DNA of 64,000 nt, taken from the NCBI RefSeq assembly GCF_963675165.1, contig NC_087393.1, positions 1,327,002 through 1,391,001 on the forward strand, given 5' to 3'. A model generated the notes under the pieces. That model made no database searches. It was not told the origin of the DNA and saw only the letters and a list, made by a program, of their open reading frames with translations. Within the stretch, counting starts at the first letter, position 1, and every line of letters starts with the position of its first letter. This document shows positions 1-64,000 of this stretch, piece after piece. This stretch comes from Halichondria panicea. Lineage: Eukaryota > Porifera > Demospongiae > Suberitida > Halichondriidae. Made by a program: the position numbers and the translations under genes.

Positions 1-1112
1 ACCTAGTTTTTCTCTGTTGGGTACGGGCACATCAATGCTATACAGAGTGTTCTTGTTGCAGACCAGTTTACAGAAGAACAGGTGACCACCCATGCAACAC
101 ACACATAGTCTCACAAGCAGATGTCAGAAGGGGAGGAAAGACTTCTGACGTCTCTTTAAGTTCCTCCCCCCCTCCCGCTGACGCCTGCTTGCGAGACTAA
201 CACACCCCTCTTTACTTGTGTACCATGCACGTAATGAGCTTTTAACAGTAATGTAATGAATGGTAACTGTTAGACATAATAAAGTTCGAGCAGTGAGTGA
301 TAAATTCCCTCCCTCTACAATGCACACAGACTAAGTCGAAGGAGCGGTCATTCTCCTGGTATTACTGGTGTTGTAACATCGGGGCCCTAGTGGGGGAGTC
401 CGGGATGCCAGTTCTCAGACAGTCAGTAGGGTTTATCATCGCTTGGATCACCATTCTTGGTAACTATTGTAGTACTTCCTTACTTCTGTGCTTTGCTTGT
501 GTCTACATTCTTAGAATCACCTCTTTATACTGTTGAGACCACTTTGATAGATTAATTTATTTCAGGGACAACATCAAGCTCAGCGATCGTAATTTTCAAT
601 GGAGGCTACCTGTATTTCAAAATACGATTGGAGCGATTAAAATGTGCCTGTTCAAAGAAGCCATCTTCTAATGAGACAAATCCTCTCCTCAATAAAGAAG
701 GGTCACATTTTCTGCTGATTTGGCTCATTTGCAAAAGGTTTTCACCAGCAAAATATTCTAGTAAAACGGTACTACAAGAGCCAATAATCTGTTGTTCTTT
801 GTGTTCTTTTATGCTATAGGGGCCTGCTTCAACGCAGTTGTATGGTGTTTAGTGCGTACATTCATTCCCTGATTACTTCAATTCTGTAGGTGCAACAAGA
901 ATGATGTGCATTAAGCTTCCTATACTGTCAAACTTGCTACAGCTCTACCTTGTCAAATTTCCCCGAGGACAAGACTGCGTAAAGGATATCAGTATAGCAT
1001 CAGCCATGGCAACTTTCGCACATCATTCTCATATCCTTTGCTGAAGTGTTGGTCGCAGTAACTGGGATGAAAATTAATTGCCTACTTCAAGAACCCCATG
1101 ACTTCAGGTACA
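1..1112 (+). pseudogene. Partial decayed copy of the SLC15-like transporter
   Basis: This stretch matches the intact transporter at 33803-35415 in the same orientation. Exon 4 (about 5-79) and exon 5 (about 329-458) are intact with their splice sites, and the introns between them are nearly identical too. The exon 6 copy starts at about 566 and follows the gene to about 689. It then runs into unrelated DNA containing a piece that recurs near 18945, and reaches a stop at 817-819. Exon 7 is missing. Exon 8 survives as a scrambled remnant (about 822-1108) with small indels. The copy cannot encode a working transporter. Exons 1-3 would lie to the left of the window, if present. The close match suggests a recent duplication. 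Confidence 0.85.
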
Positions 1113-1795
1113 TGCAGTGCTATAGAATGACATACATCTGACTGTATATACAATTTAGAAAATTAACACAGCTCTGAAAATGTACAAGCAATGGATCTAG
1201 CCACATGTACGTAGTAGGCTGAGACTCACATTAGCATAGCTAGTTGCTATAACTGTTTGTATCACTGGCACCGTGTAATCAAAGTAACAGCCATGCATCG
1301 AGTAATTTTGTCTGACTAGCTGCTGATACAATGAAAGCACCACTGGTGCTGATGCGTCGGTGGATGTGCCAAACATACATAACCAAGCTATTGCTAATAC
1401 CCACATTTGATATTAAGATAACATTTTTAAGTTTGCTGCGTGCAGGCAGAATCACAGGGAAACTCCAAGAGTGGGAAATAATTGACCATGATTGTTGCTA
1501 AAAAAATTCCAAAACTCTTGCGTTCTGGCAGGAATCGTATGTATTTACCAGTACTATAATTTAGATTTTGCGATTTTATTGTTGCAAATTGATCAACCCT
1601 AGCAAAGTTCACATATGTTTGATGCTCGCGAACATTCTAGTAATACGGTATTCATTATGGGAATCATAAATGGGGAATGATCGTGAATAGACTATAAAGC
1701 AACGATTAGATCGATTAGAAAACAGTGTTTTTTGTTGCCTTGGAAGATCACCTACAAGTTGCAACTATAGCTAGCCTATTATTTTTCAATTATAC
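1113..1795. other. Gene-free stretch with one dispersed repeat
   Basis: I see no coding exon here. The part at about 1325-1505 resembles 5865-6045 in the same orientation; both share a stretch reading like 'gctgatgc.tcggtgga' and a later 'aatcacagggaaactc'. This marks a dispersed repeat of unknown type. Confidence 0.5.
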
Positions 1796-2183
1796 TGTCT
1801 CATTATAAAGCAGTCTGTGAAGTGTCTAGTTCGCTCAAACAGCTCATGCTTGTGTCCACACACACACACACACACACATGGGCGGAAGTATGTAACAGAT
1901 CAAACAGAAGCCTTATACCTGTGCAATGTGCAATATATTCAACCACTACAGAGTTTACAGAATGAGACCACATGCATGACAGGTTTTGTACACTATTCTA
2001 CACATTTTGTGGCAAAGTTTAGAAATTAGTTTCCGGGCAGATGATCGATGTCCACAGGCTGGTGCAGCAGGGGCAGATCTAGCAGGTATAGCAGAAGATA
2101 CTCAAGCACCCCCCTGACCTTTAATTATCTTTTGTGTCTCATTCATAATTGGCTGATGAAGTCACTCTCAGACTTAGTACTAC

Positions 2184-2732
2184 CATAGATAGAGTAAAAG
2201 GGGATTGGAAACGGAAGTATCTTAAAAGTACCATCCATGTATCTCCGCGGTTTTAATCGAGGCTTACTTTTAACACAAGGGCTATAAACATGAATAATCC
2301 AAGATAATTGTTTTGCTGGCTGTAACAAGTCCAAGAGCAGTTCTACTGCTAAACATAAACTTTCATCTCATACTTGAGGCCATTTGGGACACAGCACACT
2401 ACTTAGTTAGACAGCCTTAGTTATATCATAGGTACTATAGGAACACAAGCATGAAAAAGCGCTCTGTGTACCTCTAGCTACTTCACGACAATCGAGATTA
2501 TATTTTCTTCGTTTCCAATTGATACCTATACTATCAGGGGGCATGTGATTCAGTAATTATAATGGGGGTAAAACTCTGAGATGTATGCATTGGACGCAAT
2601 AAGTTTCCCGGGCTTTTGCGGGAGTTATGAAGAGATACAAGGATGGTCTAATGCAAAGCCCACTACATAGACTTCATTGTAAAACATCACGTGAATCACT
2701 TCCATTTCCAATCCCCTTCTACTCTATCTATG
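2184..2732. mobile_element. MITE, family A, 549 bp
   Basis: Both ends carry inverted repeats of about 38 bp: the left reads catagatagag...ggggattgg, and the right is its reverse complement. Flanks GTACTAC (2177-2183) and GTGCTAC (2733-2739) look like a 7-bp target duplication with one mismatch. Relatives lie at 10824-11364, 23030-23478 (truncated), 30907-30970 (end only), 36530-36905 (inner part) and 47972-48545. No transposase is encoded, so it is non-autonomous. Superfamily not assigned. Confidence 0.7.
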
Positions 2733-2774
2733 GTGCTACATGTAGATCTAACTAGCTGAGTAGCGGTATATAGA

Positions 2775-2888
2775 CCTATATATCTATATATCTATATATC
2801 TATATATCTATTCAGTACTGTAACAGTAGTTTCTGTTTATTATTTTAAAGCTTGTCTAGTCTGCACTGCAGTGCAGTGCAGACTAGAC
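2775..2888. repeat. Tatatatc microsatellite followed by a 35-bp perfect palindrome
   Basis: A 10-bp 'ctatatatct' repeat runs over 2775-2811. At 2854-2888 two 17-bp arms around a single base form a perfect palindrome. Copy 2 of the duplication has fewer microsatellite units and lacks most of the left palindrome arm (near 11460-11475). Confidence 0.75.
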
Positions 2889-3280
2889 TCGACAAGTAAA
2901 TACGGAGTGCAAGGAAACCACTGCAATGCAATAGATACCACACTCACCGAAAATGACGTCAAAAGGGTGTAACCTTCGATTTCGCGCAATTTTTGAGGGA
3001 GGCTCCTTACCTCTCTTGCTCAGCACCTACCTACCACTTTTTCTAGATCCGCCTGGCTCAAGCAATTACCCTCTGATTTATTAACACACAGGGGTAGAGA
3101 TAATTAGTGCTCAATCAAAAACTAATTGAGCTCCACCCCAGCTGGCTACCTCCTCTGGTTTCCAGGCATTGTAACATTAGAATGGTAACATTAGAATGCA
3201 TGGTAGCCCTTTTTAGCTTTAGGTAATGATTATAGAGTAATAAAACAATAACTTCACAACTACATGTGCTAATTGTTACA

Positions 3281-3571
3281 CAGTATAACCTTGATTATCC
3301 GGCCCTCCATGCATTATCCGGAACCTCGATTATCTGGTTTGGCAGTTTTCAATAATTCAAAAAATGGGCGTGTCCTTTAAATGCGCATGCGCGTTGCAGC
3401 TGTTCTATGGAGACAGGCCTGCTTACCTTCTGCGCATGCGCAGACAACCACGTGGCACTAGTCTACTGTTTATCAATAAAGTGGGTAGATCAAGGCGTGG
3501 TTTATGTTTGATTATCCAGTTATCCGCCTGCCTCTGGAACAAAGGTGTCCAGATAATCAGGTTTTCTACTG
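3281..3571. mobile_element. Pogo/Tc1-like MITE
   Basis: The ends are CAGTATAACCTTGATTATCC and the reverse complement of CAGTAGAAAACCTGATTATC. A TA flanks the right end. The left TA is mutated here but kept in copy 2 (11863-11864). It is the same style as the elements at 19777-20177. There is no coding capacity. Confidence 0.65.
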
Positions 3572-3649
3572 TACATGAGGTATGTGGAAAACCACAGTCA
3601 TAAGTAAACACAGGAGCTAGTGTTTTTCATGCACTCCTGGTAACATTAT

Positions 3650-3855
3650 CAACTTGGGGTCACTACACTGTTATTATTGTAAATTGTCCTCTGGGAAGAT
3701 CCCAGGGAAAATCCCATGGAAAATCCAGTGAAAATCACCCAACTTAAAGCAGCCCCTCCACCAAAATATTAAATGTGGGTGATTTTTACTGGATTTTCCC
3801 TGGGATCTTCCCAGAGGACAATTTACAATAATAACAGTGTAGTGACCCCAAGTTG
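3650..3855. repeat. Foldback element
   Basis: Arms of about 65 bp, starting 'caacttggggtcactaca', are near-perfect reverse complements around a ~75-bp centre. A single strand would form one long hairpin. The second copy is at 12236-12423. Confidence 0.7.
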
Positions 3856-3870
3856 CTTATGACTGTGCAT

Positions 3871-4600
3871 CAGAGGAGGGAGGACACATTAACCTTAGCT
3901 CTAATTAGCTAATTATCGCGACCTTTTAATTACATTCTTTGAACATTCATCTTTTTTTTATTTATAACCTCTACATATTGGGACACACAGAACTAGTCTC
4001 GAATACCCGCCTCAACCTCAAGCTTTTAGGTTGAGGCGGGTATTCGAGACTAACACAGAACCGTACTGTAGTATTAGTGACAGGCAATTCTTGCAGGCAC
4101 AGAGCAAACCATGCAAATAAAGGGGTGCTAGAAGCTGAGACTGTTAGTGTCATTGATGTTCTTCATGTTGGAGACACTCTGAACTAAACAATTCCATGTT
4201 GCAGCTTTATCACAGAGACAGGAGTGCCTGGGGTGCTTCTCACAGGGATCTTGGAGACAGGAGTGCCTGGGGTGCTCCTCATAGGGATCCTGTCTCCAGG
4301 ATCAAGAGTGCTTCTCACAGAGACAAGATCAGAGTGCCTGGGATGCTTCTCACAGGGATCTTAGAGATAGGAGTACCTGAGGTGCTTCTTATAGGGGTCC
4401 TATTACCTTCAGGTCCTGACAACTTGGCCATAGGGGTACCTCCTAGTCCAGTAGGAGAAAAGGCTTACTTTGCTCTAGCTCTTGTGTCCAATATGTAGAG
4501 GTTATAAAGAAAGAAAAGATGAATCGTTCAAACAATGTAATTAAAAGGTCGCAATAATTAGCTAATTAGAGCTAAGGTTAATCGTGTCCTCCCTCCTCTG
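3871..4600. mobile_element. Mutator-like non-autonomous transposon, 730 bp
   Basis: Long terminal inverted repeats of roughly 120 bp start CAGAGGAGGGAGGACAC on both ends. The element is flanked by a perfect 9-bp duplication, actgtgcat (3862-3870 and 4601-4609). The paralogous site in copy 2 of the duplication (around 12430-12440) has a single actgtgcat and no element, so it is an empty-site control. A 9-bp duplication with long TIRs fits Mutator-like elements; that class call is inference. Inside are a perfect 24-bp hairpin (3995-4051) and a degenerate ~40-bp minisatellite (about 4212-4400). No transposase is present. Confidence 0.85.
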
Positions 4601-4949
4601 ACTGTGCATACAGTGGTTTTCCCCATACCCCATACCAATTGGCACATGTACAGAGCTTTTCAGGTTGCTTGCAACAATTAGAATTGTGGAAATTTAACTC
4701 AGTGATGTTTTACTCACGTGTCTTAGCCTTATAAGTCAAAATTAAAATGGGTGGGGGAGAAAATGATGAAGTTGTTTACAAAATAAAAAGCGATAAATCA
4801 CAGTGATTTTGTTGTCAAAATTACACAGGTTCATCTAGACTTTTTGAGTAATTTGTGTAACAGTTTACATAAGTAAACCACAATACTATAGGCAAGGGAC
4901 AGAGTTTAAATTTTGGAACCGAAGATTCTATAGCTAGACTGGCTTGTAT

Positions 4950-5305
4950 AATTATTCAGCAGATGTTCTGGTGATAGTATATCATTGTGCTATAGGCTAT
5001 AGTGAGAGCATATGGGATGTATGGAATATATTGCACTGAAGCACGAGGGCGTAACACAGAGAAAAGAGGTGTGCTGTTTTAGACCCTGAGCGTGTGCTAT
5101 ATTAGCACCGTGGTGTGCTAAACAGTGATTCAGCACACTACATGTGCTGTTTTGTAGGCATATAGCACAGCCTACGTGTTGTATTGGTGTGCTTTTTCAT
5201 GGCTTGTAATTTTGATGTTCGATTAATGTGCTAAATGGACTGTGCTAAATGTAATGGGTGTGCTGAAACAGGTACACATGCTAATTCAGCACAGTGTGCT
5301 GTTTT
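4950..5305 (+). repeat. Left inverted arm rich in TGTGCT
   Basis: The arm contains many TGTGCT/AGCACA motifs. Its outer part (cagatgttctggtgatagta) matches the reverse complement of the right arm at 9695-9925. An extra ~65 bp separates the outer match from the motif-rich part. The pair may be the ends of a ~5-kb non-autonomous DNA transposon. Confidence 0.5.
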
Positions 5306-8300
5306 CAGTACCAAATAAGGGCATGCAGTACAACAGATGTGTAGCTGTAGCTGCATAGCAACAAAGACTTTTTTTTTATTTGCTGTTCTTGCAAAGAAGA
5401 AAATAAGTTGAGTTTAGACATGGTTTGAGAGCTGTTTGACAAAACTGTGGAACTAGGTAAGTTTCCCTCAACATGCTGAACAATGCTGTACAATCTAATT
5501 ACACAGCTATTGTATAATAATTATTGTACCAGGGTGTCGTACAGTACACAGGGGGAGTATCCCCTCTGGCTCCAACCCCCCTCCCCCCTAAAATTTGCAT
5601 TCAGGTATTAGTAATGGTGTATGACTGAGTATCCATAGCCTGTATACTAACCAGGGTATTGAAATAACATGCAGTTGACTTTTTTTAAAAGAATGCCTTA
5701 TATTTCCCCCCTCTACTTTAAAATCCTGTATGACACCCTGTAATAATTATGCAGGAAGGACAAGCAAGTAAAAGGTTGAATGGGGCTCAACAAAGTGGAT
5801 ACCAATTGAAGCTTATATTGCCCAAGTTTCATAGCACAATAAGTGAGTTATTTACTTCTTTTAATGAAAGCACCGCGGGTGCTGATGCCTCGGTGGAGGT
5901 GCCAAAGCTACATAACATAAAACTACTAATAGCTAGCTTTTATACACACATTGATTGATGATAATTATTATTGCTGCGCATGCAATCACAGGGAAACTCA
6001 AATAGTGGGTAGTGATCGACCCATGATTGTTGTTAAAAACGATTGATGCCTAAAGTTCAAGTCTAAAATTAATGGCTGTAAGTCAGCAGAGCCTCGCAGC
6101 TCTCTTCTCACTCTTGCAGCTACCAATAGCTAGCGTTCTAGTGCAGAACTAACTACTAAGTAGAGTAGCAACACTCGGTGAACGAGTTTTGCTACGGACT
6201 CTTCTGAAAAGGCTGCAATAGCATTCCAAGTAAGCAAAACTAGGCATAACTCGAGAACGAAGCTTTATTTTGCAAATCCACAAATAGCAAGCCAAGAAAA
6301 CATGACTAGAAGCCTATAGTAACTCTTACTTGCACTTCCTTGAGCAGCTGAAATAGTCTACACACACAAACACACTACCGTATACCTTGCTTGCGCATGC
6401 GCACCGCGAGGCATAATTACAGCGCCACTCTAATTGAAGGGCCAAATTCATAAAATAAATTATCCAATTAAGCGCCAAGTTGCTAGCGCTTACATAATTA
6501 GAAATAACGCATCCTTAATTCGAGGCTACATGTACAACTGATCTGATAGCCTCGTGGAAACAGCTATACTAGAGTACTCTACGTTGCTAAAGCACCACTC
6601 TAAATAATATTATAAGTGCCAAACTGGAATTATGGTTTTCTTGTGCGCCACTGAAAATCTTTAGCGGCGCTGTAATTAGAAGAAAGACTGTATAGTAAGT
6701 GTGTTTGTTTGTGTGTGTATTTTCACTTGGATGCCATGGCACTGCGTTTACAGCTAGCTAGGATAGATAGCCTCAGCAAAAAAAGTGATTTGTTTTGACA
6801 GATTTTCAAATAGTAAAAAGCTTAGTTGGGTAAAAGCTAAGAAGTATAAATTAAACCTTGTACACATGCATTGAAGCTAGCTAAATACAGTTTCATTTTG
6901 AAGCTTGATACATCAATGCGCACTATACAGCCACGCTTGAGTTCTGGCTTCTTTACTGTGAGACTACTCTGGTCCCGGTGAATGTCCGGAGCGCTATAGC
7001 TATTCGTTAACACATAAAACTTAGTTTCATTGCATGCATGTCTGACCAAGAACCACTGCCGCTTTCGACTGTACTTGTCATAGCATACGTTGCACTTTTA
7101 TTGTATAGATGCAGTAAGCGGTCAATATAAGTTCCGTTTATGTAGTACGCCAGTACGTTTACACTGTATTAAAAGCGTTGCAATTTACCGTTGCACGTTG
7201 CAAGTATACGTTTTGCAAAAAACAAACAAAGAGACAATCCTAGTCACCTCGAGTATCGTAGCTAGACTAGTTACTTAGCTATATGCTGTACATACTTGAT
7301 GCTATGTTTCAATATATATTGTACATTGTACATTTATAATTATTGCACATACTAGATCTACTGCTTTTCACGTGTACATTATAGTTGTGAGACGCCAACT
7401 GCCTAGAGGGAAACCACGCCATTCGCAAAAGTTCCCCTAATTCCCTCTCACGTCTAAAGTTCTTTCAAAATGGTGGTCGTACTTTTTTGAAGGCACTATG
7501 ATTATTGTTGTAAGAATTGATGTGAAAAAACATATTCCAGGATGATGTTGAAAGTGACACGTGTTGGAGAGAGCATTATACTGGACACCCTTGTATGACC
7601 AGACCACTGTAAAGTATCGACACAATTGGAGGTATGTATTATTATGCTGCTGTATTGCCACAATGTTTTAATTTAATGGTATAGTGGCTTCACCCAAAAA
7701 AACAATTGCAACAGTATACCATACTTTGGCTTAAAGTCCCTCTCAAGTATAGTTCCCTTTCAAGTATAGTTATCTGCCTATATACGTATATAGCGGTCAT
7801 TATCCCATTTCGTTTACTGTATTAAAAGCGTATTTTACTGTTCTGTTGCTATATACCATTGCACTTTATAAATGTGGTGTGCTGTGTTTATGAATGCAAA
7901 GTGACAATCCTCTAGTAACATATATAATTATGGTTATACCCAGCTAAATTATGCTTAGCCTATAGTTCTACATAGATCTAACAAGAAATAGAACGCACCA
8001 TTCACTGTACTACTTAGCATAACTGCTATAGCTAACTTACATGTAGCAAAGCTAGCAAGCTGCAAAATGTCGTGATTACTATAGCTGCATGGGTGGCCAA
8101 AGTAATTTTAACAACAGAAAAAAGCTCTTATCTTGAGCGTCCTTTTTAGCGTTTAATTTGCGCTGTATCAGTGTATTATGCACGTACTACGTAAACGGAA
8201 CGGGGACTTTATATTTACTACTTTGTAAGTTCATAATTGATAAAAATTGCTGCTACGGAAATCCCAAATTTCCTTGTGCACAAAACGATTTTCGATTGCC

Positions 8301-9011
8301 ACACACGTCCAAATTAATGCAAATCAATACTGCCACCTGTAGCATATTGTCTCTGTCGGCCTTGCAGCTGTAGCTGTTCCTATTCAGCTAACAGTTCTAT
8401 CGATATATTATATAGGACAACGCAGTTTAATTAAACTTTCGTATTAAGCTTTGTTGTTTAGCCCTTACAACGAGTATTGTCGGTGGAAGACAGCTTCTCA
8501 ATCTGCTCTCTATACGAGATAATTGATGGGCCCGAATATTGATGCTGCTCTATAATAGCACAACAAGAACTCTTGCATTATCATAGTCTCGCAAACTTAA
8601 TTGTGTGTAAAAACGACTATAATGAGAGTTCATTAGGAAGAGTATGCAACTCCCACTAACCGTAGTAAGCATTCTGTCTAACTTACATCACAACCACATG
8701 CTGTTGTATAAACTGTAAAATCTTAAAATTAATCTGCATGAATGGGATGAATAAAAGTTAGTGATGATTACCACTAATTTTATTCATTGCTTTTTCTTAT
8801 CAGCATTGTTATTGTTATTGTTGTATCTCAAGTGGCTGTGGTTACATGCAATAATGAGTTTGCCTCCTGTGTGTACAGTCTATTGGAGTAGCGTACTCTT
8901 CCTCTTGGTCCTAGTGTTATATGACTCTTTCTGTAGCTACAATTCTTTGCTTTTGCCTCATGTACTTTTTTATGCACTCGGCATTTGTCATGGATCACAG
9001 CAAAGGCTTTT

Positions 9012-9438
9012 CTTATTTCGCCCCATAATAATTATAAGTTCATTGCAATGCTGTGAATAACCCCACCACCTATCAACAGACTAGTGAATGCTATTAGTGG
9101 AGAGGGGGGGGGGGTGGAACAACCTTACTTTATTCATGCTATGAATGGATGAGTGATGTCTTATTTCGCCCCATAATAACATTGCAATGCTGTGAATAAC
9201 CCCACCTCCTGTCAACAGACTAGTGAATGCTATCAGTGGAGAGGGGGGGGGGGGTGGAACAACCTTACTTTATTCATGCTATAAATGGATGAATAAACGT
9301 AGTGATGTCTTATTTCGCCCCATAATAACATTGCAATGCTGTGAATAAGTTAACCCCACCTCCTGTCAACAGACTAGTGAATGCTATCAGTGGAGAGGGG
9401 GGTGGAACAACCTTACTTTGTTCATGCTATGACTGATG
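9012..9438 (+). repeat. Three tandem copies of a ~130-150-bp unit
   Basis: Units begin 'cttatttcgccccataat' at 9012, 9160 and 9309. Each carries a G-run of variable length followed by 'tggaacaaccttactt'. This is a minisatellite-like direct array. Confidence 0.85.
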
Positions 9439-9694
9439 TTATGTACCTAATCTATACGCACTTTAATTATTCTTATACTTGGTTATAATTCTACTGGCTT
9501 TATGTGACATATTTTTCTACTTCACGCATGCAGGTGATGCTGAGAAGTCAAAGGCAGTATCTTACAATTGCAGTGAACTGAGTGCAGACTTGCTATGGTT
9601 AACTAACTGTTTAAAAAAACCTTTCACTTTTATATCCTCATCGTTTGTTTAATACAATTTTAATACTGTATTGATGTATTGTTGTTTCTAATGT

Positions 9695-9925
9695 TTGAAA
9701 TTGATTTAGCACAATACAATCAGCACAACTGTTTCAGCACATTAGAATTCAGCACATGTGCCGGTTTAGCACATCAGGTTGTTTAGCATATGTGCAAACG
9801 TGCTAAAACTGGAGACATTCGTTTAGCACGGTTTTCTGTGCTAAATCAGCACGTCTTTTTTCTCTGTGTAATGATATACTATCACCACCGAACATCTGCA
9901 TCAAAACCATTGTATAATTATTCAT
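9695..9925 (-). repeat. Right inverted arm rich in AGCACA
   Basis: This is the reverse-complement partner of 4950-5305: 'actatcaccaccgaacatctg' at its outer side and many 'tttagcaca' motifs inside. It forms the other end of the putative 5-kb element. Confidence 0.5.
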
Positions 9926-10823
9926 TCAGTTTTCCGGTGGACACGTCATTACTGTATAGTAGCCATGCCTGAGAGATACCAAATTAAAAACCGCCAATTA
10001 AGTTGATTCAAATGGCTCATTCGCCATAATTATAATACCCGCCAAATTTTACAGTTGTATACGGTACATCAACTCTCCCTATAATTGTCTGTGACTATGT
10101 TTAGTGATTGCGATGGTATAGCTCAGCTAACTTTTTGCTTGGCAAAATGATATGAGGCTTGTTGACCTCGCGAGCACCAAGCATATAATTAATGAGTAGG
10201 AGGAGTGATAAATATGCTGTGCAAGTAGAGTAGTATACACGTACATCCCCTTTGAGTTGTGTGAAAGTCTGCATTTTCCTTAGTAAGATGCATCAGTATA
10301 ATTATTTTACTTTACTTTGACCTTCATTGATTTTGTGATGTGTGGACTAAAATAACACATACATTGTGGTTTTGGAGTATAGGTATGCATGGAAAACCTG
10401 ATATATATAGGGGGGAAATTATGTGCCTAACCAGAAGGGGGTATTTTCACTATAGATTGTCTCATTATAAAGCAGTCTGTGAAGTGTCTAGTTCGCTCAA
10501 ACAGCTCATGCTTGTGTCCACACACACACACATACACATGGGCGGAAGTATGTAACAGATCAAACAGAAGCCTTATACCTGTGCAATATATTCAACCACT
10601 ACAGAGTTTACAGAATGAGACCACATGCATGACAGGTTTTGTACACTATTCTACACATTTTGTGGCAAAGTTTAGAAATTAGTTTCCGGGCAGATGATCG
10701 AGTGCAGCAGGGGCAGATCTAGCAGGTATAGCAGAAGATACTCAAGCACCCCCCTGACCTTTAATTATCTTTTGTGTCTCATTCATAATTGGCTGATGAA
10801 GTCACTCTCAGACTTAGTACTAC

Positions 10824-11364
10824 CATATAGATAGAGTAAAAGGGGATTGGAAACGGAAAGTACCATCCATGTATCTCCGCGGTTTTAATCGAGGCTTCCT
10901 TTTAACACAAGGGCTATAAACATGAATAATTCAAGATAATTGTTTTGCTGGCTGTAACAAGTCCAAGAGCAGTTCTACTGCTAAACATAAACTTTCATAT
11001 CATACTTGAGGCCATTTGGGACACAGCACACTATACTTAGTTAGACAGCCTTAGTTATATCATAGGTACTATAGGAACACAAGCATGAAAAAGCGCTCTG
11101 TGTACCTCTAGCTACTTCACGACAATCGAGATTATATTTTCTTCGTTTCCAATTGATACCTATACTATCAGGGGGCATGTGATTCAGTAATTATAATGGG
11201 GGTAACTCTGAGATGTATGCATTGGACGCAATAAGTTTCCCGGGCTTTTGCGGGAGTTATGAAGAGATACAAGGATGGTCTAATGCAAAGCCCACTACAT
11301 AGACTTCATTGTAAAACATCACGTGAATCACTTCCATTTCCAATCCCCTTCTACTCTATCTATG
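10824..11364. mobile_element. MITE, family A (copy inside duplication 2)
   Basis: Inverted ends and flanks GTACTAC and GTGCTAC are as in 2184-2732. It was duplicated along with its surroundings and is not an independent insertion. Confidence 0.7.
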
Positions 11365-11864
11365 GTGCTACATGTAGATCTAACTAGCTGAGTAGCGGTA
11401 TAGACCTATATATCTATATATCTATTCAGTACTGTAACAGTAGTGTCTGTTTAAATAAAAGCTTGGCAGACTAGACTCGACAAGTAAATACGGAGTGCAA
11501 GGAAACCACTGCAATGCAATAGATACCACACTCACCGGAAATGACGTCAAAAGGGTGTAACCTTCGATTTCGCGCAATTTTTGAGGGAGGCTCCTTACCT
11601 CTCTTGCTCAACACCTACCTACCACTTTTTCTAGATCCGCCTGGCTCAAGCAATTACCCTCTGATTTAATAACACACAGGAGGAGAGATAATTAGTGCTC
11701 AATCAAAAACTAATTGAGCTCCACCCCAGCTGGCTACCTCCTCTGGTTTCCAGGCATTGTAACATTAGAATGGTAACATTAGAATGGTAGCCCTTTTTAG
11801 CTTTAGGTAATGATTATAGAGTAATAAAACAATAACTTCACAACTACATGTGCTAATTGTTATA

Positions 11865-12150
11865 CAGTATAACCTTGATTATCCGGCCCTCCATGCATTA
11901 TCCGGAACCTTGATTATCTGGTTTGGCAGTTTTCAATAATTCAAAAAATGGGCGTGTCCTTTAAATGCGCATGCGCGTTGCAGCTGTTCTATGGAGACAG
12001 CCTGGCCTGCTTACCTTCTGCGCATGCACAGACAACCACGTGGCACTACTGTTTATCAATAAAGTGGGTGGATCAAGGCGTGGTTTATATTTGATTATCC
12101 AGTTATCCGCCTCTGGAACAAAGGTGTCCAGATAATCAGGTTTTCTACTG
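11865..12150. mobile_element. Pogo/Tc1-like MITE (copy inside duplication 2)
   Basis: Ends CAGTATAACCTTGATTATCC and the reverse complement of CAGTAGAAAACCTGATTATC, with TA on both sides. Duplicated along with the unit. Confidence 0.65.
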
Positions 12151-12489
12151 TACATGAGGTATGTGGAAAACCACTGCATGCACAGTCATAAGTAAACACA
12201 GGAGCTAGTGTTTCATGCACTCCTGGTAACATTATCAACTTGGGGTCACTACACTGTTATTATTGTAAATTGTCCTCTGGGAAGATTCCAGGGAAGATCC
12301 CAGGGAAAATCCAGTGAAAATCCCCAACTAAAGCAGCCCCTCCCCCAAAATGTGGGTGATTTTTACTGGATTTTCCCTGGGATCTTCCCAGAGGACAATT
12401 TACAATAGTATAACCCCAAGTTGCTTATGACTGTGCATACAGTGGTTTTCCCCATACCCCATACCAATTGGCACATGTACAGAGTTTTG

Positions 12490-13322
12490 TAAGCTAGTGA
12501 TTTGGGGCCCCCCCACGGCCCTATTTCACTAGCGCTTTGAGGCCCCCACTTATAACTTGCAGTGTAGATGGTATCTATGCTTGTAGCCTCAGCCTCATGC
12601 TCTAAGTAAATCTAGATGTCCCTTGCTGACTAGATCTTGCACAGTACTTACTCATAATTATGTCTAAGCTCTCTTGCTGACCAAGTACAGAGTTTGATAA
12701 CACCATGGCTTGCTGCTATTGGCTAATGTTAGGCTAGCTATACCAGAGCAGGAAGATGTAGCTCAATACTTGAACTGAATTCGAGAAAGTTGTGTTTATT
12801 TATTATTTTATGCCGCTGTTATAACGAAATAAATTACTGTTCCTTTAACTGGCTCTGTTCCGAGTCTGTCTTGGATAATAAGAGATCAAAACACATGCAC
12901 ACACAGAACATGCATGCAGACTGTCATAGGAACAAATACGAGCAGGGCCTCTTCACAACACAAGTATTGTCTACTATGACAAAAACCATAGAGCCTTGCT
13001 CTACGTACGTAGAGCTGAGATAAAATACACAATACACTGGGGCAAATGTGTCCACAGGTGCTGACTATTATACTGTTATCCTTAGTGACCAAGCAGCACA
13101 GATTATAGGCTAGTAATGTATTCTGTATTGGAAGTTTAGATCTACATAAACATTATAGCCATTGATTCTCAACTCAACCTCCTATTACTGTTGTGCTGGC
13201 GTTGACTTCACTGCTCAGAATAGACTTCTCATGCAAGGGGGGGGGGGGCCTATATCACTATGGGGGCCTATACCGCTAGTGCAATAGGGGCCCCCCTAAC
13301 ACCCTAAATCACTAGCATTTTA
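12490..13322. mobile_element. Non-autonomous element with G/C-rich inverted ends
   Basis: The left end (tagtgatttggggccc) and the reverse complement of the right end (tagtgatttagggtgttagg) share a diverged inverted repeat that recurs as 'cactagcg' further in. The interior has no recognisable gene. Boundaries are approximate. Confidence 0.4.
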
Positions 13323-13620
13323 GGGCCGGGGGGCCCCATATCGCTTCTACACCGGTATACTGCCAAAATGTAATAATATCCATGCTTTGGATATGACACA
13401 CTAGTTCTTTAGTTTTAATATGGAGCAAGCACAAGCAAATTCGATAGTCACATGCGTTGTGGTTGCATCGGACCTTTGTTGCATTCCTCTGGTTTATGAT
13501 ACTGCCATAATGACAATCATTGTGCAAGACAAGAGTCTCTCCCCTGGAAAGGGCGCTGATTCATGAGACTAGGGATTTAGATGCATGCATGATTATCATT
13601 AACATTCCACAGGATTTCTG

Positions 13621-13627
13621 TATAAAA
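13621..13627 (+). promoter_or_regulatory. Possible TATA box of the death-domain GTPase gene
   Basis: A TATAAAA lies 97 bp upstream of the proposed start codon at 13724. The position is plausible for a core promoter with a short 5' UTR. In AT-rich DNA this could be chance. Confidence 0.25.
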
Positions 13628-13723
13628 CAAATTATCAGCACCATTTCCTTGCACATGTCTGAATTCTAGCTAGCTACATCTGATCCACAAAGTATTCTAT
13701 AGATCTAAAGCTGATTCACCATC

Positions 13724-16700
13724 ATGGGAGGAGGCCAATCAGCAGAAGAGGTTAGCCAAAATTATAACTAACTATTGCGAATTGCATTCTTGCATACTCA
13801 TTCTTTGTGACCTATCGAAAGAATCGCATTCGAAACCGATATGTTATAGTTATTGACTGGTTGACTAGTATTATTGGTTTTTTATAAGCCATAATTACTA
13901 GGTAACCAGTCAACAACTAATTTATTTACTGCAAAAATAGCAAAATATCAGCCTTGACTAGAAACACAGAGCAAGAATTGAACTGCCGTGTTTTATGCGT
14001 TATGAACATGTAATAAGTATCATATAATGGCTTAGACTGCTAGCTATATAGCTCAGGTCAATATGACAATAACACAAAACGGATCATGAGGCATATATAC
14101 GGCACCGGATGTGGAAACGCCCTAATTTTTATAACTTTTCCTTTGCTAACCCGAACCCCTCCCTTCCACAATTACATCCGGTGCCGCCGTATATGCCACT
14201 TGGTCCCACAAAACAAAGTCTACAAAACTTTGTGCGTGCTGTATTGCTATTTTACTGTACAAATTGTAAAGATGATTTCAAAAGTTGAATAGTGCTTGAA
14301 GTAAATGCCATATTCCATACTTTCCTGGGGGAAGTAAAATATGGCTCATTCACTGGAAATCATCTAGCTGAATAACAGAGTAAACCAGTTATTACATGGC
14401 CTTGACCACAATCTACTACCGGGCCAATAAACAGCTTGTGCACGGCATGAATTGCCATGTAATAACTGCCTTGAAAACCATTTTCTGCATATAGAAACCT
14501 GCATAGAATGCGTAGATATGAAAAAAAAATGGTAATTTGGTCGTTTTTGTTTTTGGTGGCTGGAATTACAATATTGAAATAGTAGCTGCATCGAAACCAT
14601 GCATATGCTGTCTAGTAAATTTCCACAGGAACCGCAACTGTCTCATTCAATGATTTGACAGTTTTCGTGGGAGGTGGGGTACTTCACTGAAAGGTCAATT
14701 TTCTGTATGCCATTTACAGACTGACCACAGTGCAATATGCCATATACAAGCACTGCTATTCTTTTGATCTCAGCGGTCAAAAAGCAACAATAACTGTATA
14801 ATTACCCCGTGCGTCCGCAGCGTGCAGCAGGGGTAGTGTGTGTATGTTAGAATTTGAATAAGGTGGGTGAAATTGTGCATAGCTCAAACGGAATGCTTAC
14901 TCATAATATGTTTGGCATCTATAATCAAATCAAGCTAAGTAGGTGGGTTGGGCCAGCTGACCACAAATTCAAACTAAATTGATGACCACGGTTGCGAACG
15001 ACCTTGAAAGGGATAAGCTTCTATAGCAATGCTATATCTTGCAAAACTAAAGCTTGTGTATAAAGGCTATAGTTTTTCCCAGTACATTGAAGGCCATTGC
15101 CAGAATTAAGAATAGTAAAGTATGTTCGTAGAAGGTTGCTATTCTACTTAGTAGTTATAGCTCTACACTAGAGGTGATAGCTATCGGTAGCTGTAAAAAG
15201 CTGCAAACTAAAGCAGTTAATGCACCGTTTCACGCTCTATACTCTCTGGATATTATTGGCCTTGCGAAAGTTCTTCACCTCGAGCTACATGAACTTCTCG
15301 GATTTCCGCTTGGCCAACGAGTAATGCAAGCTGCGCTGTGTTATAATGCCTCTCGCCATGTTTTGCTTTCGCTCAAGTGTTATAAGAGGTAATTAGTTTG
15401 CTTTGTATAAACGTTATGTTATTATTATGCAATTGTTGAAATGAATCACAGGTAAATAATTTGCTATGTGCTTTGATTGTTTCACAAGAAAGGGATGTCC
15501 ACAGTTAATAGTGCATACTGATCGTCTTAAATGGCCTCTAGCCAAACAGTGGGAGCAAACCTTTGTCAAAAGCATAGTCAGTAGTCTGTGAGATAAGTAT
15601 TGAAGATAGACTTCAATACAAGCAGTCTTTAATCACAGAATTCAATCACAGTGTTCAAAAGTAACAGGTACTGTTTCGTGTGATGTTTGTGTCAGGCTAT
15701 CTCAAGAGTTATAGGTTTTACAGTTAAGCTTATACAAAAAATAGCATTTACTCTGTATAGCACTATTTGTTTTTTAAAGTCCATGCAGCTACAATTTCCA
15801 GATGCCATATACTGACTAGAACTAGCTAGCTATGGTGGTTAGATCGTCCAGCTGTGGGTCTAGTGTGGCAGAGACCCCGCCCACCGAAACGCGGATTGTG
15901 ACACAATGTCATTGTGTTTCTTACATATCCATCTTCCTTTACAATCTGTGCTAGAAGCCTATAATTATAGAAACTCTTACTTACAGTTCATTGATCCTTG
16001 AGCAGCTGTAGCAGTCTACACACACACACAAATACACTACCGTATACCTCGCTTGCGCATGCATGCCTACCGAGGCATAATTATGTACAATCTCCTGTGT
16101 GGGGGGAGGCTCGTTTGTAGTGCTTTAGACATGGATTTGTACTGAAAAATGTCCCCGGGGGAGTGTCTTTTGTTACCCCTTTTTGACAAATCCCCACCTT
16201 CCCCCAAGGGGAGTGGGAATTTGCATTCATAGGTGTGTTTTTAGCTGATGCTATATATTTTCTGAAATGCCACCTCGCTATTCCGACTAAGCTGCGCTGT
16301 CCCATAAAGGGTGGCCAGATTAAGACACAGAAATCCATTCGTGGTGAGAGCTTCTTTTCCAAATCAGGTTGACCTTACAGAGCCTATAACACTCCTACCA
16401 ATCTCACTTAGCTTCTGTAACAACAACTCATCGGATGGGTGGGCAGGCTTACAATGGCATTGGTATAGCATATTGCATTGGGAGATGCCTGCATGAAAGA
16501 CATTCACAGTACTAGGTGCATTCACAGTAGCTATTGCTTTTGTGAGCTTGTATAGGTATAGAAGCTGTGACTTTACTTGCATATATACACTTTGTAGCAG
16601 GCCAGGGGAAGCAAACCTTTCAATTAACATGACAGATAATTTTTGTCAATATGTCAATATCCTAGTTCTATAGCTATAGCTAACTTTGGAGCTTTGACTT

Positions 16701-19700
16701 GTTACATATTTCAAGTGAATTAAAGGCACTATTTCCTAGGACGCGTAGCTCGTGCCCGTCATATCTCTAACACTTACATGTACATAATTATAGATGATAA
16801 TTATGCACAATCTGAGTCCATGTGATCATGTGACTTCAATCGATGTATATATCTATTATTTTGTACAGTGCCTTATATAAATGTATATTGTGATGATTGT
16901 CTGTATGTATTAATTATATAGCGTCGAGTACAAGAGCAAGAAGCGAGACAAATAGTAAGTAGCAAAATACATGCATGCATGGGTAATAATGGTAAAGCTA
17001 TAATAATTATTATTATCATACCTTAAGGTGACATATTTTTGCACGTATTAATTTCTGCTATTTCTGCGAAGGAGAGTAAAATCGTAAAAATGTGTACTCA
17101 CAGATAATTGGAAAATACACTGAATCTCATTAAAGCCCTTTGCGAGTAATTAGAAACTCTATGAATAAATTAATTTCACAAATAAGCAGAATTTACCAGC
17201 AAATTAAAATGAGCTAAACAGTGAAATTGCAAATAAATCTACCTTTGAAAATAATAACTATATATAATTATGTCACCTTAAGATAGATATAAATATTATT
17301 ATAAGGGGTCACTTTCAATTTACTTTTGCATTTCTTAGTGTCATTATAATATTGGGAGGGGGGATGGTCTTGGGCTGTGACGTTAGTCCAGGTATGCTCA
17401 ATAAGGGGCGTGGCTTTGATTGTTTGGTCACATGCAGAAAGCAGATTATAGCTACTGTATACTTATTCGATTTAAGGCAACACTTTTTAAATAATTACGA
17501 AGCCAAAGGTCGTTTCTTTTGGGGGTTAAACAATTATGTTGAAGTCCTGGTGTCGCATATTTAGAGTGTCGCATCTAATTGGAGGTTACTCTACTACCGT
17601 AGAAACTTGATTATTAGCACTTACTCGATTATAAGCGTATCTTTATTTTAAGCGCATGCTCAACTGCAGGATTTTTATACTCGAGTTGAAGCGCTTTTCC
17701 AATTATGTGAAGGTTATTAGTGAAATTAATTTTAGTTTATCTATAAGCTATATAGTTAGCTTGTACAGTGCTAGCTATATAGCTAGTGACATCCATCTGG
17801 AAGGACTCTCTGCATGGGCATGCTGTTACCTTGTCTGATCATGCTGAGAGAATGTGAGACATGGATGAGGTCCTTTTATTCCAAGTTCCTGGTTAATTTG
17901 AATGTTTTTATAATGTGAATTTAAATGATGTAAATGAACTGTAAAATGAACTGTAACATAATAGTATATGATATAGATCCAGTTAGGGTTGCCTGCTTAC
18001 CTTCGAGTCAGCTATCATCACAGAGACATCCGGTTGCCTGGTGCATGCGTGGCTCCATTATAGGAGCATTCTCGAATATAAGCGTATAGAGCTCTGCTAT
18101 TGACCCTAAAAGCGCATGCACTAATAATCCAGTTTCTACGGTATCATCTTCGATTATAGGCTAAATTGTTTTTTGCGGCCTGGAATTGAGGCTATGGTTT
18201 AACCTCTATTTAAGACGCGACATAATGTCAACGCAGCAGTCGCTACTTTTAGAGATCAGAAATTGGAGGGTGTCACATATTTGGAGGGTCACTTTAAATC
18301 GAATAAGTGCGGTACAGGTATAATTTTTTTTATGACAATCCAAAAACAAGTATATGAATAATTCATTGACAAGTGTACCAGACAACAAGGAAGGGCAGCA
18401 ATAAGCAAGCTCTGTGACTGTTTAAGACTTTTTAGAACTGACTCAGAGGCGTAGGAAGATTTTTTACAAGGGGGGGCTCTTAGACCAATCTCTAGTGCAT
18501 GCATGATTGTGAATCTATCACTTTAGACTTTTGAAACCTATAGACCATCATCAAAATAATCACGTATTAGATCTTACAGTTTAATAGCTAGCTGGCTGCA
18601 GCCAGCATGCTGTAGCTAAGCTAGCTCAACAGTTCAAGCTAAACAGTGCTCTCCAACAATGGGGGAGCCACCCCACTTCCTACGCCACTGTGACTGTTTA
18701 AATGGGTGTGACCTGCCCACAGACCACGCCCATATAGTGAGAATACTTGTGACATTAAGATTAGAGGGAGGCAAGGGAACGCATGATGATAAGAAATACA
18801 AAATTAGTTCGGAGTGCCCCCTAAACGAAAGATAGGGATTGGAAATGAAGTACCTCGAATGAACATATCTAAATTATTACTAGTAAATACACACGATCCT
18901 TGCGATAACGCAATAGTTAGATCGCAAAGGGTTAACATTTCTGCTGATTTGGCTCATTCGCAAAGGTTTTTCATCTGCAACTAATACGCAGAGGTATAAA
19001 TAACAGTCGGTCATTGGTCAATTTCCGAGCAATTAGCCTATTTGACCGGCCATTTATAGCTACTTGCTTGGTCATAGTGTCCTAGCATGCAAAGATTGAA
19101 GGCCAAAGGTGATTATTTTAGTGCGCATGCGCGTCATAACTATGACCTTTGGCTTTTTCAGCCATGTGTCATTGATACCGTATAGCGGGTAAGTTTTGTG
19201 GGGTAAAAAATCGTTCAACTCGAGAAACGGTAGTTTTCGTGAGTAAAAATTTTGTTTAGTCTCGTGGCTGCACGGCATTCCTACGTTCAGATAAGCCACG
19301 CCTATGATAAAATTTCGTGGAGGTCAGCCTGCCCACGAAAATAACAAATATTTTACCCCACGAAAATTACCCGCTATACGGTATAGCTATATGTATAGCA
19401 GAGTGACAAGACGACTATAGGTATGTGCTAAGCATTATCTTAATTATCTTCCCTATAAAGTCTCCTTTTTTATAAAGACACTGCAATGGGTAATTTAGTG
19501 TCCGACCAATATCACTTGATGGCAGAACAAAGTATTATGTTAGGACAGCTTGTCAGGACAATCAAGATGATACCTCTGATACGGTATATTAGTGTGGCGC
19601 TTAGCAATAGAACGTAGAGTACTAGTAGCTGTTTCCAGAGGCTATCATCAGTTATACATACGTCATGCAACAATAATAATGTATATACACATGTAGTAGA

Positions 19701-22700
19701 ATTAACCTCGCTAATCCGAATATAGCCAGACCAGACCCCATCCGAATACATGAAATTTCCGGATTAACGGATGTTACAGTAGAACCTCGCTAATCACCTC
19801 GCTAATCCGGACCCCTTTAATCCGAAACCTCGCAAATCCGGACAAAATGGAAAACTGAAAAAGAGGAGGGGCTGTCGGTAGAATAGAGTACTGCGCATGC
19901 GCAATGTAAATTGCTTAGCTGAATCAGCAATTGATAAACTGCTGGAGACAATGGCCACTGCAAAGAAAACGAAGAGAGAGCTCACAAGACTCACTGTATT
20001 GGAGAGAAAGTTGAGATAAAGACTATTCTATAGCTAACAGCTTCCCTTCTGGCCACAGTAATATCAATACATGTACAAAAGTGTCTTTGTTAATGATATT
20101 CATATCAATTAGTTAATCTGTTCATGTATTCGGATGGGGTCTGGTCCCGCTCTATTCGGATTAGCGAGGTTCTACTGTATTAATAATTATTGATCATGAA
20201 TATCATTAACGAAGACACTTGTGTACATGTACATGTATTATGATTTACTGTGGCCAGAAGGGAAGCTGCTACATGCATGTGTAGCTCTTTTAAACTCAAC
20301 TTTCTAATACAGTGAGTCTTGTGAGCTCTCTTCATTTTCTTTGCAGTGGCCATTGTATTGAGCAGTTTAAATTATTGCTGATTCAGCAAGAGTGTGCATG
20401 TGCAGTAGTCTTTTCTACTGACAGGCCCTCCTCTTTTTCAATTTGCCATTTTGTCCGGATTTGCGAGATTTCAGACTAAAGGGGTCCAGATTAGCGAAGT
20501 TCGTTCAACTGTAGTGGGAAAGTTTTTTGGGGTACAAATTTTCGCATTTTTTGAGGGCAGAGCAGTTAACGCAAAAATTTAAACTGGGATGAACTCCCAC
20601 GCACCGGTATTTTACATGCAAAGCTATTGGTGGGTGTGGTTTCCTGGCATTGAAATGCGAATATTAGAACCCACGAACATTTCTGCTGAGGGCTCTGCAG
20701 CCAAATAACGAAAATTTTCACCAGCGAAAATTTTCCGCTATACAGCATAATAATGTAAACAAAACATTGCGAGAGACATTAGCACAGCACAGCTTGCACC
20801 ACTCGTTGTTGATATATTCATTGTATTTCAAGAGCTGCATGGCAGGCCTCAAACGCAGACAGAAAAGACATGCTATGTATTTCAGTGCTCTATATAAATA
20901 TGATCCATAAATGTTTGTCTTGCAATTAGCATCGAGCACGTCAACGAGAGGTTGAAAGCCAAGTAGCAGAATGGGTAAGCTGCATGTATATAATAATTAT
21001 ATGCCGTGAATAGAATTATTGGGCTATAGTAGCCTCGATCCCAGGCCGAGTTTTCGCTTTTATAACGGTTAGGCGAACAACTGGGCCTGGTACTAGTTGT
21101 CTGCGCATGCGTCAAATTTTCATTGTATATTTGTGGTCGGCAAAAATATTTAATAAATCAATAATCGAAATTTGTACACAGAAAATGCACAGAGTGAGTA
21201 CACAAAAGATGCACATAGAGAGCTGCTTCACAAAGGCCTGGGGAGTTGCCAGTTGTGCTGCAGCACAATTACAGTGACCCAGGGCAACTCAGGATGATTG
21301 AATGCCTTCAAATTACGTTTCAAAAAGATTTAGCAGGCTGCTGGACTTCTCTGATTCTAGGCCCCAACTCGTAACTCAGTTAAATTTTGCTTGAGAAAAC
21401 GTAGATTCTCTTGATGTCTCTGAGCTACCCAGCAACACTCGAATGAGCAGGTCATACTCCAGTCCTGTGAGTATAGGACAATATTAAAAGAAACCAAAGA
21501 CGGTTAAACCCTTACCTCAAACTGTCCAGTCTCGTCCGTTAGTATAGCCAAGAGGAGCACTGTTGGGATAGCTGGATATTAGCCATTGCTCCTGTACAGA
21601 GAAGTAGACATTTTAAATACGTGTAGATCTATACATATTAAATTTCTCGTATTAAACAGGTTAGTGTCATTGTCGACGAGCTAATGATGGCAGCACCAAG
21701 TTCTCTAGCTCACACTCTTCACTTGATCCACCATATTAATGATGAAACTATACTCTACCTACATACCGGTAGATCTTGCCAAACATGAACAAGACTTGAT
21801 AGCATAGCCATAGGGCCCACACAAAAATATCTGACCTTAACAAGCTTGACAAAGCTTTATACCTCTTCCCTTGTTGTTTAGTCTTCAGAATAAGCTTCAG
21901 AGAAGAGAGAAGCTTCAGCTAAGAGCCATTCCAATCGATTCCAATAATGATAAAACGGGAACTGACTTCTAGTACACGATAGTACACGAATATAAATGTC
22001 ACGAAAGTGAACGAGAATATCCATTCGTCAGAATCTGACGAACGACTGACGCATGCGCAGACAACTAGTACCAGGCCCAGTTGTTCGCCTAACCGTTATA
22101 AAAGCGAAAACTCGGCCTGGGATCGAGGCTAGGGCTATAGCTGCTATAGTATTACGTGCAGGAGAATGCTTATTGAGCTTTATACATTGTATAGTATTAC
22201 ATGCGTGCATCCTAGAAAAAATAATGATCCACATGCATGTCTATATTGACCGCATGCATGTGCAAATGTAGCAGCACTCTATTGCATGCTTGATGAAGCC
22301 ATCATGCACGATTAGTGCATGGGGTATAGGTATATATATAATAATGTAAAGAAATAGTTTCATGTCCTGTTCCGCAGAAACAAAGAACGCACAGAATGTC
22401 AAGCTTGGACAAATTGAAATTCTACAAGCAGGTATATATCTATAACTTATATCACGTTGTCAAGGTAACAGCTTGTAATATATAATCGTACTCATGTATT
22501 ACACGGTCACGTAGTCTCAAAGCATAATTTTGTGAGGGGATCATCGCGATATACAACACATAATTATAGCATCATCAAGAGTAGATAAGAGGAAGAGTGT
22601 TGAACTCCTGTAGTAAACGTGAAACCGCATTACCACAAAACCACCATACAATGTTAGCTATGCAAATAAATATAGTATAAATATACGTATATACTAGTTA

Positions 22701-25700
22701 ATGCACGGATCGGCTCTAGTATAGAGCTAACTATACTATATAGAATAGCAACCTTCTACGAAAATATTTTGTTATTCCTGATTCTGGAGAGACTGCATGC
22801 AATGGCCTTCAACGTACTCAACGTACTGGTAAGCAAAACTAGCCTTTACTCGAGAATAAAGCCTTTGCTAGCAAGATATAGCATTGCTAGAAGCTTATAG
22901 AATCACTTAGCTGTACTCCATTGCAACCATGGAGCAGTTGTAGCTATTATAAAATTCTATGGCTTAAAAATCAATTATTTTAACCACCAACCGTGCGTGC
23001 TCTAATTACCCCAGCGGTGCTCTAACCATAGAAGAGAAAGGAATTGGCAATGGAGTGCACTTCCGGTACCATCCGTGTTTCGCCTCGAGGCTTACTTCTA
23101 ACGTGGGGGTCTAAACATGAATAATTCATGAGAATTGTTTTGCCGTCTGTAAAAAAGTCTACAAGCAGTTCTACTGCTAAACATCAACTTCACCTTATTT
23201 GTGTGGCGATTTGGGACATAGCACACTACTTAGTAACACAACCTTAGCTATATCATAGGTGCTATAGGAACACAAGCATGAAAAAGCCTCTGACAGAGGC
23301 TCTGTGTACCTCTAGCTACTTCACGAAAATCAAGATTATATTTTATTCATTTCTAAATGATACCTACCACCAGGGGGCATGTGTTTAAATGTTGGAGGGG
23401 TCTTTGAGAAGTAGGTATTAGACACAATAAATTTCCCGGGTTTTCGCGGGAGTTTTAGGGCGGAACACGGATGGTTTAAGGCCCATCTGTGTGCATATCC
23501 ATCTTCGATTCGTTTCAGTTGAGACAGTGCCAGGGATCTGTGTTCATGTCCACCTCTTAAACAAAACACCTTTCCGTTGTAGTAAAAGACTGCATGCACG
23601 TTGCAGTGCCACAGGATCATCCGTTCGAAAAACACCACTAGACCATAGCAAGTTCTCTTCTTCATTTGAGAAAGGCTCTGCTGAATGTGTCTCTGCTCCA
23701 ACTCCTTGAGCCCTAAGACCTCTATAGATAGTATCCATCGTGTTGTGAAGTGTTTCGAAGCAAGGGTTTTTTTGTGAGGTGTTTCGAAGCATTTTTTGCA
23801 AAAATGCTCGGTGCCTTTTATGCATCAACACCTCGCATGTAACGCAGTAGACCTGATAGAATGCTTTGCAAGGTTGTAGGGTTCTCCATTGACCTAATTC
23901 TTGTTTCTGCCACAAAAACAGACAGCCACTTATTCAATAGGCTTGCCTCAATCTGCAGCAAAAGATCATCAGGACATTTTTCAGCTTCTGGTCGACTGTT
24001 TCGGCTTTCTATCTAGCAGTGAAAGTTTTGTAGAGCCCATTTTGTCTGTTCACTTGTCTTCTTTGGGACAAAGGGTTTGGATAAGTGTTGCAGTTCCTGG
24101 TCAGTCACCTCCAAGAATCTTTTAGATGGTCGGATTCTGCAGGAAGTGTGCGCTTGAGGGAGGAGCTGGGTTTGCAGGCTGAGGTCAAAAGACAGGAAGC
24201 TGGGTCACTACGAAGGTGTAGTTCAAGCCATTCAATTAAATTGGCGAGGAACTTTCTTAACAGTGCATGATATTTTTCAGGAGAGACTTAGATATTACAA
24301 CTTCAGCCATTGACTAGAAGCTGTTACTAAGCTGTTACTAAGGGAGTTGCTATTTAGTTTGCCTTAGGCTTGTCTAGTTTAGCCAATGAAAAGTGGGATC
24401 TAAATGGGTTAGATAATGTGCATTCGGTATCTATGTGTTCCTCAGCCCTCGTGCTTTGGGACACTATCATGCCCATTATATATTTAACCATTATACATAG
24501 TTATACCACACTTACATCACCACAAATTGATCTCATTGGTCAACAGCTGTAGGATATATAGAATATTAGCATACAGCCCCAGGCATGCACAGTTTTTCAA
24601 GTTGTTTTTTAGTTTTTTCATTTGTTCAAGAAAGTAAGCAAAGAGAAAAGAGCCATGCTTGACGGTACTAAGACTCAAAGCGACGGCAGAAACACGGAAG
24701 GTGCTCTCCAACAAGATGGCTAAGCTTCCATGGGTCCATGGGCGCGGTTTAGATACATTTTATCCAAGAAGAGCTTGCAACTCCAGTAAGGGACGTCGAA
24801 TGGTCAACGCTTGGACCAAGGAAGCTCTTGAGCATCTGTAGGAGTCAACATGTTGCTCAACTAGCTCTTTGACGGCTGTAAAATCCGGCATAGTCTTGTT
24901 CTTTTTTGCAATCTGCATCGTGATTGAATTGTTGCTAGGGGGAGGTCCTTTTATAGTGCTGCGGTCACGTGGTATAAGTCAGATATGCCACACCTAAGAG
25001 GAGGATATATGGGTGCATATCCTCCTCTTAGGTGTGGTATATCCTATACTTCTCTTTCGTGGCTAGCTAATTAGGCTTGCAAATAAAGATCCGGCTACAC
25101 CCAACTTGGCAGTTAAGTTAATTATGACATCATTGATAAGGGGTGTGGCTTCCAGTCAACCAAATTTCGACGCTTCGCGCCCTCTTTCATCATAATGGCA
25201 CCCCTTCCCCAAAATCCTGGCTATATATACGCCCCTGAGCTGCATGTACTGGAAATATCATAGCCTTTGATGTGGTCTGCCACTAGGCTATAATTTGACA
25301 TACTTACATGCTAATGAAACTGAATTAACATCCATACAGGAGCAACAAAATGTGCTTTCCTATCGTCGTCACATCAAGTCGAAAATTAATGAGCTTATTA
25401 CAAATCTTCAGAAGGATATTAAAGGTATAGCTATATAATTATAATTACCAAATTGCATTAAACGTATTTGATGCATAAAGTACACGCAATACAGTAGACT
25501 CTCGTTAATCCTGGGACAGTGCAGATTGGTCGCAATAGTGAGGTGGCTGCATTTCAAAAAATAGCCACGGCTAAAAAGCGACCCTGCCTCGAATCTAATG
25601 ACTATAATGTTGCGGTTCTGTCTCGAGAATAATTAATCATTATGCTCTCTATTAAAGCAATTTTATCTGCCAAACCACACCCAAAATGTCATATCTGGCC

Positions 25701-28700
25701 GTAACAAACTGCATTAAAATCTAGGTTGGGGCAGCCAAAACTGACCATGCAGTATAGTATACAAAATAGCAAGTGGCCATATTTCAGGGCGAGTTCTGTG
25801 CAGTAATGATCAAGCTAGCAATTCGTGCCCAATAAGTATATCGAGGTGACCGTACTTGAAAGAGCTAATTAACCAGAATATTATACCAAAATTATATATA
25901 GCAGGGAATTTGTTGTTCAATTTTCGTAAACTATATCAGTTTAGGACAGTATTGTACAGTAGAATAATTTTATAGTTTTAATTCTCATGTGATGCTCGAA
26001 TGAGTGTCAAATCCCTTCTTTATAATAATTATACCGTATAGCGCAAAATTTCGTGGGTTAGTAATCCTACACAAAATTAAGTCCACGAAAATTGTTCTTT
26101 AATTAGAATTACCTGCAAAGATTTAAAGGCGTGGCTTCCGGTAAGCCGTCATTCCACGAACATTGTGCAACGAAATGCTTTTAGAGGCCAATCCACAAAA
26201 TATAAGTGCCTCGAAACTTTCGCGCTATACGGTAATATGCATTCTATAAAAAAAAGATACCCTTTGCATGTTGTTTCCTTCCATGCATGCATGTACAAAG
26301 TGGCCTATAATTATATTTATGTATAATAGCAATTGAGTAAATAATAATAATGAGCCGATTATTTTGTTATTGTATGCCATCTATAGATTCCAAGAGGATT
26401 TTTGACAATGCTATGGAAGCTGGAAAAGTGAAGGTTAGAAACACCAATGTACTCATTGTTGGAATGGCTGGAGCTGGAAAGACTGCTACAAAACACCTGA
26501 TCTTTGGTGTGCCCCCTCCTGATGTACGAAACAGCACTCCACTAGCAGAAGCTCCGATTCAAGCCCAAGTTCGTGATGTTTCAGGGATAAGAGCTCATCA
26601 AACAGGTAGTCAATGGACAACTATTGATGCCAACGATCTTGAGAAAGTTGTTGGCGATGCTGTTGCTGCAATTGGTCATCAATTGGTTGATACTTCTTCT
26701 GAAAGAATGTCACAATTGCGTCAATCAGTACAAGACATAATCCATAGGTGGAATGTATTTTCACGTACAAGGTCTGAACAGCCTCAAGCTACAGGCACCC
26801 CTGCAGGTAGTGATGTCGATGCTGTCCGTTCCGAGCTTATATGTAGCCATAGCGTTGAGCAAAGTGATATTTCTGAATACATTGTCAGTCTAGACAGTAA
26901 GTTGGTAGAAATGATCCGAAAGAGACCAGCATCTGTCAATCCCCCCTCAGTTGAGGCTTCGAAAGTACTAGGGAAAAACTGGATCTACTTTATAGACAGT
27001 GGGGGTCAGCCACACTTCCACAATATTCTTCCTCATTTTATCCAGGGTCTATCTATTGTTTTGTTTACTCATCGCCTTTGTGACAAACTTGACAATTATC
27101 CAGAAATTCACTACGTTGTGAATGATCAATCCATTGGTTCTTTTAGGTCAACCGTTAGTGTAAAAGATACACTTACGCACCTTATTCATTCCATCTGCTC
27201 TCATTCGAATGCTAGTACAGGAGCTCACAAACCGAATATGCTTTTCATTGGCACATTCCACGACAAGATTGAAGAAAGTAATGAAACTCTTGATGAAAAG
27301 AATGATCAGCTACTCCATCTTCTACCAGAAAATTATCGAGAAAAACTGATATTACATGGCAAGGAATTGGATCAGTTGATTTTTGCAATCAATGCTAAGA
27401 GTCCTAACGAAAACGATAAGGATAAAGTAAAATTTATAAGAGAAACAATAGAGTCATCTCCACCTTTTGAAGTTGATGTTCCAATTAAATGGTTTGTACT
27501 AGAAGTTTTTCTTAATAATTTTTCTAATCACTTTAATCGAAAAGTAATAAGAAAGTCGGAATGTTTAAACATAGCCAGCCAATTACTTAAGATGGAGGAG
27601 GCAGAGCTTAATGCATGTCTACAATTCTTCCATAGCAATCATCTCCTTCACTATTATCCTGTATTGCCAAATCTAGTTTTCACTAGCACTCAAGTTCTTT
27701 TGGATAAACTCACTGAACTTGTTCGAGAATCGTACCAATTAAAAGGATCCGAAAGCGTATCTTCAGCTCGACCAGGTGTTTGGCGTGACTTTCGAGACAA
27801 AGGAATTATTACACCCATAATTTTGAAGACATTTTCAAGTCACTACGTGGAGGACCTGTTTAATCCTTCAGATCTCTTTGTACTTTTTGAATATCTTCTT
27901 ATAATAACACCTTTGAGTTTCACAGAGCAAGACAAAATTGATTATTCTCAGCCTAATGCTAAGGCTTTCATGCCTTGTTTACTAGGTATACTTCCCGCAA
28001 ATGAGCTTGAAAAATATCGACTCTCAAGTGAAATAGAGCCGTTGGTGCTATCCTTCCCAAGTGGAATACTGCAATCTGGCATATTCTGTTGTCTCCAAGT
28101 TTACCTAATTCAAAACTTAAAGTGGAAACTTGTTTCTACTGACGGGAGGCCTAACATTATTGCACAGAATTGTGTAATGCTATCACATTCAAAGATGCCC
28201 TGCACAATTGTCTTGATTGACTCCTTTTCATATATCGAGGCGCATGTCCAATCTAAAATTTCAGATTATCGAATAGTTTGTCCACTGATCCGAGATGATA
28301 TTGTCAATGCACTACACGAAGCAAGTTTGGCTCTGAACTACACTGATACGGAGGAGCCAGTAGTGGCATTTTTCTGCCCTGATGACCATGCAGTGCAGGC
28401 TCCAGATCTAGAGTCCACTCCTCTTTCTCCGATTTCTTCTCCTACTACTAGATCTATCCCCAAAAGACATGTTGCTAATAGGCTGGAGTATGGTGATTAT
28501 CTCCGGTGCTCACTTCAAGATGATGTCTACCCAAAGCTAACAGAGAAGCATAATATGTGGATTGGTCCTGCTTCAAGTAGTAAGTTGTGTGCTGGTTGAA
28601 TCATGAATATTGTATACTCTAGTCTCGCGGTCATAGTTATATCTTAAAAATTGTATGGTGACTATATTGTATGATGACTATATAGCAAGTTTTTTGTGTC

Positions 28701-30012
28701 ACAGTGGAATTACTTTTGCGTGTTTTATTAACTACAACGTGCGTACCAAGACCTAGCACATAAAACCCATAGTCTTTTAGCTACCTGGTAACCGTATTTA
28801 TTCGATTTAAGGTGCATGAGTTGACACTTCTAAATGATTACAAAGCTAAAGGTCGCTATACTTTTGGAGGTTGACAGTTATTCCTTGTAGAAGTCCTTGT
28901 GTCACATATTTAAAGGATTTTAGATTTATTTTGTGTGGATGCTGTAAACACAGTGTTATATGGCATCCAGGTGAGTAGACATATGAAACAACGAATCGAA
29001 ATCTGTCACAATTATAAAACTAATAACTTGTTGTGTGTAGGCTATCCATGCTGTATACAGTGCTATAACTCACCTGTCACACACAAACAAACAAACCAAC
29101 GGACTACTATACCCGTGGCCGCCCACATACATCTCGGGTGATATAGTAGAGTTGTATTATAAGCTGTGGTATACAAATTGCTATATGAACGTAGCATAAT
29201 GCTGGTTCTAAAAGATTCCAGTGGATTCACGTTAGTCTCACATCACCACCAAATGTTCCAATATAGAACAACTTTGGGGTGTTACGAGATTAGATTTACG
29301 TGCATTTTATCATTACTCCACTTAAAACCATGTATATAGTAGGCATTCCTTCTAGCGTACGTCACAACCACATGCTGTACAAATTTGCAATAGTAATATA
29401 ATGTTTTCACTACAACTGCCAGTAGGAAAGGCAATGAATAACATCGTTACTCATTGCCTTTTCTACTAGTTTCAGTTTCAATAGTGAGTATCTGTGACGT
29501 AGGTCAGACAGAATGCCTTTTGTGTATGGAGTTGCCTAATGAACTCTTGATGACGCCTATCCAACATCTTTTGAGATTTGCAGTAATACCACAATGAGCA
29601 ATAATAGTACAGTCATGCATGTTGTATACAGACTGAGTCTTGGTGTCACACTGGCTCATTATTTACAGATTTATGGGTGATGGCTGGGAACAACCCTATT
29701 CTCAATGTTGGAATGCACTTGCAAAATGTGAGAACGACTGTGCATAGAGCCAGACTCCAATGGAAAAATATTGGTCGTGGTCTAAACGTACCCGATGATG
29801 ACCTCGAGAGCATTCATGAAGAACACTGCAAGGATCAAGACTTCCATGCTGAATGCTTGTACTATACGCTAAAGAAATGGATGCAATCAGGAATTGCTCG
29901 AATAGAAGACCTCTTGGATGTACTTGAGGGTGAAATAGTTGGGCACAAAGATCTTGTGCAGGAAATTCGTCAACAAAATGAGGAACAAAAACGTAAAATA
30001 GGACTCATTTGA
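13724..30012 (+). CDS. Roc-like GTPase with N-myristoyl start, coiled coil and death domain
   Basis: Model: 13724-13750, 16922-16954, 20930-20974, 22378-22431, 25340-25424, 26387-28579, 29669-30012, giving 926 aa. All borders are GT-AG and phases match (0,0,0,0,1,1). Residues 1-6, MGGGQS, fit an N-myristoylation signal. Residues 10-95 are charged and heptad-like. Walker A GMAGAGKT is at about 107-114 and a switch II-like DSGGQP at about 285-290. GTFHD at about 370 sits where the G4 motif is expected and departs from NKxD. VPIKWFVLE (about 446) resembles the start of a COR domain. The last exon is a death domain (about 838-915: QWKNIG, LKKWM). Known Roc/COR proteins are signalling switches; membrane anchoring and death-fold recruitment are inferred. 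Additional microexons cannot be excluded. No LRR or kinase is seen. Introns are packed with MITEs. Confidence 0.8.
14091..14197. mobile_element. ~105-bp MITE
   Basis: Ends 'atatacggcaccggatgt' and its near reverse complement flank 'aacccgaacccctccctt'. A close relative lies in an intron at 40131-40242. It sits in intron 1 of the GTPase gene. Confidence 0.6.
15000..15430 (+). repeat. Dispersed repeat in intron 1
   Basis: Part (about 15015-15150) is found inverted at about 22745-22905. The part around 15310-15420 ('atgcaagctgcgctgt') recurs at about 37140-37385. The open frame at 15174-15392 belongs to this repeat and is not counted as an exon. Confidence 0.55.
17022..17282. mobile_element. 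MITE with CTTAAGGTGACATA ends
   Basis: A perfect 14-bp inverted repeat, CTTAAGGTGACATA, bounds 261 bp of AT-rich DNA just after exon 2 of the GTPase gene. No coding capacity. Confidence 0.6.
17455..18318. mobile_element. Outer element of a nested pair
   Basis: Inverted ends share 'cttattcgatttaa'. The interior repeats 'gtcgcata' and 'ggagg' motifs symmetrically on either side of an inserted element (17597-18141). A related single end lies at about 28795-28925. Confidence 0.5.
17597..18141. mobile_element. Inner Tc1/mariner-like MITE, 545 bp
   Basis: Ends CCGTAGAAACTTGATTATTA and, on the other strand, CCGTAGAAACTGGATTATTA are flanked by TA on both sides. It interrupts the older element at 17455-18318. 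Confidence 0.65.
19178..19381. mobile_element. CCGTATAGCG-family MITE
   Basis: Ends CCGTATAGCGGGTAA with TA flanks on both sides; 'ttttcgtggg' motifs repeat inside. Relatives are at 26034-26232, 45539-45773 and, more diverged, 20515-20745, 32288-32450, 48960-49135, 55698-55855 and 61470-61640. Confidence 0.65.
19777..20177. mobile_element. Pogo-like MITE, 401 bp
   Basis: Starts CAGTAGAACCTCGCTAATC, ends with the matching reverse complement, and has TA on both sides. A partial copy in the opposite orientation follows at 20181-20514, and end fragments precede it at 19690-19770. Confidence 0.65.
20181..20514 (-). mobile_element. Inverted partial copy of the pogo-like MITE
   Basis: This is the reverse complement of most of 19800-20110, including 'agtgagtcttgtgagctctc' against its partner at 19975. 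Together the two copies form a large imperfect inverted repeat. Confidence 0.55.
21030..22131. mobile_element. Mutator-like element, 1.1 kb, 85-bp perfect TIRs
   Basis: TIRs starting TAGCCTCGATCCCAGGCCGA are identical for 85 bp (21030-21114 and its reverse complement up to 22131). A perfect 9-bp duplication, gggctatag, flanks it (21021-21029, 22132-22140). Identical TIRs suggest a recent insertion. The ~930-bp interior has no transposase. It lies between exons 3 and 4 of the GTPase gene. A miniature relative is at 30497-30526. Confidence 0.8.
23030..23478. mobile_element. Truncated family A MITE
   Basis: The left end and interior match 2184-2732 (ccatagaagagaaaggaat; gaataattcatgagaattg). 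The right inverted end is missing and the sequence passes directly into the DUF3504 pseudogene. Confidence 0.55.
23484..24140 (-). pseudogene. DUF3504 (Crypton/KIAA1958-like) gene remnant
   Basis: On the minus strand the broken frames read, in order, RFLEVTDQELQ (about 24120), KWLSVFVAETR (about 23920), LHNTMDTIYRGLRAQGVGAE (about 23750), NEEENLLWSSGV (about 23670) and YYNGKVFCLRGGHEHR (about 23560). This order and these motifs are typical of DUF3504 proteins, domesticated or mobile relatives of Crypton tyrosine recombinases. Frames change near 23595, near 23915 and near 24030, so it cannot make one protein. The catalytic C-terminal part is absent: after YAHR the sequence enters a MITE. It lies in an intron of the GTPase gene, on the opposite strand. 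Confidence 0.7.
24984..25041. repeat. 25-bp inverted repeat (hairpin)
   Basis: Arms 24984-25008 and 25017-25041 are reverse complements with one mismatch around an 8-base loop. It could be a solo transposon end pair or an RNA hairpin. It is intronic and no function is assigned. Confidence 0.7.
26034..26232. mobile_element. CCGTATAGCG-family MITE, 199 bp
   Basis: Ends CCGTATAGCGC, flanked by TA on both sides. It closely matches 45539-45773 over its whole length. It lies 155 bp before the large GTPase exon. Confidence 0.75.
28790..28925 (+). repeat. Single end of the 17455-18318 element family
   Basis: It shares 'tattcgatttaagg' and 'gtcacatattta' with the outer element at 17455-18318. No second end is nearby. 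It sits in the last intron of the GTPase gene. Confidence 0.45.
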
Positions 30013-32996
30013 TGCTTAAAGTGTATAATTATGCAACTGCACTTATTTATAGCTGTGGAGAACTTACGGATATGTACTGGTAGAACTGCATATTTATACT
30101 TTTTGTGAATGTTCTAGAATAGTGATGTATTGTTTTTGTGAATGTTCTAGAATAGTGATGTAATGTTAGAGAATGTTCTAGATTTACCATGTGTTGTTGT
30201 GCAATACCCGAATATAAAAGGGTCAGTTGTGTTTATTGCTGTGATAAATTATTAAGAACTTGACAATTAGCGCAAGCAGGCGCTGACAATAGCTATATAA
30301 AAAAAATTATAAAGACACTGTACTATAAATTAACATTTAGTAACTTTCACTTCTGGCATTACACTGTACCTTTGCACATGTACAGTGGAACCTCCAAATG
30401 TATAAAGGACACTTTGGGAGCATATAGCTTTTGTTCTCCAGTGGGCCGGGAGCTGGAGGTTATTTTAATTTTAAAAGAATTATAGATAGTCTATTTACCT
30501 AGCCTCGATCCCAGGCCGAGATCGAGGCTACTAGCTATTTACCTAGTTCAAGAAGCCAAGGAACTTGCTGAAATCAAAGGCATTCTTTGCAGTATGCAAT
30601 TAAAGACAGTATATGATTAGCTTGTTTGTAGCCCAGTACATTTTTGTGTTTAAACAGGTGCTGGACGATGGTAACAATTTTTCATGGAGACAGAAACCAG
30701 CTAGATCGTTTACAGCCTCACAGGTGCGAGACTCAACATTCCTAAGTCTACATGTACGTATATACCGACAAAGCAAGCAAATACAAACTACTCTACCATA
30801 TTAGGCATAAAATGTGGGTGTGGTTCTGATTAACTAGATCATAGATAGATTGGTGCTCTAAATCTACAATTGACTTTTGGGCCCAAATTTCCGAAAAAGC
30901 ATGCATGTAGAAGGGGATTGAAAACGGAAATGATTCACGTAATGTTTTACAATGAAGTCTACCTAGTGGCTCTATTAGCCTCCTTCGCAGCCTCTCCTTT
31001 TTCTATTCTTTGTCACAGAGAGAAAATTGGAGGAACAAAGAAAGAAAGAAGGAAGCGACAAAGAAAAAGGAGAGCCTGCCTTGCTAATTAAGTCGCGTGA
31101 TTCGAATTCCCTACTGACGGAGACAAATTTTAACGAGCGTGGGCGAGAGAAAACCTACTGTCCTCCCACCACAGTACTTGGAGCGCATTTACCAGGAACA
31201 TAATCTGTTATGAACAGTAGAGTCAGCCTTCGTGAGACCTTTAGTCAGTAGAGGAAGTATGAAAGACTAGAGTAGAGTAGACTATACTGCTGTAATAATT
31301 ATATCTACTAGTCAAGTGGGTCTGTTCTGAACTCAGGAAAAAAAACTGATAGAGATCTTTAGTCTTTAGTCTTTGCTAGGTAAGCCCTCGTCTACGATGT
31401 CTCCACACTTGATTCTGGCTTACTATCTACGATGCTAACAGCTTTTATGTTAGAGTTTGCAATGCGTAGGCATGCTGTAGCTTTTTGCTCTGTCAGGCTC
31501 ATTATAGCAATTATACATGTAAGTATGCAGTGTCATTCAATATGCAGTGCCATGCACTCTCCCTTACCTGAAACTTTCCTCTTCTTCAGGAGTCAAGGAT
31601 TCATGGCTATTTATCACGGTGCAGCTGCAGTAGGCTAGCCAGCCCCACCCTCTTGTTATGCAGAGAGAACCAGCCCCACTCTTTTATTATACGGAGAGAA
31701 CTTTGTACGACTTTGTCACTACCATGTACAGTTAGCTATAGCTAGACTAGTAATGTCAAAGACTGGAAGGGTAGTTCGTACGAACCCAACGAACTACCTC
31801 TGGATCCGCCCCTGCGGCAGTGAGACTGGCTAGTAATAAATAGGTTTAGATCAGGTACCCCATAAACAAAGTAGGCTAAGCTTAATTGTATTGGTTCTTG
31901 GCCTAAGTTAAATCTACAGTTGCTAACTGAAGAGGTTAGAAGGGGTTACTCTATATCCAAATGGCATTCTAAAATGAATGAGCTCTATCTAAGCTATGTA
32001 CATGTGGTATCTCTTTGGTGATGAAAGCTGAAGGATCTTATTTAATACTAAGTCTGAACATTTTTCTTGCGAATGGAGTCACTTGTTTGCCATGGTCGGT
32101 AGCAAATCCAATGGTAACGTTGGCTGTCTGGTTGCTTACAGAATATGCACACTGTACATGTGTGCGGGAGGGGTTAGGAATATTGTGGGAATATTAAATA
32201 GCTTGTAAGCACTTACTGGCTATTTGAAGAGGAGAAGGAAGAGCCCGGTCAGTTGATAGTGAGCATGGAAGGATTACAAACTGTACAGTGGGTAATTTTC
32301 GTTAGTGCAAATTTTTGTATCAACTATCCTTGCGGATAGTGACGTAGAACCTATATATTGCACTGCAGTTTTTATTTTCAGTTGCTCTACAATACAAAAA
32401 TTTCCACCACACGAAAATAATTTGTCTACACACTATCGTGAATGAGGTATGATATAATTATATCTAGTACCAGAACATTTATACACAAAGAAACTCTTCA
32501 AAAAAACCTACCTTTAAAAGTGGGAGTGTCTTCTTGCACTGGGCAGTCTATATACCAGCTGTGAACTTGTTAGTACACCATCGGCACGAGTCGAAACAGC
32601 ACTCTTCAAGTTCCAATATTGTGGAACCACTGTACTCACCACCCTAGACTCGATAGACCTCATCAGTACAGTATACTTGTCCTGCACTAACCGCTCTTCG
32701 ATGTCTTAAACTCTCGTCCATGTCTTTTCACCAAGTGTAGTGTCTCTCAGCCTGTTCAGTCAGATGACGAAGTCTACTCTGTGCTCTCGAGATTCTACGG
32801 GCGCTTATGACCATTTGTCTGTTGTTGAGTTGCTCGAAAAAATTTTTGACAGCTTGATGAGCAGGCATGTCTTTACGAGGCACACATGTTAGGCAACTAT
32901 GCACACATCTTACTACACCTTGGACAACTCTGCAGAAAAGGGGGGTAGGGCTCGTAATTTTAGCTGTAGGTCAAGGTGTGTTCCCGCCCACTCAAC
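30013..32996. other. Intergenic repeats between the GTPase and transporter genes
   Basis: A ~35-bp unit containing 'gaatgttctagaatagtgatg' is repeated at about 30104-30180. A miniature palindrome of the TAGCCTCGATCC family is at 30497-30526. The end of a family A MITE, inverted, is at 30907-30970. An imperfect inverted repeat around 'agcctctcctttttct' spans about 30968-31093. A diverged CCGTATAGCG-family relative with 'gggtaattttcgtt' is at about 32288-32450. No convincing exon is seen except the doubtful minus-strand frame described at 32535-32937. Confidence 0.5.
32535..32937 (-). other. Doubtful cysteine-rich minus-strand frame
   Basis: A frame open from a good acceptor (pyrimidine tract then CAG, about 32938) runs through RCVHSC, LTCVPRKD and NFFEQLNN to TGG TGA at about 32732. 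If a weak donor (ACTTG then gtgaaa) is joined to the AG before 'tggttcc' (about 32632), the frame continues through EECCFDSCRWC to a TAG at about 32538. No start exon was found, the second acceptor has no pyrimidine tract, and the frame lies antisense to the transporter promoter region. It may be chance. Confidence 0.2.
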
Positions 32997-33008
32997 ATGG
33001 CCTCTTGA
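32997..33008 (+). promoter_or_regulatory. Possible upstream ORF of the transporter
   Basis: ATG GCC TCT TGA, with the favourable context caacATGG, ends three bases before the proposed transporter start at 33012. If it lies in the mRNA it would lower initiation at the main start. Confidence 0.3.
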
Positions 33009-33011
33009 AGG

Positions 33012-35836
33012 ATGTCGATGGTGGGAGATATTCAACGAAATACTGAAGTAAAAGAGCCAGCAAGCTTGAAGGACGGAGCAGGTAATGGTGCTGTTAAGCT
33101 AGAAAAGAAGGCAAGGTATCCATATGGAGCTGTCTTCTTCCTACTGACTTCTACAGTTGGGCAAAGGTGAATTGATACAATGCAGCTGGCTATTCACTAA
33201 AAATGGGTGCACATTATGGGTATTTTTTCTTCAGCTACTCTGGGATAGGTCTCCAAGCAGTACTGGAGTTGTATTTCACTCGGTTTTTGTTTGTGTGTTT
33301 GACTCAGGCGGATCAGCTGGGCACAGCAGCCGTCAACGTGTACATTGCTCTCTACCAGATATGTGCCTTGTCAGCAGGATTCTTAGCAGATAGGATTCTA
33401 GGTGAGCACCATACACATAAAAATATTTGATATTACTGCTGGATTGAGCATTGTATCATAATTATATTGTAAAGGCAACTTCTTGACTCAAGTTCTAAGC
33501 ACTCTGTTGACTACTATTGGGATATGCCTTCTATCATTCTCCACATGGCAGTACACAGTGTCTCCACCTGGTTGCTGTGTTGCCAATAGCAACAACAAGT
33601 CTGTGTACCTATCCGGATCTGAATATAGTGGCTCTTTTAACTGGAGCTCAAATTGCAGCGAGCTGGACAAAGTGACTATCCTTAATCAGATCGATCTCAA
33701 CATCTCTCCAACGCTAAATATGGTCCTCTCTATAATTGGATTAACTGTGAGAACAGTTTTAAATCACTCTGTATGCTACTTTGAGAATTATCCTCCACCT
33801 AGTTTTTCTCTGTTGGGTACGGGCACATCAATGCTATACAGAGTGTTCTTGTTGCAGACCAGTTTACAGAAGAACAGGTGACCACCCAACACACACATAG
33901 TCTCACAAGCAGATGTCAGAAGGGGAGGAAAGACTTTTGACGTCTCTTTAAGTTCCTCCCCCCTCCCGCTGACGCCTGCTTGCGAGACTAACACACCCCT
34001 CTTTACTTGTGTACCATGCATGTAATGAGCTTTTAACAGTAATGTAATGAATGGTAACTGTTAGACATAATAAAGTTCGAGCAGTGAGTGAGAAATTCCC
34101 TCCCTCTACAATGCACACAGACTAAGTCGAAGGAGCGGTCATTCTCCTGGTATTACTGGTGTTGTAACATCGGGGCCCTAGTGGGGGAGTCCGGGATGCC
34201 AGTTCTCAGACAGTCAGTAGGGTTTATCATCGCTTGGATCACCATTCTTGGTAACTATTGTAGTACTTCCTTACTTCTGTGCTTTGCTTCTGTCTAAATT
34301 CTTAGAATCACCTCTTTATACTGTTGATACCACTTTGATAGATTAATTTATTCAGGGACAACATCAAGCTCAGCGATCCTATTTTTCAGTGGAGGCTACC
34401 TGTATTTCAAAAAGAAACCGGAGCGATTAAAATGTGCCTGTTCAAAGAAGCCATCTTCTAATGAGACAAATCCTCTCCTCAATAAAGAACAGAGGACTAC
34501 TAGTCAGTACCTCAAGACCAGGTTAAAGGAGCTCCTGCCGTTTGTGGGCGTGTTCACACCACTCATTGTTTTCTGGGCTATTTTCTACCAGCAAAACTCG
34601 ACCTGGATTCTGCAAGGCACCATGATGAACTGTCACCTTGGAGCTCTGCACGTACCACCAGGTTTGTATTCTCTAGGTGTTCATGCATGGTCCTGGACAA
34701 TCATTGATCCTATAGCTGTCCTAGACATTACATTTGTAATAGTCCCTTGTAAGTACATAGGTCCATTACCATTAATTATCCTAGTTAAAGTGCCTCCGTG
34801 CTATCATTTGGCTTCATATCCATGCAATACAGAATCTCAGTAAGCAAACGTATATAGATCCTCTTACACAAACTCCACATAGGTGTAATGCATGTATGCA
34901 CTGTAGATTTGATGCCGAGTGTGAATGACTTCCTAGTGTTGTTCATCATCCCTGTTTTGGACTACATTGTCTACCCCCACCTGGAGAAGACAATGGGAGT
35001 TAAAATACGACCTCTACACAAGGTACATGTAGTCAATAGTTTTGTGAAAATATGGGCCTTTCTATATTGTTCATTTGTAACAATAATGATTGCATTCACC
35101 CCACAACATTTTTATACAGGGATTTTTCATACATATTGCCTTTGTGGTTGTATGGTGTTTATACTGCGTACGCCCATTCACTGATATTACTTTAACTCTG
35201 CAGTTAGTAGCAGGCATGATGTCGGCTGCATTAAGCTTCCTGCTGTCAGGTTTGCTACAGCTCTACCTTGTTAAGTTGCCCCAGGGGCAGGACTGCCTAG
35301 GGGATATCAGTATAGCATGGCAACTACCACAGATCGTTCTCATATCATTTGCTGAAGTGTTGGTTGCAGTCACTGGGCTAGAGTTTGCCTACTCACAAGC
35401 ACCACCTGACTTTAGGTAAGTGAATGTAACCTCCAGTGGCCACAATGCATATGGATCTAGGGTATTACATTTGATAGCCACAGCTGTTTTAAAGCACTAA
35501 TAATACAACATGCACACCAACCACTTTTATAAGTGCTTTAATATTGTATCTGATTGCCTACACATTCGCAGCTACATTGATTTTGTATCATAGCCGTAAT
35601 TATTGCCGTCAGGTGTGTATAACTTTAACGTCTCCCCTTTATATACATGCAGGAACGTCATCACCTCATTCTGGTTTATCTCCCAGGCCCTGGGCACTCT
35701 ACTGAATGCTGGTCTGGCACAGATCCCAGGCCTCACTCTCAGAGATGAGTTTTTCATGTACACTGGACTCATGGCACTAGTGACTGCTCTGTTCGTAGCC
35801 GTTAACTGGAGATTCAAGTATAGAGACCCTAGCTAA
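33012..35836 (+). CDS. Proton-coupled peptide/histidine transporter, SLC15 (POT) family
   Basis: Exons 33012-33166, 33235-33401, 33475-33746, 33803-33877, 34121-34250, 34356-34661, 34907-35022, 35204-35415, 35653-35836; all GT-AG with matching phases; 538 aa, a usual length for SLC15A3/A4-like members. The family moves di/tripeptides and histidine with protons across plasma or endolysosomal membranes. Visible marks: GYGHINA and VADQFTEEQ in exon 4, matching the POT region G-x-G-x-x...ADQF; FWAIFYQQNSTWILQG in exon 6; PLHK then LVAGMMSAALSF at the exon 7/8 border; many hydrophobic spans. A longer exon 8 start at an upstream AG is open, but it breaks the family alignment. Starts with MSMVGD; an earlier ATG makes only a three-codon frame. 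Partial copies lie at 1-1112 and 41153-41266. Which SLC15 subtype is not settled. Confidence 0.9.
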
Positions 35837-36305
35837 CTATTAGTACACGTACAATTTATGCATTTACTGCTGTATGTGCGTTGAATGTGTATGTGTTTGT
35901 ATAGTACGACCCTCGTGATCACTGAATTGATCACCTTGAGCTAAAAATGACTGCTGTAACTACTGGCCCAACACATCAATGCCACACACTGTGTTTCAAG
36001 CAGGCCCGTAGGAAGCGGTCAAGCTGACCTGACCACTCTTCGTAGCTATAGCTAGATAATGGTCGTCATTTTTGTTTAGCTTTTTGCCTCCGAACCATAT
36101 GGATTAATAATAAAAGACAGTGGATTTTTTTCTATTACTGGCCTAACCACTATCAAATTGCTTCCTACGGGCTTGGGTTTGAATGTATTGAGAGTGTCAG
36201 ACTAGCCAGCCACCAAGCAAACAACCTTGTCCATTGAATTATTACTTGACATACCATACTACTTAAGACTTGCATTAAAAAACAAACCCAACAATCGTGT
36301 CTAGA

Positions 36306-39300
36306 TTATTGAATGCACATGTGAGCTATATCTAGTTCAAGTTGAGAGTGGGTCAGCAATTCGGCTGCTCTCAGAGTGAAGAAGTGGTCAGCTCCGTACA
36401 GATTCAGAGCTGCCGTCTTAGCCTGCAGAGTGTGTGTTTGGAAAGGGGGGTAGTATAAGTACAAGGCTAACTGCATAATAGGTTGGATCAATGGATTGGA
36501 ATTACTGTCGAAATACCACATGCATGCATGTACCATCTGTGTATCTCCGCGGTTTTAATCGAGGCTAAAGGGCTAATATGAATAATTCATGAGAATTGTT
36601 TTGCTGTCTGTAAAAAGTTCACGAGCAGTTCTGCTGCTAAAACATACTTTCATGAGGTCATTTGGGACACAGCACATGCACTAATTACACAGCCTTCATT
36701 AGATTATTATCATAAGGTACTATAGGAACACAAGCATGAACAAGCGCTCTATAGCTACTTTACGGACAATCAATCTCCTAGCTACCATCAGGGAGCATGT
36801 GATTCAGTAATGGGGGTAACTCTGAGATGTATACATGCATTGGACGCAATAAGTTTCCAGGGTTTTCGCGGGAGTTCTGAAAAGTACACGCAGATGGTCC
36901 CAGAGCCACCCAAAAAGTGATATAGTGTGATCAGTGTGAAAGTGATATAGTGTGAATCATTTAGGTGAAAATGGTGGTGATCGTATCAGTGTATTAGTCT
37001 ACACAATTATCTCTGGAAGTGTTTCTGGAAAATAATTTTTGTGCAGACCTTATAGCTGATAAATTTGCTTGACTTCCATCGCTAAGTGAAAAGGTACCCT
37101 AGATACATAATTTAACGAAACAGCGTGTGAACTTACATAAACGAGTGATGCAAGCTGCGCTGTACTGTGCTAATGCTTCTCGCTATAATCGTTAGTCTGT
37201 GAGAATCGTTATGAAAACAGTGACACACACCGAGTACGATACAGTCACACGTAGATCTATGAAAGATATTCTATACTACGCAGGAACTTTAAAAATGTAT
37301 AAATTATGTTTGCTTCGCTCAAGGTATTAGAGTTAGAGTTAATTTATTTTGTATAATGTTACGTTATTGTTTTTTGGAATTGAATTGTTGACAATGAACC
37401 CACACATGCAGTCATAGAAGAAACAAAAGTCTATATATCTTATGGCTTGATGAATGATCTTCCAGGAGATTCGCAAATTGTACACATGTATAATTATAGT
37501 AGCATGAATTCATGCACTCTTGGTAGTATAGTCATAAGACACAAAATATATGACCCACGTGGCGACGTCAAGTTAGTTCAATTGTGAGTTAGTTCTGTCT
37601 CTTTGTTCGTAAATACAATGATCGACCTATAGAAGCTGTTTAGTTGGTCGCATTGCAACTGTTGAGCAGTTATAGCTGAAACAGACACACATGACACCTA
37701 CAATCAGTGTAAGATGTTCTGACAATGTGGATTTAAATGCTAGTGAGTGTGTGGGAGTACTATACTGTACAGTGGAGGGCTTGCCTTGGTGAAGTCGGCT
37801 AGTGATAGGATCAGTTGGTCAGTAGTTCCTAAACATCGTCTCAACTTACCAGTTCGAAGTAGATGGACTACACTCATAGGATTAAAGGGCCCAAATTGAC
37901 GGCTGTGTGTGTGTGTGGGTTAGTGAAGTGTGTGGGTGGTAGCTGTATGTACTTACAGAGATGATTCCAATAGTTTGATGCTGTATTCGAGCGCCTCCTC
38001 CCAGAGACACAACTCAAGACCGGCACGGATCAGATGGTACATAAGACGTAGACCCAGAATATTGTCAGGGGATAGTTGTGTCAAATGCCTCGTATATAGA
38101 GCTCTGCCTTTGTCATACATCACCTGCCACTGTACACACAAACTGTTAGGGAGCGCACACACACACTGTGATGGTAACCCTATATGAACTGTAAAGTAGC
38201 AGGATATCTCCACGTTTCTTTAACCCATTCAACTCTTCCAGCTTTTTTTCCATATCCTGCCTTAATGAGCAGGGGACTTCCTTTCCTACAACACACAAAA
38301 TAAAAGTGTAAAAAATAAGAGCAACAAACCATTGGCATCCATTAAGAGCAATCGATCAGAGCATCCCTGGAAACAAATGGTACTATAATAGGTTATCACC
38401 ACAGCAACAAACACTCACGGGGGATTTGCTGATGTCCTCCAAGCATCTCTCACAGGCACAGGTGAAGTTGTACCCCTTCTGTAGATCAGTTTGACGCTCA
38501 CTCAGCAATTGCACTGTGTCAGTGTAGGAAATGAACAGTTGCTCTCCAGGATTTATATCCCTGACAGCCTTGAAGAGTATTTGTCGTCCATTAAAGAGAG
38601 CAAGGGTGTTAGGACGACAGGAATGGTTCAGCAGAGAGGGGGTGGTGTACAAGGCCACGCCTACTGGAGACATTTCGTCCCCAGCCGTCACTGAGAATTG
38701 ATTACAGACCAACTATACAGGGGCATAAAGTAACACAATGAGAACTACTACACTTTGTGTACCTTCCGGAACAGCTGGTGGATGACATCCCGAGGATGAT
38801 TGCAGAGATAAGCAGTGTCAGTTATCAATAGCTGTGCAGCCAATTGTTCTCTGCTCGAGTACCAGTCACTAGGAACTATGGAAAGGACATTTACTCACCC
38901 TCACATTATTATTAATAGAGCAGCTGTGCTTACGTGAGCAGAGGTGTTGAGTGTCTATGGCGAGCGCTCGGAGGGCTAGTCTTATAAACGGTGCCGGTGC
39001 CACCTCCTTCACACCTCTCACAATCTTACACTACATCTTGTGCAGGGGCCAATCCAAACGCTGCAAAGTAGCGTACAACATACAGGCACACACACACACA
39101 TCAATATCTGGGTTACCAGGACAACATACACGTATCAAAAGCGGTAATTGTACATGTCGTAACAAACAGAGAATATGTACTGTGCAATGGTGTGCAGCAT
39201 ACATGTAACAAGGCATGTGGTAGGTGCAAAATTACTTTAGTGCATACACGTACACACACACACCTGGCATTCGGTGTTGCAATAATAAACAAACTTGCAT

Positions 39301-39567
39301 CGGCTGCACTTCTTCAGTGGTGACCTACACATGAACGTGCATGAGCTTTGCATGCAATACAGTAACACAATTACTCACTCTGATCTGTAGAAGCAGTGCT
39401 CACAGAGAGCGCCTCTAGCCTCCTCCACACTGCAATGTGCTATAGGTAGTGCACTGAGTATAGTGTGACTGTCTCCAGCAGATATAGATATAGACACTTT
39501 AGTAAACACTCCTCGACCCATCCCATCCACTGTGCGCAGTTCCAGCGACTGAGGTAATCCAACCACT
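36306..39567 (-). CDS. SMYD-type SET/MYND lysine methyltransferase, with in-frame stop
   Basis: Exons read on the minus strand: 39379-39567, 39264-39324, 38934-39060, 38763-38875, 38419-38712, 38330-38366, 38179-38285, 37957-38129 and, after a gap, 36306-36422. Phases agree through the eighth. Visible parts: SET start LRTVDGMGRGVF; MYND fingers CEHC, CSRCKFVYYC, TECQ; SET core LLNHSCRPN and FISYTD; post-SET CACERC; C-terminal helical repeats (ALYTRHL, WEEALEY; last exon YGADHFFTLRAAELL). The family methylates lysines on histones and other proteins. The codon after WPLHKM, where the family has Glu (HKxEC), is TAG (39031-39033). The initiating exon was not found: the first exon listed opens after an acceptor CAG at 39568 and has no ATG. 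An exon in phase 2-to-0 is missing before the last one. Confidence 0.75.
36530..36905. mobile_element. Inner part of a family A MITE
   Basis: It matches the interior of 2184-2732 (gtatctccgcggttttaatc; ttggacgcaataagtttcc) but lacks the outer inverted ends. It lies in the last SMYD intron, which also holds the repeat seen near 15310 (about 37140-37385). Confidence 0.6.
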
Positions 39568-39829
39568 GCAGATAGCTTCTTTAAGTCCTCACATGTGTAC
39601 GAGTTCGAGTATACGTGTTAGTCTCGTACACGTCCACACCATAGATAGATCTACTAAATTTATGTTATTATTTCTTTTTGGGACAGAGTCTTTAATATAA
39701 TAGCCACTGTGGTCAGATTTCATACATAAATGGGCGTGGTTACGCCTACAATAATAATTATTGTGCTCTTATTTGTACCCTGTACCTACATGGGCGGGGC
39801 GTGGGCAGATAATAATTATTGTTGAGGAC

Positions 39830-41125
39830 ATGGATAAGGATAAGGAGAGGCCGGCTCTAGATTGGTTTGAGCAAATGCTTGAATTAGTCAAGTCCAATTC
39901 TTCCATTGATCACAAGATCCTCAAGGACCCCAGTGGCTCGTTGAAGTGGTTAGAGATATCTTCTACTAAGTGCCACATAGACCCGCAGCTAGGCCCGATC
40001 CGTGCAGTGCGCCTTGTAGTGTCAACTACCAGAACTTACAAGGTCGATGTATTGTACCCCATCCCACGCAGTGTTGAGAGATTGAAAGGTAAGATTAATT
40101 TAATGACGTGTAATAAATTATTGGATCAGGAGGCTTATACGGCACCAGATATGGATATGGAAACGCCCTATTTTTTGTTACGTTTCCTTAGCTAACCCGA
40201 ACCCCTCCCTTCTATAATTTACATCTGGTGCCGTATATGCCACTGGATCCAAATTATTACCTACAATGAATGAGCCTGATTAATTTAATTGTATCGTAGG
40301 TTTGGTCACGGATGATTATGAAAGTATTATAAATATAATTCAAGAAAGTGGTGGCCATGTTCTCTGCCCTGGAATCCAGCCGGAGTGGTATGAGGAGATG
40401 TACAAAGCGAATGGTTATCATCGTGAGAATGTACGCACACTGCAACTTCCGATAAAGAGATATGAAGCAACTGATTGTTTTCTTTGGCATAAACCAAGCA
40501 ACCGATACACCAAAGTTGGAAACAAGCTGTTTAATGTTTGCAATAATTGCAAGCGAGAAGCTCGTTGTTCTCAACAAAATGCAACAAGAAATATCAATAT
40601 TGATCAGGACATTAAAGATGCCAGAATGAGCGCATCATCAAACTATCCTATATCTAGGCTCACTCCTAAAGCCCAGTCAGAAAGATTGAAACGATTGAAA
40701 TCAGAGAATAAAAGTAATCGTGAAAGACTACAGCAGTTGCGTTCCAAGTCAAGTATTAAGTCAAGTAAGTGAGATGTGCAGTTGTGCAAACCAGAAAAAA
40801 ATTTTTTTTTATAGGAGTTACATTTAAGCTGAACACTTTGGAAGGTATTGAAATGGAAGATGTTATTCAAACAAATCCTGCTGCTAAAAGTAAGCTACGT
40901 ACATGCAGGCAGTGTTGTCTGAATGTGGGGACCCTGGCTCAAGCTCTTGCGAGTATTTCTGGGTCCACATGGTAGATTAAGGGGATATATATACCCCCTT
41001 TCTGCCACGTGGCTTGAGCTTGCTATAATTGTATGCACCTACACACACACACACATCTATGTAGCCGTAAATATTGCTGCAGGAGTCAGCAAAATAATAC
41101 GTTATAACCATTGCTTAATTTAACG
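39830..41125 (+). CDS. Unknown protein with a cysteine cluster and basic coiled coil
   Basis: Exons 39830-40088, 40300-40764, 40815-40889 and perhaps 41084-41125, all phase 1 and GT-AG. The first two give about 241 residues starting MDKDKERPALDWFEQML. Visible: HVLCPGIQPEWYEEMY (second exon), a short CNNCKREARC cluster, then SNYPISRLTPKAQSERLKRL leading into a charged helix. I do not recognise a named domain. The 'YP.S.L.P..' tract before a basic helix resembles lineage-expanded hypothetical proteins of sponges and cnidarians, some next to transposons. That comparison is from memory and weak. The 3' end is uncertain: the last short exon would add RVSKIIR and stop. The start lies ~260 bp from the SMYD 5' end, so a shared promoter is possible. 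Intron 1 carries a 105-bp MITE. Confidence 0.55.
40131..40242. mobile_element. ~105-bp MITE in an intron
   Basis: Relative of 14091-14197: ends 'tatacggcaccagat' and its reverse complement, with the same internal 'aacccgaacccctccctt'. A 'ggatc' occurs on both sides and may be part of the target duplication. Confidence 0.65.
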
Positions 41126-41152
41126 TACCTTTCCCCCTATTCATCTCCCAGT

Positions 41153-41266
41153 CCCTACTAAGCACAGATCCCCGGCCTCACTCTCAGAGACAAATTCTTC
41201 ATGTACACTGGACTCATGACACTATAGGCTCTGTTCGTAGCTGGATATTTGAGTTATAGATACCCT
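41153..41266 (+). pseudogene. Fragment of transporter exon 9
   Basis: The sequence matches 35700-35828, the last exon of the SLC15-like gene (cggcctcactctcagagac; ttcatgtacactggactcat). It has substitutions and deletions and no open frame. It lies 5.4 kb downstream of the intact gene, in the same orientation. Confidence 0.8.
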
Positions 41267-41813
41267 ATTATATATATAGTAGCTAGCTAAGCAAGTAATG
41301 ATCTACCCTCGTATACGTGACTTGTTGACATTTTTTTACCCTCTAGTTGTGATTCATTGATCAATATATACTTATTATAATTATTGATGTGAGTACATGA
41401 AGGGGACTGGGAGTAATTAAGCATGCTATACAAACATATAAATACGTTTTTGTCTCAATTAACACATAATTATAGTAATTGGGTTTTACATATATACCAT
41501 GTATGGCTAAGGCCAAGAGTATCATATACTCTTGCTAAGGCAGGCGTGGCGCGGGCAATCAGAAATTAAATCTACAGCATTTATGTATAATTGATGTGCA
41601 TACGTACATGATCTATATAGACTTAGAGCCACTTGAGAGACGTGGGTGTTATACACATGGACAGGACAACAAATTAATGGGTTTGTGGCCGGGCTCTACT
41701 CTTGATTATAATTTATATTGGCATCATAACATCTTTTTATTTGCAAATAGCATTATTCATAAATATTATACTGGTATACAAACACAGAAATATTTACAAG
41801 AGACTAGATTCTA

Positions 41814-44800
41814 CTATAATTGTAACAGTTTCCTAAGTTTGTCTGGTTCGTTAACAGGTGCAGCACAGGTGAAGTTCTCACATACGTAAGCCGTGGACTT
41901 GTTGTCAATAGCAACCATGGACTCGATTTCTGGCAGGTGCTGTATTAGGAATGTGTTTGACCCTGATTCATGAAGGATGAGGATCTTGTGGGGGATATAG
42001 CACGAGTTGACGACCTCTAGCAGGGCCTGGGTGTCTGGCGAACTCTTCTTACCAGCTATGATGATCTGCACAGGGGAGATGACAAGGCAGTATTACAAAA
42101 TGTAATATACACAGTACAAACTTTCGAAAGCATGAGTATATAAACGATGTTGTTTAGCATCACATGAGTCAATACAATAATTATATGCACAGTTGAATTT
42201 TGTAACCTCAATTGCATAATTATGAGCCAAAGTATAAACATGCAGCATGGCAATTTGGGTGAAGCAGATATTCCCGCAAATCTTGCAAATTGAAACCACA
42301 GTACACAGGCTGCAAGGGGCCTGAAGTGCTAGGAATGTGCATGTAGTGGGCGTGTATACAGGGGTAGTAATGTACTGGGGCACTAAGTCATATCGGGGGC
42401 AGATTACAGAAGGAGCGTCTTACGTTGGGAAATGCTTGTGCAAGTTTGCAAAGCATGACCTTATATGCAAAACCGCTAAATGGATGATAATCATCTGCGG
42501 GCGAGTGCTAATTGAGCTAACGGTGCATTTTTACCTACGCATAGGTCAATAAAAGTGAAAAGCTACAGCTAGCTAGTTAGCTAGGCCTGGTAGTAAGCTC
42601 TCTCTTCTAAGAACCTCAGTAAAACCAAGGGCGTATAAAAGAAGAGAGGGCATGCAACTCCTATATGAGCAGAGTTCAAACGTGGGCGGATGAATGTGCA
42701 TGACAGTGCATGAAATGAAATTTCTATTTTTAGCACTTCATGCAAATGCACACATTCTTCCGCCCACGTTTGAACTCTGCTAGCTACGTGTACTGATAGT
42801 GGAGTTGCATGCCCTCTCTTCTTTTATACGCCCTTGGTAAGACTCTGTAAAAACAAAACGCCTAGTTTAGGTCTAAGCAAATGTTCTCTTTACAAAGTAA
42901 TTGGATTATGCTCTCCTCTTTCAGAAATTTCTGTACCTCGCCAATGACAGTCTCTGTATACCAAAGACCTAGCTAGGCTCTTTCTGGCTCAACCTAGCTC
43001 TCCTGCACTTCACAGGCTGACCATGGTCTGTAATTTATGTACACAGTACTTGCACACTTTTCTTATAAGGCAATGCGTTGTTTAGGAAACACACGAAATG
43101 TAATTCCCAAACCCATGTACAGTTAGATGCTCCTGTTAATCTGCTCCTGGTCATATACACATTTAGAAGATAATATTGTCTTGTACACACTCGCTTGAAC
43201 TACAATAGCACTGCTATATAGCCTTAAAGTTTGTTTCTATTCACCTGTTTGGTAGTCCTGGAGTGATGGATGAATGCAGCTAGTAGCTCTGGTATGGCCA
43301 CAGGGTGCTGACTCATCATCTCATTGAAGGTCTTGTAGATTGCCTCAGGGCTCGGGTCAACAGGCCTGCCCAAGTAGGCCGAGAGACGTTGGAGGTTGGA
43401 TGCGGCCACTGAGTTGGGGCTTGGCTCTGCTCCATCTTGATCTGGATGACATTGAACAAAACAATAAACCCTACACAAGGGATCCAAGCTATGTATGTAT
43501 GTAGCTATACATATGTAACACAAGGACTATTGTGAAAACAGTAAGTAAACTAACACCTGCACACATGTAAGTGAGAACGAAGCTGATAGTAATTGCCAAA
43601 GTTTCAAATAATTTATAGCACGATGACAATCAAAACATCACATGACAGTGGTTAGAAAATCACCTTGTTATGAAGACAATAGTGACATTCTTACACATAT
43701 AAGCCTACTCACCTTCCTTCATTCTGATGAGAATGCTGGGATCATGTGACGTGGCCGTGAAATAACCACCGCCCTCTGAGTCCCAGAACAGTTCATTCAT
43801 CTTACCCTGTAGTTGCCATGCCCACTGTAACCATGATGACTCGTGACTGGCTTCGTACAGATCGAGTAATCCTCTGATCAAGTAGGCATAGTCGTCAGCA
43901 AATCCATCAATGCTACCCACACCAAGGGTACTGGGGGCAAAGAGAAAATTAATGTTAAGCCTAAAGGAGTGACTTAATTGATCCTCACCAACAAAAATGT
44001 GTGAAGTGAAATACGTTTATATAATACGCAGTATTTTTTTACAATGATTTTTGTGAAACTATAAATATCATGAAAAAAGTTGATTATTCCATATGAGAAG
44101 TATCAATCTTCAATTCAGTGGAAGCTCTGAGCGATCATCAAGTTACTAGAAACAACACAAACTAGTAGTCATTTTAAACTTCCAAAAACACTTCTAGCTC
44201 TGTGTTCTTGCTCTTATGATGTTTTTTATCATTCTAGAGGGCGACTCGAAGCGCAAGAAAAACTCCGCACAAAATATATGTAGACTCCACTTACAGAGCT
44301 AAGGAAAACAGCCTCTTGCAATTGTGAGCTTTCAGTAGCCTTTTTTTTTAATATCTCTTTGGGTATAAAGTGACTCACCCTAAGTTGTCCCTGTAGGCGT
44401 TCCTAATGAGCACTCCAGTGTCCTCTCTATACAGGCTGCGTCTGATAAAGCCAGCTGCCTCTCTGGCCAGTTCCAGGTGGGTGTGGTCCCCCAGGGCCAT
44501 GGATGAGTGGGACAGTCCAGATATCATGAGTCCTGAAAGAATTTAACATCACAGAAGACTATGTGTCACCAGCATACTCAACAAACATACACACAGACAC
44601 CGACTTGATACTAGCTGGGCCCCAGAAATACAATAGGCATGTATGTGGGCGGACACTGCATGTTGGGCTAAGGTATATACATGTACTAATGTCCACAAAA
44701 AATGAGTCATACCTCAGCAGCCCTACATATACTAGCTCTTAACACACTAAACCAGTGCCGAGTCAAGATATAATATTCACCATTCCAGGCTGTGAGTATC

Positions 44801-47800
44801 TTGTCATCCCTGTGTGGGCGTGGTCTTCCCTGCCGTACATCGTACAGTTTCTCCCTGCACTCCTTTAACAGCTGCTTCACTCGAGAGACCTCCAGAGAGA
44901 ACTCAACAGCTGTTTTCTCCAGCGACCCTCGCACAATCAACACATTCTTCCCCTTCAACTCACCATGGGGGTCCTGTAGGGGAGAGTATCATTGCATAAA
45001 ATACAGTAGAGACCGTTTTTATCCTCTGAGCATACGATTACTTTTAGTTAGCACGTACAAGAGAATTATAAGTAACCTTGTCAATTTAGAGCATAAAGTC
45101 TGGTTGCATAAACATTTGAGCCCCTAATACTCAATAAATAATAATTATAGTAAAGACTACAACGTCAATACCCACTTTTACTGATGACACATTTCCCTGA
45201 GGCTCCACCCCATAGTGATGAGAGAACAGCTCTGCAGTGGTCTTATCTCCAGGGAGGGTGTCAGTGAGGATGGAGGCTATTTCCTCATGGCTCCACACAC
45301 AGAAGGCCCCCTCTTTCTTGGCCTCAGAGCCTTCACTGGGGTAAGAGTCCGCATCCTCCGCAGAGTAGAAACCACCGTCCTAAAGGGAGTGCAAAAAATT
45401 ACTCACGTGTACAGTATAATTATCACTCATATAAGAAAGGCTTGATTAGTACAAAAGCCTAAAGGGATGGGTAATTATGTGAATTGGGGGGACAGTACTT
45501 TGGATGTCATGGGATGTAGGGCATCCCAGGAGTGCATACCGTATAGCGCGAAATTTTCGAGGGGCTTAATTTCGCGGATTTTGTGGGTTAGCAATCCTAC
45601 ACGAAAATTAAGTCCACAAAAATTGTTCTTTAATTAGAATTATCTGCTATAACGTGCAAAGATTTAAAGGTGTGGCTTCCGGTAAGCAGTCATTCCACGA
45701 ACATTGTGCAACGAAATGCCTTTAGAGGCCAATCCACGAAATATAAGTGCCTCGAAAATTTCGCGCTATACGGTATACAGTTAGTTGTAGATGCCAGAAT
45801 TATTGTTAGTGCTTTATTTTAGTATTTTCATTATTATTGTAATGACACTTCACACTCTACATAATTACCTTGTCTCTGAGGTCTCTTGAGACGTACAGTA
45901 CAATGTCCCTCACTGTGTCTGCAAAGAACTCATCCTTACTGATCTGTAAAAAGTGGTGAAGCTCACAACATAATTTGCACAGCAACAAGAGGAAGCAATT
46001 TCTTGTGGAGCCCTCCACAATAAAAAAACAAACAAGCAAATTTCTTATTAAAAGTACGAAGAAAGAATGATTATTTTCTATAGAGGTGATCCCTAACAAT
46101 AGCCAGATTAGGAATACTGCACGTACACACCACACACAACCCACACACCACACACCACACACAACCTATACACCACACACAACCCACACACCTGATAGGC
46201 TGCACTGTATATGGATGTGAGTTGGGCCTGGTCGTACAACATCTTCTCAAAGTGGGGCACATGCCAGAATCTGTCAGTCGAGTAGCGATGGAACCCCTGC
46301 AGTGAATAGAGCAATTTGAGCCGTTACCTCAGCTATAAATTACCAAACTACACGATACTATAGCTATTTGCTTGGGAAATAAGTTTATAAGTTACGTACA
46401 ACCCCTTAAAAGTAATGAAAGAGCAGTATCAAATATATTTGTAGTTCTAAATCAGCCATATGTACATGTGCACTACTTTATCAGCTTGAGAGAAAACTGT
46501 GATTCTGTCACCTGTGCCACATGGTCGTGAATCCCTCCGTTGGCCATTGCCCTGAGAGTGGCGAGGGTCATGTCTCGAGCACCCTCACCCATTGGAGAAG
46601 AGGGATAGCGACCGTACACACACAACAAGAAGTTGATAATGGCTGCAAGGGGAGAAATATCAAATGCTGTCATAACAGTGCCTTCATTGTTCTAACAATG
46701 AAGGCAGAAAAAGGGTCGACTGTTTAGTCTGCTATCAGAACAGCTTGGAATGACATGACTTCAATGAATTTGCAGAGAAATTCTGCATGCCTAGCATACA
46801 CCAAGTAACTTTTAGAATAGGCAAAGTTATAAAAATAACGATCATTGCCTTATTCTCACCTGGCTGTGGGAACTTTGGCTCTCTCCCGAATCCGCCGTGG
46901 GTGGAGTCAAACCTTTCCTCCAGAGTGTTGTAGCCACGTTGAACACACCCTGCACCCGGGAGGGAGGTGTCTGGGGAGTGGGAGGACGACACTGCCTGAG
47001 AGAGGGCCTCAATCACCTTGGAACCTTGCTGAACTATACGGTCCTGGTTGCTCTTCCACTGTATGGAATGGCAGGCAATGAAGCTTTGAAACTGTCTCGC
47101 TAAAATAATGCTGCTGACACACAGTTTAATTTAATGTGATGTATATACACTGTAGGGTCGTCAATATGATGCTGTGGTTTACGAAACTCGTACATGTACA
47201 GAGACAACTATAATGCTCATGTGCTGTGCTTACAACAATGAGTGGTTTGTAAATGTTCTGCACATCCCATGAAATGAATCAGACCTGGTTTTCCTCACCT
47301 GCTCAGCGATATTCTTCAGTAGAGTGGTGAATCCAGGACGACCAAGGGTGTCCTTGGGGGGGAAGTAAGTCCCCCCTACAAACGGCTTGAGGTCAGGGGT
47401 CAGAAACACACTCATAGGCCAACCCCCTCCACCCTGTGTGGCCTGCAAGAGAGTATGTGTTAAGGGTATAGTAGATTATGTGCTGAATCTTCATTTGATC
47501 CATTGTCGTCCTCAAGATTCTTTTAATTCTCTAATTAAACTTGTCATTCTAATTAATAGTGTGATGCATCTCAATGTGAAGCTATTGATCACAAGAAAAT
47601 GCCAGTACCCCGGTACCCCCTCCCCCGGCCCCCACACCTGTATGAATGTCATGTAGACCTTGTCCACATCCGGTCTCTCCTCTCGGTCCACCTTGATGCT
47701 CACAAAGCTCTGGTTGAGTAATTGTCCAATCTCTACACTCTCAAACGACTCTCTTTCCATCACATGACACCAGTGACATGTGGAGTAGCCTACAGACAAG

Positions 47801-48689
47801 AAGATTGGCTTGTTCTGTTCCTTGGCTTTTTTGAACGCTTCTTGACCCCACGGGTACCTGTATACAAACAACAATCAGTACAGTTACAATAATTATGGTA
47901 GATATCTCATGCAGGCAGATCTATCTAGTCATAGATATTAAATATAGCTGGAGTAATCTACTATATTCTAGCATAGATAGAGCAAAGAGGGATTGGCAAC
48001 AAAATTGACCTCGAATAACCATCCGTGTTGCCCCGGCGTTACTCGAGGCTGTCTACTTCAACGTAGGAAGACAGCCTCGAGTAAAGCACAGGCTGGGAAT
48101 GGTTGAGGAGACAACTGATTGTCTTACTGTCAGTATAACAATCCTGCTGCTGATTTTAGACTTCATTTCCATGCTTGAGGCTATATGTGATCCAGGACAC
48201 TACTTAGTTAGACAATCTTAGCTATATTATAGGTGCTATTGGTACATAGCCATAAAAAAACGGTGAAAAGAGGTTAAAAAAGCGCTATGTACCTGTAGCT
48301 CTTTCTCAACAATCTAGAAAAAAGTTTGGGAATTTCCACATAATACACATCATCAAGAAGCATGGAAATGAAGTTTTGGGGGGTCTTAGAAAGCTCTGTG
48401 TAAGGCCTCAAACATAAAAAAAGTGCTTCGTGGCGTTACAATGGGGGACAACACGCATCGTTTCTTGATTAAGCCACACCCCCTGCACAAAAGTCTACGT
48501 TTTAACTTCCGTTGCCAATCCCTCTCTTCTTTATATATATCTATGATTCTAGCAACTAGGCCAGGGGACCTATATAGGCTATTTGTGTACATACCAATCG
48601 ACTGGGTTGGAAGCATGTTGGAGGAGATAGGGCGATTTCTCCTGAGCCAAGCGGTTGAGGAACTTGGTAATCTTAGTACTTGATGCCAT
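41814..48689 (-). CDS. SPATA20: Spermatogenesis-associated protein 20 homologue (DUF255 thioredoxin-like)
   Basis: Thirteen exons on the minus strand: 48595-48689, 47638-47857, 47299-47442, 46860-47058, 46512-46642, 46192-46296, 45869-45943, 45176-45379, 44781-44973, 44379-44532, 43713-43930, 43245-43441, 41814-42065. All splice sites and phases fit; 728 aa, close to animal SPATA20. Diagnostic stretches in order: [29 protein letters not shown] (CxxC at 59 and 62), [102 protein letters not shown]. The N-terminal half is thioredoxin-like and the rest an (alpha/alpha) barrel like N-acylglucosamine epimerases. A redox role is inferred for the family; the substrate is unknown. Introns hold MITEs at 42626, 45539 and 47972. 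Confidence 0.95.
42626..42836. mobile_element. Foldback MITE, family F, 211 bp
   Basis: Two arms of ~95 bp starting caagggcgtataaaagaaga are near-perfect reverse complements. Flanks GTAAAAC (42619-42625) and GTAAGAC (42837-42843) look like a 7-bp duplication with one change. The sister copy is at 50313-50533. It lies in the last SPATA20 intron. Confidence 0.75.
45539..45773. mobile_element. CCGTATAGCG-family MITE, 235 bp
   Basis: Inverted ends CCGTATAGCGCGAAATTTTC with TA flanks. It matches 26034-26232 along its length. It is in an intron of SPATA20. Confidence 0.75.
46122..46191. repeat. CA-rich minisatellite
   Basis: Tandem 'ccacacacaacccacacacc'-type units abut the 5' splice site of SPATA20 exon 6 (minus strand: GT-rich just after the donor at 46191). 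Confidence 0.7.
47972..48545. mobile_element. MITE, family A, 574 bp
   Basis: Ends catagatagagcaaaga and its partner, with a perfect 7-bp duplication ATTCTAG on both sides (47965-47971, 48546-48552). It lies in SPATA20 intron 1. Confidence 0.75.
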
Positions 48690-49221
48690 AATTATAGCCT
48701 CCTTGGCCTTCACAAGCGAGTTTCACAAGGCCTGCCTCCTTCAGTGCGGCCAGGAATCGAGGCTAGATACCATTCATAAACATTTTTTGTTAGACGATCA
48801 TAACCGCCGCTCAAATTAAATATAACTTACAGTGCCCAAAAATTAATAAAAAAATATTTTCCGACCCGACACAGAACCACAGCACGCGGGTAAATGAGTG
48901 TCCACCTTCTTAGCCAATCAATTCACTATGATCTATCCGCCCGCTCGGTGCTCTTTTACTATAAAAAGCCCCCCAAATTCAAGATTAGGTATTGAAAAGC
49001 ATCATACGAAAATTAAAACTACGAAATTATTATTCTACCGCAATAGATACCTGTACGAATATTTAAAACACGAAAATAATATTTAAATGGGTAGTTCATA
49101 CGAAAATTTGCACCAACGAAATTACCCGCTACACAGTGCTTGCTACACAGCTTGTAATAATTTAAAAACTGTGCACATAATTATTCTAGCTATTTCAAAA
49201 TGAGTTTAGTATTCTTCTCAG
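48690..49221. other. SPATA20 upstream / DDAH downstream gap
   Basis: About 530 bp lie between the SPATA20 start and the DDAH stop. It holds a diverged CCGTATAGCG-family relative (about 48960-49135, ending 'aattacccgcta'). The SPATA20 promoter should be in the first part, but no clear core element was recognised. Confidence 0.5.
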
Positions 49222-51419
49222 TCATATTTCGAATATCCTTATTGAATTGCAGGTTAAAGATCCATCAGACTTAGCTAACTCACTATTTGGTATTTCAACA
49301 GTTGGACATTTCATTGTTTTCCACACTTCGTAACTTCTGGGGTATTCTTCTTTTGGTGGGTGGAGGACAACACCATTAACAAACAGACAGTTTGCACCAT
49401 TGTCATCAGGAAAAATTAACTGTTTGTACTTGTGAGCACCAAATGACTCCATATCCTTCCATGCTTGTCTCCCAGCAGGACTATTGCTAATAGCAAGAAT
49501 GTCCACACCTGCCAATGAACACACAGATTTTAAGTGTAGTGTGCCCTTTGGTACCTTCACTCCAGTTACAGGCCAGCCAGAGAACACTTTCGACAGATAC
49601 TCAATCCCTGCCTGTTGTATATAAAGCATAAAATGTGTACAATGACAAGTGTGTACATGTGGTGGTATGAGTAATTATGGAGAGATAATTATAATAAACA
49701 ATGCAACACTGAGTTCATGACATCATAGTGATCACACTGTGAGCATTGCCGAAAATGTATTGAAAAATATAAGTAATGTTAATTAAATACTAAATGCTAT
49801 ACACTATAGAAACCAAAGGAGTAATATACATGCACTATACAGTGCGTATAGTATAGTAAGTATGTGTATGACTGAGCTGTCTAGCAAAGCAACTCAGGAG
49901 CGATAAAACTAAACCAGACACCAGACTAGAGGCATGCTGAACGAAGTTTTAGTAGTGCATGAGACACGCACTGTGGACGCTGGAATTACAAATATGGCTG
50001 GTATAATTATGTTCTGGGGATAAGCAAAAGAAAACAATTTCTAGCTTTCTAGCTTAAGTGGTTTTTTCCAATGTTCCTGGTACGGGGTCCTTTCAGCTGT
50101 AAACATGTACCTAAAAAAAAGCCGTGTGTAGCTAGCTAGCCATGCAGCCTACGTGCAAGTTCAACTTCTTAGCTTTTGCTCGACAACGAAGCTAAACTTA
50201 TTTTCACATAATTACGGTGCAAAAGTTATAAGGGGGTGGGATGACCGTGAATGATTTTCAGGGATATAGAAGCATGTGTAGACTACAATGTAGAAGTTGT
50301 AATAAGTATAATCAAGGGCATATAAAAGAAGAGAGGGCATGCAACTCCTATATGAGCAGAGTTCAAACGTGGGCGGATGAATGTGCACGACTGGGCATGA
50401 AATGCTAAAAATAGAAATTTCTATTTTTAGCACTTCATGCAAATGCACACATTCCTCCGCCCATGTTTAAACTCTGCTAGCTACGTGTACTGATAGTGGA
50501 GTTGCATGCCCTCTCTTCTTTTATACGCCCTTGGTATAATACATTTCCTGTCAATGAATAATAAAAGGTCAGAGTTCACACGGGCAGTACCGGTACATGC
50601 GATATGCAAGTCGAGAAAGAAGCTTTATTTTGCAAATCCATGAATCAAAATCCGAGAGAACGTGGCTAGAAGCCTGTAGAAACTGTTAGGTTTGGTTGCA
50701 ACCGCTGAACAGTTACAGCTGGAACAAACACACACACACACACAGCTAGCTTTTACCGTATTCCTTGTGTGGCTACGCCTGCGCCTCGAGGCATAATAAT
50801 TCTAGAAGATGTCAAAATACGGTCCGGTTTCAGCTTTATGATAACAACACCATAACTAATAAAAAGGCTGTCATGACAGTGAAATTTAAAATAACAACTG
50901 TTGTCTTACCTCATTGGTTCGTTCACTCAATCCAATAAAAAATTCTCTACCCGTGAACAGAACATCTCCACCGTCCAAGAAAGCACCAGGCTTTTTCATC
51001 TCAACTATATCAAGGTTCATACTTTCGAGTACCTTTCTCATTGGTTCAATCTCTCCAGCACGAGATGGAGGTGCCATCTTGGTTAACAGAGCCACGCCAT
51101 TCAGTATCACAGCAGGCTCTTCCACGTACACCTGATCTGGGAATCTATCATCAGCAGGGACTTCTACAATGGTAGGTATCAACTTTCGAAGTTCAGAAAC
51201 ATAGATGGAATGCTCTTGTTTAGCTTTCTCGATGACGATTGCTTTATCAGGTTGATCAATTCGAAGGGAGTTTTTAACAAAGTTTTCATTGATGCTTTCA
51301 GGGCTGCCAACTATGGCTCTTTGGAAGTGGAAATAATCTGCCACACTGTGAGAACTTCTACCTTTGATTGTGACCATCCAACGGGACCCTCTTTTTAGGA
51401 GTGGAAATAGAACGCTCAT
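49222..51419 (-). CDS. DDAH: Dimethylarginine dimethylaminohydrolase
   Basis: Two exons on the minus strand, 50910-51419 and 49222-49611, phase 0, 299 aa. The enzyme hydrolyses asymmetric dimethylarginine to citrulline and dimethylamine, which relieves inhibition of nitric oxide synthase. Family marks: DQVYVEEPAVILNGVALLT, FLDGGDVLFTGREFF, GLSERTNE, then GTLHLKSVCSLAG with the catalytic His (196), PDDNGANC, EEYPRS, and SLTCNSI with the catalytic Cys (291). Both catalytic residues are kept, so it is probably active. The N-terminus (MSVLFPLLKRGSRWM) is longer than in vertebrates; a second ATG 14 codons on (MVTIKGRSSH) is equally plausible. No signal peptide. The 1.3-kb intron contains the family F MITE and another dispersed repeat. 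Confidence 0.95.
50313..50533. mobile_element. Foldback MITE, family F, 221 bp
   Basis: Sister of 42626-42836 with near-identical arms. A perfect 7-bp duplication GTATAAT flanks it (50306-50312, 50534-50540). It lies in the DDAH intron. Confidence 0.8.
50600..50795. repeat. Dispersed repeat with AAGCTTTATTTTGCAAATCC
   Basis: The same order of blocks (aagctttattttgcaaatcc, ctagaagcctgtagaaact, a CA tract, ctcgaggcataat) is found at about 6250-6415 and, in part, 15945-16085. Type unknown. Confidence 0.55.
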
Positions 51420-51762
51420 TTTTCCCCAGTGCAGATTAGTTGCTGGCCAGATTCGCAAGAGCAAGAGCTATTGATTGCAAAAAGGTTGCTCTTTGACTTG
51501 AACTTTTGACATAGATAGTTTTTAACAACAAAAATGGTCATCATTACCCACTCTTTGAGTTTCCTGGATTTTGCATGCAGCAAAATTGCAAGCAATCCCT
51601 GATCTTCATCACAATTATAAAAAGGCGGCCGAGAAGTGCAATACCCTAGCTCAACCAATAATAAATACATCAGTGTTTGAAATTCCTGCAAACCAACAAA
51701 GGCTTCGATCATCCCTCCACTTTGTCAGCTCTAAACCCATAATATAAATAATTATGTTATGG

Positions 51763-52135
51763 GTGAAGCCAAAGTTTTCGAAGCAATTGACCCAACTAGA
51801 TAAGTCCTGCGGATCAGATGGAATACCCGGGCGACTCCTCCTAGAGGGTGCTGCTCAACTATCTTCACCACTAGCAATACTATTTAACATGTCCATCCAA
51901 CAGAACACCTTACCCTTCGACTGGAAAACTTCGAACCCATGATCACCCCTCTCCACAAGAAAGGACATCAAAAACTCACCTATACTACATGCAACTACAG
52001 AACCAATCAGTTTAACATCATTTGCTGTCAAAACACTCGAAAGAAATATTCACACAAGGCTATGCAACTATATCTACTGGACAACAATACTTTATCACCA
52101 ATCCAACATGGCTTCAGACCTCAGAGCAATCTATA
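51763..52135 (+). pseudogene. Non-LTR retrotransposon reverse transcriptase fragment
   Basis: Frames read SCGSDGIPGRLL, SPLAILFNMS, LPFDWKTSNP, then in another frame MITPLHKKGHQK and later LSPIQHGFRPQSN. These are the ordered motifs of LINE-type reverse transcriptases (K-S-x-G-x-D-G-I-P; P-x-x-W-K; HKKG; QHGFR). At least one frameshift (near 51938) breaks it and the catalytic Y/F-x-D-D region is absent. It lies between DDAH and the short death-fold gene. It is a dead fragment. Confidence 0.75.
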
Positions 52136-52552
52136 CTACCGGTATATACCGTAGTTCCCTACTATAAATATACACTCAAATGGGATCTAATAGTAAATAC
52201 CAACATCACTCAAATCAGTGTGCCCTCAGGTAAGGGAGTTATGAGGAATGTGATCAAGGCGGGGAAATTATGCCCACCTATAGTTGTTTGACATACAGAG
52301 GCCAAGTGGGGTATCCTTAAAATGGTTACAAAAACAATTAATGGTATAATTTTCACAGCCTGTTGAATATCTCTATGCATATATACTGTTGCCTCTGATG
52401 TAGACACTGATTTGAACTGAGTTGCCTATACAACTAAAACTATATAAAGCTATAAAACGCTTGTGGAGTGGGGAACAATGGACTGTGTGTGAACAATGAG
52501 CATGCAGCTTGCTTGTTTATTTTCTCGATACATGATGTTGAAAAGGAAATCA
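52136..52552. other. Gap without recognised feature
   Basis: I see no exon, inverted repeat or tandem array here beyond the tail of the retrotransposon fragment. The polyadenylation region of the next minus-strand gene should lie at its right end. Confidence 0.4.
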
Positions 52553-53898
52553 TTACAAGATCTTCATGGGTACCATCTCACTTTCTCCTTCGCTTGGCCG
52601 TCGCTCTTCTTCTGCCAAAACAAGGAGAATAAAATGTGACCTGTCGCACATCCTTATACACATCATTGCTACTATTGATGTACTTATCCTCACCTATACT
52701 ATGTTCCTTTTCCTGCGGTGGGCGCCATGCACCTGAGGAAAAAGAGTTTTTAGCTGTAATCATCAGTCTGAGAATAGGGCTTGGCAAATTATGCTAACAT
52801 AATTTTTGGAATAATAGGGAGACTTCTAGCAACAAGCATAATTGAGAATAGTAGAGCACTTAATTAGCATAATTTGACCCTTAGGTGGACGTAGCTATAG
52901 ATAGACATCTATATTACTGTACTGTAAGCACTCTAGGCAGGCAGGGAGAAGAATATTTTTTTCGGCACAGAGGATTATATTTCACTTTCTGTAATGCTAC
53001 CTCAGGTATATAGCCCGTTTGGTCCTGGGCCGATTTTTTTTTATAGAACAAAGTTGAAAAATACTAGCTAGAGACAACGAGGCTGGGAACGAGGCTACCT
53101 CAGGTATAGAATAAATTGTTGTCTTTAAACTGGAATAATAGGCTGACTTTTTGACAAAAAGAATAATAGAAAGCATAATTTGCCAAGGTCTATCTGAGAG
53201 TATAAACACTTGAAGGATGCATGGCAATGAATTGTTCTTTTCATGTGAAACATATTGTACTCACCCTGGATCTTGATTTCCCTTGTAGGGTCAAAGCTAT
53301 CCAGACAGTATTTTATGACCCTCTTGCATCCAGCATCGCTTAACCATTCACGAAGATTGTCAAGATTGTCAGGTTCAACTTCCAATTGCTTCTCTGCCAC
53401 TTCAAAGAACTCAAGCAAACGTAGAGTGTAGTCCTTGTTGTGTAATGGCTTTGATAGAGTGTTGAGAGTTGTGCGAGGCTTAAAAGTATCTCCTGCTGTA
53501 TTGATAATCCTGGTTGCTGCACCTTCATCGTTTGCAATACTAGCCACAATTTTCAGAAGCATTGCACGAAGGTGAACCATTGGTGTAAGTGATTCGGGCA
53601 CGAAGTACGCTTCAGTAACATATTCTTGCAGGTTTGCAAGCCAATCAGTAGGGCACACTTGGGTCTCATTTAAAACATACCAAAACCTTGCAAGACCTCC
53701 TTCTTTATCTTTGAGAGTTTCAAAGTAGATTCGACTGATGAGATTCTCACCGTTCAGTACTTGTTTAGGTGCATTTGGTGGTAGAATAGGAGCCAGCAAA
53801 AAGCACACTCGATCATAGTTTAGAGACTTAGGTGGAATTTCTTGACTGATATCTTCGATAAGTTGTAACAATTTTTTGCTTTTTATAGATGACGCCAT
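52553..53898 (-). CDS. Free-standing copy of the NLR N-terminal module
   Basis: Exons on the minus strand: 53265-53898, 52694-52732, 52553-52611; GT-AG, phase 1 throughout; 243 aa from MASSIKSKK. The first ~205 residues align without large gaps with residues 1-200 of the NLR at 55547-59859: LQEYV (90 vs 83), LRAMLLKIVASI vs LRELLSTIAVSM (110 vs 104), NLDNLREWLSDAG vs DLEELRELLLERG, and SFDPTRE vs SFCPSRP. In both genes exon 1 ends right after this module in phase 1. It looks all-helical and DED-like (VCFLLAPILPP), a weak call. The protein then ends in a short charged tail and has no NACHT or LRR. It may be a decoy, adaptor or regulator of the NLR; that is inference. Confidence 0.8.
53011..53097. 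mobile_element. Short TAGCC-ended insertion
   Basis: An 87-bp stretch starting tagcccgttt and ending acgaggcta is flanked by an 11-bp direct repeat cctcaggtata (53000-53010, 53098-53108). The ends resemble the element at 21030-22131. It is intronic in the short NLR paralogue. Confidence 0.45.
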
Positions 53899-55097
53899 TT
53901 GATTTGGACTTAGCTGTAAGTACAAATACATTCATGATTATTAACGACTGCATAGGCATAGAATTTTATGGTGCCATGCCCATAATTATTCAACATCTAG
54001 ACTATGGGGTGCCGTTTGTGTCAAAATCCAAAAAGAGTCGATGTTATGAAATAGAGTTGACGTTATAAAAAAATCTATGTTTTAATTAGGAGTCGATGTT
54101 ATAAATAAGTCGATGTGTTTACCATAACATTAGAGTAGGCCTATTCTGTGTTTTGTAGTAAGTCGACCTTTACTAATACGATTTAATAACAGTAAAACTG
54201 GAGAGTGTAGGAAGCTGGAGCCGAGGTGTGCTGCACAGAACAGACTGGAGAAACCCAATGAGTGACCTTAATGAACTAAGGTCAGCCTGCCCTGTGCAGC
54301 ACCACTCTCCAGTTTACCGTTAAATTGAACTTAAATCGTATTAGTAAAGGTGGACTTACTAACAAAACACAGAATACCAGATAAATTGTTATGGTAAACA
54401 TTTGACTCCCTTGTAACGTCGACTCCATTTCATAACATCGACTATTTTTATAACATTGACTCCGACTGGACTGTGTAAACATTGACTGATTTTAGAATTG
54501 CATGAACTAGTAATTTTGACACAAACAGCACCCCTTTTTAAAACATCAACCTTTATAACATCGACTCTTTTTATAATGTCGACTCCATTTCATAAGATCG
54601 ACTCTTATTGGATTTTGACACACCCATATCGATTTATATCAGATAGATCTACAGATACTGAGATAATTATATAACTATAGCTTTCAACTGATGCTTCATT
54701 TCAATAGCTTATAATACATAGACTGTACTATTATTTAAGACTCACATCACAGCAGACTCACCGTCCAGTTATTAAAAAAACTTGTTGGCTGTTGGCGCTT
54801 GGCCGAGCTGTGGTTTTCACTACCCCAAATGAATGTGGTCTAATCTCTAGATCTATGTTAATTTCCCAGCACTGCACTAAGTGCAGCATGGGGAAAGATC
54901 TATGTCATGAATAATGATGTATAGTTCTCATCACCTATGTACACGCATGAGCTGTTCATGTTGTTGTCTCTATATGATATACTAAAAGTGTCGAGCTTCT
55001 GCCATTCCTTGAGAGTCAGACTTGAGAGAGCAATTGGAAGCTATATATATACATGTATAGTATAGGTGAGAACAACCACACAGCATAACAAGATAGT
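53899..55097. other. Gap between the short paralogue and the NLR gene
   Basis: Most of it is one inverted-repeat element (54006-54625). The rest holds no exon I can support. Confidence 0.45.
54006..54625. mobile_element. Non-autonomous element with GTCGATGTTAT motifs
   Basis: The left end (ggtgccgtttgtgtcaaaat) and the reverse complement of the right end (gggtgtgtcaaaatccaata) share ~70 bp. A second inverted pair with 'tactaatacgattta' lies inside. The motif gagtcgatgttat repeats many times near both ends. Confidence 0.6.
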
Positions 55098-55337
55098 ATG
55101 ATCACCAAATCAAATGCACTGAACAAGTCTGGCAAATGGGTGACTGTTGGTTGGATCAGTTTTAGCCAGCTGAGCCAGCTCGATTGGGTGGGACTGTCAA
55201 CTCATAGACTGCATGTGCTGCCTCAGTACCTGCTATACGATGTGTTCTTTTCTCCCTGTAGCACTGGTCATGGTGCTATATACTCCGTGACTAATTCTGG
55301 TGTTCGAGTATACCACAATGACGGTCATGCACGTTAA
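55098..55337 (+). pseudogene. Fragment resembling purple acid phosphatase exon 2
   Basis: The open frame starts MITKSNALNKSGKWVTVGW and contains SQLDWVGL. It parallels phosphatase exon 2 (62443-62618: ALNRSGDWLTVYW, SSLDWVGL), also at the DNA level (ctcgattgggt). It lies on the opposite strand from the phosphatase and lacks all metal-binding regions. The following residues (STGHGAIYSV) do not match. It could be a small gene of its own, but an inverted partial duplicate is more likely. Confidence 0.45.
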
Positions 55338-55546
55338 ACAACTTTTGTGTACACGCATGTCCATACATGCTCTTTTGTTATAAAAATTATTAAAATTGTG
55401 TTTGTACAAAAACTAGTGTGGGATGGGGATGTAATGTAAAATTAGTGTGTGTAGTGTAGTGTAAAATAGAGCAGTGTGAATGAGTTATCTTAACAGCTAG
55501 TAATTCGGATACGCTACAGTTAGAGTATGCAATACGTTATTAAGAG

Positions 55547-58500
55547 CTAAACAGCAACCCTTAGGTCACATCTTTCAGTAAGTTGAGGTGTGCGGTTGAC
55601 GACAGCAGATCGTATTGCAATCTTGCCCACATCCGTCATGTCATGGTTGTAGTAGATTCTGCAAGGAATATATCAAGTCAATAATTTTTCATACTACCGT
55701 AAAGCACCTTAATTTTCAAGGCGCTTAATTTTTGCTGTTTTTGTGTTTTGAGGGTTAGCAATATCCTTCACAAACCAAAATAGCACGAAATTCATTCAAT
55801 GGAATGTTTTTAGAGGCACTTAAAAAGTGCCTAGAAAATTTCGTGCTATATAGTATTATAATCCTGGAACTTATAATTATAGCGATAATATTAATTCAAA
55901 CTGACCTCATTTGCACAAGAGTGTCTGTAAACTCCAGGTAGCTAGCCAAGGCAAGAGCACCACTATCCCCTATCACATTCTCCACAAGACTGTGCATGAG
56001 GTATCCTTTAAAAGTTAAATCTTCATAAATCTTAATATCATGCACCTCACGGTCTTGAGAGATGTGGCTTTCCTAAGGCCTGGAAGCATGTCAATGACCC
56101 CCTTATCTCCAAGTTTGTTTTGATAAAGCCTGCATAATTATGAAAGGATGAAATCATAATAGGGCACGTAAAATCTATAGTTATTGTGGTAGAATATAAA
56201 GCATTGCACACACTCACTCAACAGTCTCCAACTTTTGTAGAGTTGCAAAAATCTCATTTAAATGAGCACCAGACTTTCCCGTCAAACTTGTCCCACGTAG
56301 ACTGGAGAAATGAGGTAGTAATTAGGTGCACACACAAGAACAATACAACAAACCCATACCCTAAAATTTTCAGCTCTGTGCACTTGAGCAAGCCCTGCTT
56401 CATTTCTCCTAGTCCTTTGTCGCTAATAGGATTGTAGCTGATACTGTGAAATAAGAGATTATTGGTAGGCAACAACATAGCCTTGTGGGACTACTTACTA
56501 GAATGTGTGAAGCTGAGGCAAGTTTTCCAAAATACTTGAAACGTGGCTTCCGGAGTCCATATCAAGATCATTCCGAGACACTCTGCACAAAAATCAACCA
56601 CACATGTTAACAAGCACGTACATGTACATACATTACATGACTGTACGTTACATCCATGTCAGTCGCCCACATAAAATTACTGTGATGTTACAAGTGATAC
56701 GTCACATAATTATATACACATACATGAATGTCTGCAGCTTGGTCATGTCCCTGATAACTGGAGCAAGGTACTGAAAACGTGCAGTCTCGAGCTTGTTCCC
56801 ATACAGCCTATAAAACAAATCATAAATATAGGTAATGACAAGTCTCCATACAAATCAAAGAATCAAGGAATAAAATGTTTAGGTGTATATACATTGTAGC
56901 ATGTGCATGCATAAAACACATCTGTGCCAATTATACCACTAGCTGGTCCCATTATTAATCAGTGCATGATCAGTCACCACACCACCACACGGTCACATAC
57001 ATAGTGCAAGTACAATACAGACACACGTAAACATGAGATACCATAATTATGGGCTACTATTTTCTTAGCTAAACAATGGTATTTACGAACAGAAAATAAC
57101 TATAAATGGGTGGAAAATAGCATTAACATAATTACGTATCTGTCCCTTAATTACTAACCTCAGCTCTTTGAGGTTTGGCAGCCTCTGGAGTAGCTTGGTA
57201 AGTGCTGGTGCTCCTTCAGTTCCCACTGCTCGGTCAATCCTCGCTCTGAGTCTGTGGGACAAACATGATTGTCGCACAGTTAAGTTGCGGAGTTACATAA
57301 GCAGCCATGCAATCAATCACAAAGCAAACGTACAAAGAATCTAAGCAAAGGTATATAGCCTTAGCTACATAAGTAATGTACAGTGTTTTAATTACCTGAG
57401 TAGGTGTACTGCCTCCAGAGTATTTTCCAGCTGGTCCACGAGAGCTCCGATGCCCTCAGGCCCGATGTGACAATAGCTGAGATCAATCTCATTAACTTCA
57501 CTGTGGGCACTAGAGGTAACATTTCCCACGGCAGCACAATCAGATGGGGTGAGCGAAATGTCGTTGACATCCATTCGTCCGTGCAGCTGAGTGACAAGAT
57601 CGACACAGGCGGCAACATTTTTCGACTCGAAGGCACAGTGAACCATGTTGAGGGACGCAATCCGACGCTCGGAAGATACATTGCGATTGGAGATTTCATG
57701 GAAGGCTTTCGTAAAGAAGCTGGGTGAGGTCTTGACTCCAGGCTTTTGTGAAAGACCACAATAAAACTTCCAGACAACCCACATGTGATCCATGCCGCCC
57801 ATAGGTGATCTAATGACGTTTAATTGCTCAGACTGTTCACAAAAATAGAGCAAATGGCAAGCGGACAAAAACTCCTGCAGGGTGAGATGAAGGAAGCTAA
57901 ACGATTTTGTCGGGAGTGAACTGTCAGCGATGATACGATCAACGGTCAGTAATCCAAGGGAGTCAAATGCTTTTTTCCTGTAGTTGACTGGTAGCTTCAT
58001 ACTACCCATTTCGAGGATATCTTTGCCCGTGAAAATTTGCTTCTGATCTGCTGTGGCTTTGAATGCTAGCAAGCAGATGCTTTGAAAGATTGGTTTCTTC
58101 TCGTCTGGAATTTGAGAGAGTGCGTGAAGCTCTTCTTCATCATCCTCATCATCAGAATTACTTTTCCCACGGAGGAAAGAGCGGTAGAGGGTGTGCAGAG
58201 TGAACTTGTAGTAAAGATCGGTTTCTGCATCAGGAAGCTTTTGACCTACACTGAACAAGTAAACTACCATAGCAAGATGGAGAGGGAGATAGCACATTCG
58301 AGCGATGTTGGGATGCTTGTCCAAGTAATTCAGAAGGATTTTGGCTTTGTGTCGATTTTCTTTGAATGCATGCTCCACATATGCTGTGATTTCTTTCTGC
58401 AAAAAGCCAATGATCTCCACATGCTTGCTGAATCGCAAATCATTCCTAAGAGGAGCAGAGCCGGCAGGACGAGAAGCCATAACAATGCTGGCCTTTGGTA

Positions 58501-59859
58501 GCAATTGTCCAACAAGAAGCTTCTTAATCAAATTGGTGTTATCTTTCAAGTGGCCATACTCATCCAAACCATCTAAAAGCAGACAGACACCTTTCCCACC
58601 GGTTTTCGTCACTTCGTCAATCACAGAATACACAACACGGCTATTGGCACTATACTGTCCAAAAATATCTTCAAGGCTAACATCTTTCTTGCCAAGAAAT
58701 TGACGCAATCGAACCAGAACCAGAATTTGCATATCTTGCAAAATGTCACCATTTGCCCAATCTTTGCTGACTTTGGTGAGAAGAGTGGATTTACCACATG
58801 CAGGGCGACCTTCGATCAAAACTAGTGTTCTCCCTCGAGGTTTTGTTGAGGGCAGCTTTGGGAACACGTTTTCGTAGCAGGTGGGCATTTTTCTCGACAT
58901 GACATCGTCGACAGAGCCTCGGACGGTAGCTCGACTGAAATGGTCATTGCGTGGCATCGGATCAGACGTGATGAGTGCAAGGTTGATGTAATGAACCTTG
59001 GTAACGGGTGGCCACTGATCAATGGGAAATTCGGGCATAACCTGGTACGTTTCAATCAAGTTATCTCGATAGTGAACTGAAACAAAAAAGAAACATCATA
59101 AAAGCAAATAATTACATGTACTCACTGTCAATCAACGTACCACTTCCTGAATGCGTTAGAGGCTCAATGGCGACTTTCAACTCTGAAATAAAAATATATA
59201 CACAGTTGATTACAAGCACATTGCACGAGAAATTGTTACCTACCAACATCCATGACTGCTAGTGTGTACGGACGGCTTGGGCAGAAACTCCCCAGCTGAT
59301 TCTGAATAAGATCTTTTCTCCCCCTTTCTAGAAGTAGTTCCCGAAGCTCCTCCAGATCACTCCCATCTTGCTTAATTTTTCCATCTATTAGCAGTTTTTC
59401 GAACAGCTTCAACAATCTGCAATAGTTTGAACTGGCTTTGAAACGATCAGGGTTTGCCTTCAAGGTAGAAATAGCAAAGTGGTGGATAAACGGTTCTATC
59501 TCATCTTTTGATTTCATTGATACGGCAATTGTCGAAAGGAGCTCTCGCAGTTGTAGGCTTGGAAGGAGCTTGTTTGTTTCGTAAATCTTTCGACTATTGA
59601 CGTATTCTTGCAGTGCTTTGCATTGCTCATCCTTGCATATATCTTGCACAATGAATCGGATTAGAGAGACAGCAATCTGGTAGTACTCTGGGGAATGTAT
59701 TAGGAGGGATGAGAGTTCCACTAAGCTTTCAGAGCCAGTGCATTTTGGTAGCAATGCCCGAAATTGAAAACATACTCCAGCCAGAGAGTCATCAGAAGCA
59801 GCATCCTGGATCTCTTTCAGGAGGCCCAGCACGTCGTCTTGAGACCCAAGTGATCCCAT
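55547..59859 (-). CDS. NLR-type receptor: N-terminal death-fold-like module, NACHT, LRRs
   Basis: Exons on the minus strand: 59244-59859, 59141-59182, 57396-59076, 57159-57251, 56724-56807, 56499-56582, 56360-56443, 56218-56301, 56046-56129, 55906-55989, 55547-55658. All phases agree; 1015 aa. Residues 1-205 are the helical module shared with the gene at 52553-53898. The NACHT ATPase has Walker A GRPACGKST (309-317), Walker B LLLDGLDEY (385-393) and sensor SRPAG (421-425). From about residue 780 each LRR is one exon; six are exactly 84 bp in phase 2, coding 28-residue ribonuclease-inhibitor-like repeats. Animal NLRs sense microbial or stress signals in the cytosol and oligomerise; the ligand here is unknown. 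The start codon lies only 258 bp from the phosphatase stop, so the promoter is short. A diverged MITE sits in the last intron. Confidence 0.95.
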
Positions 59860-60014
59860 AGCTATATATATAGATTACTGAATTTCTTAGTGAAGATCCA
59901 ATGAATGCAACTTCTACTATTTCTACTGATGACCTTTTGTCTGGGTCTAACTCAATTTTCAGTTTCTCAACTAGATTCATTACTGCATGCCTTCAGTTGT
60001 GGTACACACCAAAA

Positions 60015-60095
60015 ATACACATGCATGTACAAAATACACATGCACCATACATGTACAAAAATACACATGCACCATACATGTACATGTACTGTGCA
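60015..60095. repeat. Short tandem repeat upstream of the NLR
   Basis: Units of 'aaaatacacatgcaccatac' and 'atgtac' repeat about three times in the 258-bp gap between the phosphatase stop and the NLR start, so it lies in the presumed NLR promoter. Confidence 0.65.
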
Positions 60096-60117
60096 GCAAA
60101 TCTATAACAAAAACAAA

Positions 60118-62797
60118 TTAATTCATTTTGTTAAGAATAATATGGTCAAATAGTGTTCCGTCATTGTGGATGTACTCGAACACCAGTGTTGTTGCATTGG
60201 CTTCAAACCGAGTGTAGCCCCAGTGCTAGAAGAAAAAAAATATTATAAGTATGTATATAATCTAAATGTAAAACTTACCAACTCATCTAGTACTTCAACA
60301 AAACTTGGAGGGGTTGGTCTAAAATGGAGAAAAATATCAATAATTCATGAAAACGGTTTAATGCGAGTCTCCAACCTGAGATCATGAAGAAGAGCTCTGC
60401 CTGCCATTCCCATGACAACGTGCACTGGAGCTCCTCCTCCTTCCTGACAGACGCCATTCACCACTGAACACATACGCTGGTAGGTGTGGTGATGACCCCA
60501 GAACGCAATGTCCACCTTGTAAGTCTACAGGGTGTGTACCAAGCACTTTCAATATGAATAATGTTTACTCCTACACATGCACTTGAATAGCTCGTTATGA
60601 ATAAGTCTTACCACCAGCAATGGTTCAATATGTTGTATCAGTAGCTTTGATACTGGTATCTGCCCTGAAGGCTCAGTCTCATTGGAACTATCTATATACA
60701 TGGGCCTAAAAGGAAACAAAGTCATACTTCCATAATATGCAATTACGTCACGCCTACCTGTGTCCTGCAAATATCAGCCAGGGAGTTTTTGTTCTGTCAA
60801 CACGCTTGAGATGATCTAAAAGATAGGTGTGTTGGGGTGAGGTGCTGGTGAAGTTGTGCTCAGTACTCATCATCACAACGTGGATGCAGCCAAAATCAAA
60901 CCCATACCTAAAGGTAGAGCCTTAGAATTAAACAATGCATGTTATACAGAAGTGTACACATCTTACCATGGCTGCTGGGGACCAGGAGTTGGCATGGCAA
61001 ATCTGTTGACATAAGGGACATTGCACTCTCCTCCAGAATCATTCTCCTGCCAGTAAGCACTGCACATTCAAATGTGAAATAATATGCACAATTAATTACT
61101 ATAGCGTCTACATGCCATGCCACTTACTCCGAGTTGGGAGAGTCGCTCTCATGGTTTCCAGGGTTGACCATACAAGGCAGCCCAGCCAGCAGTGTCTTGA
61201 CTTGGTCAAAGTACTCATCCCACTGATAATAAAGGGATGTTTTTAGTGGTTTCAATATCAAAACACTACTCACAATGGGTTCGTAACCATCAGCATAGCT
61301 TATGTCTCCAACATCAATGATGAGGTCGTGGGCTCCCATCTCACTGATCAGGTTCCTTGTAGTGTCCAGGGAGGGCTGCTCTAGTTTACGCACTTGTCGA
61401 GTGTCGTCTTTCTCACCATGACCCATGTCTACAAATAGAAAAATGATAATACTAGGACATAACATTATAGCGGGTGATTTTTGTTGGTGCAAGTTTCACT
61501 ACAAACTATATACCCATTTAAATATGTACAGCTCAGGATAGTGACGTTGAACTCTCGCAGTTTTAATCGTAGGTGCTCTACTGATATGAAAAATATGAAA
61601 TTTCCATCATACGAAAATAACCCGCTATATATACGGCAATAAAATTTAACCTCCAAATGCTAATACTCTTGTTATAACGTTTGGTCCAGTTTCAGGAGCT
61701 GACGTAAAACTGTACTCTTCACTCCAACCATAAGCAGCATCACCAAAGATGTAAAAATATTTGGTTTGTGGCTCAAGTCTATACAAAAGGGATTAAATGA
61801 ACAGCAACATTTTCAGGTCTACTTACTTTTCCAGTGTAACCTTATGGATCATTCCAGGATCTAGCCATCCATAGTCCCTTGCAGGAGAAGCACACATGTC
61901 AGTGGCTTTGTAAGTGGAGCTCACCGCCTATATAATCACAATTTAATATCTTGCTTTACATGTAAGAATACAGGTTTCATACATTCTTCATGACTGTGTA
62001 CTGCTTGCTTGTAGTGCCCCACTTCACTTGAGGAGCAGTTGCATCCCTAGTCACCCACATTAAGCTAGAGAAATAAACCAATTGAACAGCGCTACAAAGT
62101 TGCAGTGTCGATGGCTTACACCATCTCAGTAATGTCGTTGGTGAGAGCAAGATGACCGTGTAGTGGTTCATTGGGATTTTTGAAGCTGATCGGTTTAGAG
62201 ACAGCAGCCATAGTGGGTTTATCAAAACCTAAGTTATAGTGGTCGTAGTATAATGCTGAATCACTTATATTATACCTCCTCTAAAAAATCCAAAGCGATT
62301 CACTCCACGCATGTTTACAAGGTAAAATTTGAACTTTCCAAAGCCCCAATCCATGTGAGTGTTTGAGACATTGCAATACTGCAGAAAAAGACGGGATTTA
62401 AGTAATCACATGTAATAATAGAAACCATTGTTGTTTTAATACCTGATATTTGACAGGTGCTTGTGTCTTTGAGTTGATGTCAGTAGCATTGTCTGGCAGT
62501 ACCCACAGGCCAACCCAATCGAGGCTGCTCGGCTTGTCAACACCACTCCAATACACAGTAAGCCAATCTCCACTTCTGTTTAGTGCGTGATGGGACAAAG
62601 TAAGCCCAATGGATGGTTCTGCATGGAATCAAAGTAGCGGTTTTACAGGATTGCGATGCAATTACTTTTATGGTTGATATACCTAGATTCACAGTTGCTC
62701 TTTCGTGTTTGAAGGATCTCAGTGGGTTGACTTCATAATGGCAGCATACAGAAGTTAGAGTTATCAAGAACACAACAAGCTGTATCAGAGACAACAT
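60118..62797 (-). CDS. Secreted purple acid phosphatase (ACP7-like)
   Basis: Fifteen exons on the minus strand: 62683-62797, 62443-62618, 62276-62378, 62120-62228, 61983-62064, 61827-61927, 61651-61778, 61274-61428, 61128-61222, 60967-61059, 60758-60907, 60612-60705, 60376-60524, 60279-60318, 60118-60225. Phases agree; 565 aa. A signal peptide is visible (LIQLVVFLITLTSVCC). An N-terminal fibronectin-like domain (LDWVGLW, LMWVTRD) precedes the metallophosphatase domain, whose metal-binding blocks are all present: GGDMG, GDISYADGYE, GNHES, IFAGHR, GHHHTYQR. The family hydrolyses phosphate monoesters with a dinuclear Fe-metal centre in the secretory route or outside the cell. Exon 4 must end at gtaagc (ATGGT) to keep phase. 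It starts 155 bp from the divergent gene at 62953. An intron carries a MITE relative at about 61470-61640. Confidence 0.95.
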
Positions 62798-62952
62798 ACT
62801 TTATAGATGTAGATCCTGGAGCTGTGAGTTGTTAATAATTGATAATTATTCCGTTAGGAGATCTTTAGCTAGACTCCCGTCTGTTTTCTGGGCAGAGAAC
62901 TTTTATTAAAAGGAAAATTCGGCCAGCAAGGAAACTTCTCTATAAAAAAGCA
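62798..62952. promoter_or_regulatory. Shared 155-bp gap between divergent start codons
   Basis: The phosphatase (minus) and the death-like domain gene (plus) start codons are 155 bp apart. Any promoter and 5' UTRs must lie here, so a bidirectional promoter is likely. No clear TATA box pair is seen. Confidence 0.4.
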
Positions 62953-63366
62953 ATGCTAGGCTCAGTAAAATGTTTCATAGAACATATTTGCAGCGACCTC
63001 TATATGGCAGATTCACTACCTCCAACCCTGCACTGTCTACTGAGCTTCCAGCTGCACTCATCTGCAGCCCAGAGCCCTATCAACATCCCTCAAGAGATAG
63101 GAACCCACTATAGACAATTTGGAATTCTCCTCCTGCAAGATGACCGAGGAAATCTTGTCGATACAATTATCCACGATGAACCAAACTATGGTGCTGTCAA
63201 TATCAACCTGTCCATCCTGCAGAAGTGGCTCAATGGCCGAGGCAAGCCTCCCACCTGGTCATCCTTGATACAAGTGCTCAGAGATATTGAACTCCGTGTG
63301 TTAGCTCATGACATTGAACAAGAGCTTCAACTATCAAGAGTTAAGAGGACGGAATGTAAAACTTAA
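62953..63366 (+). CDS. Short death-like domain protein
   Basis: A single open frame of 137 residues. Residues ~45-125 have the death-domain pattern seen in sponge and cnidarian proteins: EIGTHYRQFGILLLQD, then ILQKWLNGRG, then TWSSLIQVLRDIEL and LAHDIEQEL. Such domains bind other death folds. Nothing else is attached, so it may act as a small adaptor or inhibitor (inference). It could also be one exon of a longer gene: a splice-like AG lies upstream (tttgcag, near 62993), and MADSLPP (63007) is an alternative start. It ends at a TAA at 63364-63366. Confidence 0.7.
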   Translation: MLGSVKCFIEHICSDLYMADSLPPTLHCLLSFQLHSSAAQSPINIPQEIGTHYRQFGILLLQDDRGNLVDTIIHDEPNYGAVNINLSILQKWLNGRGKPPTWSSLIQVLRDIELRVLAHDIEQELQLSRVKRTECKT

Positions 63367-63603
63367 TGCTTTTTTGTAAAATTTGTGTGTGCCACTTTCC
63401 CTGCTTTCAATTTCTGTTTGTTCCTCACCTTTTTTTAAACGTGTACTGATACGTGTTTTCGTACTGTTTTTCATAAACTATTTCTATAACGTGATAAACT
63501 ATCAGTGATAACACGACAATAAGGGATGAATTTAAATAGACTATGGCCAATAATATTATAATCATCTAAACAGACACATACACAATGAGTCACTAGGCGA
63601 CAG
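63367..63603. other. Gap between convergent genes
   Basis: About 240 bp of AT-rich DNA between the stop codons of the plus-strand death-domain gene and the minus-strand M16-like gene. It should hold both polyadenylation regions. Nothing else is seen. Confidence 0.4.
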
Positions 63604-63708
63604 CTATTTGAGTGACAACTCAGCTACTAGTTTGTCCAGCCTTGGGGCAGTGGAGAGGTTGCCATAGGCAACGATGCTGGGTCGAGTGCTGAACACAGTC
63701 TTGGCAAA
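63604..63708 (-). CDS. Last exon of an M16 peptidase-like (MPP/UQCRC) gene, partial
   Basis: The minus-strand exon opens after an acceptor (tttccag) at 63709, phase 0, and reads FAKTVFSTRPSIVAYGNLST, then PRLDKLVAEL, and stops. This matches the C-terminal end of mitochondrial processing peptidase and cytochrome bc1 core subunits (pattern kP.vaa.Gdls..P..d.l). Upstream exons lie beyond 64000 or were not recognised in 63709-64000. Which family member it is cannot be told from 34 residues. Confidence 0.6.
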   Translation of the reverse strand, partial: FAKTVFSTRPSIVAYGNLSTAPRLDKLVAELSLK

Positions 63709-64000
63709 CTGGAAAGGGTGAAAAACAGTTTGGTCTCTATCAAGGACACACCAGTAGGTGACGAATAATTATATGGGCATTTGGAGGCAATAATTATGTG
63801 AGTGTGTATATAATTATGTACATGTCAGGCATAGGATCAAATGAATAGGTAGCAATAAGGACAGCTAGAGTTATGATAGACACTTATTGTGCTTCTTGCA
63901 CGCATACAAATGTACACGCATACAAAAATGTATTGTGTCCACTAGAGGCAAACAAAAATGTACATGACATGCGGTGATGCAACCCAAGCAAACTGTAGGC
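63709..64000. other. Probable intron of the M16-like gene
   Basis: No further exon is recognised up to the window end. The sequence is AT-rich with 'aataattatg' runs and a short repeat of 'cgcatacaaa' near 63900. Confidence 0.4.

What the first reader, a model, noticed from the sequence alone, without database searches (positions are those of the whole stretch)
52553..59859. NLR next to a free-standing copy of its own N-terminal module
The first ~200 residues of the NLR and nearly all of the neighbouring 243-residue protein align in order, and both genes splice out of this module in phase 1. One gene continues into NACHT and LRRs; the other ends in a short charged tail. A receptor paired with a stand-alone signalling module suggests a decoy, inhibitor or adaptor. 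The shared module matches no death-fold family clearly and may be a new one.
Basis: partly seen in the sequence, partly recalled or inferred. Interest (0 to 1): 0.75.

Follow-up and report, generated by a model that had tools for sequence, protein, structure and literature searches.

The report
DED-like NLR beside lone module gene
An animal innate-immune receptor gene with a diverged death-effector-like front end sits next to a small gene that makes only that front end, a pattern like the decoy regulators of the mammalian inflammasome; the homology is real, but the regulatory role is untested.

Summary
The NLR's first exon (205 residues) and the short gene's first exon (211 residues) are homologous end to end: Smith-Waterman z = 13, 0 of 2000 shuffles as good. 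The NLR is an 11-exon, 1020-aa module-NACHT-LRR gene model. The short gene is a two-exon, 230-aa gene model. That it is a missed NLR 5' end is argued against by two paralogues on another contig (75-78% identical): same exon 1, intron position and charged exon 2, no NACHT in the 20 kb read.

The 'new fold' reading is only partly supported. The C-terminal half is a diverged death effector domain (DED): it aligns along a DED profile built from this genome (0 of 150 column shuffles as good) and not with a CARD or this genome's commonest other NLR exon read. It stays below Pfam's DED cut-off. The N-terminal half is unassigned, weakly DED-like. AlphaFold gave pLDDT 41 and 39: no fold verdict.

The NLR keeps the DED RxDL motif; the three short proteins lack it. 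The short gene appears to belong to a block duplicated between two contigs. Best reading: a DED-type NLR plus a death-fold-only regulator family; inhibitor, adaptor or decoy role inferred.

The parts
59244..59859 (-). NLR exon 1: the 205-residue N-terminal module (N-terminal helical half, C-terminal DED-like half), ends in phase 1
   Evidence: gene model; similarity; DED-like
59126..59182 (-). NLR exon 2, 57-nt linker
57396..59076 (-). NLR exon 3: NACHT domain and the start of the leucine-rich repeats
55547..57251 (-). NLR exons 4-11 (six of the eight are 84 nt), leucine-rich-repeat exons ending in the stop codon
53265..53898 (-). short gene exon 1: free-standing copy of the module (211 residues), ends in phase 1; no gap in the 606-614 nt aligned to two C2 paralogues
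52553..52611 (-). short gene exon 2: short charged tail and stop codon, frame and acceptor conserved in both C2 paralogues
55111..55197 (+). 87-nt stretch 86% identical to a purple acid phosphatase 5' exon of the C2 locus, in the same orientation relative to the short gene there; marks a shared block (no Pfam match of its own)
60158..62744 (-). purple acid phosphatase-like gene upstream of the NLR; its body is 78-91% and its 5' part 66% identical to the phosphatase gene beside a C2 short gene

Best explanation
The NLR is a death-effector-type sensor: LRRs for sensing, NACHT for oligomerisation, and a diverged DED-like module that, once clustered, recruits other DED proteins, probably including DED-bearing initiator caspases (the genome has two places where tandem DEDs lie just upstream of a caspase domain on the same strand). 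The short gene is one of three found copies of a death-fold-only family related to the same module. With no enzyme, NACHT or LRR, and with the RxDL motif of the last helix changed in all three copies, it most likely enters or caps DED assemblies and tunes them down, as CARD-only, PYD-only and short FLIP proteins do in mammals. Shown here: homology, gene models, DED-like C-terminal half, absence of RxDL, coding constraint. Inferred: oligomerisation, partners, inhibition.
For: Homology of the modules. DED-like C-terminal half: hhalign of the four modules against 25 DED stretches of this genome, score 34.9, E = 1.1e-5 over 75 columns, 0 of 150 column shuffles as good; also 0 of 150 for the short family alone and for the NLR alone (first two repeated with a corrected tail, 0 of 100 each); against another NLR exon type 13.7 and a CARD 9.8. 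In Pfam at E <= 1 the only match of either window protein is DED, at the same place, sub-threshold. RxDL: NLR GRKDLI; short family GCKRVI, GCKKVI, GCKRVI; 13 of 25 DED stretches examined carry RxDL. Coding constraint on the short gene: exon 1 86-87% identical over 606-614 nt without a gap, while beside exon 2 no intron or flank of the short gene aligned; 59 of 3000 neutral simulations stayed free of stops. Tandem DEDs at C10:859830-860339 and C10:2922809-2923384 with caspase domains 1.9 and 0.8 kb downstream.
Against: Neither window protein reaches Pfam's DED cut-off: 15.4 and 13.3 bits against 35.9; of the C2 copies one matches CbiX (E = 0.027) better than DED (0.075) and the other matches nothing. 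A simple HMM of sponge DEDs separates the NLR module but not the short protein from shuffled decoys. AlphaFold models are unusable: pLDDT 41 and 39. At 25% identity the short protein is far less like the NLR module than known decoys are like their targets (64-97% in the passages seen of PMC3775265). dN/dS of 0.54-0.65 is mild constraint: 8 of 150 neutral simulations reached the observed mean. The NLR alone against the other two-part DED modules is equalled by 1 of 150 shuffles. No expression or interaction data.
Confidence: 0.45

Rival explanations
1. The short protein is a positive adaptor: one half binds the NLR module, the other recruits a different death-fold effector.
For: It has two parts, as two-domain adaptors do; it has diverged from the NLR module (25%) as heterotypic partners may; the absence of RxDL could mean a new binding surface.
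Against: No second recognisable domain: in the window protein the N-terminal half matches no Pfam family at E <= 1. Two of three copies have no NACHT within the 20 kb read.
Confidence: 0.25
2. The short gene works independently of this NLR, for example with other DED proteins, and the adjacency is a relic of local or block duplication.
For: A phosphatase exon fragment next to the C17 short gene is in the same relative place and orientation as the phosphatase gene next to a C2 copy; the two C2 copies stand without a NACHT in 20 kb.
Against: The NLR module's only relatives found in 131 Mb by tblastn are these short genes, and one of three lies 1.65 kb from it; by simple arithmetic (3 x 20 kb / 131 Mb) a place within 10 kb by chance is about 5 in 10,000. 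A phosphatase gene also flanks the NLR, so the NLR may have been part of the ancestral cluster.
Confidence: 0.25
3. The short genes are decaying copies without function.
For: dN/dS 0.54-0.65 is not low; 8 of 150 neutral simulations reach the observed mean.
Against: Three copies with an intact frame, no gap in 606-614 nt, conserved donor, acceptor and second exon, and an intron and flanks that do not align; all three stay stop-free in only 59 of 3000 neutral simulations.
Confidence: 0.05

Closest known systems
DED-NACHT NLRs of amphioxus, sea urchin and Nematostella (PMC2575513, passages seen); DED-bearing NLRs of sea anemones (PMC5094078, passages seen)
   Same: NLR with a death effector domain in front of NACHT; direct triggering of apoptosis through DED caspases is proposed there
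   Different: Here the DED is below the Pfam cut-off and preceded by an unassigned half of about 95 residues; no other place in this assembly beside the short genes matched the module by tblastn
CARD-only and PYD-only proteins (COP, INCA, ICEBERG, POP1, POP2; PMC3775265, passages seen)
   Same: A gene encoding only the death-fold part of a sensor, adaptor or caspase, often near the parent gene (COPs next to caspase-1, POP1 about 14 kb from ASC), with the domain in one exon
   Different: Those are restricted to higher primates and 64-97% identical to the parent domain in the passages seen; here the identity is 25%, there are three copies, and function is untested
Tandem-DED-only proteins: short FLIP forms and viral FLIPs (PMC4558505, passages seen)
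   Same: Death-fold proteins without a caspase domain; similar size and helical make-up (recalled)
   Different: Only the second half is clearly DED-like here; RxDL, reported there as critical for MC159, is absent from the three short proteins
Sponge NLR classes NLRC, NLRD, NLRX (PMC12909245: abstract, first part of Results, passages)
   Same: NACHT-LRR architecture with an N-terminal signalling exon; [quoted passage not shown]
   Different: A DED-like N-terminus would be a further class; I infer that a pipeline with Pfam cut-offs would file this gene as NLRX

Membership tests
NLR (NACHT plus LRR receptor) | NACHT domain followed by leucine-rich repeats in one gene | tested here: met
   NACHT E = 1.3e-21, LRR_6 E = 0.024 in exon 3 alone; continuous 11-exon model with repeated 84-nt LRR exons, read by eye
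Death effector domain (Pfam PF01335) | score above Pfam's gathering cut-off | tested here: not met
   15.4 (NLR) and 13.3 bits (short) against 35.9
Death effector domain (Pfam PF01335) | profile similarity along the whole DED, better than to other death-fold families | tested here: met
   75 columns, 0 of 150 shuffles as good; one other NLR exon type and one CARD do not match
Death effector domain (Pfam PF01335), NLR module | RxDL motif in the last helix | tested here: met
   RKDL
Death effector domain (Pfam PF01335), short family | RxDL motif in the last helix | tested here: not met
   CKRV, CKKV, CKRV in 3 of 3; but RxDL is exact in only 13 of 25 DED stretches of this genome, some cut short
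Death effector domain (Pfam PF01335) | six-helix antiparallel death fold | tested here: inconclusive
   AlphaFold pLDDT 41 and 39 with two-sequence alignments; Foldseek of the NLR model gave nothing at E <= 0.001
Tandem-DED protein (FLIP, caspase-8 prodomain) | two DEDs in a row | tested here: inconclusive
   N-terminal halves against the DED profile: score 19.2 over 28 columns, 0 of 100 shuffles as good but the best shuffle reached 18.3; N-terminal halves of five other two-part genes: 23.8 over 65 columns, best of 100 shuffles 15.3
Death-fold-only regulator (COP, POP) | no domain beyond the death fold | tested here: met
   230 aa, module plus short tail, in three copies
Death-fold-only regulator (COP, POP) | high identity to the target's domain | tested here: not met
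   25%
Death-fold-only regulator (COP, POP) | binds and limits the target's assembly | not testable with these tools
   needs protein experiments

The most novel reading that the evidence does not exclude
An early-branching animal has independently evolved a genetically linked sensor and death-fold-only regulator pair on a DED-like module, with the regulator family lacking the RxDL surface that the receptor keeps; COP/POP/FLIP-type control of NLR assemblies would then not be a vertebrate invention, and a class of NLRs with hidden DED-like N-termini would lie within 'NLRX'.
Probability: 0.3. Interest if true: 0.65.

Novelty: new variant of a known kind. Interest (0 to 1): 0.45.

Why it matters
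If the pairing is functional, control of NLR assemblies by free-standing death-fold proteins would extend well beyond the primate-restricted COPs and POPs. It also shows that an NLR that would be listed as lacking an N-terminal signalling domain can carry one that becomes visible only to a profile built from the same genome.

Tried and rejected
A profile search of solved-structure sequences with the four modules gave nothing better than E = 1. A scan of viral contigs found 31 pattern matches and no relative. Short-gene models with the acceptors at 52733, 52694, 52653 and 52641 give proteins of 262, 249, 240 and 236 aa, but that part of the DNA is not conserved in the paralogues. Phase-1 splicing as evidence of kinship was rejected. 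Literature searches bearing on a DED-bearing sponge NLR showed none in the listings and passages seen; NLRX in PMC12909245 includes 'a few cases' of other N-terminal domains, and PMC11508797 (passages) speaks of only NLRC and/or NLRD from sponge to amphioxus, so this is no proof of absence from print.

Full report
What is there. The window lies at G000:C17:1327002-1391001 of a 131 Mb assembly in 39 contigs. On the minus strand an NLR gene runs from 59859 to 55547 in 11 exons and encodes 1020 aa in one continuous frame: N-terminal module, a 57-nt linker exon, NACHT, then LRR exons, six of them 84 nt long (NACHT E = 1.3e-21). 1.65 kb downstream on the same strand is a short gene, 53898-52553. 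Both are gene models; no transcripts were available.

The short gene looks real and separate. Searching the assembly with its first exon finds two paralogues on contig C2, at 78% and 75% identity. Aligned to these, exon 1 is 86-87% identical over 606-614 nt without a gap. Outside exon 1, exon 2 is the part of the gene that aligns; the intron and near flanks do not (one weak further match of the query's upstream region to L007 is on the other strand). All three share the donor (GTGAGT after the first base of a codon), the acceptor and a second exon read in the same frame, giving after the junction residue EEERRPSEGESEMVPMKIL (first E from the junction), EERRPSKGESEMVPLPGNGTKMD and EDARPDKGESELVPGKNINVI. 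The protein is 230 aa. tblastn with this NLR's NACHT-LRR part finds nothing at E <= 1 in the 20 kb read around the C2 copies, while it hits 9 of 9 control loci. One search listed no NACHT place on C2, but it scored 78 of 259 candidates. Constraint is moderate: dN/dS 0.54-0.65; in neutral simulations 59 of 3000 kept all three frames free of stops, and 8 of 150 reached the observed mean dN/dS.

The shared module. The NLR's exon 1 (205 residues) and the short gene's (211) align in order: BLASTP 25% over 211 columns, E = 5e-5; three short proteins as a profile against the NLR, E = 5.6e-6 over 185 columns. The NLR's Smith-Waterman score against each of the three short proteins was reached by 0 of 2000 shuffles. 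Split in two, the C-terminal halves are reached by 0 of 2000 shuffles, the N-terminal halves by 20, and the two crossed comparisons by 479 and 1194. Genome-wide, the NLR module finds only itself, the short gene (E = 0.0018) and one C2 copy (E = 0.67) at E <= 1; the short gene does not find the NLR at E <= 0.001.

Which family. Pfam's only match at E <= 1 in either window protein is DED, sub-threshold, at the same place; of the C2 copies one has CbiX (E = 0.027) ahead of DED (0.075) and the other nothing. A Pfam DED search of the assembly gave 32 matches; I fetched 20 loci and used 25 of these stretches. An HMM from 13 of the 20 loci matches the NLR module at residues 107-186 (profile 4-72), above all 1000 shuffled decoys (12.6 against 9.7 bits); the short protein (6.4) and one C2 copy (5.2) fall among the decoys. 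Profile-profile comparison with all 25 stretches is stronger: four modules against DED 34.9 (best of 150 column shuffles 19.9), short family 29.4 (25.2), NLR alone 27.0 (20.5). The first two were repeated after correcting one typed tail residue: 35.0 and 29.4, 0 of 100 shuffles as good. The modules do not match a five-sequence profile of another NLR exon type (13.7, 19 columns) or one CARD (9.8). So the C-terminal half is DED-like. The N-terminal half is unassigned: its DED match covers 28 columns and barely exceeds the best of 100 shuffles (19.2 against 18.3); the N-terminal halves of five other two-part genes do better (23.8 over 65 columns, best shuffle 15.3), so a tandem DED is possible.

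Two-part genes. Genes of the same layout (about 100 residues, then a DED) occur at C12 and C4. All modules together align with five of them over 169 columns, 0 of 150 shuffles as good; the short family alone also 0 of 150; the NLR alone is equalled or passed by 1 of 150. AlphaFold with two sequences gave mean pLDDT 41 and 39 and is not used.

RxDL. The NLR module has RKDL near its end; the three short proteins have CKRV, CKKV and CKRV. RxDL is exact in 13 of 25 DED stretches examined, some of which are cut before that helix. PMC4558505 (passages) reports RxDL as critical for the viral FLIP MC159 but of differing importance in cellular FLIP, so its absence is suggestive only.

Other NLRs of this genome. 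Of 78 scored matches to the NACHT-LRR query I read the upstream DNA of 9. Five carry one shared helical exon (death-domain-like by eye): four have no Pfam match at E <= 0.1, the fifth an ARF7EP_C match (E = 0.0006, below cut-off) in a stretch that runs past the exon. One has a CARD (E = 5.2e-10), one a weak Death match (E = 0.0076, below cut-off), and in two I identified no N-terminal domain. The shared exon also ends in phase 1 by its donor motif in 5 of 5. The NLR of this window is at most 32% identical to any other place listed.

Origin of the adjacency. One C2 short gene stands head to head with a purple acid phosphatase gene (fn3_PAP E = 1e-9). In the window an 87-nt stretch (55111-55197, 86% identical to that phosphatase exon) has the same orientation relative to the short gene. 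A fuller phosphatase gene (60158-62744) flanks the NLR on its other side; its body is 78-91% and its 5' part 66% identical to the C2 gene. I infer that a block with phosphatase and short gene was copied between contigs and rearranged. The direction is not resolved: the three short genes are about equally far apart. Linkage of the NLR to its only found relatives is unlikely by chance, but may reflect origin rather than function.

Mechanism. From established knowledge, NLRs oligomerise through NACHT and signal by clustering death-fold domains. DED-NACHT receptors have been described in amphioxus, sea urchin and Nematostella, with direct triggering of apoptosis through caspases of the same prodomain type proposed (PMC2575513, passages), and DED-bearing NLRs in sea anemones (PMC5094078, passages). 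This genome has tandem DEDs 1.9 kb and 0.8 kb upstream of caspase domains on the same strand at two places on C10; that each is one gene is inferred. Death-fold-only proteins that damp such assemblies are known and often sit near the parent gene (PMC3775265, passages). I therefore favour a DED-type sensor with a death-fold-only modulator family, most likely inhibitory; adaptor and NLR-independent roles remain open.

Verdict. A real, well-supported homologous gene pair; a diverged variant of known kinds rather than a clear new fold; function untested.

Noticed in passing
window 54017-54622: Foldback element with 55-nt arms, 91% complementary, and nested inverted repeats, starting about 120 bases upstream of the short gene's start codon; looks like a MITE.
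   Followed up: no
L038, L039, L041 (C12) and L040 (C4): Two-part DED modules at C12 are followed on the same strand by long ORFs with membrane-spanning stretches (by eye) and no Pfam match above cut-off; the one at C4 is followed by weak, sub-cut-off Roc and COR-A matches (E = 0.006, 0.017), suggesting DED modules on other signalling proteins.
   Followed up: partly
L009, L013, L014, L016, L017 (C7, C11, C1): Five of nine NLRs read upstream share an N-terminal helical exon, death-domain-like by eye, with no Pfam match above cut-off, so these would probably be filed as NLRX; most places listed are on C7.
   Followed up: partly
L008:2496-3867: Long ORFs about 2 kb before the second C2 short gene look helical and death-domain-like by eye; no Pfam match at E <= 0.1.
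   Followed up: partly
L007:7958-8325 and L008:7265-7649: A 78% identical stretch follows both C2 short genes, so the two C2 copies look like a block duplication of each other.
   Followed up: no
window 50886-51467: Next ORF downstream of the short gene matches eukaryotic dimethylarginine dimethylaminohydrolase (DDAH, E = 1.9e-5, just above cut-off).
   Followed up: yes
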